Shown piece by piece: positions 1 to 64,000 of a stretch of DNA of 64,000 nt. The translations under genes and the position numbers were made by a program. The DNA comes from Tenacibaculum piscium. GTDB taxonomy: Bacteria > Bacteroidota > Bacteroidia > Flavobacteriales > Flavobacteriaceae. How positions within the stretch are numbered: position 1 is the stretch's first letter; each line of letters begins with the position of its first letter. The stretch spans positions 2,650-66,649 of the forward strand of contig NZ_JAJGWT010000005.1 in assembly GCF_021390715.1 (NCBI RefSeq), written 5' to 3'. The notes under the pieces are model-generated. The model had not been told where the DNA came from and searched no databases. It saw only the letters and a list, made by a program, of their open reading frames with translations.

Positions 1-169
1 TGTTAATCTTCATTTCTAAAGGCTATCCTCCTGTACAAGGCAGATTCTATACGCGTTACGCACCCGTTCGCCGGTCGTCAGCATAGCAAGCTACCTGTTA
101 CCCCTCGACTTGCATGTGTTAAGCCTGCCGCTAGCGTTCATCCTGAGCCAGGATCAAACTCTTCATTGT
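1..169 (-). rRNA. rrs: 16S ribosomal RNA, 5' end only
   Basis: The reverse complement reads TGAAGAGTTTGATCCTGG followed by a GATGAACGCTAGCGGCAGGC segment, the conserved first helices of 16S rRNA in the form typical of Bacteroidota. By alignment to the E. coli 5' end, nucleotide 1 falls near position 169. Only about 169 nucleotides lie in the window; the rest of the operon continues to the left. Identification is direct from sequence and nearly certain; the exact processed end is approximate. Confidence 0.97.
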
Positions 170-429
170 ATATTTTAAATAATATTAATGAATAAGTTTC
201 AAAAGAATTTGTTCTAAATTAATAGAACGTGGTTATTCTACTCTTATTTACGCTGTCAATTTCAATGTTTTCAATGAACGTGTCGAGTCGACACACACAA
301 GTATCTTTTAACTTATTAATCTTCTCAGACTTCTTTTGTAGAAATGTTAGAATCGAACTAACTGACTTTTTAAAAGTCATTCCGAAATTTCTTGATCGTT
401 TTGCTTTAATGTATTTCTTAAAGCGGTTG

Positions 430-461
430 CAAATATACATCTTTTAATTTGTTTTAAACAA
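430..461 (-). promoter_or_regulatory. Candidate rRNA operon promoter
   Basis: On the minus strand TATATTTG (plus-strand 430-437) matches the Bacteroidota -7 consensus TAnnTTTG. A TTG lies 21 bases further upstream, matching the -33 element. It sits about 260 bases before the 16S 5' end, a normal leader length. Inferred from consensus only. Confidence 0.6.
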
Positions 462-700
462 GCTAAATTTAACTTATTTTAAAAAATGTTTTAAATGAAC
501 GTTTATAACACTGCGATAATTAATATCGCTGTTATGGACTACAAACTTACGACTCTTTTTTGTGTTTTTAAGCTTTTTTATGCATTTATTTTCAATAAAT
601 TTAAGGAGTGACTGATTATCAGGTAATTATTTTTTTTAGACCTACTTCTTGTTGTTGGCTTTTGAGCTCAAACAGGCGATATTTTATTTTTTATAATGAG

Positions 701-755
701 AAAACACATAGATTCCTACGGTTTTCTGGTGGGCGAACACATAGGTTTGCCCCTA
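701..755. repeat. Two adjacent copies of an ACACATAG repeat
   Basis: Positions 731-755 (GGGCGAACACATAGGTTTGC then CCCTA) can fold with GGGCGAAC facing GTTTGCCC-like bases, and 701-725 (AAAACACATAGATTCCTACG then GTTTT) is a diverged neighbour sharing the ACACATAG core. The same kind of hairpin with this core occurs as dispersed intergenic repeats in flavobacteria (recollection, not searched). The rest of the 440-1010 spacer shows no supported gene; it also contains a GAGCTCAAACAGG fragment near 664. Confidence 0.45.
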
Positions 756-910
756 CTTTATTTTTGTCCTTATATATAGGTCTTGAAATTTGAAGTTATT
801 TTGATTATTGTCGTCACCTGAAAGATGCTCACGATAACCAATTCATAGTCGATTGGCTTGGTTTGCAAAAATTATTATTGATTTATCAAATTATCAAAAT
901 GAGCACAAAT

Positions 911-1002
911 GCCTAGCCCCGATTGACGCTTTGTTTGAGCTCTTTTTTGTTTTTCTTTTTTAAAAACAAAAAAAGCGAGTGCGGAAAGCGGGAAATTGCT
1001 TC
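911..1002 (+). repeat. GAGCTC-hairpin dispersed repeat, copy 1
   Basis: The element starts GCCTAGCCCCGATTGA, has a central TTTGAGCTCTTTTTT / AAAAAAAGCGAG hairpin and ends GCGGAAAGCGGGAAATTGCT. The same ends in the same order recur inverted at 16704-16793, and a diverged version is at 52288-52375. Placed just beyond the 3' end of pbpC, its U-rich stem may also terminate that transcript. Confidence 0.75.
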
Positions 1003-1010
1003 AAAAAAAA

Positions 1011-3365
1011 TTAAATAACAGCTATAAAGCAAATTTTCTCATTTCCTAGATTGTCTATTACTGTAATTTTATGGTTTCCTTTTTTAGGAATTATCGCCTG
1101 TTCGTGATATTGAGTCGTATTACCTATAAAAACACCGTCTAAATACCAATATAAAACAGCATCCGCACTAGTATGAGTTACTTTTAAAATAATTGGATTT
1201 AATTTTTCAACGCCTTTTGTTAGTGATATTTTAGAACGAAATTTTGTTGGAAAAACAAAACTCATCATATTATTTTCGAACTCATTACAGCCATTTTTAA
1301 AGCTTGGTAATTCACGGTAATTTGCGTTTTTTTGCTTGTAATAATGCGCCATTAAAGGAGGTAAAACAAACCAAGTTTTCGCTTTCATATTACTTACAGC
1401 TTCGCAATTAGAGGTTACTTGAAAAATTTCTGACGCATCAACTGTTATTTGCTTGTGATATGGGCAAGGCTTTGCTCTTACGCCATTTTTAGGAATTCTC
1501 TTTATAACCGATTTACAAATTGGCAACGCCAAATATCCGCTTTTTTCGCAGATATCTCCTTCAATTAATGCTTCAAAAGGTTCTAAAAACCAATCTGATT
1601 TTGGCAACACATCAAAAACGTTAAATAGCAAAGGAGCGGCACTTCCTACGCCTGTTAAATCAGGCCTTCCTTCTCCGTCAGAATTTCCAACCCAAACTCC
1701 GACAACATATTTAGGAGTTACACCAATTGCCCAAGCATCTTTATTACCGAAACTTGTACCCGTTTTCCATCCTATTTTTTGAGAAGAATCAAAATATTTC
1801 CATGATTGATCGACAAGAGGTCTGTTTACTTGAGTTAAAGTATTTAATGTTGTAAAGGCTACGCCTGCATCAATATGTGTGTAGTTTTTTTGGGTTTTAC
1901 CAAAATTTATTTTAGCTGAATTTAAATAACTCGGTTCTAAAAATTCCTTTGAATAATATTGATGTTTTGTAGCTTCAAAATGATTTACAATACCTGCATA
2001 GCTTGCAAATGTTTTACATAAATCCCACAAACTCGCTTCTGCTCCACCTAAAATTAACGATAATCCATAATAATCTGCCGATTTATCGATGTCATTAATA
2101 TGATACGCTTTTAAATTTTCTCTGAATTTTTCTAATCCGTATGATTTTAACATTAAAACCGATGGAATATTTAAAGAACGGGTTAAGGCTTGGTTGGCAG
2201 GAACGGCACCATCAAAAGTTAAATCGTAATTTTTGGGGGTATAACCCGCTATTTCAATAGGAATATCAGCCACTAATTGCGTTGGCAATATAGCACCCGA
2301 CTGTAACATTTGTGCATATAAAAATGGTTTTAAAATGCTTCCCGTACTTCGTGCCGAAATAACATTGTTTACGTCTTTTTGATGCGCTTTATCCGTTGGT
2401 GAATTACCTACATAACTTATGACTTTTCTGGTAGCAACATCTAAAACTACTACAGACATATTATATACTTCATTCTGTTTTTGATGTAAATAGTGCTGTT
2501 TTACCAAGTTATTTACCTGTTTTTGTAAATGGATATCTAAAGAACTTTGTATATATTTTCCTTGGTGTTTTTTAGCTATTTCTTGCACAAAGTGTGGTGC
2601 AAAATTTGGCAAACGGTAAGGTTTTTGAGGCAAGGTTTCTTCTAATGCTAATTGATAGGTTATTTTATCTATAATTTTCTGTTGATATAATTTTTTAAGT
2701 AATCTATTTCGTTTTTCTTTTAATCTTTGTTGATTTTTCCCTGGATAAATTAACGAAGGTGCATTTGGTAATACGGCTAAAGTTGCTGTTTCTGCCCATG
2801 ATAATTGATGTGGTTGTAATCCGAAATAGCGCCAAGAAGCCATTTCTAAGCCAACGACATTTCCTCCGAAAGGAGCGTGAGAAGCATATAACTTTATAAT
2901 ATTTTCTTTTGAATATCTAAATTCTAATCGAGTTGCTAGAACGAGTTCTTTTATTTTTTCTAGATAAGACCTACTTTTATTTTTTCTTGATAATCGAATT
3001 ACTTGCTGTGTTAGTGTACTTCCACCTCTAATTACTCGTTTTGCTTTGCTATTTTGAATAAATGCTTTTCCTATTGATATTGGATTAAAACCAAAATGCT
3101 GATAAAAATAAGCGTCTTCAAATTGTAAAATACAGGCTTCAAATTTTTTAGGTACGGAATCTAATTCAGGAAATCGCCATTGCCCATCTTTGGCAATAAC
3201 AGCTCCTAATAATTCATTGTTTTTTGCAGTTACAACGGTTGATGTTGGCACTAAAAATAATTGCTGGGGTAAACAAAAATAATATAGTATTGTTATCAAT
3301 GAAAAAATGCTAATAACCAGTTTTTTTAATTGATACTGTTTTAAAAAGTTAAAAAGTGTGTTCAT
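1011..3365 (-). CDS. pbpC: Penicillin-binding protein 1C
   Basis: Bifunctional peptidoglycan glycosyltransferase and transpeptidase, anchored in the inner membrane by one segment at about residues 14-37 and acting in the periplasm. The glycosyltransferase domain shows the EDAYFYQHFGF motif (catalytic Glu about 83) and GGSTLTQQ. The transpeptidase domain has STGSILKPF (nucleophile Ser340) and KTGTS (from Lys534). The last 90 or so residues form an Ig-like BiPBP_C domain, the mark of PbpC as opposed to PBP1A. At 784 residues it is full length. It is transcribed alone, divergent from the dihydrouridine synthase gene at 3498. Related proteins often partner an alpha2-macroglobulin gene, which is not visible here. 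Confidence 0.93.
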   Translation of the reverse strand: MNTLFNFLKQYQLKKLVISIFSLITILYYFCLPQQLFLVPTSTVVTAKNNELLGAVIAKDGQWRFPELDSVPKKFEACILQFEDAYFYQHFGFNPISIGKAFIQNSKAKRVIRGGSTLTQQVIRLSRKNKSRSYLEKIKELVLATRLEFRYSKENIIKLYASHAPFGGNVVGLEMASWRYFGLQPHQLSWAETATLAVLPNAPSLIYPGKNQQRLKEKRNRLLKKLYQQKIIDKITYQLALEETLPQKPYRLPNFAPHFVQEIAKKHQGKYIQSSLDIHLQKQVNNLVKQHYLHQKQNEVYNMSVVVLDVATRKVISYVGNSPTDKAHQKDVNNVISARSTGSILKPFLYAQMLQSGAILPTQLVADIPIEIAGYTPKNYDLTFDGAVPANQALTRSLNIPSVLMLKSYGLEKFRENLKAYHINDIDKSADYYGLSLILGGAEASLWDLCKTFASYAGIVNHFEATKHQYYSKEFLEPSYLNSAKINFGKTQKNYTHIDAGVAFTTLNTLTQVNRPLVDQSWKYFDSSQKIGWKTGTSFGNKDAWAIGVTPKYVVGVWVGNSDGEGRPDLTGVGSAAPLLFNVFDVLPKSDWFLEPFEALIEGDICEKSGYLALPICKSVIKRIPKNGVRAKPCPYHKQITVDASEIFQVTSNCEAVSNMKAKTWFVLPPLMAHYYKQKNANYRELPSFKNGCNEFENNMMSFVFPTKFRSKISLTKGVEKLNPIILKVTHTSADAVLYWYLDGVFIGNTTQYHEQAIIPKKGNHKITVIDNLGNEKICFIAVI

Positions 3366-3473
3366 GTAAGTTTTTCATGCAGATTTAATACAGATTATGT
3401 TTCTAATCTTTATTTTAAAAGTATACTTTCAAAAGTATAAAGTTTAAGCGTAAAAAATAAAGGATAAGTAAGT

Positions 3474-3481
3474 TATATTTG
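3474..3481 (+). promoter_or_regulatory. -7 promoter box before the dus gene
   Basis: TATATTTG matches the TAnnTTTG box and lies 16 bases before the ATG at 3498. No good -33 TTTG is present at the normal distance, so only the -7 element is supported. Confidence 0.45.
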
Positions 3482-3497
3482 CAGCTTATTAAAAATT

Positions 3498-4451
3498 ATG
3501 AGTTTTACTTTACTTTCATCACCATTACAAGGCTTTACCGATTTTAGATTTAGAAATGCACAGCATAAATATTTCGGAGGTATTGATACTTATTACGCGC
3601 CATACATTCGATTGAATGGGAAAATGATTATAAAATCGAGTTATAAGCGTGATTTGTTACCTGAAAACAACGATACTTTAACCGTAATTCCGCAGGTAAT
3701 AACAAACGATCCTGAGGAATTTTTATTTGTTGCAAAATATGTACAAAGCTTAGGCTATAAAGAATTAAACTGGAATTTAGGTTGCCCGTATCCGATGGTT
3801 ACAAAATCAGGAATGGGTTCTGGATTAATTTGTAATCCCGCAAAAATTGATGAAGTTTTACACAAAGCACACAACGAATCGGATATTTTAGTTTCAATGA
3901 AAATGCGAATGGGTTATGAAAATAGTGAAGAAATTTTAAACTCCTTCCCTATTTTAGATAAATATCCTTTAAAAAATGTAGCAATTCACGCACGTATAGG
4001 AAAACAATTATACAAAGGTGGTGTTGATTTAGATGCTTTTCAAAAATGTATTGATGTTGCTAAACATCAATTATATTACAACGGAGATATTACTAATGTT
4101 GCTGGTTTTAAAGCGATTCAAGAGCGTTTTCCTAGTATTGATCATTTTATGATTGGGCGTGGTTTAATTGCTGATCCGTTTTTACCACAGATGATTAAAG
4201 ACAATACAACCGAATACCCTGAAGATAGATGGCAACGTTTTGAAGCTTTTCATAATGAAATTTATCAACAATATGATGAAGCTTTATCAGGACCAACACC
4301 TATCAAAATGAAAATGTTAGGTTTTTGGGAATATTTTTCAAAGTCATTTGATAATCCGCAGAAAACCTACAAACAGATTAAAAAAGCTGGAAATCAGAAA
4401 AAATATCAAATAGCTGTAAAAGAAATTTTAAGTAATGAAAAACGTCTTTAA
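3498..4451 (+). CDS. tRNA-dihydrouridine synthase (Dus family)
   Basis: FMN-dependent enzyme reducing uridine to dihydrouridine in the D-loop region of tRNA. The N-terminus SPLQGFTDFRFRN is the flavin-binding opening of the TIM barrel, and NWNLGCPYPMVTKSGMGSGL carries the conserved catalytic cysteine. MKMRMGY (substrate and FMN phosphate contacts), HARIGKQLYKG and a MIGRGLIADPF phosphate-binding loop follow. At 317 residues it is a compact Dus; DusC-like members are closest in length, but the subfamily and therefore the modified position cannot be set from sequence alone. It ends at a shared terminator with the convergent helicase gene. Confidence 0.88.
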   Translation: MSFTLLSSPLQGFTDFRFRNAQHKYFGGIDTYYAPYIRLNGKMIIKSSYKRDLLPENNDTLTVIPQVITNDPEEFLFVAKYVQSLGYKELNWNLGCPYPMVTKSGMGSGLICNPAKIDEVLHKAHNESDILVSMKMRMGYENSEEILNSFPILDKYPLKNVAIHARIGKQLYKGGVDLDAFQKCIDVAKHQLYYNGDITNVAGFKAIQERFPSIDHFMIGRGLIADPFLPQMIKDNTTEYPEDRWQRFEAFHNEIYQQYDEALSGPTPIKMKMLGFWEYFSKSFDNPQKTYKQIKKAGNQKKYQIAVKEILSNEKRL

Positions 4452-4474
4452 TAATTCTTCTCTAATTAATTTAT

Positions 4475-4516
4475 AAAAAAAGGCTATTTCTTAAATTTAA
4501 GAAATAGCCTTTTTAT
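4475..4516. terminator. Bidirectional terminator
   Basis: AAAAAGGCTATTTCTTAAAT is followed directly by its inverted complement ending AAGAAATAGCCTTTTT. The symmetrical A-rich and T-rich flanks can end transcription from both the Dus gene (+) and the helicase gene (-). Confidence 0.85.
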
Positions 4517-4540
4517 TGTTCTTGATTAATTGACTAATTA

Positions 4541-5854
4541 TTATGCCAAAGTAATACGTACTTTTTTATTTTTTAAACGAGTATTATTTAATTCTTCAAT
4601 TAATTTTTTCGCTTCACTTACAGGAACTGCGATAAAAGCACAATCTTGCTTTAATTCGATAACTCCTAATTGTTCTTTGGTTAAGTTTCCTTTTTTAAAG
4701 AATAATCCTGCAATATCTCCTTTTGATATTTTATCTTTTCTTCCTCCTGAAATAAATAAAGTTTCCCAATAATGAGCTTTTATTTTTTGTTTATGAGAAA
4801 TATCTTCATTAGGAATATTTTTAAGAAAATCTGGTAAATTTTCTTTTTGCCATTTTAAAATATATGCAGTTCCTTTTGCATTTACTCTTGCAGTTCTACC
4901 ATTTCTATGAGTAAATTCTTCAATTCTTTCTGGTAATTCGTAATGAATAATATATTTCATTTCAGGAATATCAATACCTCTTGCCGCTAAATCGGTTGCA
5001 ATTAATACCTGACTTGTTCCATTTCTGAATTTTATTAACGAACGCTCACGATCTCTTTGCTCCATTCCTCCAGAAAAACAACTATGTGCAATTTTATTTT
5101 TCTCTAAAAATTCGCTTACGTGATTGATGCTATCTTTTAAATTACAAAAAATAATTCCTTGCTGATTTCCTACATGTTGTAATAATTCATGTAAAGTTTT
5201 ATTTTTATTTTTAATAGGAGAAACAACCGTTTTTAAAGTTAATTGTCTTGATTTTTTTCCTGTTAAATAATTTAATACCGTTGGTTTATTTAAACCTACA
5301 AATTGTGGAATTTCTGTTTCTTGCGTTGCAGAAGTTAAAATACGTTTTTTAAGATTTGGTAATTGATTGATAATCCCTCTCATTTCAGATTCAAAACCAA
5401 CTTCTAACGATTTATCAAACTCATCTAAAATTAACGTTTTGATACTATCTTTAGAAAAACGTTCGTTTGCAAAATGGTCTAAAATTCTACCAGGCGTACC
5501 AATTAAAATACTTGGTATATGTTTTAGTTCCGTTTTATCTTTTGCCATTGAGCGCCCGCCATAAACAGCGTTTACTTTAAAACCTGTTCCCATTTCACGA
5601 ATTACCTGTTCTATTTGAATAGCTAATTCTCTTGATGGTACTAAAATTAATACTTGAATATCGTTGTTTTCTGTGTCGATTAATTTCAAGGCTGGTAATA
5701 AAAAACCTAAGGTTTTACCAGTTCCTGTTGGTGAAAGTATAACTGTATTTGCATTTGTATCTATTACTGAAATCGCTTTTTGTTGCATTTCGTTTAACTC
5801 ATAGATATTTAGTTTTGCTAAAATATCTTCCTGTGTTTTTACTGTCATTGCCAT
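4541..5854 (-). CDS. DEAD-box RNA helicase, DbpA-like, with DEFD motif
   Basis: ATP-dependent RNA helicase, probably in ribosome assembly. Walker A is SPTGTGKT (41-48), PSREL and GTPGR follow, SAT is at 175-177, and the second RecA domain has ARGID and HRNGRTAR. Motif II reads DEFD (144-147) instead of DEAD. The last ~70 residues (KGDIAGLFFKKGNLTKEQLG through KVRITLA) look like the DbpA RNA-binding domain that docks on 23S rRNA hairpin 92. Length 437 is close to E. coli DbpA (457). The Phe in motif II is unusual, but the two acidic residues needed for Mg-ATP are kept, so activity is expected. Confidence 0.88.
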   Translation of the reverse strand: MAMTVKTQEDILAKLNIYELNEMQQKAISVIDTNANTVILSPTGTGKTLGFLLPALKLIDTENNDIQVLILVPSRELAIQIEQVIREMGTGFKVNAVYGGRSMAKDKTELKHIPSILIGTPGRILDHFANERFSKDSIKTLILDEFDKSLEVGFESEMRGIINQLPNLKKRILTSATQETEIPQFVGLNKPTVLNYLTGKKSRQLTLKTVVSPIKNKNKTLHELLQHVGNQQGIIFCNLKDSINHVSEFLEKNKIAHSCFSGGMEQRDRERSLIKFRNGTSQVLIATDLAARGIDIPEMKYIIHYELPERIEEFTHRNGRTARVNAKGTAYILKWQKENLPDFLKNIPNEDISHKQKIKAHYWETLFISGGRKDKISKGDIAGLFFKKGNLTKEQLGVIELKQDCAFIAVPVSEAKKLIEELNNTRLKNKKVRITLA

Positions 5855-6044
5855 AATATTTGAATATCTATGAAGTTTTTTTAATAACTTTTAAAGCCAC
5901 AAAGATAGGCAGTGTATCTTTATTTATCTTAAATTTAGCCTAAAAACACTGTGATATTATTTACATCAATTTAAAAATAGGCTGATTTTACTAGTAAAGT
6001 TATTAAAATAAATTATTTTAGCCTGAATTTTAAATACTTTTAAT

Positions 6045-6827
6045 TTGTTAAATTACTATTCTTACGAACATATAACTTCTACACAATGGGTTACATTTGT
6101 ACATGGGGCAGGCGGAAGTAGCGCTATTTGGTACAAGCAAGTTCGAGAATTTAAGAAACATTTTAATATTTTAATTTTAGATTTACGTGGTCATGGCGAT
6201 AGCAAATCAATACTAAAAACGCCGTTTCAGAAAAAATATACTTTTGATGCCATTACCGAAGATATTCTAGAGGTTATTTCACATTTAAAAATTACGAAAT
6301 CGCACTTTGTAGGTATTTCTTTAGGAACTATTTTAATTCGGAATTTAGCTGAGAAAAAACCCGATTTAGTAAAAAGTATGATTATGGGCGGAGCAATTAT
6401 CAAATTAAATTTACGCTCTCGTTTTTTAATTTTTATGGGGAACTTATGTAAATCAATTATTCCCTATATGTTATTGTATAAACTTTTTGCGTTTATCATA
6501 ATGCCGAAGAAAAATCATAAAAAATCACGTTCTCTTTTTGTGAATGAAGCTAAAAAATTATATCAAAAAGAATTTTTACGATGGTTTAAATTAACCGCTG
6601 AAATAAATCCATTATTACGTGTATTTAGAATGAAAGATCTTAAAATTCCTACTTTATATATTATGGGCGAAGAAGATCATTTGTTTTTACCCTCTATTAA
6701 AAACGTGGTCGAAAAACATGTAAAAGCTTCTTTGGTTGTTATTCAGAAATGCGGACACGTTGTAAATGTTGAAAAAGCAACTATTTTCAATACAAAAACA
6801 ATAAAATATATTCATTCTATTGCTTAG
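6045..6827 (+). CDS. Alpha/beta-hydrolase
   Basis: Serine hydrolase of unknown substrate with the alpha/beta-hydrolase fold. FVHGAGGSSAIW (18-29) is the oxyanion-hole loop, GISLGTI carries the nucleophile Ser92, GEEDHLF the likely acid, and KCGHVVNVE the catalytic His near the C-terminus. The insert between strands 6 and the lid is hydrophobic (residues ~125-160). The only in-frame start before the fold is TTG at 6045, because an in-frame stop lies seven codons upstream, so TTG initiation is likely. No signal peptide, so cytoplasmic. Transcribed alone and ending at a bidirectional terminator. Confidence 0.82.
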   Translation: MLNYYSYEHITSTQWVTFVHGAGGSSAIWYKQVREFKKHFNILILDLRGHGDSKSILKTPFQKKYTFDAITEDILEVISHLKITKSHFVGISLGTILIRNLAEKKPDLVKSMIMGGAIIKLNLRSRFLIFMGNLCKSIIPYMLLYKLFAFIIMPKKNHKKSRSLFVNEAKKLYQKEFLRWFKLTAEINPLLRVFRMKDLKIPTLYIMGEEDHLFLPSIKNVVEKHVKASLVVIQKCGHVVNVEKATIFNTKTIKYIHSIA

Positions 6828-6861
6828 AATTCTACCTATATTTTTTTTAATTACTACCTAT

Positions 6862-6899
6862 AAAAAAACTCCTAAAAATTAATTTTCAGGAGTTTTTTT
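6862..6899. terminator. Bidirectional terminator
   Basis: AAAAAAACTCCT and AGGAGTTTTTTT flank an AT-rich stem (AAAATT/AATTTT). It sits between two convergent genes, the hydrolase (+) and a secreted protein gene (-). Confidence 0.75.
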
Positions 6900-6950
6900 G
6901 ATAGTTTTTTTAATTCTGATTTTAATCAGAAATAAGAAAAAAAAGTGTGA

Positions 6951-7385
6951 TTAATTATTAAATATTTTATTTACTTCATCTAATGTTAATAATTTAGATT
7001 CTGTTAAAACATCTGGTTCTCTACTTACATATTGTTGAATTTTCATTTTAACAATTCCTTGATCTCTTACATATTTAAAGTAAATAGCATCTCCATTTGC
7101 TTTAATTTGATATCTACTTCCTGTTGATTCTTCAAAACCTCGAACAATAATTTGATGTAATTTAGCAGCATCATTATCGATATTTTTAAATGAAAAAGAA
7201 ACGTATTCTTTCACTGGATTATTCACATTTTTATAAAATAAATTATATGCTTCATTCCCCACTTTTTCCAGATAAACATATTCGACTTGTCCAACAACAT
7301 CTATTTTTGTTTTTTCAACAAATTCAATTTGAGCAAATGATATTGCTGAAAAAAACAATGTTACTACTACGACTAATTTCTTCAT
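6951..7385 (-). CDS. Small secreted protein of unknown function
   Basis: Not recognised. The 144-residue product starts with a clear Sec signal peptide (MKKLVVVVTLFFSAISFAQ, cleavage likely after Ala18 or Gln19), so the mature ~125-residue protein is periplasmic or surface-exposed. It has no cysteine and no lipobox. The body alternates hydrophobic and charged residues in a way that suggests beta strands (YVYLEKVGNEAYNLFYKNV). No T9SS-type C-terminal domain is visible. It stands alone between two opposite-facing genes. Confidence 0.7.
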   Translation of the reverse strand: MKKLVVVVTLFFSAISFAQIEFVEKTKIDVVGQVEYVYLEKVGNEAYNLFYKNVNNPVKEYVSFSFKNIDNDAAKLHQIIVRGFEESTGSRYQIKANGDAIYFKYVRDQGIVKMKIQQYVSREPDVLTESKLLTLDEVNKIFNN

Positions 7386-7504
7386 AAATTTTATAGTTTA
7401 TAAGTTTGATATAAATAATCCACAAGATTAACATTTATTTTTTAATATTATTACATTAATAATAAAAATTATAATTTTCAGGCTAACTTTAAAATGCTGT
7501 TGTT

Positions 7505-7512
7505 TATTTTTG
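7505..7512 (+). promoter_or_regulatory. -7 promoter box before the FN3 lipoprotein gene
   Basis: TATTTTTG fits TAnnTTTG and is 23 bases before the ATG at 7536. There is no convincing -33 element. Confidence 0.35.
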
Positions 7513-7535
7513 GCATCTCAAATATATAAAATATA

Positions 7536-9083
7536 ATGAAAAAATTTTATTCTTTTTTAATAATACTAGCGCTAGTTATTACTTCTTGTTCTTCTGATGT
7601 CGAGAATCAAGTAATATTGCCTGTAATTTCAGAAACTCAAATAAATGAAATAACAGCAGAAACTGCTTTATTATCTTGGAGCGCATCAATCCCTGATAAA
7701 TCTACTCTAAAATTTGATATTTTCTTAGAAAACAAAAAAATAGCGGATAATATAACTTCTAATTCTTGGATTTTTAATAATTTAAGTGAATCGACAAGTT
7801 ATTCAGGAAAGCTATTGGTAACGAGTAATTCAGGAGAAATTGCTGAAAAAGAATTCTACTTTATAACTAATAGAAATCCAACACCTTCTGATGTTAATCT
7901 TTTAATAACAGATATTACGACCAACAAAGCTACACTAACATGGTCTGCTTCAAATATTGAAGATAATTCGAGTATATTATATGATGTATATGTTAATAAC
8001 GAACTTAAACATGAAGATTTAGATGTTTTAACCGTTAATTTAAATAATTTAAATCCTAGTAAATATTATAAAGTAAAAATTATAGCCAAAAGTAATAAAA
8101 ATAAAATTTCTACTGTAGAAAAAGGATTTAATGCATTAGGAGTACCTCCTTCTCGTTTTCCTTTAGTAATTAATAATGACGATGATGATACAGATAATTT
8201 AGATCCTCATTGGTTAATGATACAGTGGACACCACCAACTGTTCAAGACGGATTTACTTATAGTTACTCGATTATTTTAGATGATAAAACTATATTTCAT
8301 TCTCTTACTGATACAGCTAGTTCTTGGGTATTTACAACTTTAAATGAAGGACAAACCTATACGTTTAAAGTGATTGCAAATTCAGATAATGGAGCTTCAA
8401 CTGAAGAGACTATTACTTTTACAACAATTATACATCCTAATCTTTCTGATTTTAATATTATGGTTGACTCTTTTACAAATACTACCGCTAATATTACTTG
8501 GACTCCATCAACTTATCCTAATCATACATCATCGATTAATTATGACATATATCTTAACGGAAAGCAACAAAACCCAAAATTATCAGCTATTTATGGGACT
8601 AATTATAACTTTACTGATTTAACACCTAACACAGAATATATCGTAAAAATTATAGCCAATAAAACAGTAGGTCATCCTGTTAAAACATTAAGTCGAGAAA
8701 TTAGATTTACTACAGAAAAATCATACCAAACACACCCTACTTTAACTGTTACTGAGGCTGTTTTATACACGCCTAGTAGTCAATATTTCAGTAATCAATT
8801 GAAAATAAAATTTTCGGATTCAATAAGTAATATCGATTTTGATAAAGTTAGTATAGGAGGTATTATTATAAATAACTTTATGACCTACAGTACAGCTATT
8901 ATGAGTAATACTTTTTCTTCAGAAAATTACAATAAAATATTATTTAATAATACTGGATATGTACTCATTACAGAGAATGGCGTAACTTATAAAGTTAAAT
9001 TTGATAATACCTGTTTTTTTAACAAAAAAGGAAGGATAGTTTATAAGCTATCCTTCCTTTTTTCGCTTGTGTTAAATAATTAA
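7536..9083 (+). CDS. Lipoprotein with fibronectin type III repeats
   Basis: Lipoprotein signal ends ...LVITSC with the lipidated Cys at 18, so the protein is probably tethered to the outer membrane. Three to four fibronectin type III-like repeats follow (about 30-110, 117-200, 205-300, 303-395), each with a TATLSW/NITWTPS-type Trp and a Y-x-V/I-K-I-x-A strand. The last ~110 residues are a separate beta-rich segment. The role is not known; such repeats mediate adhesion or carbohydrate contacts. The reading frame runs through a strong terminator hairpin at 9024-9063, and a T7 run at 9014-9020 sits just before it: one added T would give a TAA there. The last ~20 residues are therefore suspect. 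Confidence 0.75.
   Translation: MKKFYSFLIILALVITSCSSDVENQVILPVISETQINEITAETALLSWSASIPDKSTLKFDIFLENKKIADNITSNSWIFNNLSESTSYSGKLLVTSNSGEIAEKEFYFITNRNPTPSDVNLLITDITTNKATLTWSASNIEDNSSILYDVYVNNELKHEDLDVLTVNLNNLNPSKYYKVKIIAKSNKNKISTVEKGFNALGVPPSRFPLVINNDDDDTDNLDPHWLMIQWTPPTVQDGFTYSYSIILDDKTIFHSLTDTASSWVFTTLNEGQTYTFKVIANSDNGASTEETITFTTIIHPNLSDFNIMVDSFTNTTANITWTPSTYPNHTSSINYDIYLNGKQQNPKLSAIYGTNYNFTDLTPNTEYIVKIIANKTVGHPVKTLSREIRFTTEKSYQTHPTLTVTEAVLYTPSSQYFSNQLKIKFSDSISNIDFDKVSIGGIIINNFMTYSTAIMSNTFSSENYNKILFNNTGYVLITENGVTYKVKFDNTCFFNKKGRIVYKLSFLFSLVLNN
9024..9063. terminator. Terminator inside the annotated 3' end of the FN3 gene
   Basis: A perfect 16-bp stem (AAAAAAGGAAGGATAG / CTATCCTTCCTTTTTT) with an 8-base loop and a T run on both strands. 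It serves the lipoprotein gene (+) and the cysteine synthase-like gene (-). It lies in the last 20 codons of the lipoprotein frame. Confidence 0.9.
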
Positions 9084-9114
9084 TTTTAACTTTTTTTAAA
9101 CCTCAACGAAAGAA

Positions 9115-10113
9115 TTATTCTAAAAAACCTTGTGCTTTCATCCAAGTATCTGAATAAATTTTATTCATATAACGAGAACCGTGGTCAGGTAAAAGCACCA
9201 CAACAACACTATCCTTGTCAAAATATCCTTTTTCATTATATTGTTTGGTCGCTTGTAAGACAGCGCCAGAAGTATATCCGCAGAATAACCCTTCTATTTT
9301 TACTAATTCTCTTGATGTAAGTGCGGCATCTTTATCTGATACTTTTTCGTAGATATCAATTACATCAAAATCAGTGGCTGTTGGAATTAAATTCTTTCCT
9401 AAACCTTCAATTTTATAGGGTGATATTTCATTTTCATCAAACTCGCCTGTTTCATGATATTTTTTCAAAACAGAACCGATGGCATCGACTCCTAAAACTT
9501 TTATCTTTGGATTTTTCTCTTTCAAATACTTTCCTGTACCCGAAATCGTTCCGCCAGTTCCGCTTGCAATAACCACGTGTGTTACTTTTCCTTTTGTTTG
9601 TTTCCAAATTTCAGGACCTGTACTTTTATAATGTGCTTCTATATTTAGCTCATTGAAGTATTGATTGATATAAATAGAGCCTGGATTTTCTCGATGTAAT
9701 CTTTTGGCTACTTCATAATAGGAACGAGTATCATCTGGTGCAACATTTGCAGGACAAACATGTACCTGAGCGCCCATTGATTTTAACATATCAATTTTAT
9801 CTTGTGATGATTTATCACTCACTGCTAAAATACATTTATAGCCTTTGATAACACTAATCATTGCTAATGAAAAACCTGTATTTCCTGAAGTTGTTTCAAC
9901 AATGGTATCTCCTTTTTTTAAGATTCCTTTTTTCTCGGCACTTTCAATAATATGCAATGCGATTCTATCTTTAGCCGAATGTCCAGGATTAAAAGCTTCT
10001 ACTTTTGCGTAATAGGTTCCTAAAAAGTTTTTTGTTATTTTATCTAGCTTTATCATAGGGGTTTGCCCTATTAAATCTAAAATTGAATTGGTAATTCCTT
10101 TATGTCTATTCAT
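9115..10113 (-). CDS. PLP-dependent cysteine synthase / cystathionine beta-synthase-like enzyme
   Basis: Beta-replacement enzyme of the CysK/CBS family that joins a thiol to an activated serine or homoserine-type substrate in the cytoplasm. The Schiff-base lysine is in NPGHSAKDR (Lys48 from the chosen start), the substrate loop is TTSGNTG, and the PLP phosphate-binding loop is [10 protein letters not shown]. There is no CBS-domain pair at the C-terminus, so it is about 332 residues. ATG at 10113 is chosen over ATG at 10140, because the nine extra codons lie inside a mobile inverted repeat (10132-10200). Sequence alone does not separate O-acetylserine sulfhydrylase from cystathionine beta-synthase activity; the CBS type is more common in this family. 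Confidence 0.82.
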
Positions 10114-10131
10114 TATTATTTTAAAATAAGA

Positions 10132-10200
10132 AAGCGTCATTGTAAAACAAACAAAAGTTTATCTTGTGCAGATTACTTCGTTATTTTTACAATGACGCTT
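10132..10200. repeat. GCGTCATTG inverted-repeat element
   Basis: AAGCGTCATTGTAAAA (10132-10147) is repeated as its exact inverted complement at 10185-10200, a 16-bp perfect pair around a 37-base centre. On the minus strand the centre reads AACGAAGTAATCTGCACAAG. This resembles the widespread GCGTCATTGCGAGGAACGAAGCAATC repeat family, here decayed toward AT. It lies directly upstream of the cysteine synthase-like gene. Confidence 0.75.
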
Positions 10201-10243
10201 GCACTAAATTAGCTACAAAAGTATCATTATTTTTTTAATATTT

Positions 10244-12415
10244 TTATAACTTATCCTCTAACATTAAAAAGAAGCTGTATTCTTCAGCGGTTTCTTTTAA
10301 GGCATCAAACCTTCCAGAAGCACCACCATGACCTGCTTCCATATTGGTATGTAGAAATAATAAATTATCGTTTGTTTTCATATCTCTAAGCTTTGCAATC
10401 CATTTTGCAGGTTCCCAATATTGCACTTGACTATCGTGTAATCCTGTGGTTATTAACATATTCGGGTATGCTTTTGCCGCTACTTGATCGTATGGCGAAT
10501 ATGATTTCATATAGTCATAATATTCTTTTTCGTTTGGATTTCCCCATTCGTCATATTCACCTGTTGTTAATGGAATCGTATCATCTAACATCGTTGAAAT
10601 TACATCTACAAAAGGCACAGCGGCGATAATTCCGTTATATAATTCAGGGTTCATATTGATAATTGCCCCCATTAATAAGCCACCCGCAGAACCGCCCATC
10701 GCATATAAATGCTTTGGCGATGTATAATTATTATCTATTAAATACTTAGAACAATCTACAAAATCGTTAAATGTATTTTGCTTGGTTAGCATTTTACCGT
10801 CTTCATACCAATCGCGTCCTAAATACTCGCTTCCTCGAATGTGTGCCAACGCATATACAAAACCTCTATCAAGCAAACTTAAACGTGTTGTTGAAAATCC
10901 GTCAGAAATTGTATGCCCGTAAGAACCGTACGCATATTGTAAAATAGGCGTGTCTTTGGTAAGCTTCGTATCTTTATGATGTACTATTGACAACGCCACT
11001 TTTTTACCATCACGAGCTGTTACCCAAATACGCTCGCTTACATAATTATTTTTATCAAACTTCCCTCCTAAAACCTCTTGTTCTTTTTTAATTTCTTTGG
11101 ATTGATCTCTCATATTAAAATCAATCACAGAACTTGGTGTAGTCATTGAATTATATGAATAACGAATTACATCAGTATCAAAATCTGGATTTCCGTGTAC
11201 TCCTGCCGAATAGGTTTCTTCCGAAAAAGGTAAATAATAATCTTCGGTATTATCCCAACGTTTAATACGAATTTTATTTAAACCGTTGGTTCTTTCTTCT
11301 AAGACTAAATACTCTTTAAAAATTGAAAAATCTTCAAATAGAGTGTCTTCTCTATGCGGAATTACATCCACCCAATTTTCTTTGGTTGTTTTATCTTCAG
11401 GAGTTTTCATCAACTTAAAATTCGTTGCGCCGTCTTTATTTGTTTTGATATAAAAATGATTTTCGTAATGTGCGATATCATATTCTAAATCACGCTCACG
11501 AGCTTGAATCATTCTAAAAGTTCCGTTAGGATTATCAGCCTCTAAAACTTGATATTCATTAGAAACCGTACTATACGAACCCATTACTAGGTATTTTTTC
11601 GATTTTGTTTTGGTGATAAAAGTCCCGAACGTTTCATCTTTTTCTTCAAAAATTAATACATCATCAGCCGTATCAGTTCCTAAAATATGCTTGTAAATTT
11701 GAGAACTACGTAAGGTTTCAGGATCTTTTTTAGTGTAGAACAACGTCTTATTATCGTTTGCCCAAACAGCGCCACCTGTAGTATTTTCTATTTTATCAGG
11801 ATAAATTTCACCTGTTTCTAAATTTTTTATTTGAATCGTATATTGACGACGACTTACCGTATCGGTTGCAAAGGTTGTTAATTTATTATCCGAAGAAATA
11901 CTTAAACCACCTAATTGAAAATAATCGTAGCCTTTCGCTTGATCATTTACATTAAACATAATTTCTTCAACGGCTTCTAAAGAGGCTTTTTTACGGCTAT
12001 AAATGGGATATTGCTGTCCTTTTTCGTAGCGTGTACTGTAAAAATAACCATCTTTTTTATATGGAACAGAGCTGTCATCTTCTTTAATACGCCCTTTCAT
12101 TTCTTGAAATAATTCTTCTTGAAAATCCTTGGTATGTGTTGTTTCTTGCTCGTAAAATGAATTTTCAGCATTCAAATAATCGTACACTTTTTGAGTTTGT
12201 GCATCTTTGATTTCGGCATTTTTTTGTGCATCTGTTAAACGCATCCAAAAATAATCATCGACACGTTTATCTCCGTGAATTTCTAATGTTTTTGGTTGTT
12301 TATCAGCAATAGGTGCTGTTATATTCTTTTTATTCATGTCTTTTGTTTTGCAATCAACAAAAATAAGACTAATAGCGACGGCAATAAACATAGAAAACGA
12401 TATTATTTTTTTCAT
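10244..12415 (-). CDS. Prolyl oligopeptidase family S9A (oligopeptidase B-like)
   Basis: Serine peptidase cleaving short peptides, probably after basic residues. An N-terminal beta-propeller (about 60-450) is followed by an alpha/beta-hydrolase domain with GGSAGG (Ser576), GLHDSQV (Asp661) and EAGHGG (His696). All three are offset by the same 44 residues from the E. coli PtrB triad (532/617/652), which supports this family. Unlike E. coli PtrB it has an N-terminal hydrophobic signal with Cys22; the residue before that Cys is Asp, a poor lipobox, so it may be periplasmic rather than lipidated. At 723 residues it is complete. Monocistronic, divergent from ybaB. Confidence 0.9.
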   Translation of the reverse strand: MKKIISFSMFIAVAISLIFVDCKTKDMNKKNITAPIADKQPKTLEIHGDKRVDDYFWMRLTDAQKNAEIKDAQTQKVYDYLNAENSFYEQETTHTKDFQEELFQEMKGRIKEDDSSVPYKKDGYFYSTRYEKGQQYPIYSRKKASLEAVEEIMFNVNDQAKGYDYFQLGGLSISSDNKLTTFATDTVSRRQYTIQIKNLETGEIYPDKIENTTGGAVWANDNKTLFYTKKDPETLRSSQIYKHILGTDTADDVLIFEEKDETFGTFITKTKSKKYLVMGSYSTVSNEYQVLEADNPNGTFRMIQARERDLEYDIAHYENHFYIKTNKDGATNFKLMKTPEDKTTKENWVDVIPHREDTLFEDFSIFKEYLVLEERTNGLNKIRIKRWDNTEDYYLPFSEETYSAGVHGNPDFDTDVIRYSYNSMTTPSSVIDFNMRDQSKEIKKEQEVLGGKFDKNNYVSERIWVTARDGKKVALSIVHHKDTKLTKDTPILQYAYGSYGHTISDGFSTTRLSLLDRGFVYALAHIRGSEYLGRDWYEDGKMLTKQNTFNDFVDCSKYLIDNNYTSPKHLYAMGGSAGGLLMGAIINMNPELYNGIIAAVPFVDVISTMLDDTIPLTTGEYDEWGNPNEKEYYDYMKSYSPYDQVAAKAYPNMLITTGLHDSQVQYWEPAKWIAKLRDMKTNDNLLFLHTNMEAGHGGASGRFDALKETAEEYSFFLMLEDKL

Positions 12416-12445
12416 TTTAATTTTGATTTGATTTTGATTATTTGT

Positions 12446-12479
12446 TTTGAGTAAATTACTTGTTAAAATAGTATTTTTG
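12446..12479 (+). promoter_or_regulatory. Promoter of the ybaB operon
   Basis: TTTG at 12446-12449 and TATTTTTG at 12472-12479, with 22 bases between them, fit the Bacteroidota -33/-7 pattern. The start codon is at 12515. Confidence 0.55.
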
Positions 12480-12514
12480 CTTAAAATAAAGTTTAATTTA
12501 AAATAATCAATAAA

Positions 12515-12838
12515 ATGTTTGGAGATATTTCAGGAATGATGAGTAAAATAAAAGATGCTCAAAAAAATGTAGAAGCAACAAAAAAGAGATTAAACACCGT
12601 TTTAATTGATGAACAAACCGCTAACGGAAGTTTAAAAATTACGATTACTGCAAATAGTGACATTAAATCAATTGCTATTGATGAATCTTTATTGAGTGAT
12701 AAAGAAGAGTTAGAAGATTATTTAATTTTAACGTTAAATAAAGCATTAAAAAAAGCGAAAGAAATCAATGAACATGAATTAGCCGTTGCCGCTCAAGACG
12801 GAATGCCAAATATTCCAGGAATGGATATGTTCAAATAA
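12515..12838 (+). CDS. ybaB: YbaB/EbfC nucleoid-associated protein
   Basis: Small DNA-binding protein that forms a dimeric tweezer and decorates the nucleoid. The 107 residues match the family in length and order: an N-terminal helix [20 protein letters not shown], a beta region [20 protein letters not shown], then helices with a C-terminal PGMDMF tail like other YbaB proteins. In many bacteria ybaB follows dnaX and precedes recR; here it leads an operon with two small membrane-protein genes, the next starting 3 bases after its stop. Confidence 0.88.
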
Positions 12839-12841
12839 ATT

Positions 12842-13129
12842 TTGAATCTAGAAGATTATATGTTTCCATGCCTAAACAAAAAATTCTTCGGTGTTGATTG
12901 TTTAGGTTGTGGTATTCAACGTGCTTTCATATTGGTTATTCAGGGTGATTTTATAACCGCTTTTAAGATGTATCCAGCTATTTATACGCTATTATTAGTA
13001 GGCGTATTAATTGTTATCAACTTCTTTTTTAACTTTAGATACGCTCAAAAAATAATTAGTATTTTAGCTATAATCAATGTGATTATTATTGTTTTGGGTT
13101 ATGTTATGAAAATGAATGAACTAATTTAA
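12842..13129 (+). CDS. DUF2752 small membrane protein
   Basis: A 95-residue membrane protein with the family hallmark VDCLGCGIQRAF at about 18-29, followed by two hydrophobic segments (about 47-64 and 70-90). The function of DUF2752 is unknown; the CxGCG pattern could bind a metal. It starts with TTG at 12842, three bases after the ybaB stop, so translational coupling is likely; no ATG occurs before the conserved motif except Met7, which also remains possible as a start. Confidence 0.72.
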   Translation: MNLEDYMFPCLNKKFFGVDCLGCGIQRAFILVIQGDFITAFKMYPAIYTLLLVGVLIVINFFFNFRYAQKIISILAIINVIIIVLGYVMKMNELI

Positions 13130-13152
13130 AAGACTATTTAAACTATTAAAAG

Positions 13153-13530
13153 ATGGAAAAAGAGATAGAAAAAAGTATAGAAAAAGGTATTGAAAAAGAG
13201 ATGAAAGAGAATTTACCAAATTCTACAACATCGTTAGTATTAGGAATTTTTTCAATTCTTACTTGTTTTTGTTATGGAATTATAGGATTGCCTTTGGGAA
13301 TTTTAGCGATTATACTAGGTAATAAAGCCGTGCAACTAGACAATGATAATCCAGAAAAATATAACGGTGTTAAAAATGCAAGTACAGCTCGAATATTAGG
13401 ACTTATTGGTATGATTTTGAATATTATTTTTATCGGATATGTAATTTGGTTTTTGAATCAAATTGGTTGGGATACTTTAGGAGATGCCGAATTAATGATG
13501 GAAAGAATTAATGAATTAAAGAACGAATAA
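13153..13530 (+). CDS. CCC-motif membrane protein
   Basis: A 125-residue protein with a charged repetitive head (EKEIEKSIEKGIEKEMKE), then two membrane helices separated by a short cytoplasmic loop. The FSILTCFCYGIIGLPLG segment is the CCC-motif region, although the middle Cys is Phe here. These proteins are common next to DUF2752 genes in Bacteroidota, as found here 23 bases downstream. The function is unknown. The head contains near-perfect repeats of IEKxIEKE, which could vary in length between strains. A terminator follows at 13570-13604. Confidence 0.75.
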   Translation: MEKEIEKSIEKGIEKEMKENLPNSTTSLVLGIFSILTCFCYGIIGLPLGILAIILGNKAVQLDNDNPEKYNGVKNASTARILGLIGMILNIIFIGYVIWFLNQIGWDTLGDAELMMERINELKNE

Positions 13531-13569
13531 AAAATAGAAAAAAATAGAATTGACTAAAATTTAGTTTTT

Positions 13570-13604
13570 AAAAAAGCAACCTATCATTATGGTTGCTTTT
13601 TTTT
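13570..13604 (+). terminator. Terminator of the ybaB operon
   Basis: AAAAAAGCAACC and GGTTGCTTTTTTTT form a GC-containing stem followed by eight T. Confidence 0.88.
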
Positions 13605-13658
13605 GATGAAAAATATTGATAAAAAATACTGTAATTTCGCAGGCTATTTTCAAAAGGC

Positions 13659-16600
13659 ATGAAAGACGAAAAAAACTGGTTACAATATTATAAGAATAGT
13701 TTATCTGATAGCGAAAATTTAGCGATTGATATTTCTAAGATTAAAAATTTATTTCATCAAAAAACAGCTGATTTAAGTAATGGAATTATCAATTCAAAAC
13801 AAGCCAATGAACTATTAGATATCGAAGAAAGACGCATTAATCGCTTAAAAGGAATTACTAAAAAAGAACATCCTACGTGGTTTAAACTTCAACAAACGAG
13901 TGTTTTATTTTCGCTTTTTAATTTAGAATACCAAACAGATTATCAAACAGAAAAAAAACGTATAATTCATCCTTTTTGGATAATTGCAACGGTAAATCGT
14001 TCGGGAGAATTATCAGCACCTAAAGAATTATTTCCATTAATTGTCCGCAATTATTTAACACCGATTGCCGATATTAAAAATGATTTTATTTTTTCAGAAA
14101 TTGACACTATTTTAAATGCTCAAGATATTGAAACGCCTGAACCAACATACGAAGATGAGCAAATTTCTTGGGATGACTATTGGACATATATCCATCAAAT
14201 TTTCACACAAATTACGGGCAATACTTTAAATCATTATAAAACTCAAGACTACCACACTCATTATGAACTCACTTATTTTGCGGTAAGTTCCAAAATTTCT
14301 ACGGCGAAAAGTATTCTTTTTTTGTATGAAAATTTATTAAAAAATGAAGAAACAAAAGAGACAGCATTGCCTGTTTTATCAAAAATAATTGACCCTTTTT
14401 TCAGTACTGAAAACCGAAAAAATCCTGTTACCGATGCCGATTTCTTAAATTATAATCACTTGCATTTAGGACAAATGTCCAATAAATTTCCATTATCGAT
14501 AAGCCAACGAAAAACGTTATTATCTTATTTGATTTCACCAGAAAATACGATTATGGCAGTAAATGGTCCTCCAGGAACTGGAAAAACAACGCTGTTACAA
14601 AGTTTAGTTGCTACCGAATTTGTGAAATCAGCCATAAAAGGAGAAGATGCACCCGTAATTTTAGCATGTTCAAACAATAATCAGGCGGTTACTAATATTA
14701 TTGATAGTTTTATCAATTCAAAAAGTTCGTTAGATGCTTTAGCCATTCGTTGGATTCCTAATTTTAACGGATACGCTACGTATCTTCCATCAAATTCTAA
14801 GAATGAAAAAGGACTTAAAAACATCAACTTTTTAAAAGGAAATTTATTTGGTCATCAAGGAACTTTGTGCGATTTAGAAAACGATACTTATCTTGCTGAT
14901 GCCGAGTATTATTTTCTAATAAATTATTGTCATTATTTTGATACAGAAACAAACTCTCTCGAAGATGTTTGCAATGATTTACAAGATGAAATTATCACGA
15001 TTCAGAATACGTTAATCGACGGCGTTAATTTTTCAAAAGATTATATAAATAGCATTAATTTCATCAATACGATTCTAATAAATAAAGCGGATTTTATTCA
15101 AAAAGATGCGTTTAAAATTTCAAAATTAAAAGAATGGCGTACGGTAATAACACGTCTAAAATCAACTATAAATAAAAATAATTTTACTGCTAAAATAATT
15201 CAATATTTTAAAATTGAGAACAGTATTTCTATCGCTAATAATACAGCTATTACATCTGAAGTTATTTTTAAAATATCCGAAGAAACAAGTAACAATTATG
15301 ATAAAACTGTTTTCTTTATCAAAGAATGTATTGGAAATTTAAACCTTGCTTTACAGGCTAATTTGAAATTAAAAAACTGGAAATCAGAAAATAAAATTAG
15401 TGGTTTCCCTGTTATTTCTGAAGCAAAAATGTGGGAAAATGAGTATGAAAAAATAAATTCAAACGATAATTCTGCACGTTTTTTTTATGATGAATTAGAC
15501 ATGGAATTGCGTCATAAAGCATTTTTATTTTCGGTTCATTATTGGGAAGCACGTTGGTTGCTTGCTACAAAAGACGCTCTTAAAAATGATACAGAAAAAG
15601 GCACGGGAGAAAATGCGATTAAAAACAAATGGAAACGCAGAGCGATGCTAACGCCTTGTTTTGTAGCGACATTTTACATGGCACCGAGTCATTTTTTATA
15701 CAGTCAATTTATGGGAGAAGACGAGTATGGAAAGCCGATTTTCGAGTATCTTCCACTCTATAATTTTTTAGATTTTTTAATTATTGATGAAGCAGGTCAA
15801 GTAACTCCCGAAGTTAGTATTCCTGTCTTTTCACTAACAAAAAAGGCGTTTGTTATTGGTGATTTAAAACAAATCGAACCAATTTGGGCTATTCCAAGAA
15901 AAATTGATATTGGTAATTTATCGAATTTACATCTTCTTCATGAAAAAGAAAATAATAAAAAAGAGGAAATTTATTTGAATGAAATCGGTTTTTTAGCCTC
16001 TAGCGGAAGTATTATGAAGATGGCTCAAAATGCGTGTGAATTTGAAACCTTTTTAGCAGAACAAGATCAAAAAGAGCGAGGATTGGTCTTGTTAGAACAC
16101 CGAAGATGCAACGATGAAATTATTAATTTCTGTAATGAACTCGCCTACAACGGTATTTTAAAACCGATGAAAGGTGTCGCAAAAGAGCATCAAATTTTCC
16201 CTTCGATGATGGCATATCATATTGAGGGAGTTAGCGAGCGAAAATTCAACAGTCGTTATAATATCAGTGAAGTAAAAGCGATTATTACGTGGTTACAACA
16301 ACATAAAGAGCAGATTCAAGAGGCCTATAATGTTGTTGATATTGAACATATTTTAGGGATTATTACGCCCTTTTCGAGTCAAAAAGGGGAATTATCAAAA
16401 GCCTTAACCCAAGCGGGTTTTAATGTCAATAAGATAAAATTAGGAACGGTTCATGCGTTGCAAGGTGCGGAACGTAGCATTATTTTATTCAGTTCGGTGT
16501 ATACAAATTTAGATGAAGGAACGTTATTTTTCGAAAAAGATAACAAGCCGAATATGTTAAATGTAGCGGTTTCCAGAGCAAAAGAGAGTTTTATTTTATT

Positions 16601-16688
16601 TGGCGACACTCGAATTTTTGATGAAACAAAAAACACACCATCAGGTATTTTAAAGAAGCATTTACAAATTCATGAAATGAAAAAATAA
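13659..16688 (+). CDS. Large SF1 (UPF1/DNA2-like) helicase, stand-alone
   Basis: ATP-dependent nucleic-acid helicase of superfamily 1. Walker A GPPGTGKTT starts at 303, motif II is DEAG (710-713), GDLKQIEP is motif III, and the second RecA domain has EHRRC and GTVHALQGAE (about 929-938) with NVAVSRAKESFILFGD at the end. Roughly 400 residues separate Walker A from motif II; this long insert and the 300-residue N-terminal part match no nuclease I recognise. No partner gene is attached: a terminator lies before it and a repeat element after it. Single large SF1 helicases occur both as housekeeping and as phage-defence genes, so the biological role is open. Confidence 0.82.
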   Translation: MKDEKNWLQYYKNSLSDSENLAIDISKIKNLFHQKTADLSNGIINSKQANELLDIEERRINRLKGITKKEHPTWFKLQQTSVLFSLFNLEYQTDYQTEKKRIIHPFWIIATVNRSGELSAPKELFPLIVRNYLTPIADIKNDFIFSEIDTILNAQDIETPEPTYEDEQISWDDYWTYIHQIFTQITGNTLNHYKTQDYHTHYELTYFAVSSKISTAKSILFLYENLLKNEETKETALPVLSKIIDPFFSTENRKNPVTDADFLNYNHLHLGQMSNKFPLSISQRKTLLSYLISPENTIMAVNGPPGTGKTTLLQSLVATEFVKSAIKGEDAPVILACSNNNQAVTNIIDSFINSKSSLDALAIRWIPNFNGYATYLPSNSKNEKGLKNINFLKGNLFGHQGTLCDLENDTYLADAEYYFLINYCHYFDTETNSLEDVCNDLQDEIITIQNTLIDGVNFSKDYINSINFINTILINKADFIQKDAFKISKLKEWRTVITRLKSTINKNNFTAKIIQYFKIENSISIANNTAITSEVIFKISEETSNNYDKTVFFIKECIGNLNLALQANLKLKNWKSENKISGFPVISEAKMWENEYEKINSNDNSARFFYDELDMELRHKAFLFSVHYWEARWLLATKDALKNDTEKGTGENAIKNKWKRRAMLTPCFVATFYMAPSHFLYSQFMGEDEYGKPIFEYLPLYNFLDFLIIDEAGQVTPEVSIPVFSLTKKAFVIGDLKQIEPIWAIPRKIDIGNLSNLHLLHEKENNKKEEIYLNEIGFLASSGSIMKMAQNACEFETFLAEQDQKERGLVLLEHRRCNDEIINFCNELAYNGILKPMKGVAKEHQIFPSMMAYHIEGVSERKFNSRYNISEVKAIITWLQQHKEQIQEAYNVVDIEHILGIITPFSSQKGELSKALTQAGFNVNKIKLGTVHALQGAERSIILFSSVYTNLDEGTLFFEKDNKPNMLNVAVSRAKESFILFGDTRIFDETKNTPSGILKKHLQIHEMKK

Positions 16689-16703
16689 ATTATACTTTTT
16701 TTT

Positions 16704-16793
16704 GAAGCTATTTCCCGCTTTCCGCACTCGCTCTTTTTTTTGAAGAAAAATCAAAAAAAAGGAGCTCAAACAATTGCTTCAATCGGGGCTAGG
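16704..16793 (-). repeat. GAGCTC-hairpin dispersed repeat, copy 2
   Basis: In the opposite orientation to copy 1: GAAGCTATTTCCCGCTTTCC begins it and AATCGGGGCTAGGTC ends it, with GAGCTC in the middle. Both outer blocks are nearly identical to those at 911-1002. It follows the SF1 helicase gene by 15 bases. Confidence 0.75.
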
Positions 16794-16890
16794 TCTATTT
16801 ACTAAGTTTTGGTTATAACTATTTATTTCGATATTATTTTAACTACAATTCAGAAATAAGCGGTCAAATATTTAAGTCTGTTTTTATATC

Positions 16891-16946
16891 AAAAAATTGT
16901 ATCGAGAACTGACAGTTTATTTAATTTTTAAACAGGCTCTTAGAGC
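16891..16946. repeat. TTGTATCGAGAAC and AACAGGCTCT motif pair
   Basis: AAAAAATTGTATCGAGAACT (16891-16910) plus GACAG, and TAAACAGGCTCTTAGAGC (16929-16946). Both motifs recur together at 51320-51480. The second also recurs at 25886-25902. The rest of 16794-17000 shows no gene. Confidence 0.6.
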
Positions 16947-17000
16947 ATCAAAATCAATAAAAATCAAAATAATATTTTATAAAAATTTACAAAAACTCAC

Positions 17001-17037
17001 AAAAAAAGGAACGATTTATTAAAATCGTTCCTTTTAT
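17001..17037 (-). terminator. Terminator of rocD
   Basis: AAAAAAAGGAACGATTT and AAATCGTTCCTTTT form a stem just beyond the rocD stop codon. Confidence 0.85.
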
Positions 17038-17068
17038 ATCTTCGCTTTATATTAAAAAAATAAGAAGC

Positions 17069-18349
17069 TTATTTTTTAAACTCAGAAATAGTTTTCTTAA
17101 TAATTGCGATACAATCCATTAATTGTGCTTCGGTCATAACTAAAGGCGGTGCAAAACGAATAATATTTCCGTGTGTTGGTTTAGCTAATAATCCGTTATC
17201 ACGTAACTTCATACAAATATCCCAAGCCGTTGAACTATCTTCAGTATCGTTAATTAGAACAGCATTTAATAACCCTTTTCCTCTTACCGATAATACTAAA
17301 TCAGTTGTTTTAGCAAATTCTGCTAATTCAGCTCTAAAAATTACACCAAGATTGTATGCGTTTTCAGCTAAATTTTCTTCTTGAACCACTTCTAAAGCAG
17401 CCATTGCTACAGCAGCAGCAATTGGATTCCCTCCAAAAGTAGACCCGTGATTTCCTGGTTTAATAACATCCATAATATTATTATTTGCCAACACAGCAGA
17501 TACTGGATACGCTCCTCCTGAAAGTGCTTTTCCTAAAATTAAAATATCCGCTTTAATTTCTGGTTCTCCAGAACAGTTTTTATCAGCACAAGAACAGTTT
17601 CCACAAGTTGCTAATAAACGACCTGTACGTGCAATTCCTGTTTGAACCTCATCAGCAATAAATAATACATTATGTTTTTCACATAAAGCTTTTGCTGCTG
17701 CTAAATATCCTTCAGAAGGAACATATACGCCTGCCTCTCCTTGAATTGGCTCTACTAAGAAACCAGCAATATTTTTATCGCTTTCTAAAACTTCTTGTAA
17801 CGCTTTTAAGTTGTTATATTCTATTTTGATAAATCCGTTCGTAAACGGTCCAAAGTTTTTACGAGCTACAGGATCATTTGAAAAAGAAATAATCGTTGTA
17901 GTACGTCCGTGGAAATTGTTTTCACAAACAACTATTTTAGCATCATTTTCATTGATTCCTTTTACTTCATAAGCCCATTTTCTACATAATTTCAAAGCTG
18001 TCTCTACGGCTTCTGCACCTGTATTCATTGGTAATAATTTGTCAAAACCAAAAAGCTCTGTAGCAAATTTTTCATATTTCCCTAACATATCGTTATAAAA
18101 AGCACGAGAAGTTAACGTTAATGTTTTTGCTTGATTAACCATGGCATCAACAATTCTTGGATGACAATGCCCTTGATTTACTGCCGAATAAGCAGATAAA
18201 AAGTCATAATACTTTTTTCCTTCAACATCCCAAACATGTACACCTTCACCTTTACTCAATACTACTGGTAACGGGTGATAATTGTGCGCTCCGTATTTGT
18301 CTTCTAATTCAATCGCTTGTTGCGAAGTTATTTGTTGTAAATCAGCCAT
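17069..18349 (-). CDS. rocD: Ornithine aminotransferase with a cysteine-rich insert
   Basis: PLP enzyme transferring the delta-amino group of ornithine to 2-oxoglutarate, giving glutamate semialdehyde in arginine and proline metabolism. [17 protein letters not shown] at the N-terminus and the class III aminotransferase signature [16 protein letters not shown] with the PLP lysine Lys274 are as in Roc[14 protein letters not shown] is the substrate/cofactor loop. Between the PLP-binding Asp of ADEVQTG and the lysine there is a short insert with Cys249, Cys252, Cys254 and Cys259 ([11 protein letters not shown]), absent from the B. subtilis type. Four closely spaced cysteines suggest a metal site or redox switch; this is inference. 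Monocistronic. Confidence 0.9.
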
Positions 18350-18682
18350 TTAAAAATAATTTTTAATTAATAAAAAAACTATTCCTATTCACCTTTATCC
18401 TTTCGAAGAAATTTCGAAAATTCAGCGTGGGAAAGAAATCATCCCTAAAAAGTGTTGCAATATTACTAAATATTAAGTTTTTTAGTCTTAAAAATACCTA
18501 TTAAAAAAAAAATTGACGCTTTTTTAGATTCTTTTTAAATAACTATTATTTAAAAAGGCTCTAATTGAACTTCAATTAATTTTATCAGTATTTTTTTTAA
18601 AAAGAGGAATCAAAATTAATAGTGACTATTTATTTAAACAAGTGTCATAACCATAACTAATAAAACTTAAAAAATATAAAAA
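18350..18682. other. Intergenic region without a recognised gene
   Basis: This 333-base divergent spacer between rocD and the channel gene is AT-rich. It holds a small imperfect hairpin around 18403-18420 (TTCGAAGAAATTTCGAA) and an AAAAAGGCTCTAA string near 18549 resembling the GGCTCT repeat. No coding sequence or RNA was recognised. Confidence 0.5.
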
Positions 18683-19873
18683 ATGAATCAGATTTTAGAC
18701 ACGTACAATCAAATTACAGGTAGCTTTGGAAATCCTATTAGCGCCTTATTAATTATTATTTTAGGATGGTTAGTTGCAAAATTAGTTAGATCTCTTATCA
18801 ATAAAATAAGTGATAAAAGTGGTTTAAATAAAACATTAAGTAATAGTAAAATTAGTTTTGGTGATTTAATATCAAAATTAGTGTACTACTTAATTATGAT
18901 TTTTGTTTTTATGATTGCCCTAGATAAATTAGGAATGACAAGCGTTTTAGAACCGATTAAAGGATTATTAAACGGCTTTACTCAATTTATTCCAAACATT
19001 GTAGGCGCAGGACTTGTCGGTTATATCGGTTATATGTTAGCAACAATTGTTTCTGAATTAATTGGGTTATCAGGAGGAACAATTCAAAAATTTGCTCCAA
19101 AATTAAACCTTCCTGAAAATATTAATATTGTTACCATTCTTAAAAAAGTTGTGTTTATCTTTATATTTATTCCGCTTTTAATAGCCGCTTTAAATATTTT
19201 AAATGTTGATTCTATTTCTCAACCAGCAACCAATATGTTAGAGATTTTCTTCGCTGCAATTCCTAAAATATTAGTAGCAACGTTAATTTTAATAATATTT
19301 GTTATTGGAGGTAAATTTTTAAGTAATTTGATTAAAGATTTATTAGACAGTTTAAATCTTAATGAAATATTAAAAAGCGCTAATTTAGACTCTTTTACAG
19401 GTAAAACGAATGTTGAGAAATTAATTGCAAACATTGTATATGCGTTTATCGTATTATTTGGTGTGATGACTGCTATTGATAAATTAGAATTCAGCAAACT
19501 TTCTGAAATTATGAATACGGTTTTAAATCTTGCAGGAAATATTTTATTCGGATTACTTATTTTAGCGATCGGAAATTGGATTGCAACAATCGCTTCTAAA
19601 AACTTTATGAAAAGTGATAATAAATTTGTAGGAAGTATTGTAAGAGTTGCTATTTTAGCGGTTTTCTTAGCAATCGGTTTAGGTAAAATGGGTATTGCTG
19701 ATGATATTATCAATTTAGCTTTTGGAATAACGCTTGGTGCGGTTGCCTTAACCGTAGTACTTTCTTTTGGATTGGGTGGTCGTGAGGCTGGTGGTAAACA
19801 AATGGAAAAAATATTAAATAAATTTAGCAACAATACAAACCACAACACAACCGATGTTGCGAAAAAAGAATAA
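18683..19873 (+). CDS. Mechanosensitive ion channel family protein
   Basis: Inner-membrane protein of 396 residues with several paired transmembrane helices (first at about 18-37, then repeated TM-helix units near 60-85, 108-135, 150-180, 195-220, 245-270, 285-305 and 330-385). The repeated G-x-L-I-x-x-I-x-F-x-GG pattern and the last segment GITLGAVALTVVLSFGLGGREAGG match MscS-type proteins with the conserved TM-helix repeat rather than the classical MscS beta domain. It probably releases osmolytes on membrane stretch. Its own terminator follows. Confidence 0.75.
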   Translation: MNQILDTYNQITGSFGNPISALLIIILGWLVAKLVRSLINKISDKSGLNKTLSNSKISFGDLISKLVYYLIMIFVFMIALDKLGMTSVLEPIKGLLNGFTQFIPNIVGAGLVGYIGYMLATIVSELIGLSGGTIQKFAPKLNLPENINIVTILKKVVFIFIFIPLLIAALNILNVDSISQPATNMLEIFFAAIPKILVATLILIIFVIGGKFLSNLIKDLLDSLNLNEILKSANLDSFTGKTNVEKLIANIVYAFIVLFGVMTAIDKLEFSKLSEIMNTVLNLAGNILFGLLILAIGNWIATIASKNFMKSDNKFVGSIVRVAILAVFLAIGLGKMGIADDIINLAFGITLGAVALTVVLSFGLGGREAGGKQMEKILNKFSNNTNHNTTDVAKKE

Positions 19874-19912
19874 TGTTAAAATAGTTAGAATAACGGCTAT
19901 CAATTAATTATT

Positions 19913-19939
19913 AAAGCACCTCTATCGAGGTGCTTTTTT
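19913..19939 (+). terminator. Terminator of the channel gene
   Basis: AAAGCACCTC, a TATC loop, and GAGGTGCTTTTTT: a GC-rich stem with a T tail. Confidence 0.9.
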
Positions 19940-20103
19940 GTCAAAATAAAACTGGGATTTTAATTGTTTTTTAAGTATCTTTAGGTGACTTTTAAGCAAT
20001 AAAAGTGTCTTAATTATAGTGAAGATAAATGCCTACTATTTTTCATCAAAAAATAAAAAAATAAAACGAATCGACTTAAACTATTATAAATCTAAATCAA
20101 ATT

Positions 20104-20601
20104 ATGAAAAACATGAAAAAGACCTTATTTTTTATGCTATTTTTAGCTACAATTTCAATGAGTATTGGCTGTAAAACAACCGCTTCAGCAGTAAATACCA
20201 AATTAGACAACAAAACTGAAAAAATCCTAAAAGGAAACTGGACTATTAGCGCAATTAATTACACAGGTGCTAACTTATTTAAAGTGACTTCTTTTAATAT
20301 TGCTGATTCTAACTGTTTTATCGGAAGTAATTGGAGCTTTATTTCAAACAATAATAAAGGACAAATGAGCCTTAATAATCCGAGTACTTCTTGTGTTGAT
20401 TTTAATTCTCCAACGACTTGGTATATCAATAAAGAAGGAAATTTTGTATTAAAAATAATCAATAGCCATAAAGCGAAAAATGTAAATAACGGCTTTGTTT
20501 TAAATATCAATAATTTAACACAAACAAGTTTTGATTTAGTTGATAAAATTAATGTTGCTGGTAGTATCAAAAATATTACTTATTCATTTCAAAGAAACTA
20601 A
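20104..20601 (+). CDS. Lipocalin-like lipoprotein
   Basis: A 165-residue lipoprotein: signal MKNMKKTLFFMLFLATISMS with the lipobox SIGC and lipidated Cys23. The body starts LKGNWTISAINYTG, the typical opening strand of lipocalin-like proteins in Bacteroidota, and contains a likely disulphide pair (CFIG...TSCVDF). The ligand is unknown. Met4 is an equally good start. It is followed 49 bases later by an OmpA-family gene in the same direction, with no terminator between, so they probably form one transcript and act together in the envelope. Confidence 0.72.
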   Translation: MKNMKKTLFFMLFLATISMSIGCKTTASAVNTKLDNKTEKILKGNWTISAINYTGANLFKVTSFNIADSNCFIGSNWSFISNNNKGQMSLNNPSTSCVDFNSPTTWYINKEGNFVLKIINSHKAKNVNNGFVLNINNLTQTSFDLVDKINVAGSIKNITYSFQRN

Positions 20602-20650
20602 TATTGCAATCATTTAACATCAATAAGTACCTAATTTAAAAAGATATATC

Positions 20651-21346
20651 ATGAAAAAAACAATCATTTATAGTTTAGCTGTTGTCGTATTAATAGGTAG
20701 CACATTCACTTCGTGTAGTTCTGTGAAAAATGCTAACAATACTCAAAAAGGAGCGGTAATCGGTACTACCGCAGGAGCGCTTTTAGGAGCAGTTCTTGGA
20801 AATAATTTAGGAAAAGGTAAAAACTCAGAATTAGGAGCTGTTCTAGGAGGCGTTGTCGGTGGAGTTACGGGAGGTGTTATCGGTAATAAAATGGACAAAC
20901 AAGCACGTGAAATTAAAGAAGCACTACCTGGAGCCGATGTCGAAAGAGTTGGCGAAGGAATTATGCTTACTTTAGGTGAAAGTGCCGTTCGATTTAATAC
21001 CAATAAATCAAGCTTAACACCAACAGCACAAGCAAATTTAGATAAATTAGTTCCTGTTTTTGAAGAATATAAAAACACAAATATCGTAATTTACGGATAC
21101 ACCGATAGTACTGGTAGAGCTGAATATAACTTAACACTTTCTGGAAAAAGAGCCGATGCTGTAAAAAATTACTTAACAAGTAAAGGACTTGTAGGAAGTC
21201 GATTTGAAACCAAAGGTTTGGGAATTAACGACCCAATTGCCTCTAACGAAACACTAGAAGGTAGAAGTAAAAATAGACGTGTTGAATTTGCTATTGTTGC
21301 AAACGAACAAATGGTTAAAGAAGCAAAACAAGAAGTGAAACAATAA
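20651..21346 (+). CDS. OmpA-family lipoprotein with glycine-zipper segment
   Basis: Envelope anchor protein. The signal ends STFTSC with lipidated Cys22. Residues ~34-80 are a glycine-zipper membrane segment (GTTAGALLGAVLGNNLG and GVVGGVTGGVIGNK). The C-terminal half (~105-222) is an OmpA domain that binds peptidoglycan, with IYGYTDSTGRAEYN and SGKRADAVKNYL and the closing GRSKNRRVEF. At 231 residues it resembles the YiaD/Pal-like group. It ends in a lysine/glutamine-rich tail. Second gene after the lipocalin-like lipoprotein; the terminator follows at 21366. Confidence 0.88.
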   Translation: MKKTIIYSLAVVVLIGSTFTSCSSVKNANNTQKGAVIGTTAGALLGAVLGNNLGKGKNSELGAVLGGVVGGVTGGVIGNKMDKQAREIKEALPGADVERVGEGIMLTLGESAVRFNTNKSSLTPTAQANLDKLVPVFEEYKNTNIVIYGYTDSTGRAEYNLTLSGKRADAVKNYLTSKGLVGSRFETKGLGINDPIASNETLEGRSKNRRVEFAIVANEQMVKEAKQEVKQ

Positions 21347-21365
21347 GAATTTCGTTGTTTTATAT

Positions 21366-21395
21366 AAAAGGCTACTCAAATGAGTAGTCTTTTTT
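21366..21395 (+). terminator. Terminator after the OmpA-family gene
   Basis: GGCTACTCA and TGAGTAGTC with a T6 tail form a compact stem. Confidence 0.85.
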
Positions 21396-21448
21396 GTGCA
21401 ATCAATCCATAACTTTTCATAATTTTGCAAACCTATAAATAACAGCCA

Positions 21449-22900
21449 ATGCCACGTAGAGAACGAAATAAATTTGTAAGAAAGAATCAAGTTTTAGAAT
21501 TAAGAATTGAAGATTACGCTTTTGGAGGAAAAGGAATCGCACGAATAAAATCCGAAGAAGGTAGTTTTGTTGTTTTTGTTCCCAATACTTTGCCAGGTCA
21601 ATTGGTGAAGGCACAAATTAGCAAATCAAGTAAAAAATATGCCGAAGCGAAATTAATTGATGTTTTAGAAGCATCAAAAGATGAAGTAACATTGCCTTAT
21701 CAAGACATTCCTGGAGCGCCTTACATTCAATTACCGATTGAATTACAACATCAATATAAAAAAGAAAGTACCTTATCTTTATTTCAAAGAATAGGAAAAG
21801 TTGAAAATATCGAAGATTTATTTGATGAATTTATCTCTTCTCCAAACGTATTTCACTACAGAAATAAAATGGAATATGGTTTTTCAGCCATTGGATACGA
21901 TAGAGTTAACAAAACCGATGCCGATTTTTTCACCTTAGGATTTAAACGCCGTGGAACTTGGTGGATGGGTGATAATTTAGACAAAGATTCTGGTTTATTT
22001 GATGCGCAAGTTGAAGACAACTTAAAAGTAATTCGTGAATATTGTGAAAAAACAGGTTTAGCGCCTTGGCACGGACCAAAAAGAGAAGGTTTCTTTCGAT
22101 ATTTTGTAGTGCGTAAATCATATAAAACTAACGAATTATTATTCAATTTAGTAACCACTTCACCTGATTTACCAAAATTTGATATGCAAGCTTTTGCTAG
22201 TTTATTAAAAGATATTTTTGGCGATCGTTTAGCAGGATTATTACATACAATTAACGATGAAGTTGGTGATAGAACTATTGCAACCTCAGGAAGTATTGAA
22301 CTTGTTACAGGGAAAGATAAAATTGTAGAAGAGTTATTAGGTTTAAATTTTGAAATCAGTATGAAAAGCTTTTTTCAAACAAATCCTAAATCCGCAGAAA
22401 AATTATACACCAAAGTCGTTGATTACGCTTTAGAAAATAAAGAAGCTGTTGATAATACTGTCGTGATGGATTTATTCTGTGGAACAGGAACAATTGGACA
22501 AATTTTAGCGTCAAGAAGTGAAAATGCTAAAATAGTTGGAGTTGATATTGTCGCCTCTGCAATTGAAGATGCCAAAGAAAATGCCAAACGAAATAAAATT
22601 GAAGGTTTACAGTTTTATGCCGCCGATGTTGGTAAGTTTTTATATGAACATCCTCAATATCAAAATAAAATTAAAACCATTATTTTAGATCCTGCTCGTG
22701 CTGGTATTGCGCCAAAAACATTGCGTAAAATCATCCGATTAAATGCCGATAGAATGGTCTATGTTTCTTGTAATCCTGCAACACAAGCACGTGATACTGA
22801 AGAATTAATGAACGCTGGTTATAAACTTAAAAAGATTAGTTTAGTCGATCAGTTTCCACATACAGCACATATCGAAACCGTTGTTTTATTCGAAAAATAA
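21449..22900 (+). CDS. rlmD: 23S rRNA (uracil-5-)-methyltransferase RlmD, without the Fe-S cysteines
   Basis: SAM-dependent enzyme forming m5U in 23S rRNA. An N-terminal TRAM domain (about 12-75, with DYAFGGKGIAR) is followed by the central domain and the methyltransferase: MDLFCGTGTIGQ binds SAM, DPARAG is the active-site loop, and VSCNPATQARD carries the nucleophilic cysteine. Classical RlmD has a Cys cluster before QLQH; here the same place reads PGAPYIQLPIELQHQYKKE with no cysteine, so the iron-sulphur cluster is missing. Length 483. It leads a probable three-gene operon with two envelope-protein genes, an arrangement frequent in Flavobacteriaceae. Assignment of the exact uridine rests on family similarity. 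Confidence 0.87.
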   Translation: MPRRERNKFVRKNQVLELRIEDYAFGGKGIARIKSEEGSFVVFVPNTLPGQLVKAQISKSSKKYAEAKLIDVLEASKDEVTLPYQDIPGAPYIQLPIELQHQYKKESTLSLFQRIGKVENIEDLFDEFISSPNVFHYRNKMEYGFSAIGYDRVNKTDADFFTLGFKRRGTWWMGDNLDKDSGLFDAQVEDNLKVIREYCEKTGLAPWHGPKREGFFRYFVVRKSYKTNELLFNLVTTSPDLPKFDMQAFASLLKDIFGDRLAGLLHTINDEVGDRTIATSGSIELVTGKDKIVEELLGLNFEISMKSFFQTNPKSAEKLYTKVVDYALENKEAVDNTVVMDLFCGTGTIGQILASRSENAKIVGVDIVASAIEDAKENAKRNKIEGLQFYAADVGKFLYEHPQYQNKIKTIILDPARAGIAPKTLRKIIRLNADRMVYVSCNPATQARDTEELMNAGYKLKKISLVDQFPHTAHIETVVLFEK

Positions 22901-22920
22901 TTTATAAGAAACTTTTTTCA

Positions 22921-23406
22921 ATGAAAAAATATGTATTTACGTGTCTTATTTTAGGGAGTTTTTTTATCGGACTATCCTCTTGTGAAAAAGATGATTTTTG
23001 TGTAGAAAATCCCGTAACGCCCAATTTAGTGCTTCGCTTTTATGATAAAGAAAATACTTCTGAAAAAAAGAAAGTTACTCGTTTTTCAATAATAGCACAA
23101 AATAAAGACAGTCTTTTTGTCAATCAAAATACCGATTCTATAAATATTCCGTTAAACAGTTTGGATAACCAAACTGTTTATACGTTAAAAATGAATGCGA
23201 CCGATAATTTAAGTATCAATAATAAAACAGCAACACTAACTATAAACTATAAGCCCGAAGAAGTTTATGTTTCTCGTTCGTGTGGCTATAAAGTTATCTT
23301 TAATGATGTGAAATTAACGCATACAGGTTGGATTGATAACATATCAACGTCTAAAATAACGACTATTGACAATCAAAAAAAAGCACATGTACAAATATAT
23401 TTTTAA
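22921..23406 (+). CDS. DUF6452 lipoprotein
   Basis: A 161-residue lipoprotein with signal MKKYVFTCLILGSFFIGLSSC and lipidated Cys21. The mature part begins EKDDFCVENPVTPNLVLRFYD, the DUF6452 hallmark, and carries the SRSCGYKVIFNDV strand near the end; Cys27 and Cys117 could pair. The function is not known. It follows rlmD by 20 bases and its end overlaps the start of the DUF6048 gene by 20 bases, implying coupled translation of two proteins that probably work together at the outer membrane. Confidence 0.8.
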   Translation: MKKYVFTCLILGSFFIGLSSCEKDDFCVENPVTPNLVLRFYDKENTSEKKKVTRFSIIAQNKDSLFVNQNTDSINIPLNSLDNQTVYTLKMNATDNLSINNKTATLTINYKPEEVYVSRSCGYKVIFNDVKLTHTGWIDNISTSKITTIDNQKKAHVQIYF

Positions 23407-24145
23407 GTGTATTCTTAGTTCTTGCTTCTTGTTTTTTTCTCTAAATAGTTTTTCTCAAAAAACATCTCAAAAAAGATTAAAAGCGAATACAGAAATTATA
23501 AATAATCAAAAAAATAAAGACGAAAATAAAACCGATTCCATATCTTATAAAACAGGCTATGGCTTGCGTTTAGGAATCGATATCAGCAAACCTGCCCTAG
23601 CCATTTTTGATAAAAGTTATAGCGGACTCGAATTAGTCGGCGATTATCGAATTTCTAAAAATTGGTATATCGCCACTGAAATAGGCTATGAAGAAGAAAT
23701 AACTTTCGAAGATTTTACCAAATCAACCTCAAAAGGAAACTTCATACGACTTGGTGCAAATTACAATGCCTATAAAAATTGGCTGGATATGAACAACGAA
23801 ATTTATGTTGGTTTTCGATATGGTTTTGCAAGTTTCGACCAAACCTTAAATAATTATAAAACAAATGTTGGTACTAATTATTTTGCATCAAATACAATAA
23901 AAACTCCTGTTACCGAAACTGGACTTACAGCTCATTGGACAGAAATTCAATTAGGAATTAAGGTAGAAACTTTTAAAAATCTATTTTTAAGCGCAGGGTT
24001 TTCTTATAAAATAATGATGAGTGTAGATGATCAGAAAAACTTTAAAACACTCTATGCTCCTGGTTTTAATCGTGTTTTTGAAAGCAATACAGGTTTTGGA
24101 TTCAATTATACAATATCCTATTTAATTCCTTTTGTTAATAAGTAA
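23387..24145 (+). CDS. DUF6048 family outer-membrane protein
   Basis: A 252-residue secreted protein: signal MYKYIFKCILSSCFLFFSLN ending SFSQ. The mature part has repeated amphipathic strands (GYGLRLGIDISKPALAIFDK, YRISKNWYIATEIGYEE, NEIYVGFRYGFASF, GFGFNYTISYLIPF) that suggest an 8-10-stranded outer-membrane barrel. ATG at 23387 is chosen over a TTG seven codons earlier because it starts the signal peptide. It overlaps DUF6452 and is its constant neighbour in this family, so the lipoprotein may be a partner of the barrel (inference). Confidence 0.8.
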   Translation: MYKYIFKCILSSCFLFFSLNSFSQKTSQKRLKANTEIINNQKNKDENKTDSISYKTGYGLRLGIDISKPALAIFDKSYSGLELVGDYRISKNWYIATEIGYEEEITFEDFTKSTSKGNFIRLGANYNAYKNWLDMNNEIYVGFRYGFASFDQTLNNYKTNVGTNYFASNTIKTPVTETGLTAHWTEIQLGIKVETFKNLFLSAGFSYKIMMSVDDQKNFKTLYAPGFNRVFESNTGFGFNYTISYLIPFVNK

Positions 24146-24224
24146 TTTCACGATGTACGCTTGATTTTACTAACTTTACAGCTTTTAATGATAAAACTTA
24201 TTAACACTTTTAAGATATTTAATA

Positions 24225-25172
24225 ATGAATAAAATTCCGAGCGTAAATTTAACCGACTTTTTATCAGAAGATAAAAACAAGAAGCAAAAATTTATCAATG
24301 AAATTGGTAATGCTTATGAAAATATAGGATTTGTAGCCTTAAAAGGTCATTTTTTAGATGATGAATTAGTTACGAATTTATATGCTGAAATTAAAAAGTT
24401 TTTCGATTTACCAACGAGTGTAAAAGAGAAATATGAAATTCCTGGTATTGGTGGTCAAAGAGGTTATGTTTCTTTTGGAAAAGAAAGTGCGAAAGGAAAA
24501 AAAGAAGGCGATTTAAAAGAATTTTGGCATTTTGGACAATATGTAGAAGCAAGTTCTAAATATGCCAACATATATCCTGAAAATGTAACGGTTCAAGAAC
24601 TAGAAAATTTTAATAAAGTAGGAGAACAAACCTACAAAATGCTAGAAAAAACAGCCAAATATGTATTGCGTTCTTTAGCGTTACACCTGAATTTAGAAGA
24701 AACTTATTTTGATAAGTATATCAAAAATGGAAACAGTATTTTGCGTCCTATCCACTATCCTCCTATTCAAAGCGAACCTAAAGGCGCTGAAAGAGCGGCT
24801 GCTCATGGTGATATTAATTTAATTACCTTATTAATGGGGGCGCAAGGAAAAGGACTGCAAGTTCAGAATCATAAAGGCGATTGGATTGATGCCGTTGCAC
24901 AACCTGATGAATTGATGATTAATGTGGGCGATATGTTATCGCGTCATAGTAATAATAAATTAAAATCGACGATACATAGAGTAACGAATCCACCGAAAGA
25001 ATTATGGGGAACATCACGTTATTCAATTCCATTTTTTATGCACCCTGTTTCTGATATGAAATTAGATGTTTTAGAAAATTGTATTGATGAGCAAAACCCA
25101 AAACAATTTGAAGATATTACCGCTGGTGAATTTTTAGACGAACGCCTACGTGAATTAGGCTTAAAAAAATAA
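24225..25172 (+). CDS. 2-oxoglutarate/Fe(II)-dependent oxygenase, isopenicillin N synthase-like
   Basis: Non-haem iron oxygenase of the IPNS/DIOX family. The N-terminal DIOX_N region includes GFVALKGH and RGYVSFGKE. The metal triad is His194 and Asp196 (HGD) and His251 (STIHRV), and the 2-oxoglutarate-binding pair is Arg265-x-Ser267 (RYSIPFF). At 315 residues it is complete. The substrate is unknown; bacterial relatives hydroxylate small molecules, and the plant-like annotation as flavonol or gibberellin oxidase should not be taken literally. The gene is 26 bases upstream of a SUI1-like gene in the same direction, ending at a shared terminator. Confidence 0.87.
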   Translation: MNKIPSVNLTDFLSEDKNKKQKFINEIGNAYENIGFVALKGHFLDDELVTNLYAEIKKFFDLPTSVKEKYEIPGIGGQRGYVSFGKESAKGKKEGDLKEFWHFGQYVEASSKYANIYPENVTVQELENFNKVGEQTYKMLEKTAKYVLRSLALHLNLEETYFDKYIKNGNSILRPIHYPPIQSEPKGAERAAAHGDINLITLLMGAQGKGLQVQNHKGDWIDAVAQPDELMINVGDMLSRHSNNKLKSTIHRVTNPPKELWGTSRYSIPFFMHPVSDMKLDVLENCIDEQNPKQFEDITAGEFLDERLRELGLKK

Positions 25173-25198
25173 GCGTAAAAAACAACAATAAAACAAGC

Positions 25199-25522
25199 AT
25201 GGATTTTAAAGATCAATTGAAAAACTTATTTCCCGATCATCAAGAAAGTGAGGTAAAGGTTGAAAAAAAGTCAGCAATTTGGCTACAAGACGACCCAATA
25301 CTTTGTAAATATGAAAAACGCAAAGGAAAACCAACTACTATTTTAGATGGCTACACCGGCGCTACCGAAGATTTTAAAAAATTAGCCAAAGAAATTAAAA
25401 CCAAACTTAGTGTTGGTGGTAGTTTTAAGGATGATAAAATAATTATCCAAGGTGATTATCGCGATAAAATCATGCAAATTTTAAAAGATAAAGGCTTTAA
25501 TGTAAAACGTGTTGGAGGCTAA
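25199..25522 (+). CDS. SUI1/eIF1-like translation factor (YciH family)
   Basis: A 107-residue homologue of eukaryotic eIF1. The SUI1 core spans about 30-105: KRKGKPTTILDGYTGATEDF, KLAKEIKTKLSVGGSFKDD (the conserved SVGGS-K turn), IIIQGDYRDKIMQIL and the closing GFNVKRVGG. Bacterial YciH proteins bind the small ribosomal subunit and may influence start-site fidelity. It ends with a strong terminator. Probably co-transcribed with the upstream oxygenase, with no obvious functional link. Confidence 0.9.
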   Translation: MDFKDQLKNLFPDHQESEVKVEKKSAIWLQDDPILCKYEKRKGKPTTILDGYTGATEDFKKLAKEIKTKLSVGGSFKDDKIIIQGDYRDKIMQILKDKGFNVKRVGG

Positions 25523-25532
25523 TCTAAATCAT

Positions 25533-25574
25533 AAAAAAAGTGTTAGAATTTATCAATTCTAACACTTTTTTTAT
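25533..25574. terminator. Strong terminator after the SUI1 gene
   Basis: AAAAAAAGTGTTAGAATT and AATTCTAACACTTTTTTT form a perfect stem of about 18 bp. Confidence 0.92.
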
Positions 25575-25616
25575 TTTTGATATAATCGAATTTAATCAAA
25601 TCTGTCATATTTAAAC

Positions 25617-25717
25617 TAGTTGCTAGTAGGAGCCTTACGCTCGTACCGTATGTGAATTTATTTTAGATTAAGCTATTTTACTTATAACGGCACAAGCAAG
25701 ATGCTTGCGCTAGCGGT
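25617..25717. repeat. Head-to-head REP pair, unit 1
   Basis: Begins TAGTTGCTAGTAGGAGCCTT ACGCTCGTACCGT in shape and ends ACGGCACAAGCAAGATGCTT GCGCTAGC; the right arm is the inverted complement of the left, about 45 bases apart, so the unit can fold into a long hairpin. A second unit of the same length and about 85% alike lies at 25929-26028. Confidence 0.8.
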
Positions 25718-25826
25718 CTTAAAACCCCTTGTTTTAAAAATAAAAATGCGTCAAACTGAATTTATTTCAGTTTCTCATCCTGATTTGCAACAGTTTTTAA
25801 CTTTTTTTGTAATTTTAGCTCCTTTT

Positions 25827-25848
25827 AACAAGGGGTTTTAACCCCTTG
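25827..25848. repeat. ACAAGGGG palindrome
   Basis: AACAAGGGGTTTTAACCCCT then TG. The half-site AAACCCCTTGTTTTAAAA also occurs at 25721-25738. The same palindrome is found at 56814-56841 after folD. Confidence 0.65.
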
Positions 25849-25885
25849 CCGTCATTTTTTGCCACTATATTTTTTTCAGATGAAA

Positions 25886-25902
25886 TTTAAACAGGCTCTA
25901 AG
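25886..25902. repeat. AAACAGGCTCT motif
   Basis: TTTAAACAGGCTCTAAG matches motifs at 16929-16946 and, inverted, at 51469-51480. It sits between the two REP units. Confidence 0.5.
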
Positions 25903-25928
25903 TATCTTTTAATTTAAGTTTAAAATTT

Positions 25929-26028
25929 TAGTTGCTAGTGCAAGCGTCACGCTTGTACCGTATCTGAAAATATTTTAGATTAAGCTGTTTTGTTATAACG
26001 GCACAAGCAAGATACTTGCACTAGCGGT
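25929..26028. repeat. Head-to-head REP pair, unit 2
   Basis: Left arm TAGTTGCTAGTGCAAGCGTC ACGCTTGTACCGT; right arm ACGGCACAAGCAAGATACTT GCACTAGC. The arms are inverted copies. The unit abuts the 3' end of the cytochrome c peroxidase gene on the opposite strand and could affect its mRNA stability. No RAYT transposase is visible in the window. Confidence 0.82.
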
Positions 26029-26036
26029 GAAAAATA

Positions 26037-27071
26037 CTAACTCTTTTTATAAGATGTAAGTGTTTCTAAAAATAATTTGATACTCTTAATATCAGCTTCT
26101 TCTAACTTTTTATCTAACTGAACTTTTCCCATTATTCTGATGGCATTTTCTAATTCAGCAACACTTCCATCGTGAAAATAAGGTGCTGTTTTTGCCACAT
26201 TTCGTAACGATGGCACTTTAAAAGCATACAAATCAATCGGTTTATTGGTTATTGAGAACACGCCTTTATCAATAACTTTACTTTTAGTATGCTCCCAGTA
26301 AGGTCTTATATCACTACCGAAATTTCGAATTTTACCACCACCAACTAACGGACCATCATGGCAAGAAATACAATTTCGAGACATAAAAATAAACAAGCCT
26401 TTTTTCTCTTGCTGATTTAACGCCTGTTGATTTCCTTTTAAATATTCGTCAAATTTTGAAGGCATTAATAGCGTTCGCTCAAAAGCGCCAATGGCTTTTG
26501 TTAAATTATCAAAATTTATTGGATTCGCTTGATTTGGATACGCTTTTTTAAATAAATCTTGATATTTTTCAATTTTACTGATTTTATCAACAACGGCTTG
26601 TTCGCTTTCCATTGCCATTTCTACAGGATTTAAAATTGGCATTCCTGCTTGTTCTTCTACGGTTTTTGCTCGTGCGTCCCAAAATTGAGCAATATGCAAA
26701 CTCGAATTAAATACCGTAGGCGCATTTCGAGTTCCTGTTTTTCCGTCAACTCCTTTTGATACAGCTTCGGTATCAGCACCAAAATTATCTAAATCATGAC
26801 ATGATGCACAACTAATCGTATTATCTTTTGATAATCTTTTTTCTTCAAATAATAGTTTTCCTAAAAATATTTTTTCATCAGTAAGCTCATTAAATGTAAC
26901 ATAACCATTTGCTGGCAATGGCGAAAAAATTTTGTTTGCTTCGGATAATAAATTCTTATAATCATCTTTTTTAGGGATTTTAACCAATTCTTCCTTTTTA
27001 TTACAGGAATAAAAAATAACCAAACTAATAAGTAATATGATCTTAAAATTAAAAAAACAGTTATTATTCAT
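26037..27071 (-). CDS. Dihaem cytochrome c peroxidase-type lipoprotein
   Basis: Envelope haem protein of the CcpA/MauG family that reduces hydrogen peroxide or oxidises a partner. Two c-type haem sites are visible: CASCH (Cys88, Cys91, His92) and CISCH (Cys234, Cys237, His238). The signal ends IFYSC with Cys23 as the likely lipid site, so it is probably outer-membrane- or periplasm-facing. GTRNAPTVFNSSLH and APYFHDGSVAELENAI are typical for the family. Length 344 is normal. It is divergent from two HmuY genes and shares a 16-base promoter core with them, suggesting linked haem- or iron-responsive expression (inference). Confidence 0.9.
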   Translation of the reverse strand: MNNNCFFNFKIILLISLVIFYSCNKKEELVKIPKKDDYKNLLSEANKIFSPLPANGYVTFNELTDEKIFLGKLLFEEKRLSKDNTISCASCHDLDNFGADTEAVSKGVDGKTGTRNAPTVFNSSLHIAQFWDARAKTVEEQAGMPILNPVEMAMESEQAVVDKISKIEKYQDLFKKAYPNQANPINFDNLTKAIGAFERTLLMPSKFDEYLKGNQQALNQQEKKGLFIFMSRNCISCHDGPLVGGGKIRNFGSDIRPYWEHTKSKVIDKGVFSITNKPIDLYAFKVPSLRNVAKTAPYFHDGSVAELENAIRIMGKVQLDKKLEEADIKSIKLFLETLTSYKKS

Positions 27072-27091
27072 TATTTTTTTCTTTTTTTTTC

Positions 27092-27121
27092 TTTGATTTT
27101 ATGTTAAAATAAATACATTTG
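27092..27121 (+). promoter_or_regulatory. Promoter of the HmuY operon
   Basis: TTTG (27092-27095), 18 bases, then TACATTTG (27114-27121): a nearly ideal Bacteroidota promoter, 34 bases before the first HmuY start codon. Confidence 0.7.
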
Positions 27122-27129
27122 CAAATATA
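27122..27129 (-). promoter_or_regulatory. -7 box of the cytochrome c peroxidase promoter
   Basis: On the minus strand TATATTTG, placed directly against the plus-strand box so that TACATTTGCAAATATA contains both. It is 51 bases from the peroxidase start. No -33 match is visible. Confidence 0.5.
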
Positions 27130-27155
27130 ATAGAATTAATCTAAATAAATATAAG

Positions 27156-27857
27156 ATGAAATTAAAATATCTTTTAGTACCGCTTTTAGTTAGCATACTG
27201 AATTTATCCTGTAACAAAAATGAGGAAGATGAAAATCAGAATGAAAAAGAAAAAACATTTTTAGACTCGCGAGTTCCCGAATTTACCACGATAACAAAAG
27301 AAGGAAATATCGTACATGTTAAAAATATGTTTACTTCTCCTAAAAATGAAAAAGGTGATTATGTATACACCAAATTTAATCTTGAAAAAGCAACATATGT
27401 AACCGATGATTCTTGGGATATTGCCTTTGCAAGTAGAATTATTATCATCAATGGCGGAGAATGGACACAAGGATATACCTCTGGTGGCGTCTTAGAACCT
27501 ATGCGAACAAAAAATGCGTCAGCGGCTATTATTAAAGATGATTATGAAAACATATCTGTTGTTCCTGCCGATGCTATTTTTAAACAAGATGGTATTGGAA
27601 AAACGGCAATTGATGATTTTGGAAAAGGAATGTTCGACCCATACGAAATGCACGATGACCACACGCTTAGAGTAAAAAAGAACCAAACTTTACTGATTAA
27701 AACAAAAAATGGACATTATGTAAAATTAAAAATCGAAGACCTTTATAAAAACGGAGATACTTCTGGAACAATGAAAGAAGTTCTTGGGCATAAATACCCG
27801 TATTATACCTTCAAATATTTTTTAAATCCTGTTGCAGGAAACAAAAAACTTAATTAA
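27156..27857 (+). CDS. HmuY family lipoprotein 1
   Basis: A 233-residue lipoprotein: signal MKLKYLLVPLLVSILNLSC, lipidated Cys19, followed by an acidic linker (NKNEEDENQNEKEK). The mature domain shows the HmuY pattern: FNLEKATYVTDDSWDIAFAS, IIINGGEWTQGYTSGG and a closing HKYPYYTFKYFLNPVAGNKKL strand pair. HmuY proteins capture haem at the cell surface and pass it to a TonB receptor. No hmuR-like receptor lies next to it. The second HmuY gene follows after 37 bases, so both are on one transcript. Confidence 0.82.
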   Translation: MKLKYLLVPLLVSILNLSCNKNEEDENQNEKEKTFLDSRVPEFTTITKEGNIVHVKNMFTSPKNEKGDYVYTKFNLEKATYVTDDSWDIAFASRIIIINGGEWTQGYTSGGVLEPMRTKNASAAIIKDDYENISVVPADAIFKQDGIGKTAIDDFGKGMFDPYEMHDDHTLRVKKNQTLLIKTKNGHYVKLKIEDLYKNGDTSGTMKEVLGHKYPYYTFKYFLNPVAGNKKLN

Positions 27858-27894
27858 AAATCTATATATAAATTTCAATCATAAAATAACAATC

Positions 27895-28605
27895 ATGAAA
27901 AAAATTACAATGCTATTATCAAAAACTTTTTTAGCACTTTTTTTAACCACACTTACCCTTACAGGATGTTCCGATAAAGACGAAGAAAAATTACCTAAAA
28001 CAAACACAAAGACACTTCAAGTTACTACAACTGCCCTTGGAGACCAAACAATCACAGATAAACAAACTGGTGATTTTCATAAATTTAGCTTTAAAGAAGG
28101 TGCTTTAGAACCAACTAGTGATGCTTGGGATTTTGCCATAAGAGGACGTGTTTTTCTAGTAAATGGACTTTCTAAATACGAAGGTGGCGAAAAAATAGGA
28201 CTAGAAAATGAACCTAAAAGAAGTAAGGATGTAGCTGTTTCAGTGCAAGAAGATGAATTTGAAACTCGTACTTCTGCTCTTGGGTTACCTGACCATATAT
28301 ATCAACAAGACGCTTTAAATAGAGGTTACGAAAACTATATAGCCGCTATAAACTGGTTGCCTAGAAATTTTTCTGGAGATTCTCGTAAAACTTGGTATTA
28401 TCGTTCTTCACAAAATCGTGATGTTTTACTCTTAAAACCAATCGTTTTTATATTCAAAACACATGACGGACATTTTGCAAAAATGGCAATCAAATCAATT
28501 AAAAGAACAAATACTGATTTTGATAAAAAAGAAACCATTGATTATGTAATTCAATATTATTATAATCCTGAAAAAGGAAACCCAAACTTAGATGAAAAAA
28601 TATAA
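27895..28605 (+). CDS. HmuY family lipoprotein 2
   Basis: A 236-residue lipoprotein with signal MKKITMLLSKTFLALFLTTL and TLTGC (Cys25). The HmuY domain includes FHKFSFKEGALEPTSDAWDF, AIRGRVFLVNGLSKYEGG and the closing VIQYYYNPEKGNPNLDEKI. ATG at 27895 is chosen; an upstream non-ATG extension of 21 codons would precede the signal peptide and is rejected. It shares only the family pattern with its neighbour, so the pair is an old duplication or two differently specialised binders. Terminator at 28651-28686. Confidence 0.82.
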   Translation: MKKITMLLSKTFLALFLTTLTLTGCSDKDEEKLPKTNTKTLQVTTTALGDQTITDKQTGDFHKFSFKEGALEPTSDAWDFAIRGRVFLVNGLSKYEGGEKIGLENEPKRSKDVAVSVQEDEFETRTSALGLPDHIYQQDALNRGYENYIAAINWLPRNFSGDSRKTWYYRSSQNRDVLLLKPIVFIFKTHDGHFAKMAIKSIKRTNTDFDKKETIDYVIQYYYNPEKGNPNLDEKI

Positions 28606-28650
28606 TTCCTGAATTTTAAGAATATGTTTTAAATCATCTAAAAAAATAAT

Positions 28651-28686
28651 AAAAATAGAACTGTTAATCGCAGTTCTATTTTTTTT
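28651..28686 (+). terminator. Terminator of the HmuY operon
   Basis: AATAGAACTG, TTAATCG loop, CAGTTCTATT followed by T6. Confidence 0.82.
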
Positions 28687-28819
28687 GAAAGTATATTTTT
28701 GAAAGTATATCAAACTCAATTAAAGAAGCACTTAAAATTAAGCATCAATCTAAATAACTATTATGCAATATTACCTGTTGATTTTTCTTATCTTGGTGGC
28801 GCTAAAACTAAAATAGTTA

Positions 28820-29737
28820 ATGAACATACAAAACTCTGAACTTATTTTAAATGCTGATGGAAGTATTTATCATTTAAATTTAAAACCAACACATATTGCT
28901 ACCGATATTATTTTTGTAGGAGACCAAAATCGTGTTGATAAAGTTACACAACATTTTGATACGATTGAGTTTACCACACAAAAAAGAGAATTTAAAACAA
29001 CTACAGGAACTTATAAAGGTAAACGACTTACCGTAATTTCAACAGGAATTGGTCCTGATAATATTGATATTGTTTTAAACGAATTAGACGCTTTGGTAAA
29101 TATCGATTTAAAAACACGCCACGTAAAAAAGACACATACACAGTTAAATATTACCCGTATCGGAACTTCTGGTTCTTTACAAGCTGATATTCCTGTAAAT
29201 AGTTTTCTACTAAGCACACATGCTTTAGATTTAAATGGAATGTTACATTCGTATCAAATAACAGCAATTTCTCATCCAGAAATAGAAAACGCTTTCGTAA
29301 AACACACCAATTGGAATACCGAAAAAGCAAGTCCAATAATTATTGCTAATAGTACATTTTTAGAAGATAAATTATCATCAGAAATAACTTCAGAAATAAA
29401 TTCAGGCATAACTTCAAACATACACTCTACTAGAGTTTATAAAGGAATTACAGCTACAGCAGGCGGTTTTTACGGACCTCAAGGACGTGTATTACGATTG
29501 CCATTGCAAGATGCAACCCTAAATAATAAAATAGATAGTTTTGAATATCAAAATAATAGAATTACCAATTTAGAAATGGAAACTTCTGCTATTTATGGAT
29601 TATCAAAATTACTAGGACATAACGCCGTTTCTATGAATGCCATTATCGCAAACAGAGCAACAGGTGATTTTAGTGAAAATCCCGAAAAAATTACAGCCGA
29701 TTTAATAATATATACATTAAATAAATTAGTTCAATAA
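28820..29737 (+). CDS. Nucleoside phosphorylase (uridine/purine phosphorylase superfamily)
   Basis: Cytoplasmic enzyme splitting a nucleoside with phosphate into base and ribose-1-phosphate. The phosphate-binding IFVGDQNRVDKV, VISTGIGPDNIDIVLNELDA and RIGTSGSLQADIPVNSFLL are family motifs, and NLEMETSAIYGLSKLLGH carries the ribose-contacting M-E-T/S triad with the active-site Glu. Length 305 fits the longer Bacteroidota form. The base is most likely uridine, but sequence alone does not settle it. The next gene starts 8 bases after the stop, so it is co-transcribed with a solute-binding-like protein. Confidence 0.85.
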   Translation: MNIQNSELILNADGSIYHLNLKPTHIATDIIFVGDQNRVDKVTQHFDTIEFTTQKREFKTTTGTYKGKRLTVISTGIGPDNIDIVLNELDALVNIDLKTRHVKKTHTQLNITRIGTSGSLQADIPVNSFLLSTHALDLNGMLHSYQITAISHPEIENAFVKHTNWNTEKASPIIIANSTFLEDKLSSEITSEINSGITSNIHSTRVYKGITATAGGFYGPQGRVLRLPLQDATLNNKIDSFEYQNNRITNLEMETSAIYGLSKLLGHNAVSMNAIIANRATGDFSENPEKITADLIIYTLNKLVQ

Positions 29738-29745
29738 ATCAATAA

Positions 29746-30606
29746 ATGACAAATTTAAAAGTAGGTGGTGTTCCTGAACATTTTAATTATCCATGGTACA
29801 CCACCTTAAAAAACAAAGAATATACCAAACAAGATATCAACTTACGTTGGCAGGATTTCCCTGGTGGTACAGGTGCAATGTGCAAAGCATTACGTGCCGG
29901 TGAAGTAGATATTGCCATTGTACTTACCGAAGGAATTATTAAAGATATCATCAATGGAAATCCATCTAAAATAACACAGACATTTGTAAAAAGTCCGTTA
30001 ATTTGGGGGATTCATGTAGGGAAAAAATCATCTTTTAAAAAAATAGAAGACCTAAAAAATGCTACCGTAGCCATAAGCCGTTTTGGTTCTGGATCACACT
30101 TGATGGCAATTGTAAATGCTCATAATAATGGTTGGGATATCGATCAATTAAAATTTAAAGTAGTCGGTGATTTGCAAGGTGGAATCGATGCTTTAACAAA
30201 CGGAACTGCCGATTATTTTATGTGGGAACATTTTACAACAAAACCTTTAGTTGATAATCAGACTTTTAGACGCTTAGGAGATTGCCCAACTCCTTGGCCT
30301 TGTTTTGTGGTAGCGGTTAGGAACGAAGTTTTGGAACATCATTTTGAAGCCGTACAAAAAGTATTAAAAACTATTAATACCTGTACTGCTGATTTTAAAG
30401 AAACACCAAACATCGATAAAACACTAGCAATCAGATATGAACAGCAATTGGAAGACATTCAAGAATGGTTATCAATAACGCAATGGAATGACGGCGAACC
30501 GATATCTGAAGACTTAATAACCAACATACAAAATAAAATGGTCGGTTTTAGCGTTATTGATTCAACAATAGATTCTAGTGAATTAATCAGAAATATGTAT
30601 ATTTGA
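29746..30606 (+). CDS. Solute-binding-like protein without signal peptide (NMT1/THI5-like fold)
   Basis: A 286-residue protein with the two-lobed periplasmic-binding fold: KVGGVPEHFNYPWYTTLKNK, LRAGEVDIAIVLTEGIIK, WGIHVGKKSSFKKIEDLKNA, AISRFGSGSHLMA and GGIDALTNGTADYFMWEHFT resemble the NMT1/THI5 and taurine-binding families. It lacks any signal peptide or lipobox, and no ABC permease or ATPase lies nearby, so it should stay in the cytoplasm. It may be an enzyme or a ligand sensor rather than a transporter part. Pairing with the phosphorylase gene (8 bases) suggests a nucleobase, pyrimidine or thiamine-precursor ligand; this is a guess. Confidence 0.72.
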   Translation: MTNLKVGGVPEHFNYPWYTTLKNKEYTKQDINLRWQDFPGGTGAMCKALRAGEVDIAIVLTEGIIKDIINGNPSKITQTFVKSPLIWGIHVGKKSSFKKIEDLKNATVAISRFGSGSHLMAIVNAHNNGWDIDQLKFKVVGDLQGGIDALTNGTADYFMWEHFTTKPLVDNQTFRRLGDCPTPWPCFVVAVRNEVLEHHFEAVQKVLKTINTCTADFKETPNIDKTLAIRYEQQLEDIQEWLSITQWNDGEPISEDLITNIQNKMVGFSVIDSTIDSSELIRNMYI

Positions 30607-30623
30607 TTTTTAAACCAAACAAA

Positions 30624-30815
30624 ATGAAAAAAACAATAGTTATTACCATTTGCACGCTTAGTCTTATCGGTTTTTCTTCTTGCGGAAGTACAAGCCCTTG
30701 TGGTTTAGCCAAAAATGAACCAACAACAAAACAATATCAAAAACAATATCAACTAGAAAAAGCTGAAATTACATCAGCAATTATGGTTGCTGATGCAAGT
30801 ATAATTACAGAATAA
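30624..30815 (+). CDS. Small lipoprotein of unknown function
   Basis: A 63-residue product. The signal MKKTIVITICTLSLIGFSSC gives lipidated Cys20, leaving a mature peptide of 44 residues with GSTSPCGLAKNE and a glutamine/tyrosine-rich stretch (KQYQKQYQLEKAE). No family recognised. The ATG at 30624 opens the signal peptide; a start seven codons upstream would overlap the previous gene and is less likely. It follows the solute-binding-like gene by 17 bases and may share its transcript. Confidence 0.6.
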   Translation: MKKTIVITICTLSLIGFSSCGSTSPCGLAKNEPTTKQYQKQYQLEKAEITSAIMVADASIITE

Positions 30816-30891
30816 TCAAAATGATAATATCGTTTGATATTCAAAAAATCAACATAAAAATTAATAAATCTGCTAACTAAAAGTAGATTTG

Positions 30892-31533
30892 TTAATTTTT
30901 CTTTTGTAACATCGGTACAAATTTAAAATCCCCTAATTCGTGTTTTTCAAATTCTTTTGCCGATTTCCGAATAAATAACGTCATTATTTGCTCTTTATCA
31001 CCTACGGGAATCAGTAATTTCCCTCCTACTTTTAATTGACTTAACAACGGTTTTGGCACAAATGGTGCACCTGCGGTTACAATAATTTTATCAAAAGGAG
31101 CTTCTTCGGATAAACCAATATAGCCATCACCAAAAATAAAACGTTTTGGTCGATATCCTATTTTAGGTAAAAATAACGATGTTTTTTTAAACAATTCGTG
31201 CTGACGCTCAATAGAATATACTTTGGCTTTTAATTCTAACAAAACCGCTGTTTGATATCCTGAACCTGTTCCGATTTCAAGTACTTTTTCTCCTGCTTTT
31301 ACCTCTAAAACCTGCGATTGAAACGCTACCGTATACGGATGCGAAATTGTTTGATTCGCTGTAATAGGAAATGCTTTATCTTGATAAGCGTGCGCTTCAA
31401 AACTACTATCAATAAATAAGTGTCTTGGGATTTTACGAACCGCATTTAACACCTTTTCATCAACAATACCTTTTGATTGTAAAACAATTGCTAACTTATT
31501 TCGAAGTCCTTGATGCTTTGTAGTATCTCTCAT
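30892..31533 (-). CDS. pcm: Protein-L-isoaspartate O-methyltransferase
   Basis: Repairs isoaspartyl residues in aged proteins by SAM-dependent methylation. SAM-binding VLEIGTGSGYQTAVLLEL is the class I motif, preceded by QTISHPYTVAFQSQVLEV, the PCMT hallmark. FGDGYIGLSEEAPFDKIIVT and PFVPKPLLSQLKVGGKLLIPV follow in the normal order. At 213 residues it is complete, with no signal peptide. Monocistronic, facing the small lipoprotein gene. Confidence 0.93.
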   Translation of the reverse strand: MRDTTKHQGLRNKLAIVLQSKGIVDEKVLNAVRKIPRHLFIDSSFEAHAYQDKAFPITANQTISHPYTVAFQSQVLEVKAGEKVLEIGTGSGYQTAVLLELKAKVYSIERQHELFKKTSLFLPKIGYRPKRFIFGDGYIGLSEEAPFDKIIVTAGAPFVPKPLLSQLKVGGKLLIPVGDKEQIMTLFIRKSAKEFEKHELGDFKFVPMLQKKN

Positions 31534-31928
31534 TAATTGTAATCTACTGTGATAATTTTAATTTGACAATTTTAACTTAATAATTAAAAAAACAAAAATA
31601 GCACGTATACAAAACACTGAAAAACAAATAACTAATACTGTTTTTCAAGTGAAAAAATCGTATACTACTACTTCAAATTAATTGTCTGTAATAATTTAAT
31701 TTCAAAAAATCAAAAGTAGTAATAAATATGTATAAAATTGTATCTTTGTTTGCATTGCTTTTTTGGTGATATCCGAAGCAATTATAAGGTTAAAAACACG
31801 GTTATTTAAAGATGTTTTCTCTTGAAATTTTAGTTGCTATTTATTTGAAATTTTAGTTAAAAACGTTAAAAATAACCATGAAATTACTGGTAAAATTAAT
31901 AAATTTTAAATAAAAAATTAAACATATT
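31534..31928. other. Intergenic region with a 14-bp direct repeat
   Basis: No gene recognised in 395 bases. It contains TATCTTTG at 31741-31748 (a -7 box match on the plus strand) and TTGAAATTTTAGTT twice, at 31822-31835 and 31845-31858, with starts 23 bases apart, roughly two helical turns. This is a possible regulator site or leader feature of the oxidoreductase gene at 31929. Confidence 0.4.
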
Positions 31929-32894
31929 ATGTTAAAAGCTGGAGTTTTAGGTGCAGGTCATTTAGGGAAAATTCACTTACGTTTATTAGAACAATCTGAA
32001 AAATACGAATTGGTCGGGTTTTACGATCCTTTTACTGAAAATGCTCAAAAAATAGCCAATGAATTTGGTTATAAATTATTTGATTCTATTGATGATTTAA
32101 TAAAAGCCGTTGATGTTATTGATATTGTAACGCCAACATTATCTCATTTTGAATGTGCCAAACAAGCTATCGAACAAGGAAAACATATTTTTATTGAAAA
32201 ACCGATAACCAATACCGTTTTAGAAGCAGAAGCAATTCGAACATTAGCGAGTCAACATCATGTAAAAGGACAAGTTGGTCATGTAGAGCGTTTTAACCCT
32301 TCTTTTATGGCCGTTAAAAATATGATTGATACACCAATGTTTATCGAAACACATCGATTAGCAGAATTTAATCCTCGAGGAACAGATGTGCCTGTAGTCT
32401 TAGATTTAATGATTCATGATATTGATATTATTTTATCCGTAGTGAAATCAAAAGTAAAAAATGTACACGCAAGCGGTGTTGCTGTAATTTCTGATACGCC
32501 AGATATTGCCAATGCACGTATTGAATTTGAAAATGGCTGTGTTGCTAATTTAACATCGAGTAGAATTTCGATGAAAAACATGCGTAAAAGTCGTTTTTTT
32601 CAAAAAGATGCCTATATTTCTGTTGATTTTTTAGAGAAAAAATCCGAAGTAGTAAAAATGAAAAATGTTCCTGAAAGTCCTGACGAATTTGCCATGATTT
32701 TGCAAAATGCCGAAGGCGTGAAAAAACAAATTTATTTTGATAATCCTACCGTGGTTGAAAATAATGCTATTTTAGACGAATTAGAATCCTTTGCCAATGC
32801 AATTAATAACGATACAATTCCCGTTGTATCACTAGCTCAAGGAACAGAAGCATTGCGTGTTGCTCACATGATTATTGATTGTTTTGACAACTAA
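31929..32894 (+). CDS. Gfo/Idh/MocA family oxidoreductase
   Basis: NAD(P)-dependent sugar- or acid-type dehydrogenase. The Rossmann start is GVLGAGHLGKIHLRLLEQ, HIFIEKPITNT has the catalytic-region E-K-P, and GQVGHVERFNPSF and LDLMIHDIDIILSVV belong to the C-terminal sheet with the likely catalytic His. Length 321. The substrate is unknown, although the VGHVERFNP motif is close to oxidoreductases acting on UDP-sugars. An hbd gene starts 49 bases after its stop, so the two are probably co-transcribed. Confidence 0.85.
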   Translation: MLKAGVLGAGHLGKIHLRLLEQSEKYELVGFYDPFTENAQKIANEFGYKLFDSIDDLIKAVDVIDIVTPTLSHFECAKQAIEQGKHIFIEKPITNTVLEAEAIRTLASQHHVKGQVGHVERFNPSFMAVKNMIDTPMFIETHRLAEFNPRGTDVPVVLDLMIHDIDIILSVVKSKVKNVHASGVAVISDTPDIANARIEFENGCVANLTSSRISMKNMRKSRFFQKDAYISVDFLEKKSEVVKMKNVPESPDEFAMILQNAEGVKKQIYFDNPTVVENNAILDELESFANAINNDTIPVVSLAQGTEALRVAHMIIDCFDN

Positions 32895-32943
32895 AAATAC
32901 CATCAAAAAACACTCAAAAATTAACCTAATTATCAAAAAAAAC

Positions 32944-33834
32944 ATGAAAAACATTGCTGTAATAGGAGCTGGAACTATGGGAAATGGTATTGCACATACT
33001 TTTGCGCAATTCGGTTATTCGGTCTCTTTAATTGATATTTCTCAAAACGCACTCGACAAAGCCATGGTAACTATTACCAAGAATTTAGACAGAATGCTTG
33101 TCAAAGAAAAAATATCCGAAGAAGCTAAAAAAAATACCTTAGAGAATATTTCGACACATACTTCTATTGAAAAAGGCGTTCAAAATGCTGATTTAGTGGT
33201 AGAAGCTGCGAGCGAAAACCTATCCTTAAAATTAAAAATATTTAAAGAATTAGATGCTCTTTGTCCTGAAAAAACGATTTTAGCGACGAATACTTCTTCT
33301 ATTTCGATCACACAAATTGCAGGAGCGACCAACAGACCTGAAAAAGTTATTGGCATGCATTTTATGAATCCTGTGCCAATTATGAAATTGGTAGAAATCA
33401 TCAAAGGATATAATACGGCAGATGCTGTTATGAATTTCACGGTTGATTTAGCGAAAAAAATAGGTAAAACTCCTGTTGAAGTAAATGATTATCCAGGTTT
33501 TGTGGCAAATCGTATTTTAATGCCGATGCTTAACGAATCCATCGAAACATTATATAATGGCGTTGCTGGTGTTACTGAAATTGATACCGTTATGAAATTA
33601 GGAATGGCACACCCAATGGGTCCTTTACAACTTGCTGATTTTATTGGTTTGGATGTTTGTTTAGCTATTTTAAAGGTGCTTTATGATGGTTTTAAAAATC
33701 CTAAATATGCACCGTGTCCATTATTAGTAAATATGGTAAATGCAGGAAAATTAGGTGTGAAATCTGGAGAAGGTTTTTACGATTATTCAACAACTAAAAA
33801 AGCTGAAAAAGTATCGAAAATGTTTTTAAAATAA
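32944..33834 (+). CDS. hbd: 3-hydroxybutyryl-CoA dehydrogenase
   Basis: NAD(P)-dependent oxidation of 3-hydroxyacyl-CoA in short-chain fatty-acid or PHB-type metabolism. VIGAGTMGNGIAHTFAQFGY (about 5-24) binds NAD, ATNTSSISITQIAG and GMHFMNPVPIMKLVE carry the catalytic Ser and His, and NDYPGFVANRILMPMLNE with AHPMGPLQLADFIGLD form the C-terminal domain. Length 296 is standard for the single-domain enzyme. ATG at 32944 is chosen; the upstream 23-codon extension overlaps the previous gene and lacks similarity. Confidence 0.93.
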   Translation: MKNIAVIGAGTMGNGIAHTFAQFGYSVSLIDISQNALDKAMVTITKNLDRMLVKEKISEEAKKNTLENISTHTSIEKGVQNADLVVEAASENLSLKLKIFKELDALCPEKTILATNTSSISITQIAGATNRPEKVIGMHFMNPVPIMKLVEIIKGYNTADAVMNFTVDLAKKIGKTPVEVNDYPGFVANRILMPMLNESIETLYNGVAGVTEIDTVMKLGMAHPMGPLQLADFIGLDVCLAILKVLYDGFKNPKYAPCPLLVNMVNAGKLGVKSGEGFYDYSTTKKAEKVSKMFLK

Positions 33835-33837
33835 ATA

Positions 33838-35322
33838 CTATTTTAAATCTTTTAAATCGCTTCCTCGTGTTTGATTTGCTTGTTGAAGTACGGTATCAGA
33901 ATGTAAAATTTTTACAGCATCGGCAGAACCTTTTACTTTAGAGGCACTTCTTGCTAACATTTGGGTTTCAAAATCGGTTAATACCGTTTCTCGAATGCCC
34001 AATGTTCGCCATTTCGAGAAATGTCCACATTTTTTTGAAATCATACGTGCCAACAACAATGCGTCTAATAATGCTTGGTTTGCTCCTTGTCCTTTAAACG
34101 GACTCATTGGATGTGCGGCATCACCAAGAAGTGTTATTTCTTTGGCTTCTTTCATAAAATCTAAAGAAAGTAACGCTCTATCATACACAGGATATCCAGA
34201 GATTTGAGCCTCTAAAGTAGCGTTTAAAATTTCTGGAATCGGTGTGTGCCATGGAGTTCTACGACAAGCTTCTTCTTTTAATGCCTTTGCTCCTTTCTTA
34301 CTCAATTCTTTAGCTTTTTCTTCTGAAATAGGAAAACTTAATTGCCACATTACCGAACTCGAATCGTATGGCATCATATACATACGCTCATTTCCATTCG
34401 CGGTTTGAAATACCGTTTGAGAATCTAATAATGAATTTTCCAAACCATTTAAAGCATCTAAAGGACAAATTCCTAATATCACGATACAGCCTAAATATCG
34501 TAAAGGTGAATTTTTTTGCTCCCTATTTTCAAATAATAAACGACGTACAGTACTTCGGATACCATCAGCACCCACCACAATATCAGCAGTTACATTGTGT
34601 ATTTTTCCATCAACTTGAAAATCCAAGGTAATGGCTTTATTCTTTTTATCATCGTTATTTTGATGATTATTTTCTTTAAAACCAATCAATTGATGTCCCC
34701 ATTTTATGGCTTTCGTATCACCTAATTGTTCAAGGAGTTCAAAACGTAAAGATTGTCGTGCAATGTGAATATTCGTTCGTTTTGATGTTTGTTTTGATGC
34801 TTTTGATATTGTTGGTGATACCCATTTTCGCATACCCCATTCGCCAATTATTTTTCCATCAGAAGTATGCACTATATGTTTTGTGGAAATAACACCTTTT
34901 TTCAATTTGAAAATCCCAAAACTTTCCATTGCCTTACTGGCTTGTTGCAAGGTTAATCCGTAGCCTTGCGAACGTGCATCAAAATTATAATCACGTTCAT
35001 AAAGTGTAAAAGGAATCTTTCGATGCAAACAAGCAACCGCCAAAGCAATACCTCCGATACCGCCTCCAATAATTGCAATATGAGGATAATTATCCGTTAC
35101 TTTATCATTTTTATTTTCATCATTTTGAATACTAGAAGTATCCGTTTTTATAATTTTTATCAATCCTGAACCATCACAATTTTTGCATTTATAATAGGTT
35201 ATTTTCGGTTTTTCTTCTAAAAAAGCTGTTTTATTATTTTTATTGATTCTTTTATTGACTCTTCTAGGTTTTTTACCTTCACCTTTACATTGATGACAAA
35301 TACGCAAATTAAAATTATTCAT
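33838..35322 (-). CDS. FAD-dependent monooxygenase with N-terminal CxxC zinc-ribbon
   Basis: A 494-residue fusion. Residues 1-60 contain CHQCKGEG (Cys9, Cys12) and CKNCDGSG (Cys46, Cys49), the paired CxxCxGxG pattern of DnaJ-type zinc fingers. After a charged linker, residues ~82-480 are a PHBH-type flavoprotein hydroxylase: IAIIGGGIGGIALAVA binds FAD, VGADGIRSTVR is the second flavin motif, and GDAAHPMSPFKGQGANQALL is the GD motif. The substrate is an unknown small molecule, probably aromatic. The gene lies 21 bases downstream of a methyltransferase gene, suggesting hydroxylation and methylation in one pathway. The zinc-ribbon is unusual for this class. Confidence 0.83.
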   Translation of the reverse strand: MNNFNLRICHQCKGEGKKPRRVNKRINKNNKTAFLEEKPKITYYKCKNCDGSGLIKIIKTDTSSIQNDENKNDKVTDNYPHIAIIGGGIGGIALAVACLHRKIPFTLYERDYNFDARSQGYGLTLQQASKAMESFGIFKLKKGVISTKHIVHTSDGKIIGEWGMRKWVSPTISKASKQTSKRTNIHIARQSLRFELLEQLGDTKAIKWGHQLIGFKENNHQNNDDKKNKAITLDFQVDGKIHNVTADIVVGADGIRSTVRRLLFENREQKNSPLRYLGCIVILGICPLDALNGLENSLLDSQTVFQTANGNERMYMMPYDSSSVMWQLSFPISEEKAKELSKKGAKALKEEACRRTPWHTPIPEILNATLEAQISGYPVYDRALLSLDFMKEAKEITLLGDAAHPMSPFKGQGANQALLDALLLARMISKKCGHFSKWRTLGIRETVLTDFETQMLARSASKVKGSADAVKILHSDTVLQQANQTRGSDLKDLK

Positions 35323-35343
35323 ACGGTTTTAGTTTATGCTATC

Positions 35344-36024
35344 TTAAAAAATAGTGTAAAGCGTGGTTAGAATAACGCCTTTATTAAATTTATTATTTTG
35401 ATGATTTACACCATTAATAGCAACAGCAACTAATTGTTTTGCTGTTTTTATATTGAAATTAAAAGGAGCTTTTAAAATATCTAATCCGCTTTGTTTTTTC
35501 AACCTGATTCCTTGTCCTGAAATAATATCTTTATTCGGAATAAATTCGCCATTTGGCAAATGTTCGGTTAGAATAACATATTTATAATTACTTAATTTAT
35601 TCACTACATTTTGAACCTCATCGTTCGATAAATGCTGTAAAACTTGTCTTAAAATTACGCAATCGGCAGTTGGTAAGGCATCTTTTGCAATATCCAAAGT
35701 TTGAAAGGTTACATTTATATTTTTGAATTTTTCTGTATTATATGTTATCAGTTCTGGCACAATATCTATGGCAATATATTGCTTTGTATATTTCACCAAT
35801 TCTTTTCCGATATTGAAATCGCCACAGCCTAAATCGCAAACCGTTAAAGGCGTTTCAAAAGATGTTAAAAATGAACTTACCGCCGATAAATAAGGTGTTA
35901 CAATTTCCGCCTGATGCGAACCCGCTCCCGAATAAAAATCGGTGTTATTATTTCCCCATAAATTTAATTCATAAACCTGACGCATCGCATCTTTCGTTGC
36001 CCATGGGGTTTTCGTTTTTTTCAC
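35344..36024 (-). CDS. Class I SAM-dependent methyltransferase
   Basis: A 226-residue enzyme with VCDLGCGDFNIGKEL (motif I), YIAIDIVPELI (motif II), DCVILRQVLQHLSNDEVQNVV (motif IV and following helix) and YVILTEHLPNGEF. No sequence motif defines the acceptor; the pattern resembles small-molecule rather than nucleic-acid methylases. It is the first gene of a two-gene unit with the FAD monooxygenase and is divergent from the Wadjet operon. Confidence 0.78.
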   Translation of the reverse strand: MKKTKTPWATKDAMRQVYELNLWGNNNTDFYSGAGSHQAEIVTPYLSAVSSFLTSFETPLTVCDLGCGDFNIGKELVKYTKQYIAIDIVPELITYNTEKFKNINVTFQTLDIAKDALPTADCVILRQVLQHLSNDEVQNVVNKLSNYKYVILTEHLPNGEFIPNKDIISGQGIRLKKQSGLDILKAPFNFNIKTAKQLVAVAINGVNHQNNKFNKGVILTTLYTIF

Positions 36025-36188
36025 TTGTTTTTCTTGTTTGTTTAATGTGAATTGTTATTGAAGATAAATTAAGCTTCAAAAAGAACTCAAAGATAATTTA
36101 AAAAAAACTTTATAAAGTAAAAATGCTTTTGATAACTTATGAAATAATCTTAAATTTATTGCTATAAAATTATATCAATATAAAAATT

Positions 36189-37646
36189 ATGACAAACAAA
36201 AATTTATTAACTATTATAAAGAACTCTCCAAGTATTGAAATTTTACGCTCAAAAAATAGAGAACTAATATTTGATTTTTTTTTGACAGTCTTTAATAATG
36301 ATAATAAAAGAAACATATCTTCTGAAGATATTATTTTATCACTAACTGATTTTTTAAATCATCACAATATTCACTTAGAAGAAACTGAAAGTAATACCAT
36401 AGATACTCTCGAAATTAAAGCGAAAAATGCCATTAAAAATTGGACAAATAAAGGATTCTTAACAAACTATAAAAATGAAAATGGTGATGTATTCTATGAA
36501 TTATCAACACATACGAATAAAACTATTAACTGGATTTATAGCTTAGAAAAAAAAGAGTTTGTAGGTGCTGAATCAAAATTTAAAGATATTTTTAATAAAC
36601 TGAAAGAATTAGTTGAATTTACCAATGAAGATGTCGATAAACGAATAGAAATATTAGAAGATAAAAAACTTAAAATTGAACAAGAAATACAACAACTTAA
36701 AATTGGTGAAGATGTAAAAATATTTGAAACTCATGAAATAATCCCAAGATTTCAAGAACTAACATATTCAGCAAAAGAACTCCTCTCCGACTTTAAAGAA
36801 GTAGAAGATAATTTTAAAAATATCACAAAAGATATTTACAAAAAACAAACCAATCAAAATTTTACTAAAAAAGATATTCTAACCTTCACTTTTGATGCTC
36901 TTGATGATTTAAAAGAAAGCCATCAAGGTAAAAATTTTTACGCCTTCTGGAAGTTCTTAATAGATACCAATTTTCAAGAAGAATGGAATGTTTTAACAGA
37001 TGAATTATACCAAACATTAACCGATAAAAATATCCCAATTAATGATGCTTTTTTAAAAAATATGAAAAGCTATCTTCACGCATCAGGGAATAAAGTGTAT
37101 CAAGCTAATGATAAAATGGCAGATAAATTAAGCCGTATTATTCGAGAAAATGACAATTCTGATAAAAAAAATTCTAAAAAAGTAATTCTACAAATAAAAA
37201 ATTACTTAACTCAAATTAGTGAAACTAAAAAAACACCTGATTTATCAATAGCAATAGAATTAAATAATAACATCCATATTCCATTTGATAAACGCTTAAC
37301 ACTTCAACAAAAAAAAGAAATTACCTACAATAAAAAACCAAAAATTGCGGAAAATGATATTTCTAAATCTGTTCAATTAAATAAAATTTTTAAAGAAAAT
37401 GCTATAGACAAAAATTTATTAAGAAAAAGAATAAAAGAAATGCTAAGATTAAAATCTCAAATAACACTTCATGAAATTATTGAAAATTATGGAGGAATTA
37501 AAAAAGGATTACCAGAAATTTTTGGATATTTTGGAATAATAAAAGATTTTACTCATAGTTTTAACTCCGAAAAACAACAAGAAATTATCTTTGATAAAAT
37601 CAATAATAAAGCTATTAAAATCCCTGAAATAATTTTAATTAAATGA
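36189..37646 (+). CDS. jetA: Wadjet JetA (DUF3375, kleisin subunit)
   Basis: Kleisin (MukF-like) subunit of the Wadjet SMC complex, which detects circular plasmids by loop extrusion. The N-terminus SPSIEILRSKNRELIFDFFLTVF is characteristic of DUF3375; winged-helix features follow (about 40-110), then a coiled-coil middle (about 140-220: DKRIEILEDKKLKIEQEIQQ) and a C-terminal winged helix that binds the SMC head. Length 485 is normal for JetA. The stop overlaps the jetB start by four bases (ATGA). The operon is very AT-rich. Placement between a metabolic pair and recG suggests acquisition at this locus. Confidence 0.9.
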   Translation: MTNKNLLTIIKNSPSIEILRSKNRELIFDFFLTVFNNDNKRNISSEDIILSLTDFLNHHNIHLEETESNTIDTLEIKAKNAIKNWTNKGFLTNYKNENGDVFYELSTHTNKTINWIYSLEKKEFVGAESKFKDIFNKLKELVEFTNEDVDKRIEILEDKKLKIEQEIQQLKIGEDVKIFETHEIIPRFQELTYSAKELLSDFKEVEDNFKNITKDIYKKQTNQNFTKKDILTFTFDALDDLKESHQGKNFYAFWKFLIDTNFQEEWNVLTDELYQTLTDKNIPINDAFLKNMKSYLHASGNKVYQANDKMADKLSRIIRENDNSDKKNSKKVILQIKNYLTQISETKKTPDLSIAIELNNNIHIPFDKRLTLQQKKEITYNKKPKIAENDISKSVQLNKIFKENAIDKNLLRKRIKEMLRLKSQITLHEIIENYGGIKKGLPEIFGYFGIIKDFTHSFNSEKQQEIIFDKINNKAIKIPEIILIK

Positions 37647-38227
37647 AGCAACTACACCAAAATATAAAACCATACTCAAAAGCAATCGTTAAACTATTAA
37701 AAGGAACTGTTAATAAAAATGAAAGTATTTGGAATGACATTTTAAATTATCAAAATGAAATTCAAGAATATATTAGCAAAATTGGACTAGAACTTATTGT
37801 AAAAGAAAATGATGGATTCGCTTTCTTAAAACAATTTGAAATTGATAACGATAACAATACTATTGGAATCGCCTCAAGACGACAAGTAGGTTTTGAAACT
37901 AGCATCGTTTTAGTAATACTTCGGCAAATAATAGAAGAATTTGAAAATGATCCAACCGATTTTACCGTTACAGAAAAATATATAACAGCATCCGAACTAA
38001 AAGAACAAATTAGCTTTTTTATCCCTGAAAATTATAATACAATTAAAGTTTTAAAAAACATTGAAACTTATATTAAAAATGTAGAAAAATTAGGTTACCT
38101 AAAAGAAATTGGAACAAGTGAAAATGAAAAAAAATATATAATTCATAAAATAATCAAAGAAAAAATTACACTTGACATTTTAAATGAATTTAAAGAAAAT
38201 TTAAAAAATTATGTGGAAACTATTTAA
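37643..38227 (+). CDS. jetB: Wadjet JetB (DUF4194, KITE subunit)
   Basis: The 194-residue MukE-like KITE subunit of Wadjet, bridging the kleisin and the SMC ATPase. Its DUF4194 core spans IGIASRRQVGFETSIVLVIL, RQIIEEFENDPTDFTVTEKY and the winged-helix ELKEQISFFIPE, with NVEKLGYLKEIG near the end. The order jetA-jetB-jetC-jetD is the standard one. It overlaps jetA by 4 bases and jetC by 17, which keeps subunit synthesis coupled. Confidence 0.92.
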   Translation: MKQLHQNIKPYSKAIVKLLKGTVNKNESIWNDILNYQNEIQEYISKIGLELIVKENDGFAFLKQFEIDNDNNTIGIASRRQVGFETSIVLVILRQIIEEFENDPTDFTVTEKYITASELKEQISFFIPENYNTIKVLKNIETYIKNVEKLGYLKEIGTSENEKKYIIHKIIKEKITLDILNEFKENLKNYVETI

Positions 38228-41200
38228 TACAAGCGCAGATAAAGCTGGATTCAGACTTCAATATATGGAAATATATAATTGGGGAACTTTTGATAATCAA
38301 ATATTTAAGATTGAACCAAAGGGAAATAATTCTTTATTAACAGGTGCTAACGGTTCTGGTAAAACAACTTTTATAGATGCCTTACTAACACTTTTAGTTC
38401 CTTTAAAAAGTGATAGATTTTATAATCAATCTTCTGGTGTTCAAAAAAAAGGCGACAGAAGTGAAGAAAGTTATGTCCTTGGGCATTACGGAGATATTCA
38501 AAAAGAAGGAGATTTAAGCACTACATCGCAAAAACTTAGAGATAAAACGACTTATTCTGTTCTTCTAGCTTCATTCTCCAATACGGATGAAAAAATAATT
38601 ACACTATTTCAAGTTCGAAGTTTTTCAAACGGAATGATGAAAAGAACCTTCGGAATTGCCTATAAAACACTAAATATCACATCGGACTTTAGCGATTTTG
38701 ATGCAAAAGGAAATTGGAAAAAACGCCTCGATAAACGTCATAATACATCTCAAAAAAAATGGATTGAATATTATGATAGTCCTAAAAAATATGCCGAAAG
38801 ATTATATAAACAATTTGGTATGCTTTCCATAAAAGCACTAAGTCTTTTTAATCAAACAGTAGGAATTAAGGTTTTAGGAGATTTAGACGAATTTATTAAA
38901 ACCAATATGCTCGAAAAAAGAGATACTGAAAATGAGTATAATCAATTAAAAAGTAGCTTTACCACATTAATAAATACCAAAAATGATATTGATAAAGCAA
39001 CAGAACAAATAAAACAACTTGAACCAATAAATTCAATTGCAAATCAACTTGAAAACATTAATATTCAACTAGAAAAAACACAAGAAAATAAAGAAAAATC
39101 AGTCTTTTGGTTTGCTCAAAAAGGATTAAAATTAGCCGATACAGAAAGTGATATTATAAATATTAAAATTGAAGAAATTGATGAAGAAATTAAAATATTA
39201 AAAGAAAATAAAATTGATTTAGAAAGTAAAAAAACTGATTTACAAGTCCAAATTAAGTCTGATGAAGTTGGAAGGCAAATTGAAGATTTAGAAAAAGAAA
39301 TTAAAAGAATTGAAAAATTAAGAAATTCAAGAAAAGAGAAATCTGACGAGTACAACCAATTAGCACAAATTTTAAATTATCCTATAAATTGTGATGAAAA
39401 AACATTTAAAAACTCCAAAACTCTAGCTCAAGAAAAAAAAGCAAAAATTAAAACTGAAATTGACACACTCAATAAAAGCCTAAGAGATGCGGAAAGGAAA
39501 GAAGAAGATATAAAAATTGAGCTTGAAAAAGCAATTAAAACTATAAAATATTTACAAAATAATAACAATAATATAACAGGCGATTCAGCAAGAATTAGAG
39601 AACAAATACTTATTAATGTTGGAGCTTCTAAAGATGAAATTCCTTTTATTGGCGAATTAATAAAAGTAGATGATTTAGAATGGGAAGCATCAATTGAAAA
39701 GGTTTTACATAATTTTGCCTTGCGATTAATCGTTCCTGAAAAATATTATCAAGAAGTTAATAAATACGTAAATAACACCAATTTAAAAGGAAAAATAATT
39801 TACGAACGTTACAAAGATTTTACCTCTCTAAAAAATTTACAGAATTATTCAAAGAATAAAAATCTCTTAATTAATAAAATTAGTTTTAAATCTAATAGTA
39901 AATATATTGATTGGATTGAAGAACGTATAAGCAACCAATTTAATTACACTTGCGCAGACAATCTTTTAGAATTTAACTCTTTAGAAAAAGCTATTACAAA
40001 AAAAGGATTAATTAAAAGAAAAGGAAGTCATGAAAAAGATGATAGAAAATATAGCTCCAATAGAAATAACTTTGTATTAGGTTGGGATAATAAAGATAAA
40101 ATAAACTACTGGAAAACAATATTTAAAGATTTACAAGATAACGAAAAAGAACAAATAAAGTTAATCCGAGAAATTGATAAAAAAATTAAATCTATTGCTA
40201 TACTAGAAGAAAATTTATCTGATTTACGCAAGCTATTTACAAAATTTGATGAAATAGATTGGAAAACGTATGCAAATCAAAATCAAGAAAAAAAAGAACT
40301 AAAAAAGAGACTTGAAAATACAAATGACAAAGTAAAAGCTCTTCAAGAACAATTAAAAAACACCCAAAATAATTTAGCTAAAACCGAAAAAGAAATTGAT
40401 ACTCAAAAAGATGCAAAACGAAATGAAAACACCAAATTAAATGAAGCCAAAGCACAAATAACTTCTCATTCTACTTTATTAAATCAAGTATCTGAAAATA
40501 AACCTGATGTAATTGACTTGATTAATCTTGAAGAAAATAATGTAATTCTTAAAGAAATTAATTATACTAATTTTTCAGTAACTCAAAAAACTTTTCAAAA
40601 AAATATTAGCGATCAAAATGAAAAATTAAACAAAGATAAAAATAACTTAAACATAAAAGTAAGTTCTAAAATAAATGCTTTTAAAAATCCATCAGAAGAA
40701 ATTTTAAAAAAATATAAATCTTGGCACGCTGATGTTAATCAACTTTCAACATCATTAGAATTTATCAGTGAATATCAAAAAAAATACAACAATTTAATAA
40801 AAGAAGACTTACCTAGTTTTGAAAGTAAATTCAATAAACATCTACAAACAACAATTGAAGACAAAGTAGCGATTTTTAAAAATTTCTTTAATCAATGGTC
40901 TGAAGATATTAAAGAAAATATCAGTTCTTTAAACAATTCACTTAAAGCTATAGATTTTAATAATCATCCTACAACAAGCTACATTCAACTGAAAGCTCAA
41001 AATAAAAAAACAGCTGATATAACAGAATTTAAAGCGTTATTAGAAAATGCAATTCCAAATTTTAAAGAATTTGACAAATCAATAGATGCAAGAAAAAATC
41101 ATTTCAATAATAATATTAAGCCATTTATAAAACAGCTTGAAAACGAAAAATGGCGAGAAAAAACGACGGATGTTCGCTCTTGGTTTGAATACAATGCAGA

Positions 41201-41594
41201 AGAAATTAACAGAGAAACCAATCACAGAATAAAAACCTATACAGGAATGGGGCAACTCTCTGGTGGAGAAAAAGCACAATTAACCTATACTATATTAGCT
41301 TCTGCGATAGCATATCAGTTTGGATTAACCAAAGAAGGCAATTCTTTTCGTTTTATCGCCATTGATGAAGCGTTTAAAGCACAAGATGAAGAAAAAGCAA
41401 AATATCTTATTAATTTATGTAAACAACTTCATTTACAGCTATTAGTAGTAACGCCTAGCGATAATATTCATATTGTTGAAAATGATATTTCTTTTGTTCA
41501 TTATATAGAAAGAAGAGATAATAAAATTTCTTGGCTCTACGATATGCCTATTGAAAAATTTCAAGAGGAGAAATTAAAATATATTGCCAAATGA
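38211..41594 (+). CDS. jetC: Wadjet JetC (MukB-like SMC ATPase)
   Basis: The DNA-translocating SMC subunit, 1127 residues. Walker A TGANGSGKTTFID (Lys51) opens the head domain. Long coiled coils run roughly 250-450 and 640-900, with a hinge-like region about 455-640. The C-terminal half of the head has the signature LSGGE (1016-1020) and Walker B FIAIDEAF (Asp1052, Glu1053). It closely follows the classical SMC/MukB layout. Length and motifs are intact, so the system should be active. It overlaps jetD by four bases. Confidence 0.93.
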   Translation: MWKLFNTSADKAGFRLQYMEIYNWGTFDNQIFKIEPKGNNSLLTGANGSGKTTFIDALLTLLVPLKSDRFYNQSSGVQKKGDRSEESYVLGHYGDIQKEGDLSTTSQKLRDKTTYSVLLASFSNTDEKIITLFQVRSFSNGMMKRTFGIAYKTLNITSDFSDFDAKGNWKKRLDKRHNTSQKKWIEYYDSPKKYAERLYKQFGMLSIKALSLFNQTVGIKVLGDLDEFIKTNMLEKRDTENEYNQLKSSFTTLINTKNDIDKATEQIKQLEPINSIANQLENINIQLEKTQENKEKSVFWFAQKGLKLADTESDIINIKIEEIDEEIKILKENKIDLESKKTDLQVQIKSDEVGRQIEDLEKEIKRIEKLRNSRKEKSDEYNQLAQILNYPINCDEKTFKNSKTLAQEKKAKIKTEIDTLNKSLRDAERKEEDIKIELEKAIKTIKYLQNNNNNITGDSARIREQILINVGASKDEIPFIGELIKVDDLEWEASIEKVLHNFALRLIVPEKYYQEVNKYVNNTNLKGKIIYERYKDFTSLKNLQNYSKNKNLLINKISFKSNSKYIDWIEERISNQFNYTCADNLLEFNSLEKAITKKGLIKRKGSHEKDDRKYSSNRNNFVLGWDNKDKINYWKTIFKDLQDNEKEQIKLIREIDKKIKSIAILEENLSDLRKLFTKFDEIDWKTYANQNQEKKELKKRLENTNDKVKALQEQLKNTQNNLAKTEKEIDTQKDAKRNENTKLNEAKAQITSHSTLLNQVSENKPDVIDLINLEENNVILKEINYTNFSVTQKTFQKNISDQNEKLNKDKNNLNIKVSSKINAFKNPSEEILKKYKSWHADVNQLSTSLEFISEYQKKYNNLIKEDLPSFESKFNKHLQTTIEDKVAIFKNFFNQWSEDIKENISSLNNSLKAIDFNNHPTTSYIQLKAQNKKTADITEFKALLENAIPNFKEFDKSIDARKNHFNNNIKPFIKQLENEKWREKTTDVRSWFEYNAEEINRETNHRIKTYTGMGQLSGGEKAQLTYTILASAIAYQFGLTKEGNSFRFIAIDEAFKAQDEEKAKYLINLCKQLHLQLLVVTPSDNIHIVENDISFVHYIERRDNKISWLYDMPIEKFQEEKLKYIAK

Positions 41595-42739
41595 TACATC
41601 CAAAAGAAATAAAAATAAAAGCTCAAAGAAAATATAAAAATTATCTTCAAGCGATTATAAATGAAGAAAATATTTTTCCTTTAGATATTATTGGCAATAA
41701 AAAACCTAGCAATTCAATATCTGAATTTAACAAAGAGCTAAAAGAACTTATTCTTTCATCAAAAGAAAAAAAAGGATTTGGTTATAGTATTAGCTACAAT
41801 AAACGAAAAACAAAAATATTAGGAACACAAAGCCTTCCTTCAAGTATTTATTTTGAAACTAAACACGATTTTGAAAAATATCTTAATATTCAAAAAGAGG
41901 TAAATCAATTTAAAATAGATTATCAAAATATATTAAAACACTTTCCTGAACTTCTATTTTGGATAGAAAAATACCCAAATAAAGTAATTGATAATTCGGA
42001 AAAATGGTCTGATATTTTAAAAGTATGCGAGTACTTTAAAGCCAATCCGAAACCAAATTTATTTATCCGAGAATTACCTATAACTCTCCACACAAAATTT
42101 ATAGAAGGAAATAGAGCTATATTAAAAGAGTTGCTTGATATTATCATAAATCCTTTTATCAATAAAGACAAAACAAAATTTGAAAAGCGTTTTAATTTAA
42201 AATATAGCGAACCTTTAATTCGTTTTAAAATTCTAGATTCAAAAATAAGTAAACATTATTTTTCGGGAATAAATGATATTTCAATTCCAATAAATCAGTT
42301 TAACGCTATAAATTTAAACTTTGAAAAGGTCATTATTGTAGAAAATAAAACAAATTTGCACACCATTGCTTTGACACTTCCTGAAATGGAAAAAACAATT
42401 GTAATTTTTGGTAGTGGATTTAAAATTGAAAACTTAAAAAATGCTACATGGCTAAATAAAAGCGAAATTTTATATTGGGGAGATTTAGATGTTCAGGGCT
42501 TTGAAATTTTATCTCAAATGAGAAATTATTTCCCAAAAACAAAAAGTTTTCTTATGGATGAAACTACATTTGATAAATTCTTTGAAAATGATAACGGAAC
42601 TTTATCAAATGTAAATATTTCTTTAAATTTAACTGAAAAAGAAATGATTATTTACAAAAAAATAAAGAAAAATAATTGGAGGTTAGAACAGGAAAAGATT
42701 CCGTTAGAATATGTTAAAAAAGAAATAAATAAAAACTAA
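41591..42739 (+). CDS. jetD: Wadjet JetD (DUF3322-DUF2220, Toprim nuclease)
   Basis: The nuclease subunit that cleaves plasmid DNA after the SMC complex stalls. The N-terminal DUF3322 arm (about 1-190) leads to a DUF2220 Toprim domain: IIVENKTNLHTIAL with Glu251, and YWGDLDVQGFEIL with Asp298 and Asp300, the metal-binding acidic residues. All three are present. Length 382 is normal. The gene ends 54 bases before the convergent recG gene, with a 20-bp AT palindrome between. Confidence 0.92.
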   Translation: MIHPKEIKIKAQRKYKNYLQAIINEENIFPLDIIGNKKPSNSISEFNKELKELILSSKEKKGFGYSISYNKRKTKILGTQSLPSSIYFETKHDFEKYLNIQKEVNQFKIDYQNILKHFPELLFWIEKYPNKVIDNSEKWSDILKVCEYFKANPKPNLFIRELPITLHTKFIEGNRAILKELLDIIINPFINKDKTKFEKRFNLKYSEPLIRFKILDSKISKHYFSGINDISIPINQFNAINLNFEKVIIVENKTNLHTIALTLPEMEKTIVIFGSGFKIENLKNATWLNKSEILYWGDLDVQGFEILSQMRNYFPKTKSFLMDETTFDKFFENDNGTLSNVNISLNLTEKEMIIYKKIKKNNWRLEQEKIPLEYVKKEINKN

Positions 42740-42751
42740 TTTCTAATAAAC

Positions 42752-42771
42752 TATATCAAAATTTTGATATA
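42752..42771. repeat. 20-bp perfect AT palindrome between jetD and recG
   Basis: TATATCAAAATTTTGATATA is self-complementary over all 20 bases. It lies at the meeting point of the convergent jetD and recG genes. It could form a weak cruciform or hairpin, but has no GC core and is not a typical terminator. Confidence 0.5.
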
Positions 42772-42793
42772 TTGGAAATAATATCAAAACCTC

Positions 42794-45346
42794 TTAACTA
42801 ATATTACTCCAAAGCCCGCTTGATTTTTGCAGTTGCGTATAAACTTTTAATAGATTTGCATTTTCAGGTTTCGAAAAACTAGCATCATCTTCTAAAACAG
42901 CGATTGCCGTTTGACGGGCTTTATGTAGAATTGCGGTATCTTTTACCACATCGGCAATTTTTAGGTTTAATACGCCACTTTGTTGCGTTCCCATAATATT
43001 TCCAGGACCTCGAAGTTTTAAATCTACCTCAGCAATTTTAAAACCATCAGTAGTATCAACCATGGTTTGCAAACGGGTTTTGCTATCGGATGATAATTTA
43101 AAACTCGACAATAAAATACAATAACTTTGCGATGCGCCACGCCCTACTCTACCTCGTAATTGATGCAACTGACTCAAACCAAAACGTTCAGCACTTTCAA
43201 TAACCATTACCGATGCATTTGGCACATTTACACCAACTTCAATTACCGTAGTTGCCACCATTATTTGGGTTTCGCCTTTTATAAATCGATTCATTTCAAA
43301 TTCTTTATCGGCAGGTTTCATTTTTCCGTGAACAATGCTAATTTGATATTTTGGCGATGGAAAATCTCTCGAAATACTTTCATATCCATCCATTAAATCT
43401 TTATAATCCATCGCTTCCGATTCTTCAATTAACGGATACACCACATACGCCTGTCGCCCTTTGTTTATCTCATCTTTCAAAAATTTAAAAACTGATAAAC
43501 GATTACTATCAAAGCGATGTACGGTTTTAATTTCCTTACGCCCTGGCGGTAATTCATCAATTACTGAAATATCTAAATCACCATAAACCGACATCGCTAA
43601 AGTTCGTGGAATTGGCGTTGCTGTCATCACTAAAACATGTGGCGGAATTGATTTTTTTACTGTAACCGTAGGCAAACTATTTAAGGTTGCAATGATTCTT
43701 TTTGTTGTTTTATCTAGTATATTTTCAAGGCTATTTTCAGGCGAATTTAGAATTTTATTTTCATCTAATCGAACCACTTTATAACCGAATTCGGTTAAAA
43801 TTTCGGTACGCAAACGCATTGCTTCTTGCTGTTTTTCGGTCGTATGATATTTACCAATAACTTCTATAATTAGTTTTTTTTCAAGGCAGATAAAATCAAT
43901 TAAAAAATCTTCAATAAGATAATATCTTCGGAATTTAAAACCTGTTTTTTTATTATCTAAAACTTCCCACAAGGCTCTTTCAGCTTTTGATGTTGTATTT
44001 TTTCGTTTAAAAGCAATTTCTTTAATTAATTGATAAGATGCTGAATTTTCATCCTTATATTTTTGATGAAGATTTCTACCTTTTTCATTCAGAATTGCAG
44101 GCGGTTGATTTTTCTGCCATAATTTAGAACGCTGTGCGACTCCAAAGCGATGTTGCTCATCAATAATAGCAATCCCTAAGTTTTTAAAACAGACTTTATC
44201 TTCTAAAACAGCGTGTGTTCCTACTAAAATATGTATTGATTTATCTTCTAAACCTGTATGAATTTCACGTCTTTTTTTAATTCGTGTTGAACCCGTTAAT
44301 AATTCAACTTTTATCGTTGTTCCTTCTAAAAGTTCGGTAATTCCATTATAATGCTGAATTGCTAAAATTTCAGTTGGTGCCATAATAGTTGCCTGATAGC
44401 CGTTATCAATCGCAATTAACATGCTTAACAACGCCACAATTGTTTTTCCTGACCCAACATCGCCTTGCAATAAACGGTTCATGTGTTTGCCAGAACCAAC
44501 ATCTTTTCGAATTTCTTTTAACACTCTTTTTTGAGCATTTGTCAATTCAAAAGGTAATTTATTGGTGTAAAAATCAGTGAAATTATTGCCTATTTTTTCA
44601 AAAACAGCGCCTTTTATTTTTGATTTACGGATGCGTTTTTTCTGTAATAATTGAATTTGAATAAAAAATAATTCTTCAAATTTTAAGCGATATTGTGCTT
44701 TTGCTAATAATTCTTGACTCTTAGGAAAATGAATATTGAGTAAGGCTTCTTTTTTGGCTAATAAATTATTTTCTTCGGATAGATAATCTGGCAATGTTTC
44801 TGTTATCAAACTAAAATATTGCTCAAATAAATACTGAATAAATCCTCTTACTATTTTATTGGTAATTCCTTTATTCGCTAATTTTTCTGTCGATGGATAT
44901 ACGGGTTGCATGGCAGATTGAACATTACTTTTATGTTCTTTTACCGTTTCCATTTCTGGATGTGGCATATTTGCCCTACCGTTATACCAATTTAATTTCC
45001 CATAAATTACATACGGAACATCGGTTTTTAAGCTGTTTTTTATCCATTTAGCACCTTTAAACCACACCAAATCTAAAAAACCTGTGCCATCTGAAAAAGT
45101 AGCCACTAGCCTACTTCCTCGTTGTTGTTCAATTTCTTTAACGGCTGTTATTTTACCAACTATTTGAACCTCAGCAGTATTTTGAGCCAATTGTTGAATC
45201 GTATAAAACTGGGTTTTATCAATATAACGAAACGGAAAAAAGTGTAATAAATCATTACACGTTTTAATCCCTAATTCGGAATTTAACAATTCGGCACGGG
45301 CTACACTAACGCCTTTTATATATGTTATCGGGTGATTTAAATTCAT
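42794..45346 (-). CDS. recG: RecG branch-migration helicase with in-frame DUF559 nuclease insertion
   Basis: Replication-fork-reversal helicase. An N-terminal wedge/OB domain (about 1-215) precedes the motor: LLQGDVGSGKT (Lys301), DEQH (396-399), VMTATPIPRTLA, and QLRGRVGRG. The protein has 850 residues, about 150 more than usual. The excess sits between HRFGVAQRSKLWQKN (ending at residue 413) and SIPPHVLVMTATP (from 566). Residues 414-565 (positions 43649-44107) encode a DUF559/Vsr-like endonuclease: TTSKAERALWEVL, FKFRRYY, LIDFICLEKKLIIEVIGKYH (Asp484, Glu495), and EFGYKVVRLDENKIL. The RecG motifs on both sides are intact and in frame. Confidence 0.93.
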   Translation of the reverse strand: MNLNHPITYIKGVSVARAELLNSELGIKTCNDLLHFFPFRYIDKTQFYTIQQLAQNTAEVQIVGKITAVKEIEQQRGSRLVATFSDGTGFLDLVWFKGAKWIKNSLKTDVPYVIYGKLNWYNGRANMPHPEMETVKEHKSNVQSAMQPVYPSTEKLANKGITNKIVRGFIQYLFEQYFSLITETLPDYLSEENNLLAKKEALLNIHFPKSQELLAKAQYRLKFEELFFIQIQLLQKKRIRKSKIKGAVFEKIGNNFTDFYTNKLPFELTNAQKRVLKEIRKDVGSGKHMNRLLQGDVGSGKTIVALLSMLIAIDNGYQATIMAPTEILAIQHYNGITELLEGTTIKVELLTGSTRIKKRREIHTGLEDKSIHILVGTHAVLEDKVCFKNLGIAIIDEQHRFGVAQRSKLWQKNQPPAILNEKGRNLHQKYKDENSASYQLIKEIAFKRKNTTSKAERALWEVLDNKKTGFKFRRYYLIEDFLIDFICLEKKLIIEVIGKYHTTEKQQEAMRLRTEILTEFGYKVVRLDENKILNSPENSLENILDKTTKRIIATLNSLPTVTVKKSIPPHVLVMTATPIPRTLAMSVYGDLDISVIDELPPGRKEIKTVHRFDSNRLSVFKFLKDEINKGRQAYVVYPLIEESEAMDYKDLMDGYESISRDFPSPKYQISIVHGKMKPADKEFEMNRFIKGETQIMVATTVIEVGVNVPNASVMVIESAERFGLSQLHQLRGRVGRGASQSYCILLSSFKLSSDSKTRLQTMVDTTDGFKIAEVDLKLRGPGNIMGTQQSGVLNLKIADVVKDTAILHKARQTAIAVLEDDASFSKPENANLLKVYTQLQKSSGLWSNIS
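43649..44107 (-). other. Inserted DUF559 (Vsr-like) endonuclease domain inside recG
   Basis: About 153 codons placed in the loop between RecG motifs II and III. The first ~50 residues (AILNEKGRNLHQKYKDENSA) are a linker; the nuclease core is ~455-530 with FRRYYLIEDFLIDFIC, IIEVIGKYHTTEKQQEAMRL and GYKVVRLDENKI. DUF559 proteins usually have an IE-x-DG pattern; here the Asp position is Ile497, so catalysis may be impaired. The ends do not carry intein splice residues (no Cys/Ser at the start, no HN at the end), so it should stay in the protein. Confidence 0.82.
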
Positions 45347-45381
45347 TAAATACGAAAATACAAAAAGACATTAAAATCCAC

Positions 45382-45389
45382 TATCTTTG
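45382..45389 (+). promoter_or_regulatory. -7 promoter box of the rsmB gene
   Basis: TATCTTTG matches TAnnTTTG and is 18 bases before the start codon at 45408. No -33 match is seen. Confidence 0.45.
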
Positions 45390-45407
45390 CGCCTATAAAT
45401 TCACCAA

Positions 45408-46619
45408 ATGAGATTACATAGAAATTTAGTTTACGCAGTTATTGATAGTTTACGTGACGTTTTTAATGATGACGTATATGCCGATAAAGCTGTTGAAAAG
45501 GCATTAAAAAGAGATAAAAGATGGGGCGCACGTGATAGAAAATTTGTTGCCGAAACTATTTATGACATCGTACGATGGAAGCGTTTATACGCCGAAATTG
45601 CAGATGTAAAAACGCCGTATTCACGACCAGATTTATGGCGTTTATTAGTAGTTTGGTGTACTTTAAGAGGAATAAAATTACCAGATTGGAATCAAATTGA
45701 AGAAACGCCTACAAGACGAATTAAAGGACGCTTCGATGAACTTTCTCAAATTAGAAAATACAGAGAATCTATTCCTGATTGGATTGATGAATTAGGTGTT
45801 AAAGAATTGGGCGAAACTGTTTGGACTAAAGAAATGGCGGCATTAAACAAACGTGCTGATGTTATTTTACGTACCAATACATTAAACGTAACCAAAGAAC
45901 ATTTACAGAAAGATTTACAACAAGAAGGTATTGAAACTGAATTTATAGAAGGCTGTGACGATGCTTTACGTTTAGTTGAACGTGCCAATGTTTTTAAAAC
46001 AGAAGCTTTTCACAAAGGATTTTTTGAAGTTCAAGATGCTTCTTCTCAATTAGTAGCGGCTTATTTAGACGTTGCTCCTGGTATGAGAGTAATTGATACT
46101 TGTGCTGGTGCTGGTGGTAAAACATTGCATTTAGCTGCTTTAATGAAAAATAAAGGGCAAATTATTGCCATGGATATTTACGAAAGTAAATTACGTAAAT
46201 TAAAAGTTAGAGCACGTAGAAATGGTATTAGTAATATCGATTTAAAAGTTATTGATTCTACCAAAGTGATTAAAAAATTATACGGTAAAGCCGATAGAGT
46301 TTTAATTGATGCGCCTTGTTCTGGTTTGGGTGTTTTACGTAGAAATCCTGATAGTAAATGGAAATTACAACCTGAATTTATTGATAATATCAAAGAAATT
46401 CAGCAAGACGTTTTACAGCGCTATTCAAGAATGGTAAAGCCAGGCGGAAAATTAGTTTATGCAACGTGTTCTGTATTGCCTTCGGAAAATCAAGATCAAG
46501 TTAAAATATTTTTAGCTTCGGAAGATGGAAAAGATTTCTCACTTGTAAAAGATCATAAAGTATTGGCTCATGAATTTGGATATGACGGTTTTTACATGGC
46601 GCAATTAGTCAAAAAATAA
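45408..46619 (+). CDS. rsmB: RsmB/NOP family rRNA cytosine-C5 methyltransferase
   Basis: SAM-dependent m5C methylase of 16S rRNA. The N-terminal ~130 residues form a NusB-like RNA-binding part (RDRKFVAETIYDIVRWKRL). The catalytic domain has DTCAGAGGKTLHLAALM (motif I), the catalytic pair of cysteines in DAPCSGLGVLRRNPD and YATCSVLPSEN, and VQDASSQLVAAYLDV. Length 403. It is divergent from recG with a 61-base gap and ends at a strong terminator. The exact target nucleotide (C967 in E. coli) is inferred from family. Confidence 0.88.
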   Translation: MRLHRNLVYAVIDSLRDVFNDDVYADKAVEKALKRDKRWGARDRKFVAETIYDIVRWKRLYAEIADVKTPYSRPDLWRLLVVWCTLRGIKLPDWNQIEETPTRRIKGRFDELSQIRKYRESIPDWIDELGVKELGETVWTKEMAALNKRADVILRTNTLNVTKEHLQKDLQQEGIETEFIEGCDDALRLVERANVFKTEAFHKGFFEVQDASSQLVAAYLDVAPGMRVIDTCAGAGGKTLHLAALMKNKGQIIAMDIYESKLRKLKVRARRNGISNIDLKVIDSTKVIKKLYGKADRVLIDAPCSGLGVLRRNPDSKWKLQPEFIDNIKEIQQDVLQRYSRMVKPGGKLVYATCSVLPSENQDQVKIFLASEDGKDFSLVKDHKVLAHEFGYDGFYMAQLVKK

Positions 46620-46686
46620 TTTATTTTTGACTAATTATATTCAAGAATTATCTTCATTTTTAGATTGAAAATTTAGATTGAAAAAC

Positions 46687-46722
46687 AAAAAGCTCGGAAT
46701 TTTAAAATTCCGAGCTTTTTTT
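46687..46722. terminator. Terminator after rsmB
   Basis: AAAAAGCTCGGAATTTT and AAAATTCCGAGCTTTTTTT form a perfect stem with a T7 tail; the A run on the other side makes it usable in both directions. Confidence 0.92.
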
Positions 46723-46851
46723 ATCAACTATAAAAAACTAACTAAAAAAATATATTTATATAAAACTTTATAAATAGTAAGACGTTTTTTTTATTCCTTC
46801 GTTACAATAAATATGCGGTTTAACATTTAATTAGGATTTAGTTTTTTAAAA

Positions 46852-47652
46852 TTATTCTTTAATTTTTAATTTTTGTCCAATAGCAATTGTATTATTTTTG
46901 ATATCATTTAACTCTTTTAATTTTTTTACTGATATTTTATATTGAGTAGCGATTCTATACAAAGTTTCACCAGTTGCCACTACATGATACGTGCTAGTAT
47001 TTTCTTTTACTTCCTTTACTTTTTGCTTACTCTGCTTACTCTGCTTAACCTGTTTGATTGGTTTTACATCTTTTACTTGCTTTAACTGTTTCGCTTGTTT
47101 TGGTTTTTTATCTAGTTTAAACTCACTCAAATTAATTGTTTTCGTGATATTTTCAGTAACTTCTTCAGTTTTTTCTTTGGATTTTTCTTTGGATTTTTGA
47201 ACTGATTGCGTAGTTGGTGTGTTTAAAAAAGCTTTTTTTTCTGATGAATTTTTAGCATATCCGACAACTATTTCTTGTCCAATTTTTAGGGCATCAAAAT
47301 TAGCAACACTATTAAGTTGATATAATTTAGCGAGTTTCAAATTATATTTTCGAGCAATAGTACTTAATGTTTCTCCTTTTTTCACTTTATGAAGAATTGT
47401 TGGATCAAATTCTTTTTTAGGAATCGGTTTTACGGCTGATTCAGTAGGAAATGTTCTAGAAATTCTTCCTGTAATTAAATTCATATAGGCTGTTTTATTA
47501 TCTAATAATACAGTATCCCATCCTTCAGGAAGTTTTTTTTCTTGTATTTTTTCGGATGAATTTTTAGCTATTTTTTTTGTGAATTTCTCTTGTGAATATC
47601 CTCCATATATTCCTATCAATAATAAGAATACGAAACTAAGTTCATTTTTCAT
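46852..47652 (-). CDS. Secreted protein with two LysM domains
   Basis: Periplasmic or cell-wall-associated protein of 266 residues. Signal peptide MKNELSFVFLLLIGIYGGYS. LysM 1 lies at about 88-132 (HKVKKGETLSTIARKYNLKL) and LysM 2 at about 219-264 (YHVVATGETLYRIATQYKI), each a ~45-residue peptidoglycan-binding unit. The linker is highly repetitive (KQAKQLKQVKDVKPIKQ, KQSKQSKQ) and very basic, so its length may vary. No hydrolase domain is present. It is 16 bases downstream of the TRIC-like gene and probably shares its transcript. Confidence 0.83.
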   Translation of the reverse strand: MKNELSFVFLLLIGIYGGYSQEKFTKKIAKNSSEKIQEKKLPEGWDTVLLDNKTAYMNLITGRISRTFPTESAVKPIPKKEFDPTILHKVKKGETLSTIARKYNLKLAKLYQLNSVANFDALKIGQEIVVGYAKNSSEKKAFLNTPTTQSVQKSKEKSKEKTEEVTENITKTINLSEFKLDKKPKQAKQLKQVKDVKPIKQVKQSKQSKQKVKEVKENTSTYHVVATGETLYRIATQYKISVKKLKELNDIKNNTIAIGQKLKIKE

Positions 47653-47668
47653 TTTATTTTTTTTTAAA

Positions 47669-48295
47669 TTAATTCGGTTCTCCTAAGGCATCAATTTTAA
47701 CTTTTGGTAATTCTAATTTATATTTTACAGCGATAGACCTGATAATAAAAATAACTGCCGCAGATACTATAAAATGTAGGTTTTCATTAATTTTAAAATT
47801 CGCTAATATCAAATACGTAACTCCGCCTGCTAAACAAGCGGAAGCATAAATTTCTTTCTTAAAAATTAAAGGAACTTTTCGGGTAAGCACATCTCTCAGT
47901 ACGCCTCCAAAAACAGCAGAAACCATTCCCATGACTAACGCTAAAAACGGGTGTAAATCGTAGGCTAATCCTTTTTCTAATCCCAATAACGTGAATACAC
48001 TGATACCAATGGTATCAAACAGAAACATGGTTTTACGAAGCGGTGCTATTTTACTTCTAAACAAAAATGTAACGGCGACTCCTATTAAAGTTATCCATAT
48101 ATAATTTATGTCGCCAATCCATGTGATCGGATGTGCGTTAATTAATACATCTCGTATCATACCACCACCTGTGGCTGTTACAAAGGCGATTATAACAACT
48201 CCAAATGCATCGAATTGTTTTTTCATGGCAACTAATGCACCACTTATGGCAAAGGCAAAAGTTCCTGCAATATCAAGGGTATAGATAATATCCAC
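47669..48295 (-). CDS. Trimeric intracellular cation channel-type protein (UPF0126/YicG)
   Basis: Inner-membrane protein of 208 residues with seven predicted helices. It shows the duplicated family signature: ATGGGMIRDVLIN in the first half and VFGGVLRDVLTRKVPLIF in the second, each with the GG-x-x-RD kink. Bacterial members of the TRIC family form homotrimeric cation-permeable channels, although glycine transport has also been suggested for the family. It lies 28 bases downstream of a DEAD-box helicase gene in the same direction. Confidence 0.86.
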   Translation of the reverse strand: MDIIYTLDIAGTFAFAISGALVAMKKQFDAFGVVIIAFVTATGGGMIRDVLINAHPITWIGDINYIWITLIGVAVTFLFRSKIAPLRKTMFLFDTIGISVFTLLGLEKGLAYDLHPFLALVMGMVSAVFGGVLRDVLTRKVPLIFKKEIYASACLAGGVTYLILANFKINENLHFIVSAAVIFIIRSIAVKYKLELPKVKIDALGEPN

Positions 48296-48323
48296 GTAAC
48301 TATTTATTAACTATTATTTCTAA

Positions 48324-49442
48324 TTAAATACTTATTTCCGAAAACTGTATTTGTAATGTTCTTTCGACATCTTTAATATTATTTCGTTCATTATTCAAAA
48401 TCAATACTAAAGAAACGCCTTTTTTACCTGCTCTTGCCGTTCGTCCACTTCTATGTGTGTAATATTCTAATTGTTCTGGCAATTGATGATGTACGACAAA
48501 TCCTAAATTTTGCACATCAATACCTCTTGCGGCAACATCGGTTGATACTAAAATTTGAAGACTTTCATTTTTAAAAGCACGCATTACTTTCTCACGATCT
48601 CTTTGTTGCATATCGCCTTCCAAAGCACCTACCGAAAAACCTTCCTCATCTAAAGCTTTTGTTAATTTTTGTACGCCTGCTTTAGTTCTTGCAAAAATGA
48701 TACCTCTTTCAGTATTTCTTTTTTCTAAAAACTTAACAATTACGTCTACTTTTTCTGGAATCGTAGTTTGTACAAACTGATGCGTAATATTAGCATTTAC
48801 CAACGTATTTTTATTGACCTCAACTTGTTTTGCTGATGAATCCATATATTTTTTGATGATATTTCTAATTTCATCAGGCATTGTTGCGGAGAACAACCAT
48901 GTTTTTCGAGTTCCTGAAGTATATTTTAAAATACGATTTAGATCTAATTTAAACCCCATACTTAGCATTTCATCAGCTTCATCAAGTACTAAAGTTTGAA
49001 TATCTTTTAAGTTTACTTCGCCTCTTTCTATTAAATCGATTAAACGACCTGGAGTGGCTACAATTACATGTGTTGTTCTTTTTAGATTATTTATTTGACG
49101 GTCTATTTTTTCACCACCGTAAACAGCTTCTATAAAAATTTTAGCATCTACATATTTTGTAAACTTAAAAAGTTGTTTTTTTATTTGCTGTACTAATTCT
49201 CTTGTTGGCGATAAAATTAATGCTTGAACAGTATCTTTTGATGCATCTATTTTATGTAAAACTGGCAATCCATAAGCCGCAGTTTTACCAGTACCTGTTT
49301 GGGCTAACCCGATAAAATCCGAATTATTTTGTAATAAATACGGTATGGTTTGTTCTTGTACTTCGGTTGGTTTTTTAATACCTAATTCCTCAAGTCCTTG
49401 AATATATTCTTTTTGTACTCCTAACGCTTTAAATGTTGTCAT
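48324..49442 (-). CDS. DEAD-box RNA helicase (RhlE/DeaD group)
   Basis: ATP-dependent RNA helicase. Motif Q is GIKKPTEVQEQTIP, Walker A AQTGTGKT (47-54), then PTRELV, ATPGRLIDL, DEADEMLSMGF, SAT, and in the second domain ARTKAGVQKL, STDVAARGID and HRSGRTARAG. At 372 residues it is a minimal core: there is almost no tail after the second RecA domain, so specificity must come from partners or the core alone. First gene of a probable three-gene unit. Confidence 0.92.
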   Translation of the reverse strand: MTTFKALGVQKEYIQGLEELGIKKPTEVQEQTIPYLLQNNSDFIGLAQTGTGKTAAYGLPVLHKIDASKDTVQALILSPTRELVQQIKKQLFKFTKYVDAKIFIEAVYGGEKIDRQINNLKRTTHVIVATPGRLIDLIERGEVNLKDIQTLVLDEADEMLSMGFKLDLNRILKYTSGTRKTWLFSATMPDEIRNIIKKYMDSSAKQVEVNKNTLVNANITHQFVQTTIPEKVDVIVKFLEKRNTERGIIFARTKAGVQKLTKALDEEGFSVGALEGDMQQRDREKVMRAFKNESLQILVSTDVAARGIDVQNLGFVVHHQLPEQLEYYTHRSGRTARAGKKGVSLVLILNNERNNIKDVERTLQIQFSEISI

Positions 49443-49461
49443 TCTCTATGTATATGATGTG

Positions 49462-49469
49462 CAAATATA
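49462..49469 (-). promoter_or_regulatory. -7 promoter box of the DEAD-box helicase gene
   Basis: TATATTTG on the minus strand, 20 bases before the start at 49442. It lies in the 40-base gap after the thioesterase gene, so the helicase gene can be transcribed independently. Confidence 0.45.
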
Positions 49470-49482
49470 TTGCTTATTTTTT

Positions 49483-49875
49483 CTAAATTTTTCCTTGAAG
49501 TAAATTTGTTACTTCTTTGGTTATTCTTCTTGGTTTTTGTGATGTTGCATCTAACAGGCAAAAGGTAGTTTGAGATTTCACTACTAAATCAGTTCCTTTA
49601 TACATTTCAAAATGACGGATAGATTTTATCCCTGAAGTATTTCCAACCCAGGTTTTCACGGTTATTTCATCGCCTAAAACAGCTTGACTTTTATAATCAA
49701 TTTCATGACGGATTACAAACCAAACATAATCGGGTTTTGGCACTTTTTTTATCAATAATAACCAATGATTTATAGATACTTCTTGCATCCACTGCACATA
49801 CACCACATTATTTACATGATGATATTCATCAATTTCATTTGCTGTAACGGTATATTTTTTTTCATAAAAATTCAT
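49483..49875 (-). CDS. Acyl-CoA thioesterase, 4-HBT hotdog family
   Basis: Cytoplasmic thioesterase of 130 residues with one hotdog domain. YHHVNNVVYVQWMQEVSINHW corresponds to the long central helix; the usual catalytic Asp of 4-HBT enzymes (often HVD/HNNxxYxxwfe) is an Asn here, a common variant in the YbgC-like group. VIRHEIDYKSQAVLGDEITV and FEMYKGTDLVVKSQTTFCLL are the sheet strands. The substrate is not defined. Confidence 0.82.
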   Translation of the reverse strand: MNFYEKKYTVTANEIDEYHHVNNVVYVQWMQEVSINHWLLLIKKVPKPDYVWFVIRHEIDYKSQAVLGDEITVKTWVGNTSGIKSIRHFEMYKGTDLVVKSQTTFCLLDATSQKPRRITKEVTNLLQGKI

Positions 49876-49976
49876 ACCGCAAAACTACGTGAATGATGTT
49901 AATTATTACTTAAATGACGTCTTGTTTTTTAAAACTACGTTAGTATTGCTGATATTTGACTACTTAAAAATACTAT

Positions 49977-51320
49977 ATGGATAAAATCACACGCAATTTT
50001 GGTACTGAAAAAATAAGTAAATTACTATTAAAACAAGCATTACCAGCTTCTGTGGGGATTTTAGTAATGTCCTTAAATATGATTGTTGATACTATTTTTG
50101 TAGGACGCTGGATTAACGTAATGGCAATTGCAGCAGTTACAGTCGTGTTACCGATTGCTTTTTTAATATCATCAATAGGAATGGGAATTGGTATTGGCGG
50201 TAGCTCTATAATCTCGAGAGCTTTTGGTAAAGGAGATACGTTAAAAGCACTTAAAGTATTTGGAAATCAGATTAGTTTAACCGTTGCATTATCTATTTTA
50301 TTTGTAGTTATGGGAACTTTTTTTGGCTTTCCTATTTTACAATTATTCGGAGCGAAAGGAAGTATTGTAACTCCTGCGATCGAGTATTTTAATGTTATTA
50401 TTTGGGGAGTTCCTTTTTTAGCTTTTGCCATGATGGGAAATCCTGTAATTAGAGCTGTTGGAAAACCTAATTACGCCATGTTTACCATGATATTTCCTGC
50501 ATTTGCAAACATCATTTTAGATGTTATTTTTATTAAATTCATGAATTTAGGAATGTTCGGAGCAGGTTTAGCAACAGCTATTTCTTATATGGTTAGTGGC
50601 GGATTTATTTTATGGTTTTTTCTATCAAAAAACACAGAATTAAAAATTATTCCAACATATTTTACTATTGATTTTTCTATTTTAAAAGAAATTATTGAAT
50701 TAGGAGGAATTACAGTTGTTAGGCAAGGAACGATTAGTCTTTTGATTATCATTTTAAACTACACTTTATTTAAATATGGCGGAGAAAATTCGATTGCCAT
50801 GTACGGAATTATCAATAGAATAATGATGTTTTCATTATTTCCTGTATTAGGAGTTACACAAGGTTTTTTACCGATTGCAGGCTATAATTACGGAGCAAAT
50901 AATTGGGCACGAGTACAGGAAGTTATAAAAACGGCTATTTTATACGGAACTAGCATTGCAACGTTTATTTTTATTTTGATAATGATATTTCCTGCAGAAT
51001 TTGTTGGCTTATTTACTGATGATAGAAAATTAATTTCCCTTACTTCGGATGCTTTAATTATTACATTTTTAGCAACTCCTGTCATCACGCTTCAATTAAT
51101 TGGTTCGGCTTATTTTCAGGCAGCGGGTAAAGCGTTACCTGCTTTACTATTAACCTTATTAAAACAAGGAATTTTCTTAATTCCGTTGGTTTATATTTTG
51201 CCTAAATTTTATGGGATAAACGGCGTTTGGATGTCTTTTCCTATTGCTGATATTCTAGCAACTTTAGTTACTTATTTATATTTGAAAAAAGAAATGAAAC
51301 ATCGTTTAAATAAAAAATAA
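49977..51320 (+). CDS. MATE family efflux transporter
   Basis: Inner-membrane Na+- or H+-driven multidrug/organic-cation exporter. The 447 residues form about 12 helices in two bundles of six; each half starts with the family pattern (LPASVGILVMSLNMIVDTIFVGRW in the first, ITVVRQGTISLLIIILNY in the second). GIGIGGSSIISRAFGKGD is the classic loop after helix 2, and GVTQGFLPIAGYNYGANNW is its second-half equivalent. Monocistronic. Substrate unknown. Confidence 0.92.
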   Translation: MDKITRNFGTEKISKLLLKQALPASVGILVMSLNMIVDTIFVGRWINVMAIAAVTVVLPIAFLISSIGMGIGIGGSSIISRAFGKGDTLKALKVFGNQISLTVALSILFVVMGTFFGFPILQLFGAKGSIVTPAIEYFNVIIWGVPFLAFAMMGNPVIRAVGKPNYAMFTMIFPAFANIILDVIFIKFMNLGMFGAGLATAISYMVSGGFILWFFLSKNTELKIIPTYFTIDFSILKEIIELGGITVVRQGTISLLIIILNYTLFKYGGENSIAMYGIINRIMMFSLFPVLGVTQGFLPIAGYNYGANNWARVQEVIKTAILYGTSIATFIFILIMIFPAEFVGLFTDDRKLISLTSDALIITFLATPVITLQLIGSAYFQAAGKALPALLLTLLKQGIFLIPLVYILPKFYGINGVWMSFPIADILATLVTYLYLKKEMKHRLNKK

Positions 51321-51480
51321 ACTGTCAGTTTGCTTTCAGTTCGAGTGATTTTCTTCCTTCAAAAAAATCTTCAAAAAAATTGTATCGAGAACTTATTTAA
51401 TAGTAAAGTCAATTAAAATTCATCAACACAAAATAATTCAAATTCTCGATACAATTTTAATTCCTTTTAGAGCCTGTTTA
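51320..51480. repeat. CTGTCAG / TTGTATCGAGAAC repeat block
   Basis: AACTGTCAGTTTGCTTTCAG and AGTTCGAGTG open it; ATTGTATCGAGAACT is at about 51379-51393, its near-inverted copy TTCTCGATACAATTT at 51443-51457, and AGAGCCTGTTTA at 51469-51480. The same pieces recur at 16891-16946. The inverted pair could form a hairpin in the MATE mRNA. Confidence 0.65.
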
Positions 51481-51503
51481 AAAAAAACAAATCAAAATAT
51501 ATT

Positions 51504-52175
51504 TTAAAGTAATGATTCACCATTTAAATTAGTCGTTAATACATCGCTCATTAGATTCAAAAATGGACGTAACGCTTTATAAGAACTATCAATTTCTGAT
51601 AAAAAATCTTTAGAAAACACTTCTTTATCCGTGAAATTACGAACAGCTATAAATCCTTTTTTTCGTAATAAATCAATATCAGGATGGTTTTTATCAAAAC
51701 CTCTTGGTGCTGTTTTTAATTCATCTCCTTCAAATTTAGTTCCGAAATTTTTTACAAATGAGGGATTACTTAAAATAGCTCTAAATTCAGAAGCATCCAT
51801 TTCAATTTCTTTTCGAATACGTAATAAATCTTCTTTATTCGGTTCCCAAAATCCACCAGCCAAAAAACTCTTTCCTGGTTGAAGTTGTAAATAATAACCA
51901 CCTCTTAAATCATTTCCCTTTCGTGAAAAAGAACCTCCAAAATGTGTTTTATAAGGCGTTTTATCTTTTGAAAAACGAACATCTCTATAAATTCGGAATT
52001 GTTTCATTTTATCAATAGTATCATGTTCCTCTAAGTTTCCCTTTACTTTCAGATAAAAACCTTTTACATTCTCTTGAACCTCTATAAAAGTTGCTTTCTG
52101 ATCCGCAAACCAATCACGATTGTTATTTTCTTCTAAATCTTTTAAAAATTGAAATATTGATTTTTCTAAGTGCAT
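51504..52175 (-). CDS. DUF2461 family protein
   Basis: A 223-residue protein of the TIGR02453/DUF2461 family, function unknown. Hallmarks are FLKDLEENNNRDWFADQKAT, FRIYRDVRFSKDKTPYKTHF and GGYYLQLQPGKSFLAGGFWE in order. ATG at 52175 is chosen: the sequence starting MHLEKSIFQFLKDL fits the family, and the extra eight upstream codons do not. No signal peptide, so cytoplasmic. Confidence 0.85.
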   Translation of the reverse strand: MHLEKSIFQFLKDLEENNNRDWFADQKATFIEVQENVKGFYLKVKGNLEEHDTIDKMKQFRIYRDVRFSKDKTPYKTHFGGSFSRKGNDLRGGYYLQLQPGKSFLAGGFWEPNKEDLLRIRKEIEMDASEFRAILSNPSFVKNFGTKFEGDELKTAPRGFDKNHPDIDLLRKKGFIAVRNFTDKEVFSKDFLSEIDSSYKALRPFLNLMSDVLTTNLNGESLL

Positions 52176-52210
52176 ATTTTTTGATGCTTTTTTATACATG
52201 AAAGATACAA

Positions 52211-52244
52211 AAAAAACGCTGTAGAAAAATCTACAACGTTTTTT
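52211..52244 (-). terminator. Hairpin with T tails upstream of DUF2461
   Basis: AAAAACGCTGTAG and CTACAACGTTTTT pair except at one base. On the minus strand it is placed beyond the ychF 3' end and the GAGCTC repeat, and probably ends ychF transcription. Confidence 0.65.
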
Positions 52245-52287
52245 ATATACTTCTATTTTTTGTATTATTTTTTTACGCTCTTATTTT

Positions 52288-52375
52288 GCGTTAGGGATTG
52301 AACGGCCTGTTTGAGCTCTTTTTTAAATTTTTTCTATTTAAAAAAAGCGAGTAGTGAAAGCCCGCCCGAACGCCC
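52288..52375 (+). repeat. GAGCTC-hairpin dispersed repeat, copy 3 (diverged)
   Basis: GCGTTAGGGATTGAACGGCC, then TGTTTGAGCTCTTTTTTAAA, then AAAAAAAGCGAGTAGTGAAA and GCCCGCCCGAACGCCC. The central GAGCTC stem and AAAGCGAGT are shared with copies 1 and 2; the outer arms differ and pair with each other (GCGTT / AACGC). Confidence 0.7.
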
Positions 52376-52391
52376 AAAAAAAATCTTATGT

Positions 52392-53483
52392 TTAAACGTT
52401 AAATCTGAAATTCATAATATCGCCATCTTGAACAATATATTCCTTTCCTTCAATACCTAATTTTCCAGCCTCTTTTACTTTTTGCTCGCCTCCTAAAGTA
52501 ACATAATCATCGTACTTTGTTACCTCAGCTCTAATAAATCCTTTTTCGAAATCCGTATGGATAACACCCGCTGCTTGTGGAGCAGTATCACCAACATTTA
52601 TCGTCCAAGCACGAACTTCCTTAACTCCTACCGTAAAATAAGTCTGTAAATTTAACAACTTATAAGCAGCTCTAATTAAAACCGAAGCTCCCGCTTCTTT
52701 TAATCCGATATCCGCTAAAAACATTTCACGTTCCTCGTAATCATCTAATTCCGTAATATCAGCCTCTGTACCAACCGCCAAAACAATTACTTCGGCATTT
52801 TCGTCTTTTACAGCTTCCTTGACTTTGGTAACATAATCGTTTCCTGTAACAGCTGCACTTTCATCAACATTACAAACATATAATACTGGTTTTGCCGTTA
52901 TAAATTGTAAACTCGCTACAATTTCTTGATCTTTTTCTGAAAAATCAATCGCTCTTACTGAAACTCCTTGTAATAAAGTTTCTTCAACTTTTAATAAAAT
53001 TTCTAATTCTATTTGTGCTTCTTTATTACCCGTTTTAGCCGTTCTCTTTACACGCTCTAAACGCTTTTGAACCGTTTCTAAATCTTTTAATTGTAACTCA
53101 ATATCAATAGTTTCTTTATCTCTAACAGGATCTACAGAAGCATCAACATGAATAATATTATCGTTATCAAAACAACGTAATACGTGAATAATAGCGTCAG
53201 TTTCTCTAATATTCGCTAAAAACTGATTTCCTAAACCTTCTCCCTTACTTGCTCCTTTTACTAAACCTGCGATATCTACAATTTCTACGGTTGCAGGCAT
53301 CACTCGCTCCGGATTTACCATGCCCTCTAAAACCTGAATCCTTGGATCTGGCACATTTACCACACCAATATTAGGCTCTATCGTACAAAATGGAAAATTC
53401 GCACTTTGTGCTTTTGCGTTTGATAAACAATTAAATAAGGTTGATTTTCCTACATTTGGTAATCCTACAATTCCAGCTTTCAT
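52392..53483 (-). CDS. ychF: Redox-regulated ATPase YchF
   Basis: OLA1/YchF-type P-loop ATPase that binds ribosomes and responds to oxidative stress. G1 is GLPNVGKST near the N-terminus, DIAGLVKGASKGEGLGNQFL is the switch II region, and NVDES replaces NKxD, which is why YchF prefers ATP. The C-terminal TGS domain spans about 280-363 (YFTVGVKEVRAWTI, GDIMNFRFNV). Length 363 is exactly typical. The start ATG at 53483 gives the usual MKAGIVGLPNVGKST. Confidence 0.97.
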   Translation of the reverse strand: MKAGIVGLPNVGKSTLFNCLSNAKAQSANFPFCTIEPNIGVVNVPDPRIQVLEGMVNPERVMPATVEIVDIAGLVKGASKGEGLGNQFLANIRETDAIIHVLRCFDNDNIIHVDASVDPVRDKETIDIELQLKDLETVQKRLERVKRTAKTGNKEAQIELEILLKVEETLLQGVSVRAIDFSEKDQEIVASLQFITAKPVLYVCNVDESAAVTGNDYVTKVKEAVKDENAEVIVLAVGTEADITELDDYEEREMFLADIGLKEAGASVLIRAAYKLLNLQTYFTVGVKEVRAWTINVGDTAPQAAGVIHTDFEKGFIRAEVTKYDDYVTLGGEQKVKEAGKLGIEGKEYIVQDGDIMNFRFNV

Positions 53484-53534
53484 ACTATTATCTTTCTATT
53501 ATTTTCTATTATTTCCTTGAAAATTTTGCGTTTG

Positions 53535-53542
53535 CAAATATA
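53535..53542 (-). promoter_or_regulatory. -7 promoter box of ychF
   Basis: TATATTTG on the minus strand, 52 bases before the start. No -33 match is seen. Confidence 0.4.
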
Positions 53543-53692
53543 CTTGTTTGCTTTGAATTTTACTCTTTTATTTGATGCTCAATTAACTATTTTATCTAAA
53601 AACAGAAAAAAAAGAAAAATATATTGATTTTTTTTTCAGTACATTTAGCTGCTTTTAATACTAATCTTTGATACTAATTTTTGTTTTTTTAT

Positions 53693-54256
53693 ATGGATAA
53701 ATTGTCTGATGAAATTTTATGGAAATCCTTAAAAAAAGGAGATTTAACCGCTTTTGAACTACTTTTTAAAAACTATTATACAAACCTATTTAACTACGGT
53801 TTAAAAATTTCTGGCAATAAAATAATAACCGAAGATTCTATTCAAGATTTTTTCATGTATGTATATGAACATCGAGAAAATTTAAGCGATTTAACCAAAA
53901 TCGCCCCTTATTTATTCATTTCTTACAGACGATTTTTAATTAAAATCCTGCAAAAAAATCAAAAAAATAAACTCGTTAGAGATTTAAATCATCATCTTGT
54001 TGATATTCATTTTACACCCGAAGAATTACTTACACATCAAGAATCAACTATCTTTAGAAATAAAAACCTAAGCGATTCACTCAATAAATTAACAAAAAAA
54101 CAACGAGAAGCACTTTACTTAAAATATCATTGCAACCTTAAAACACAAGAAATTGCCGATGTAATGAATATTAACTATCAGAGCGTTGCCAACACCCTTC
54201 ATAAAGCAATTAAAAAATTAAGAGAAGATATTCAAATATTACAATTATTTAATTAA
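53693..54256 (+). CDS. ECF-type RNA polymerase sigma factor, orphan
   Basis: A 187-residue sigma-70 family regulator with region 2 (FELLFKNYYTNLFNYGLKIS, EDSIQDFFMYVYEH) and region 4 (LTKKQREALYLKYHCNLKTQ with the helix-turn-helix EIADVMNINYQSVANTLHKA). ATG at 53693 is chosen over a TTG four codons upstream. In Bacteroidota such FecI-like factors usually sit next to a FecR anti-sigma factor and a SusC/D pair; neither is present here, so its control is unclear. A small ORF and ffh follow. Confidence 0.83.
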   Translation: MDKLSDEILWKSLKKGDLTAFELLFKNYYTNLFNYGLKISGNKIITEDSIQDFFMYVYEHRENLSDLTKIAPYLFISYRRFLIKILQKNQKNKLVRDLNHHLVDIHFTPEELLTHQESTIFRNKNLSDSLNKLTKKQREALYLKYHCNLKTQEIADVMNINYQSVANTLHKAIKKLREDIQILQLFN

Positions 54257-54269
54257 ACAAGAATTAATA

Positions 54270-54277
54270 TGTAACTT
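54270..54277 (+). promoter_or_regulatory. -7 box before the 52-codon ORF
   Basis: TAACTTTG matches TAnnTTTG; the ORF starts at 54338. No -33 match. Confidence 0.35.
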
Positions 54278-54290
54278 TGGCTTCTTTTTT

Positions 54291-54319
54291 TTGATACTCT
54301 TGATACTCTTGATACTTTT
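54291..54319. repeat. Three tandem 9-bp repeats
   Basis: TTGATACTC is repeated three times in a row (last copy TTGATACTT). It sits between the sigma-factor gene and the small ORF, just after the -7 box. A TTTGATACT string also precedes the sigma gene at about 53667. Confidence 0.6.
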
Positions 54320-54337
54320 AATTCTGCTTTTAATTCT

Positions 54338-54496
54338 ATGAAAACCGCTAAAATAACAATACTAAATAAACTGGATAAAAAATACAATCCTATCGAAATT
54401 CGATTTAAAGAAAAACCCGTTTCAAAAGAAAAAATAAACCTTGCTTGGGAACGTTTAAAAAATCAAGTAAAATCAGCTGAAAAAACACACTCCTAA
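54338..54496 (+). CDS. Small 52-residue protein, unknown
   Basis: A short reading frame from ATG at 54338 to TAA at 54496, lysine-rich with no signal or membrane segment. It opens MKTAKITILNKLDKKYNPIE and has a likely helix INLAWERLKNQVKSAEK. It follows the orphan sigma factor gene by 81 bases and ends 44 bases before ffh. It could be a small regulator; codon composition is like the neighbours, but no family was recognised, so the call is tentative. Confidence 0.45.
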   Translation: MKTAKITILNKLDKKYNPIEIRFKEKPVSKEKINLAWERLKNQVKSAEKTHS

Positions 54497-54508
54497 CAAC
54501 TAAATTAT

Positions 54509-54516
54509 TATATTTG
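54509..54516 (+). promoter_or_regulatory. -7 promoter box of ffh
   Basis: TATATTTG, 24 bases before the ffh start codon at 54541. Confidence 0.45.
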
Positions 54517-54540
54517 TAACTCTAAAAATGAAGCCGATAC

Positions 54541-55869
54541 ATGTTTAATAATTTAAGTGAAAAGTTAGATAAAGCGTTACATACGCTAAAAGGACACGGA
54601 AAAATTACAGAAGTTAACGTTGCTGAAACACTAAAAGAAGTTCGTAGAGCTTTATTAGATGCCGATGTTAACTTTAAAATTGCAAAAGATTTTACCAAAA
54701 GAGTTCAACAAAAAGCCATAGGTCAAGACGTATTAACAACCTTGAATCCTAGCCAATTAATGGTAAAATTAGTTAAAGACGAATTAACTGACCTAATGGG
54801 TGGTGATACCGTTGGAATTAACTTAGGTGGTTCGATGAGCGTTATTCTAATGTCTGGTTTACAAGGGTCTGGTAAAACTACTTTTTCAGGTAAATTAGCG
54901 AACTTCTTAAAAACCAAAAAATCAAAAGAAGTATTATTAGTCGGGTGTGATGTGTATCGTCCTGCCGCTATTAATCAGTTACAAGTTGTTGGAGAACAAA
55001 TTGGCGTAGAAGTATATGCCGAAATAGACAATAAAAATCCTATTGAAATTTCTCAAAATGCTATCAAGCATGCAAAAGCAACAGGTAAAAATGTTGTAAT
55101 TATTGATACCGCTGGTCGTTTGGCTGTCGATACAGAAATGATGAATGAAATTTCAAACATTCATAAAGCTGTTAATCCGCAGGAAACCCTATTTGTAGTG
55201 GATGCAATGACAGGACAAGATGCTGTAAATACAGCAAAAGCTTTTAACGATATCTTAAATTTTGATGGTGTTGTACTGACAAAATTAGACGGTGATACTC
55301 GTGGTGGAGCAGCATTATCAATTAAATCAGTAGTAAATAAACCAATTAAATTTATTGGTACTGGTGAAAAAATGGATGCTATTGATATTTTTCACCCTGA
55401 TCGTATGGCAGATCGTATTTTAGGAATGGGAGATGTTATCTCATTAGTAGAACGTGCCCAAGAACAATACGACGAAGATGAAGCTCGAAAACTTCAGAAG
55501 AAAATTGCAAAAGATCAATTTGGTTTTGATGACTTTTTAAGTCAAATTCAACAAATCAAAAAGATGGGTAGCATGAAAGATTTAGTCGGAATGATTCCTG
55601 GTGCTGGTAAAGCCTTAAAAGATGTCGATATTGATGAAAATGCTTTTACAGGAATTGAAGCTATTATCCAATCAATGACTCCTTTAGAAAGAAGCACGCC
55701 TTCCACACTAAATGCTAGTCGTAAAAAACGAATTGCCAAAGGCTCTGGAACATCAATTCAAGAAATAAATCAGTTGATGAAGCAATTCAATCAAATGAGT
55801 AAAATGATGAAAATGATGCAAGGCGGTGGCGGAAAAAAAATGATGCAGATGATGCAAAACATGAAATAA
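54541..55869 (+). CDS. ffh: Signal recognition particle GTPase Ffh
   Basis: Targets inner-membrane proteins co-translationally together with 4.5S RNA and FtsY. N domain (1-90), G domain with GLQGSGKTT (106-114, Lys112), DTAGRL, TKLDGDTRGGAALS, and the M domain with the signal-sequence groove. The C-terminus is methionine-rich (MSKMMKMMQGGGGKKMMQ), as usual for Ffh. 442 residues, complete. The folD gene starts 30 bases after its stop. Confidence 0.97.
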   Translation: MFNNLSEKLDKALHTLKGHGKITEVNVAETLKEVRRALLDADVNFKIAKDFTKRVQQKAIGQDVLTTLNPSQLMVKLVKDELTDLMGGDTVGINLGGSMSVILMSGLQGSGKTTFSGKLANFLKTKKSKEVLLVGCDVYRPAAINQLQVVGEQIGVEVYAEIDNKNPIEISQNAIKHAKATGKNVVIIDTAGRLAVDTEMMNEISNIHKAVNPQETLFVVDAMTGQDAVNTAKAFNDILNFDGVVLTKLDGDTRGGAALSIKSVVNKPIKFIGTGEKMDAIDIFHPDRMADRILGMGDVISLVERAQEQYDEDEARKLQKKIAKDQFGFDDFLSQIQQIKKMGSMKDLVGMIPGAGKALKDVDIDENAFTGIEAIIQSMTPLERSTPSTLNASRKKRIAKGSGTSIQEINQLMKQFNQMSKMMKMMQGGGGKKMMQMMQNMK

Positions 55870-55899
55870 TCAAAATTATTAACAACAACACAACACAAA

Positions 55900-56778
55900 A
55901 TGATTTTATTAGACGGTAAAAAAACATCTGCAGATATAAAAGAAGAAATTGCTCTTGAAGTAGTAGATTTAAAAAATCAGGATAAAAAAACACCACATCT
56001 AGCCGCTATAATAGTAGGAAATGATGGAGCAAGTTTAACCTACGTGAATGCAAAGGTTAAAGCCTGTGATCGTGTCGGTTTTGAATCTTCTTTAATTCGA
56101 TTACCAAAAGAAACTACCGAAGAAGAATTGTTAAACGAAATTGCTATTTTAAATATCGATAATGATATTGATGGTTTTATCGTGCAACTTCCACTACCCG
56201 ATCATATTGATGAACAAAAAGTATTAATGTCTATAAATCCTGATAAAGATGTAGATGGTTTTCACCCTACAAATGTTGGTAAAATGGCCTTAAATTTACC
56301 TACTTTTATTTCTGCAACTCCTTTCGGAATTTTAGAATTATTAGAACGCTATAAAGTAGAAACATCAGGAAAACACGTGGTTGTTATTGGGCGTAGTCAT
56401 ATTGTTGGTAGTCCGATGAGTATTTTATTAGCTCAAAAAAGAAAAGTAGGAAACGCTACTGTTACCTTAACACATAGTAGAACAAAAAACTTAAAAGAAC
56501 TTACCTTACAAGCTGATATTATTATTGCTGCTTTAGGGATTCCTGAATTTTTAAAAGCCGATATGATAAAAGATCATGTAACGGTTATTGACGTAGGAAT
56601 TACTCGTGTTGCCGATTCTTCTAAGAAAAATGGTTTCCGTTTAGTTGGTGATGTTGCTTTTGATGAAGTTTCTAAAAAATCAGCATTTATAACACCTGTT
56701 CCAGGTGGTGTTGGTCCAATGACTATCGCAATGTTATTAAAAAATACCTTACTTGCCTGTAGTAGACGAGATTCTTAA
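55900..56778 (+). CDS. folD: Bifunctional methylenetetrahydrofolate dehydrogenase / cyclohydrolase
   Basis: Interconverts 5,10-methylene-, methenyl- and 10-formyl-tetrahydrofolate for purine and formyl-Met synthesis. Hallmarks are [18 protein letters not shown] (catalytic Lys in Y-x-x-x-K), [51 protein letters not shown] (NADP loop) and the closing [20 protein letters not shown]. 292 residues. Co-transcribed with ffh by position. Confidence 0.97.
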
Positions 56779-56813
56779 AAAATAAATTTATATCGTAATT
56801 TATATAGTTTTAT

Positions 56814-56841
56814 ATAACAAGGGGTTTTAACCCCTTGTTAT
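56814..56841. repeat. ACAAGGGG palindrome after folD
   Basis: ATAACAAGGGG and CCCCTTGTTAT are perfect 11-bp arms around TTTTAA. It is the same element as 25827-25848. It may act as a weak terminator between folD (+) and the convergent GTPase gene (-). Confidence 0.7.
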
Positions 56842-56886
56842 ATTTACTTGTTTTTTTAGTTGTTTTTTTACTTTTTTCAAAATATT

Positions 56887-58926
56887 TTAAATCACTCGTT
56901 CATCGGCTTTGTAAGCTCCACGTCTATGCAAAATCCATTGGGCTTCATCTAACGGATTTACACCTTTATAATCTCTTGATATTCCTTCATTTTTAGGACA
57001 AACATCATATCCATAAAATTTCAAACGCAAACGAATTTTACCGCTACTAATCGTATTTAATTTGATACTAAAATCCAAAGAAGTGGCCACGGGTATTTTT
57101 CCTCTTAATATAAAATTTTCAGTTTCTGATATAAATTCAGGCGTATCAAAAGTGGCTCTTCGAGTACTTAATTCGGCAGTTATTTTCCCTAATAAAGATT
57201 CATTTGCTTTTATCTCAAAGCTCAAAATAGGTTCTAATAAATGCGTTCCTCCCTTTTTTAATCCTTGCATAATTCCCATAGGAGTTGCTAAATTAAAATC
57301 ACCAGGTCTGGAATGTACGTTATGATCTTCACCTTTTATGAGTGTAATTTTCACATCTGTTACTTCCCAACCTAAAATTCCTTGTGCCAATGCTTTTGGA
57401 ATTGTTCGTGCAATTTCATGTTGATATTTAATATGCACATCATTTTGAGAAACCACAGAATGATACTCAACGCCCGAATTTAACGGCGCAGGTTCAATTA
57501 AAAAAGTCATGATTGCCCAACAAGGTTTTGGCATCCAATATCGAATATATCCTTCGGCTTTTTTGCTGATAGTTTCTTTATACACAACTTGCGGATCGGT
57601 AAATGTTGCCGAAATATCGAAACGCTCTTTTAAAAGATGTGCTAATATTTCAATTTGCATTTGTCCCATCAATAATAATTGCAGTTCTTTTTCTGCCTTA
57701 AACCACTTGAATTGTAATGATGGATCTTCACTATCTAACTGTGTTAAGGCTTTTGCTAAGGCATTATAATCGGCATTATTTTCAGGAATTACTTGAACCG
57801 TAAGCACTGGAATATGCAATTCTGGAAGTGCTGGAATGTTCGTTGGATCGCCTAAAATATCTCCTGCTTTTGTACCTAAAACACCTGTAATTACGCCAAT
57901 ATCTCCTGATGTTAAAATACAATTATCAATATATTTTGTTTGCTGTAATTGTTTGGTTTGATGTATTTTAGTTTCTAATTGTTGTGTATAATTATACACC
58001 GTTGTTTTAGAAGATAATCTTCCTGAAAAAACTTTTACATGCGCCATCGTTCCGAAAACAGCATGTTGTTCTAACTTAAAAACATAGGCTGAAAGTGATT
58101 TTTCTAGTATTTTTTCTGATGTATTTTCTGAGATATTTGAATTTAAAGAAGTTGGAAAAAATTGAATTATTCCGTCTAATAATTCGGTTACTCCGATATT
58201 ATTTTTGGCAATTCCTGTATAAACAGGCGTAATTTTAGTGTCAATCGTTAATTTTTGAATCGTTTTTAAATACGTTTCATCAGTAATTATTTCATCATTA
58301 AAAAAGCGTTCTAATAATACTTCATCAGTATCAAGAATTGTTGTAATTGTTTTTTCTCTAATTTCAGAAATTGCGACTACTGTTTTATCATCCGAAGAAA
58401 TAGTAAAAATAGGCGAAATTGTTGCGTTTGGTAAACCGTCATTTTCAGAAGCAATTATTACCACAGGTTTTGCATTTAAATCGGTTTCTAATTGCGTTAT
58501 TACAGTTTCGGTATCTGCTCCTTGCCTATCAATTTTATTGATGAAAATTAATGTTGGTATTTTTAATTCTTGTAATGAATCCCAAATATTTAAGGTGTGT
58601 GCTTGCACGCCTTCCACCGCAGAAACGACCAAAATAACGGCATCAACAACGCATAAAGCACGTTCTACTTCACTAGAAAAATCAACGTGTCCAGGAGTAT
58701 CAATTAAATTAATTTTGATGTTTTTCCAATCAAATGAAGTTGTTGAGGCTTTTATCGAAATTCCTCGTTCTTTTTCAAGGGATAAACTATCGGTATTTGT
58801 AGAACCTTTATCGACACTTCCAAGAATTCGAATAGCACCTGAATTGTATAAAAAATGTTCTGTAAGTGTTGTTTTTCCTGCATCTACATGCGCTAAAATA
58901 CCGATATTTATAGTTGGTTTCGTCAT
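56887..58926 (-). CDS. TetM/EF-G-like ribosome-protection GTPase family protein
   Basis: Translational GTPase of 679 residues. G1 AHVDAGKT (12-19), DTPGH (76-80) and NKID (130-133) give the GTPase. The N-terminus NIGILAHVDAGKTTLTEHFLY matches the TetM/TetQ group more than EF-G. The domain IV region has HSRPGDFNLATPMGIMQGL where TetM has the YSPVSTP loop that dislodges tetracycline; that loop is not conserved here, and the C-terminal tail ends ADERVI. Possible roles are a diverged resistance protein or a ribosome-rescue factor. No regulatory leader peptide was recognised. Confidence 0.78.
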   Translation of the reverse strand: MTKPTINIGILAHVDAGKTTLTEHFLYNSGAIRILGSVDKGSTNTDSLSLEKERGISIKASTTSFDWKNIKINLIDTPGHVDFSSEVERALCVVDAVILVVSAVEGVQAHTLNIWDSLQELKIPTLIFINKIDRQGADTETVITQLETDLNAKPVVIIASENDGLPNATISPIFTISSDDKTVVAISEIREKTITTILDTDEVLLERFFNDEIITDETYLKTIQKLTIDTKITPVYTGIAKNNIGVTELLDGIIQFFPTSLNSNISENTSEKILEKSLSAYVFKLEQHAVFGTMAHVKVFSGRLSSKTTVYNYTQQLETKIHQTKQLQQTKYIDNCILTSGDIGVITGVLGTKAGDILGDPTNIPALPELHIPVLTVQVIPENNADYNALAKALTQLDSEDPSLQFKWFKAEKELQLLLMGQMQIEILAHLLKERFDISATFTDPQVVYKETISKKAEGYIRYWMPKPCWAIMTFLIEPAPLNSGVEYHSVVSQNDVHIKYQHEIARTIPKALAQGILGWEVTDVKITLIKGEDHNVHSRPGDFNLATPMGIMQGLKKGGTHLLEPILSFEIKANESLLGKITAELSTRRATFDTPEFISETENFILRGKIPVATSLDFSIKLNTISSGKIRLRLKFYGYDVCPKNEGISRDYKGVNPLDEAQWILHRRGAYKADERVI

Positions 58927-59153
58927 TCTTATTTCATCCTATTTTTAATTATTTAAAGTGATTCTTCACTAAATAACACGACAAAATTACGGTATTACTA
59001 TCAAAATAAATTAGGTTTTATCCTACTTATTTTACTACTTTTAAACTCCTTAAAAACACTGATTTTCAAACCTATGACAAAAAAAAGAACTTATTAAAAA
59101 AAGAATACAAATAAAAATCAAAAAAAGTTGAAAAATAAAAAAACTAAAAAACA

Positions 59154-60515
59154 ATGATAGAAATTATTATTTACATAAGTATTGGACTTATTCTAGGCGG
59201 TATTATTGGCTGGTTTATCGGTCGCTTGAAAAGTAACATCACCTTACAAGAACAGAAAAAAGAAAGTTTAGAGAATTTCATCCTTTTAGATAAAAAATAT
59301 GCAATACTCAAAGCAACTTCAGAAGATTTATTGAAAAAACACGAAGAAAAGAAGCAAGAATTAGACAATCAAATTAATAATTTAAAAAATACGAATCATA
59401 CATTTTTTGAAAATCTTACAACGGCTAATGCTAAAAATAATGCTTTAGAAGAAAAATTAATCACCCAAAAAGAAGAAATAAAAGAAATGAGTGAAAAATT
59501 TAATTTGGAATTTAAAAATATTGCTTCCGAAATATTAAAAGATAACACCAAATCTTTTACAGAACTTAATGAAACAAAAATAAAAGCATTGTTAAATCCT
59601 TTAGGCGAAAACATAAAAGAATTTAAACAAAAAGTTCAAGATGTCTACGATAAAGAAGCAAAAGAACGGTTTTCTTTGGGCGAAAAAGTGAAAGAATTAG
59701 CCGATAAAAGTGACCAAATTAGTCAAGATGCCATCAACCTTACTAACGCCTTAAAAGGCGAAGCAAAAACACAAGGAAATTGGGGCGAAATGATTTTAGA
59801 AAATATTTTAGAAAAATCTGGATTGCGTAAAAATGAAGAATATTTTAAAGAACATCAACTCGAAGATGAAGATGGAAATCCTTTAAAATCCGATGTGGAA
59901 GGAAAAAAAATGCGCCCAGATTTTGTTATCAAATATCCTGATAATAGAAATGTTATTATTGATTCAAAAGTTTCTTTAAACGCTTTTACAAGATATATCG
60001 CTTCCGATGAAATTGAAACTCAAAAGAAAGAAATTCAATCGCATGTAACAGCAATTAAAAATCATATTATCGCCCTAAGCTCCAAAGGATATGATGATTA
60101 TGATAAATCTTTAGACTTTGTAATGATGTTTATTCCTAGCGAACCTGCTTATATTGCCGCCATGCAAGCCGATGCTAATCTCTGGAATTACGCATACGAT
60201 AAACGAATTTTATTAATGAATCCGACCAATCTTATTACTTCTCTAAAGTTAATTGTTGATTTATGGAAACGTGAATATCAAAATAAAAATGCCATTGCAA
60301 TTGCAGATAGAGGTGCCAAATTATACGATAAATTTGTTGGTTTTGTTGATAATTTAGATAAAATTGGAAAACACTTAAATAATGCTCAAAATTCGTATCA
60401 TGATGCCTATAAACAGTTAAGTACAGGGAATGATAACCTAGTTACACAAACCACAAAACTAAAAGAATTAGGTGTTAAAAATAAAAAAGAACTTCCGTTG
60501 AATTTAGTGAAATAA
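59154..60515 (+). CDS. rmuC: DNA recombination protein RmuC
   Basis: Membrane-anchored putative nuclease that limits inversions between short repeats. One N-terminal membrane segment (about 3-24) is followed by a coiled coil (about 30-140) and the RmuC domain: GEAKTQGNWGEMILENILEKSGL, MRPDFVIKYPDNRNVIIDSK (the PD-(D/E)xK-like D...DSK), and VMMFIPSEPAYIAAM. 453 residues. Monocistronic with its own terminator. Confidence 0.93.
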   Translation: MIEIIIYISIGLILGGIIGWFIGRLKSNITLQEQKKESLENFILLDKKYAILKATSEDLLKKHEEKKQELDNQINNLKNTNHTFFENLTTANAKNNALEEKLITQKEEIKEMSEKFNLEFKNIASEILKDNTKSFTELNETKIKALLNPLGENIKEFKQKVQDVYDKEAKERFSLGEKVKELADKSDQISQDAINLTNALKGEAKTQGNWGEMILENILEKSGLRKNEEYFKEHQLEDEDGNPLKSDVEGKKMRPDFVIKYPDNRNVIIDSKVSLNAFTRYIASDEIETQKKEIQSHVTAIKNHIIALSSKGYDDYDKSLDFVMMFIPSEPAYIAAMQADANLWNYAYDKRILLMNPTNLITSLKLIVDLWKREYQNKNAIAIADRGAKLYDKFVGFVDNLDKIGKHLNNAQNSYHDAYKQLSTGNDNLVTQTTKLKELGVKNKKELPLNLVK

Positions 60516-60552
60516 AAAAAATCTACTAAATTTTCATTTAGTAGATTTTTTT
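60514..60552. terminator. Bidirectional terminator between rmuC and sucD
   Basis: AAAATCTACTAAATTTTCAT and TTAGTAGATTTTTTT form a stem with A and T runs on the two sides, suitable for both convergent genes. Confidence 0.88.
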
Positions 60553-60573
60553 AAATTTTAAATAACTGTATTA

Positions 60574-61446
60574 TTATGCTAATACTTTAGCTACCATTTC
60601 ACCAATTTTAGCTGGAGATTCCACAACGTGAACACCATTTTCTGCTAAGATTTTCATTTTAGCTTGTGCTGTATCATCGTCGCCACCTACAATTGCTCCT
60701 GCATGTCCCATTGTTCTACCTGCTGGTGCTGTTTGTCCTGCGATAAAACCAATAACTGGTTTACGATTTCCGTCCGCTTTAATCCAACGTGCAGCTTCTG
60801 CTTCTAAATTACCTCCGATTTCACCAATCATTACGATTGCTTCTGTTTCGTCGTCATTCATTAATAATTCAACGGCTTCTTTAGTAGTAGTTCCAATAAT
60901 TGGATCTCCACCAATACCGATAGCTGTTGTAATTCCGTATCCTTGTTTTACAACTTGGTCAGCTGCTTCATAGGTTAAAGTTCCTGATTTAGAAACGATA
61001 CCAACTTTTCCTTTTTTGAAGATAAAACCTGGCATAATACCAACTTTTGCTTCATCTGGAGTAATTACCCCTGGACAGTTAGGTCCTACTAAAGTACAGT
61101 CTAATTGGTCGATATACGATTTTACTTTTACCATATCAGCTGTAGGAATTCCTTCAGTAATACAAATGATTACTTTAATTCCTGCTTCTGCAGCTTCCAT
61201 AATAGCGTCCGCAGCAAATGCTGGTGGCACAAAAATAATAGAAGTATCTGCTCCTACTTTTTGTACAGCTTGATCAACCGTATTAAAAACTGGTTTTCCT
61301 AAGTGCTCTTGACCACCTTTACCTGGAGTAACTCCTCCAACTACGTTTGTTCCGTAATCAATCATTTGACCAGCGTGGAAAGTTCCTTCGCTACCAGTAA
61401 AACCTTGTACAATAATTTTTGAATCTTTATTTACTAAAACACTCAT
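60574..61446 (-). CDS. sucD: Succinyl-CoA ligase alpha subunit
   Basis: TCA-cycle enzyme subunit binding CoA and carrying the phosphohistidine. GFTGSEGTFHAGQMIDYGTN binds CoA, GPNCPGVI and SKSGTLTYEAADQ are typical, and the active-site His is in TMGHAGAIVGG. Length 290 is standard. The beta-subunit gene is not adjacent. It is the last gene of the fabZ-lpxA-efp-lpxD-sucD series, 63 bases after the lpxD-like gene, with a possible own -7 box TACTTTTG at 61473-61480 (minus). Confidence 0.96.
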   Translation of the reverse strand: MSVLVNKDSKIIVQGFTGSEGTFHAGQMIDYGTNVVGGVTPGKGGQEHLGKPVFNTVDQAVQKVGADTSIIFVPPAFAADAIMEAAEAGIKVIICITEGIPTADMVKVKSYIDQLDCTLVGPNCPGVITPDEAKVGIMPGFIFKKGKVGIVSKSGTLTYEAADQVVKQGYGITTAIGIGGDPIIGTTTKEAVELLMNDDETEAIVMIGEIGGNLEAEAARWIKADGNRKPVIGFIAGQTAPAGRTMGHAGAIVGGDDDTAQAKMKILAENGVHVVESPAKIGEMVAKVLA

Positions 61447-61509
61447 GGATTTTTATTTTTATTTGTGCTTCACAAAAGTAATCGTTTGATATTGATTTGT
61501 GAAAAATTT

Positions 61510-62436
61510 TTAGTTGTTTTTTTGTTCTTTTAAGAAACGTTTTATTCCAGCCATTTCTTTTAACTTTTCTCTAGATTCTGAAATTGGAGTTCCAAAATAG
61601 GTTTTTCCTCCTGCCACAGATTTTGTAACGCCTGTTTGCCCAAGGATTATCGCTTTTTTACCGATAGTAATACCACTATTAGTACCGACTTGTCCCCAAA
61701 TAGTAACCTCATCCTCAATAATAACACAACCTGCAATACCTGTTTGCGAAGCAATTAAACATTTTTTACCAATAATCGTATCATGTCCAACATGTACTTG
61801 ATTGTCAATTTTTGTTCCTGCACCAATCGTGGTATCACCTGTTACGCCTTTATCAATCGTACAAGAAGCACCTAGAGTTACATTATCTTCTAAAATAACA
61901 CGTCCACCAGAGATTAATTGGTCAAATCCTTCAGGTCTATTTTTATAATAAAAAGCATCCGCTCCTAAAACCGTATTAGCGTGAATGATAACATTATCAC
62001 CAATAATCGAATTACTATAAATCGTTACATTCGGATGAATAATACAATTTTCCCCAATAATTACATCATCTCCAATAAAAACATTTGGTTGAATAATAGT
62101 TCCTTTTCCTATTATTGCAGTTTCAGAAATACTTTCTTTAGATGCTATAAACGGATTAAAATGAATCGTTAATTTATTAAAATCAGCAAAAGGATCCTCA
62201 GAAATTAATAATGTTTTTCCAACGGGACAATCCACTTTTTTATTGATTAAAATAGTCGTTGCCTTCGAATTTAATGCTTTTTCATAATATTTTGGATGAT
62301 CGACAAAAACAATATCTCCTTCCGCTACAACATGAATTTCATTAATTCCCTTTATAAGAAAGTTTTTATCGCCTACAAATTCCACCTTTAATAAAGAGGC
62401 TATTTGAGCTAATGTTTGTGGTTTTTTAAATTTCAT
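61510..62436 (-). CDS. LpxD-like hexapeptide acyltransferase
   Basis: UDP-3-O-(3-hydroxyacyl)glucosamine N-acyltransferase-type protein for lipid A. The N-terminal uridine-binding domain (1-100) includes GDIVFVDHPKYYEKALNSKA. Left-handed beta-helix repeats run from about 105 to 270 (GKGTIIQPNVFIGDDVIIGE and GDNVIIHANTVLGADAFYYK). HVGHDTIIGKKCLIASQTGI resembles the catalytic HVGHD-type loop. At 308 residues it is shorter than classical LpxD (about 340). In this family a full lpxD normally stands upstream of lpxC-fabZ, so this may be a second paralogue. The gap to efp is 38 bases. Confidence 0.83.
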   Translation of the reverse strand: MKFKKPQTLAQIASLLKVEFVGDKNFLIKGINEIHVVAEGDIVFVDHPKYYEKALNSKATTILINKKVDCPVGKTLLISEDPFADFNKLTIHFNPFIASKESISETAIIGKGTIIQPNVFIGDDVIIGENCIIHPNVTIYSNSIIGDNVIIHANTVLGADAFYYKNRPEGFDQLISGGRVILEDNVTLGASCTIDKGVTGDTTIGAGTKIDNQVHVGHDTIIGKKCLIASQTGIAGCVIIEDEVTIWGQVGTNSGITIGKKAIILGQTGVTKSVAGGKTYFGTPISESREKLKEMAGIKRFLKEQKNN

Positions 62437-62474
62437 TATTCTAAAAAGAGATTCCCGTAAAAACGAGAATATAT

Positions 62475-63041
62475 TTATTCTTTAACACGTTCTTGATACG
62501 TTCCTTTAGTCGTTTCGACTTTAATTTTATCACCTTCGTTGATAAAAAGTGGTACATTTACAATAGCTCCAGATTCAACCGTTGCTGGTTTTGTAGCATT
62601 TGTCGCCGTATTTCCTTTTACACCAGGTTCGGTATGAGTAACCTCTAGAATTACACTTGCAGGCATATCCACAGATAATGGCATTTCATCTTCAGAATTG
62701 ATAATAATCGTAACGACTTCACCTTCTTTCATTAATTCAGGTGCATCTAAAGCACTTTTTTCTAAGGTAATTTGAGAATAATCTTCTTGATTCATAAAGT
62801 GAAACGTTTCACCTTCTTTATATAAATATTGAAATTTATGTGTTTCAACTCTTACATCATCAATTTTTCTTCCTGAAGGAAAGGTGTTATCAACGACTTT
62901 CCCATTGGTTACACTTTTTAATTTTGTTCTTACAAAAGCAGGTCCTTTTCCTGGTTTTACATGTAAAAATTCAACAACTTTATAAATATCGTTGTTGTAT
63001 CTCATACATAATCCGTTTTTAATATCTGATGTTGTAGCCAT
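62475..63041 (-). CDS. efp: Elongation factor P
   Basis: Relieves ribosomes stalled at polyproline. The loop HVKPGKGPAFVRTKLKS holds the tip Lys32, the position normally modified; the loop has lysine, not arginine, so EpmA-type or another lysine modification is expected rather than EarP rhamnosylation. The C-terminal OB domains include TEPGVKGNTATNATKPATVE and SGAIVNVPLFINEGDKIKVE. 188 residues, complete. Confidence 0.97.
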   Translation of the reverse strand: MATTSDIKNGLCMRYNNDIYKVVEFLHVKPGKGPAFVRTKLKSVTNGKVVDNTFPSGRKIDDVRVETHKFQYLYKEGETFHFMNQEDYSQITLEKSALDAPELMKEGEVVTIIINSEDEMPLSVDMPASVILEVTHTEPGVKGNTATNATKPATVESGAIVNVPLFINEGDKIKVETTKGTYQERVKE

Positions 63042-63139
63042 TGTATTTATTATATTTGATATAAAGTTTACAGCCTTTTAACAGGCGTATAAACTTTTTT
63101 AATTAGTTTTGATTATTTTTAAGCGTACTATGATTGATT

Positions 63140-63925
63140 TTAATTTGATTTAAAATATCCTTTCATAATTCCACGATGCGAATCTTTTATAAATTGAATA
63201 ATTTCATCACGTTCAGAGGTTGCTTCCATTTCAGCTTCAATAATATCAATTGCTTGTGAATTATTATAGTTTTGTTGAAATAATATTCTAAAGATATCTT
63301 GAATTTCTCTAATTTTTTCGATGGAATATCCTCTTCTACGCAGTCCTACGGAATTTATTCCTACATATGATAAAGGTTCACGTGCTGCTTTTACATAAGG
63401 TGGCACATCTTTACGAACTAAAGAACCTCCTGTTACAAAAGCGTGGCTTCCTATCGATGCGAATTGATGTACTGCTACCATTCCTGCTAATACGACATTA
63501 TCTCCGACAGTTACATGTCCTGCTAAGGTGGTATTATTAGAAAAAATACAATTATCTCCCACCAAGCAATCGTGAGCAATATGACAATATGCCATTATTA
63601 AACAATTATCTCCAATAACTGTTTTCATTCTATCGGAAGTCCCTCGATTGATGGTAACACATTCTCTGATAGTTACATTATCACCAATAACAACGGTTGT
63701 TTCTTCGTCATCAAATTTTAAATCTTGTGGTATTGCCGATATTACAGCACCTGGAAAAATTCTACAATTTTTACCTATACGCGCTCCTTCCATGATAGTA
63801 ACATTAGAACCTATCCAAGTTCCTGAACCGATTTCAACATTAGAATGTATGGTTGTAAAAGGTTCGATGACTACATTTCTAGCAATTTTTGCTTGTGGAT
63901 GTACGTATGCCAGTGGTTGATTCAT
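63140..63925 (-). CDS. lpxA: UDP-N-acetylglucosamine O-acyltransferase
   Basis: First step of lipid A synthesis: transfer of a 3-hydroxyacyl chain from ACP to UDP-GlcNAc. Left-handed beta-helix from the N-terminus (YVHPQAKIARNVVIEPFTTI), with YCHIAHDCLVGDNCIFSNN holding the catalytic His of H-I-A-H-D, and the C-terminal helical domain GLRRRGYSIEKIREIQDIFR. 261 residues. It starts 6 bases after the stop of the upstream fabZ domain gene, so translation is likely coupled. Confidence 0.96.
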   Translation of the reverse strand: MNQPLAYVHPQAKIARNVVIEPFTTIHSNVEIGSGTWIGSNVTIMEGARIGKNCRIFPGAVISAIPQDLKFDDEETTVVIGDNVTIRECVTINRGTSDRMKTVIGDNCLIMAYCHIAHDCLVGDNCIFSNNTTLAGHVTVGDNVVLAGMVAVHQFASIGSHAFVTGGSLVRKDVPPYVKAAREPLSYVGINSVGLRRRGYSIEKIREIQDIFRILFQQNYNNSQAIDIIEAEMEATSERDEIIQFIKDSHRGIMKGYFKSN

Positions 63926-63931
63926 AAAGTT

Positions 63932-64000
63932 TTATTTTTTTGCTATTTGTGCCATTAATTCGGCCTCTACAACCACTTTGTTATTTGCATATCCGTATGC
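63932..64000 (-). CDS. 3-hydroxyacyl-ACP dehydratase (FabZ) C-terminus, partial
   Basis: The last 22 codons of a gene continuing beyond the window: AYGYANNKVVVEAELMAQIA then KK and stop. The VVVEAELMAQIAKK end is typical of FabZ. In Flavobacteriaceae this is usually the end of a fused LpxC-FabZ protein, but the window does not show the LpxC part. It is the gene upstream of lpxA in the operon. Confidence 0.82.
   Translation of the reverse strand, partial: AYGYANNKVVVEAELMAQIAKK

What the first reader, a model, noticed from the sequence alone, without database searches (positions are those of the whole stretch)
43649..44107. DUF559 endonuclease domain inserted inside the RecG helicase motor
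RecG residues 414-565 are an extra ~150-residue domain between motif II (DEQH, 396-399) and motif III (VMTATPIPRTLA). The insert has DUF559/Vsr-like features (Asp484, Glu495, IEVIGKYH, GYKVVRLDENKI). Flanking RecG sequence joins cleanly (KLWQKN ... SIPPHVLVMTATP). An in-frame nuclease lodged in a conserved essential-type helicase without intein splicing residues looks like a selfish domain insertion or a helicase-nuclease gained by fusion. The Asp-to-Ile change at 497 may mean the nuclease is dead and tolerated.
Basis: partly seen in the sequence, partly recalled or inferred. Interest (0 to 1): 0.85.

Follow-up and report, generated by a model that had tools for sequence, protein, structure and literature searches.

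The report
Nuclease element lodged inside RecG
A small gene for a DNA-cutting enzyme, bounded by hairpins, has become part of the helicase RecG of a marine bacterium; related copies sit in frame inside several other enzymes of its phylum, and the copy here looks like a dying remnant of a mobile element that needs no splicing.

Summary
Confirmed. RecG (42794-45346, minus strand, 850 aa) carries about 155 extra residues between motifs II and III that match DUF559 well above Pfam's cut-off. It is not one odd fusion: the same nuclease, with a shared linker and mostly hairpin-bearing ends, lies in frame inside unrelated Bacteroidota proteins (RecG, LeuS, IleS, MetH, IcmF-like and RecB-like proteins) and at the end of HisD. 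The window's own genome holds a second copy, in LeuS. In RecG both hairpins vary between species by paired base changes within coding sequence. Asp484, Glu495 and Arg513 are kept in 90 of 90 in-gene copies, Asp497 in 85. Only 5 of 136 family genomes have the RecG insert; empty sites and scars occur in relatives. By profile and fold the insert matches the catalytic domain of the homing endonuclease I-Bth0305I. I read it as a splicing-free, in-frame mobile element driven by a Vsr-like nuclease. The window copy is decayed: Asp497 is Ile and no hairpin remains. Cutting and homing are inferred, not shown; inheritance is mostly vertical, with few signs of recent exchange.

The parts
42794..45346 (-). 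recG, 850 aa, host gene, one copy found in this genome
   Evidence: (next best matches lie in one 1114-aa frame, read as Mfd from recall)
43646..44110 (-). whole in-frame insert, RecG residues about 413-567
   Evidence: comparison with empty alleles
44066..44110 (-). decayed left end (residues 413-427); in most relatives a hairpin-bearing inverted repeat, here no hairpin above chance
44009..44065 (-). linker (residues 428-446), counterpart of the Y-x-T-A-R/N-P-S-x-Y-x-L-L-K-E linker shared by inserts in other host proteins
43709..44008 (-). DUF559/Vsr-like nuclease domain, residues 447-546; D484, E495, H501, R513 kept, D497 replaced by Ile
43646..43690 (-). decayed right end (residues 553-567); many relatives encode LPSGEVGGA from a hairpin, here LPTVTVKKS
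43601..43645 (-). RecG flank right after the insert (residues 568-582, PPHVLVMTATPIPRT, motif III); the 16 residues from 571 on are in the 99th percentile of conservation along RecG; proposed nuclease target in empty alleles
   Evidence: target role inferred

Best explanation
The segment is a decayed copy of a splicing-free mobile element: hairpin end, linker, Vsr-like (DUF559) nuclease, hairpin end, all read as part of the host protein. Shown here: the same nuclease and linker sit in frame in unrelated proteins; most intact RecG copies keep palindromic ends, with paired base changes between species; catalytic residues are kept; presence is patchy with empty sites and scars; the window copy has lost a catalytic Asp and both hairpins. 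Inferred: the translated nuclease cuts DNA of empty alleles next to the conserved host motif, and repair from an occupied allele copies the element in (homing); rare off-target events with the hairpin ends seed new host genes; because insertion is in a loop and in frame, no intein or intron is needed; once a lineage is fixed for the element the nuclease decays, and the segment persists or is deleted in frame.
For: Own genome: two DUF559 domains, one in RecG and one in LeuS. Of 59 long-frame DUF559 loci examined (58 from the listed, capped part, plus the own LeuS), 25 are in LeuS, 11 RecG, 10 MetH, 9 HemD, 2 HisD, 2 IleS. Phylum sampling adds an IcmF-like mutase, RecB/UvrD-like helicases, Eco57I-type methylases, an M23 peptidase and a second LeuS site. 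In a tree of 108 domains the 90 inserts of RecG, LeuS, MetH, IleS and HisD fall apart from free-standing and HemD-fused DUF559 (support 94); RecG inserts (77) and MetH inserts (99) are each one side of a branch. Shared linker and invariant residues across hosts. One MetH gene holds two copies at two sites, 80% DNA identity. Inverted-repeat ends: 66 of 89 copies score as high as at most 5 of 100 shuffles; a repeat with fresh shuffles gave 63 of 89, and 10 of 89 for direct instead of inverted matching. RecG hairpins reached by at most 3 of 60 shuffles: left 27 of 39, right 31 of 39. Left hairpin: 25 cells with changes on both sides against 6.0 in shuffles, 0 of 500 as high; slid structures give 1-8 (33 rows). 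Right hairpin: 12 against 2.7 and 6 of 7 pairs against 1.9, both 0 of 500 (35 rows). Catalytic D484, E495, R513 in 90 of 90; D497 and H501 in 85 of 90. RecG insert in 5 of 136 family genomes where RecG was found. At least 14 gains or losses on a tree of 81 RecG, 9 forced by starred branches. A scar in Tenacibaculum sp. M341 still carries most of the right end. Insert profile matches I-Bth0305I (3r3p) at E 7.9e-8 and its fold at E 3e-4. The insert lies just before a conserved motif: percentile of right flank 99 RecG, 97 MetH, 91 LeuS. For T. gallaicum and T. larymnensis the insert has 16 synonymous differences where 40.4 were expected, p 8e-7, and the dip sits on the insert.
Against: Mostly vertical: distances of insert and host correlate (Mantel r 0.77 for 32 rows after leaving out 7 long or decayed ones, 0.58 for all 39). 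Only 3 of 19 RecG pairs have fewer synonymous differences in the insert at p<0.001 (pairs not independent), most are near 1, one is higher (p 0.008), and of the pairs printed none is lower at p<0.01. For the left hairpin the number of pairs with changes on both sides (5 of 7) is reached by 43 of 500 shuffles and the number of pair types by 488 of 500, so there the evidence rests on cell counts, which relatedness can inflate. No dispersed copies of the strict RecG-type end: 7 of 16 genomes, one place each, all seven at the RecG insert by coordinates. 23 of 89 copies (26 in the repeat) lack a significant inverted repeat, some with intact nuclease. No DNA cutting, target or mobility has been measured, and no target duplication was sought.
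Confidence: 0.68

Rival explanations
1. Passenger model: the hairpin-ended segment is moved by another machinery in trans, and the nuclease is cargo or only stabilises it.
For: Hairpin ends appear to be kept as palindromes apart from the protein they code; free-standing DUF559 genes also lie between hairpins (upstream 8 of 9, downstream 7 of 9 beyond all 40 shuffles).
Against: Catalytic residues are kept in 85-90 of 90 copies, and the five copies without Asp497 also lack a clear right hairpin, which points to the nuclease as driver.
Confidence: 0.15
2. Old vertical insertion: RecG, LeuS and the rest were each invaded long ago and the segments have since only been inherited, decayed and lost.
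For: Inserts of one host gene mostly form one lineage and track the host; most pairs show no excess similarity.
Against: Catalytic residues and hairpins would not be kept under pure decay; the insert of T. gallaicum and T. larymnensis is far too similar for its flanks; two copies in one MetH gene.
Confidence: 0.12
3. Host function: a RecG helicase-nuclease, or the domain as a useful regulator of its hosts.
For: Helicase motifs stay invariant with the insert; purifying selection on the nuclease (dN/dS mostly 0.07-0.15 in pairs of intact inserts).
Against: The same domain sits in tRNA synthetases, methionine synthase and a CoA mutase, which share no DNA task; most RecG proteins of the family do without.
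Confidence: 0.04
4. The segment is removed after transcription or translation (intron, intein or ribosome bypass).
For: Hairpins at both ends could pair in RNA (inference).
Against: All 38 named RecG inserts and the window's are in frame without stops; the window segment has no His-Asn before its right junction by reading the sequence.
Confidence: 0.01

Closest known systems
Vsr-like (EDxHD) homing endonuclease I-Bth0305I
   Same: Catalytic domain homologous by profile (E 7.9e-8) and fold (target TM 0.79-0.80); insertion beside conserved coding motifs.
   Different: Listed among homing endonucleases of mobile introns, a long multi-domain protein that dimerises on a target of nearly 60 base pairs (PMC3943268, passages); here no intron or intein, the nuclease stays in the host protein behind a short linker.
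Rickettsia palindromic elements (RPE)
   Same: Palindromic elements inserted in frame in unrelated protein genes (PMC10969869, passages).
   Different: About 150 bp with a conserved peptide, no nuclease mentioned in the passage; these elements are about 450 bp and encode one.
DUF559 / Vsr-like proteins such as Caulobacter VsrA and Neisseria NGO0050 (3hrl)
   Same: Same Pfam family and fold (PMC12907096, passages).
   Different: VsrA is described as a predicted mismatch-repair endonuclease, and 3hrl is a 104-residue chain; neither is described as an insert in another protein.
Inteins with homing endonuclease domains
   Same: In-frame insertion in conserved proteins at conserved motifs, patchy, decay of the nuclease (recalled for inteins).
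   Different: No splicing domain seen; the insert appears to be retained.

Membership tests
RecG helicase | equivalog score | tested here: met
   882.3 bits, cut-off 711; helicase motif residues invariant in the 49-row alignment
DUF559 (PF04480) | score above gathering cut-off | tested here: met
   82.3 bits against 20.6
Vsr-like homing endonuclease (I-Bth0305I type) | homologous catalytic domain | tested here: met
   3r3p E 7.9e-8 by profile of 17 inserts, E 3e-4 by fold of an intact relative's insert
Vsr-like homing endonuclease (I-Bth0305I type) | complete active site | tested here: not met
   window copy has Ile at 497; Asp in 85 of 90 in-gene inserts
Vsr-like homing endonuclease (I-Bth0305I type) | lies in a self-splicing intron or intein, or is free-standing | tested here: not met
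   read through in frame in 38 of 38 named RecG inserts and the window; no intron search was run
Vsr-like homing endonuclease (I-Bth0305I type) | cuts the empty allele and is copied in | not testable with these tools
   only indirect: patchy presence and one strong exchange signal
Rickettsia palindromic element | palindromic ends, in frame in unrelated proteins | tested here: met
   for most intact copies; not for the window copy
Rickettsia palindromic element | about 150 bp, conserved peptide without nuclease | tested here: not met
   about 450 bp with DUF559
Intein | splicing residues at the junctions | tested here: inconclusive
   no His-Asn at the right junction by reading; motifs recalled; the Pfam scans of the window insert gave no intein family
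Classical transposon or MITE | target site duplication | not tested
   no systematic search was made

The most novel reading that the evidence does not exclude
A distinct class of bacterial mobile element: a Vsr-like nuclease between two coding hairpins that homes into essential genes and stays in the protein for good, without intron, intein or separate transposase; its hairpins are the nuclease's own substrate and let it jump between unrelated genes.
Probability: 0.35. Interest if true: 0.92.

Novelty: new variant of a known kind. Interest (0 to 1): 0.8.

Why it matters
[quoted passage not shown] These inserts suggest another solution: land in a tolerant loop beside a conserved motif, in frame, and be translated as part of an essential-type enzyme. 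That gives a testable route by which proteins gain whole domains, offers the DUF559 family a role beyond repair, and supplies natural maps of loops in RecG, LeuS, IleS and MetH that accept about 150 residues. It also warns annotators: fused RecG or LeuS nucleases may be selfish inserts.

Tried and rejected
A dispersed family of the same ends was expected and not found: the strict RecG-type end occurs in 7 of 16 genomes, once each, at the RecG insert. A phage origin was checked: two unannotated phage records match at 32-34% identity over 77% of the query, none over 80%. Long RecG frames (722-786 aa) were suspected to be half-lost inserts; of 16 read, none held an insert, 13 have the plain junction and 3 carry short scars; a seventeenth, at 862 aa, does hold an insert. 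A long match at Tenacibaculum locus L135 was only a neighbouring helicase gene, read as PriA from recall. Raw insert-versus-host synonymous counts (lower in 580 of 741 pairs) were not used because pairs are not independent and residue make-up differs; the residue-matched test replaced them. My first count of catalytic residues by a text pattern misread the first Asp and was replaced by an alignment. The whole-RecG model is weak (mean pLDDT 71, pTM 0.45; best PDB match 1gm5 with rmsd 11), so I draw no conclusion on helicase geometry. The share of inserts among the 80 named loci (38) is biased, since one of six search peptides lay in the insert and only the best 80 of 585 were kept; 5 of 136 is the better figure. 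Four of those 136 frames are short (302-646 aa) and cannot be judged by length; none of the four shows a DUF559 match in RecG (three have no match, one has its single match in MetH). An inverted repeat linking both flanks of free-standing DUF559 genes was clear in only 1 of 9.

Rows dropped before counts: one search used 33 of 38 named RecG inserts (left out L092, L094, L095, L104, L132), one search used 35 of 38 (left out L092, L095, L132); the window is in neither. Rows were placed by their best stem, which favours pairing. One search left out the 9 HemD loci. One search left out L036, L057, L060, and one further MetH row that did not fit the text pattern; its IleS figure (88th percentile) rests on 2 rows.

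Full report
Observation. The window codes on its minus strand for an 850-residue RecG (42794-45346). NCBIfam names it RecG above cut-off in two stretches, and Pfam places DUF559 at residues 447-546 with E 2.8e-23. Against empty alleles such as RSKLWKKNELPPHILVMTATP the extra segment runs from about residue 413 to 567. One RecG was found in this genome; the next matches lie in a 1114-aa frame, read as Mfd from recall. The closest named RecG is that of Tenacibaculum finnmarkense, 94% identical over the alignment.

Not an isolated fusion. The genome has two DUF559 matches at E up to 1, and the second lies inside leucyl-tRNA synthetase. In the family 161 of 397 genomes have DUF559 at E 1e-5 (its list of places was capped). 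From the listed places I took all 58 loci with frames of 346 aa or more, plus the own LeuS: 25 LeuS, 11 RecG, 10 MetH, 9 HemD (at the start), 2 HisD (at the end), 2 IleS (hosts named by NCBIfam and Pfam for one or two representatives each, the rest by conserved host peptides). Sampling the phylum (151 of 395 genomes match at E 1e-20) added IcmF-like mutases (2 loci, 1437.5 and 1393.2 bits against a cut-off of 1500 on partial sequence; the one scanned passes the Pfam mutase and MeaB cut-offs), RecB/UvrD-like helicases (2 loci, below NCBIfam cut-offs but over Pfam's UvrD cut-offs), Eco57I-type methylases (2), an M23 peptidase (1) and a second site in LeuS (L202 by NCBIfam; L204 and L206 by the same flanking peptide). 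One MetH gene holds two copies at two sites with 80% DNA identity and near-identical left ends. Across hosts the inserts share the nuclease and a linker before it. In a tree of 108 domains the inserts of RecG, LeuS, MetH, IleS and HisD stand apart from free-standing and HemD-fused relatives (support 94, just under the tool's star), and RecG inserts (77, weak) and MetH inserts (99) are each one side of a branch. LeuS inserts are not. With 107 columns many forks are open.

Ends. In relatives the insert begins and ends with G+C-rich peptides (such as PPQSSQRED and LPSGEVGGA) that are translated palindromes. The two ends are imperfect inverted copies: in 66 of 89 copies the match of left end to reversed right end is reached by at most 5 of 100 shuffles; fresh shuffles gave 63 of 89, against 10 of 89 for matching in direct orientation. 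In RecG a hairpin is reached by at most 3 of 60 shuffles at the left end in 27 of 39 copies and at the right end in 31 of 39; stems are mostly 6-8 bp with loops of 3-5 bases. Stems vary between species by paired changes. Left: 5 of 7 pairs with changes on both sides (43 of 500 shuffles reach that), 25 such cells against 6.0 (0 of 500), pair types not in excess (33 rows, 29 distinct). Right: 6 of 7 pairs against 1.9 and 12 cells against 2.7 (both 0 of 500; 35 rows, 20 distinct). Sliding the partner destroys this at both ends. The tool warns that relatedness can lift cell counts; the pair count of the right hairpin is the most robust sign. So the palindromes seem to be maintained as DNA or RNA although they lie in coding sequence. 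In 39 in-gene copies outside RecG and HemD the left hairpin is reached by at most 2 of 40 shuffles in 22 and the right in 23. Free-standing DUF559 genes also lie near hairpins (upstream 8 of 9, downstream 7 of 9 beyond all 40 shuffles), but a strong inverted repeat joining both flanks was seen in 1 of 9 (61 columns, L019).

Nuclease. A profile of 17 inserts finds two solved structures at E up to 0.1, the DUF559 protein 3hrl (E 8.6e-30) and the homing endonuclease I-Bth0305I, 3r3p (E 7.9e-8). A model of an intact insert (L106; pLDDT 83.6, pTM 0.78) has the same two as best folds, with E. coli Vsr further down at E 0.07. In 90 in-gene copies D484, E495 and R513 never vary; D497 and H501 are kept in 85 each. 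The five without Asp497 are the window (Ile), T. finnmarkense (Asn), L132 (Asn), L095 (Glu) and the own LeuS copy (Ser).

Distribution and dynamics. RecG was found in 136 of 140 family genomes; 5 have frames of 848-862 aa, and all five inserts were read (G000; G006, G125 and G132; G061). Four frames are too short to judge by length. Of 16 further alleles read, 3 show short scars at the junction. Among 80 named loci 38 have the insert and 42 do not; on their tree with the window, presence changes at least 14 times, 9 forced by starred branches. Ten of the 42 empty sites are longer than the plain form, and in Tenacibaculum sp. M341 the remnant still reads nearly as the right end; the other scars are less telling and could in part be ordinary loop variation. 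Insert and host distances correlate (r 0.77 for 32 rows, 0.58 for 39), so inheritance is mostly vertical. Against that background the inserts of T. gallaicum and T. larymnensis differ at 16 synonymous sites where 40.4 were expected from the same residues in the flanks, and the dip coincides with the insert; two other pairs of 19 are low at p<0.001, most are near 1, one is high at p 0.008, and pairs printed for LeuS, MetH and other hosts show no clear excess.

Site. The insert sits just before a highly conserved stretch of its host: right-flank conservation is in the 99th percentile for RecG, 97th for MetH and 91st for LeuS, left flanks lower (90th, 83rd, 53rd; 81, 7 and 24 rows). For RecG that is motif III, for LeuS TTRPDT of the editing domain, for MetH the DxHxxG cobalamin motif (motif roles recalled). 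This is how homing nucleases choose sites (recalled), but an insertion near an active-site loop would look alike.

The window copy. It has lost Asp497 and both hairpins (60 of 60 shuffles reach its left score, 16 of 60 its right) and shows no inverted repeat (17 of 100); it and T. finnmarkense share a stem of 1.23 changes per column. With the decayed LeuS copy, this genome appears to hold only fossils. Its relative G131 of the same genus has an intact-looking LeuS insert and a RecG frame of 705 aa, too short for one.

Literature. Fourteen held papers mention DUF559; by the titles and abstract openings listed none is about such insertions, and searches on combinations with RecG, tRNA synthetase, in-frame insertion, palindromic element, Vsr and homing endonuclease listed none (listings, not full texts). 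The library is open-access only, so this is no proof of absence. Passages read: RPE in PMC10969869, homing endonucleases in PMC3943268, DUF559 as Vsr-like in PMC12907096. The original I-Bth0305I paper was not held.

Verdict. The anatomy fits a mobile element that uses the host's frame as its expression system and needs no splicing. Mobility by its own nuclease is the best reading, not proven.

Noticed in passing
window 36189-42739, plus strand: A Wadjet (JetABCD-like) defence system next to recG; JetC and JetD score 1065.1 and 490.1 bits in PADLOC. The two genes before them (36189-37646, 37643-38227) are taken as JetA and JetB by position only.
   Followed up: partly
L003 4487-7855 (same genome, another contig): LeuS with a decayed DUF559 insert (Ser for the catalytic Asp, gap at the His).
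   Followed up: yes
L036 (unnamed family genome): MetH with two copies of the element at two sites, 80% DNA identity over 402 bases.
   Followed up: partly
L037, L042 MetH second site: Short in-frame segments with hairpin-like peptides (SPLGGDLEAA and similar) where other genomes hold the full element: scars or nuclease-free versions.
   Followed up: no
L058, L057 LeuS: Extra repeated end segments in frame beside the insert (direct-repeat score 39 in L058; tandem peptide in L057).
   Followed up: no
L039, L050, L053, L059, L066, L067, L068, L070, L076: A separate DUF559 lineage fused to the start of uroporphyrinogen-III synthase (name from Pfam for L059 only; tree).
   Followed up: no
L015, L017, L031 and others: Free-standing DUF559 genes between intergenic hairpin repeats (CCACCTCGTCTTC..., CCACTCCTCC...), copies of which recur nearby.
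   Followed up: partly
L209, L212: DUF559 inside Eco57I-type methylases with DUF7149 and DUF7814 domains; may be true restriction enzymes or inserts.
   Followed up: no
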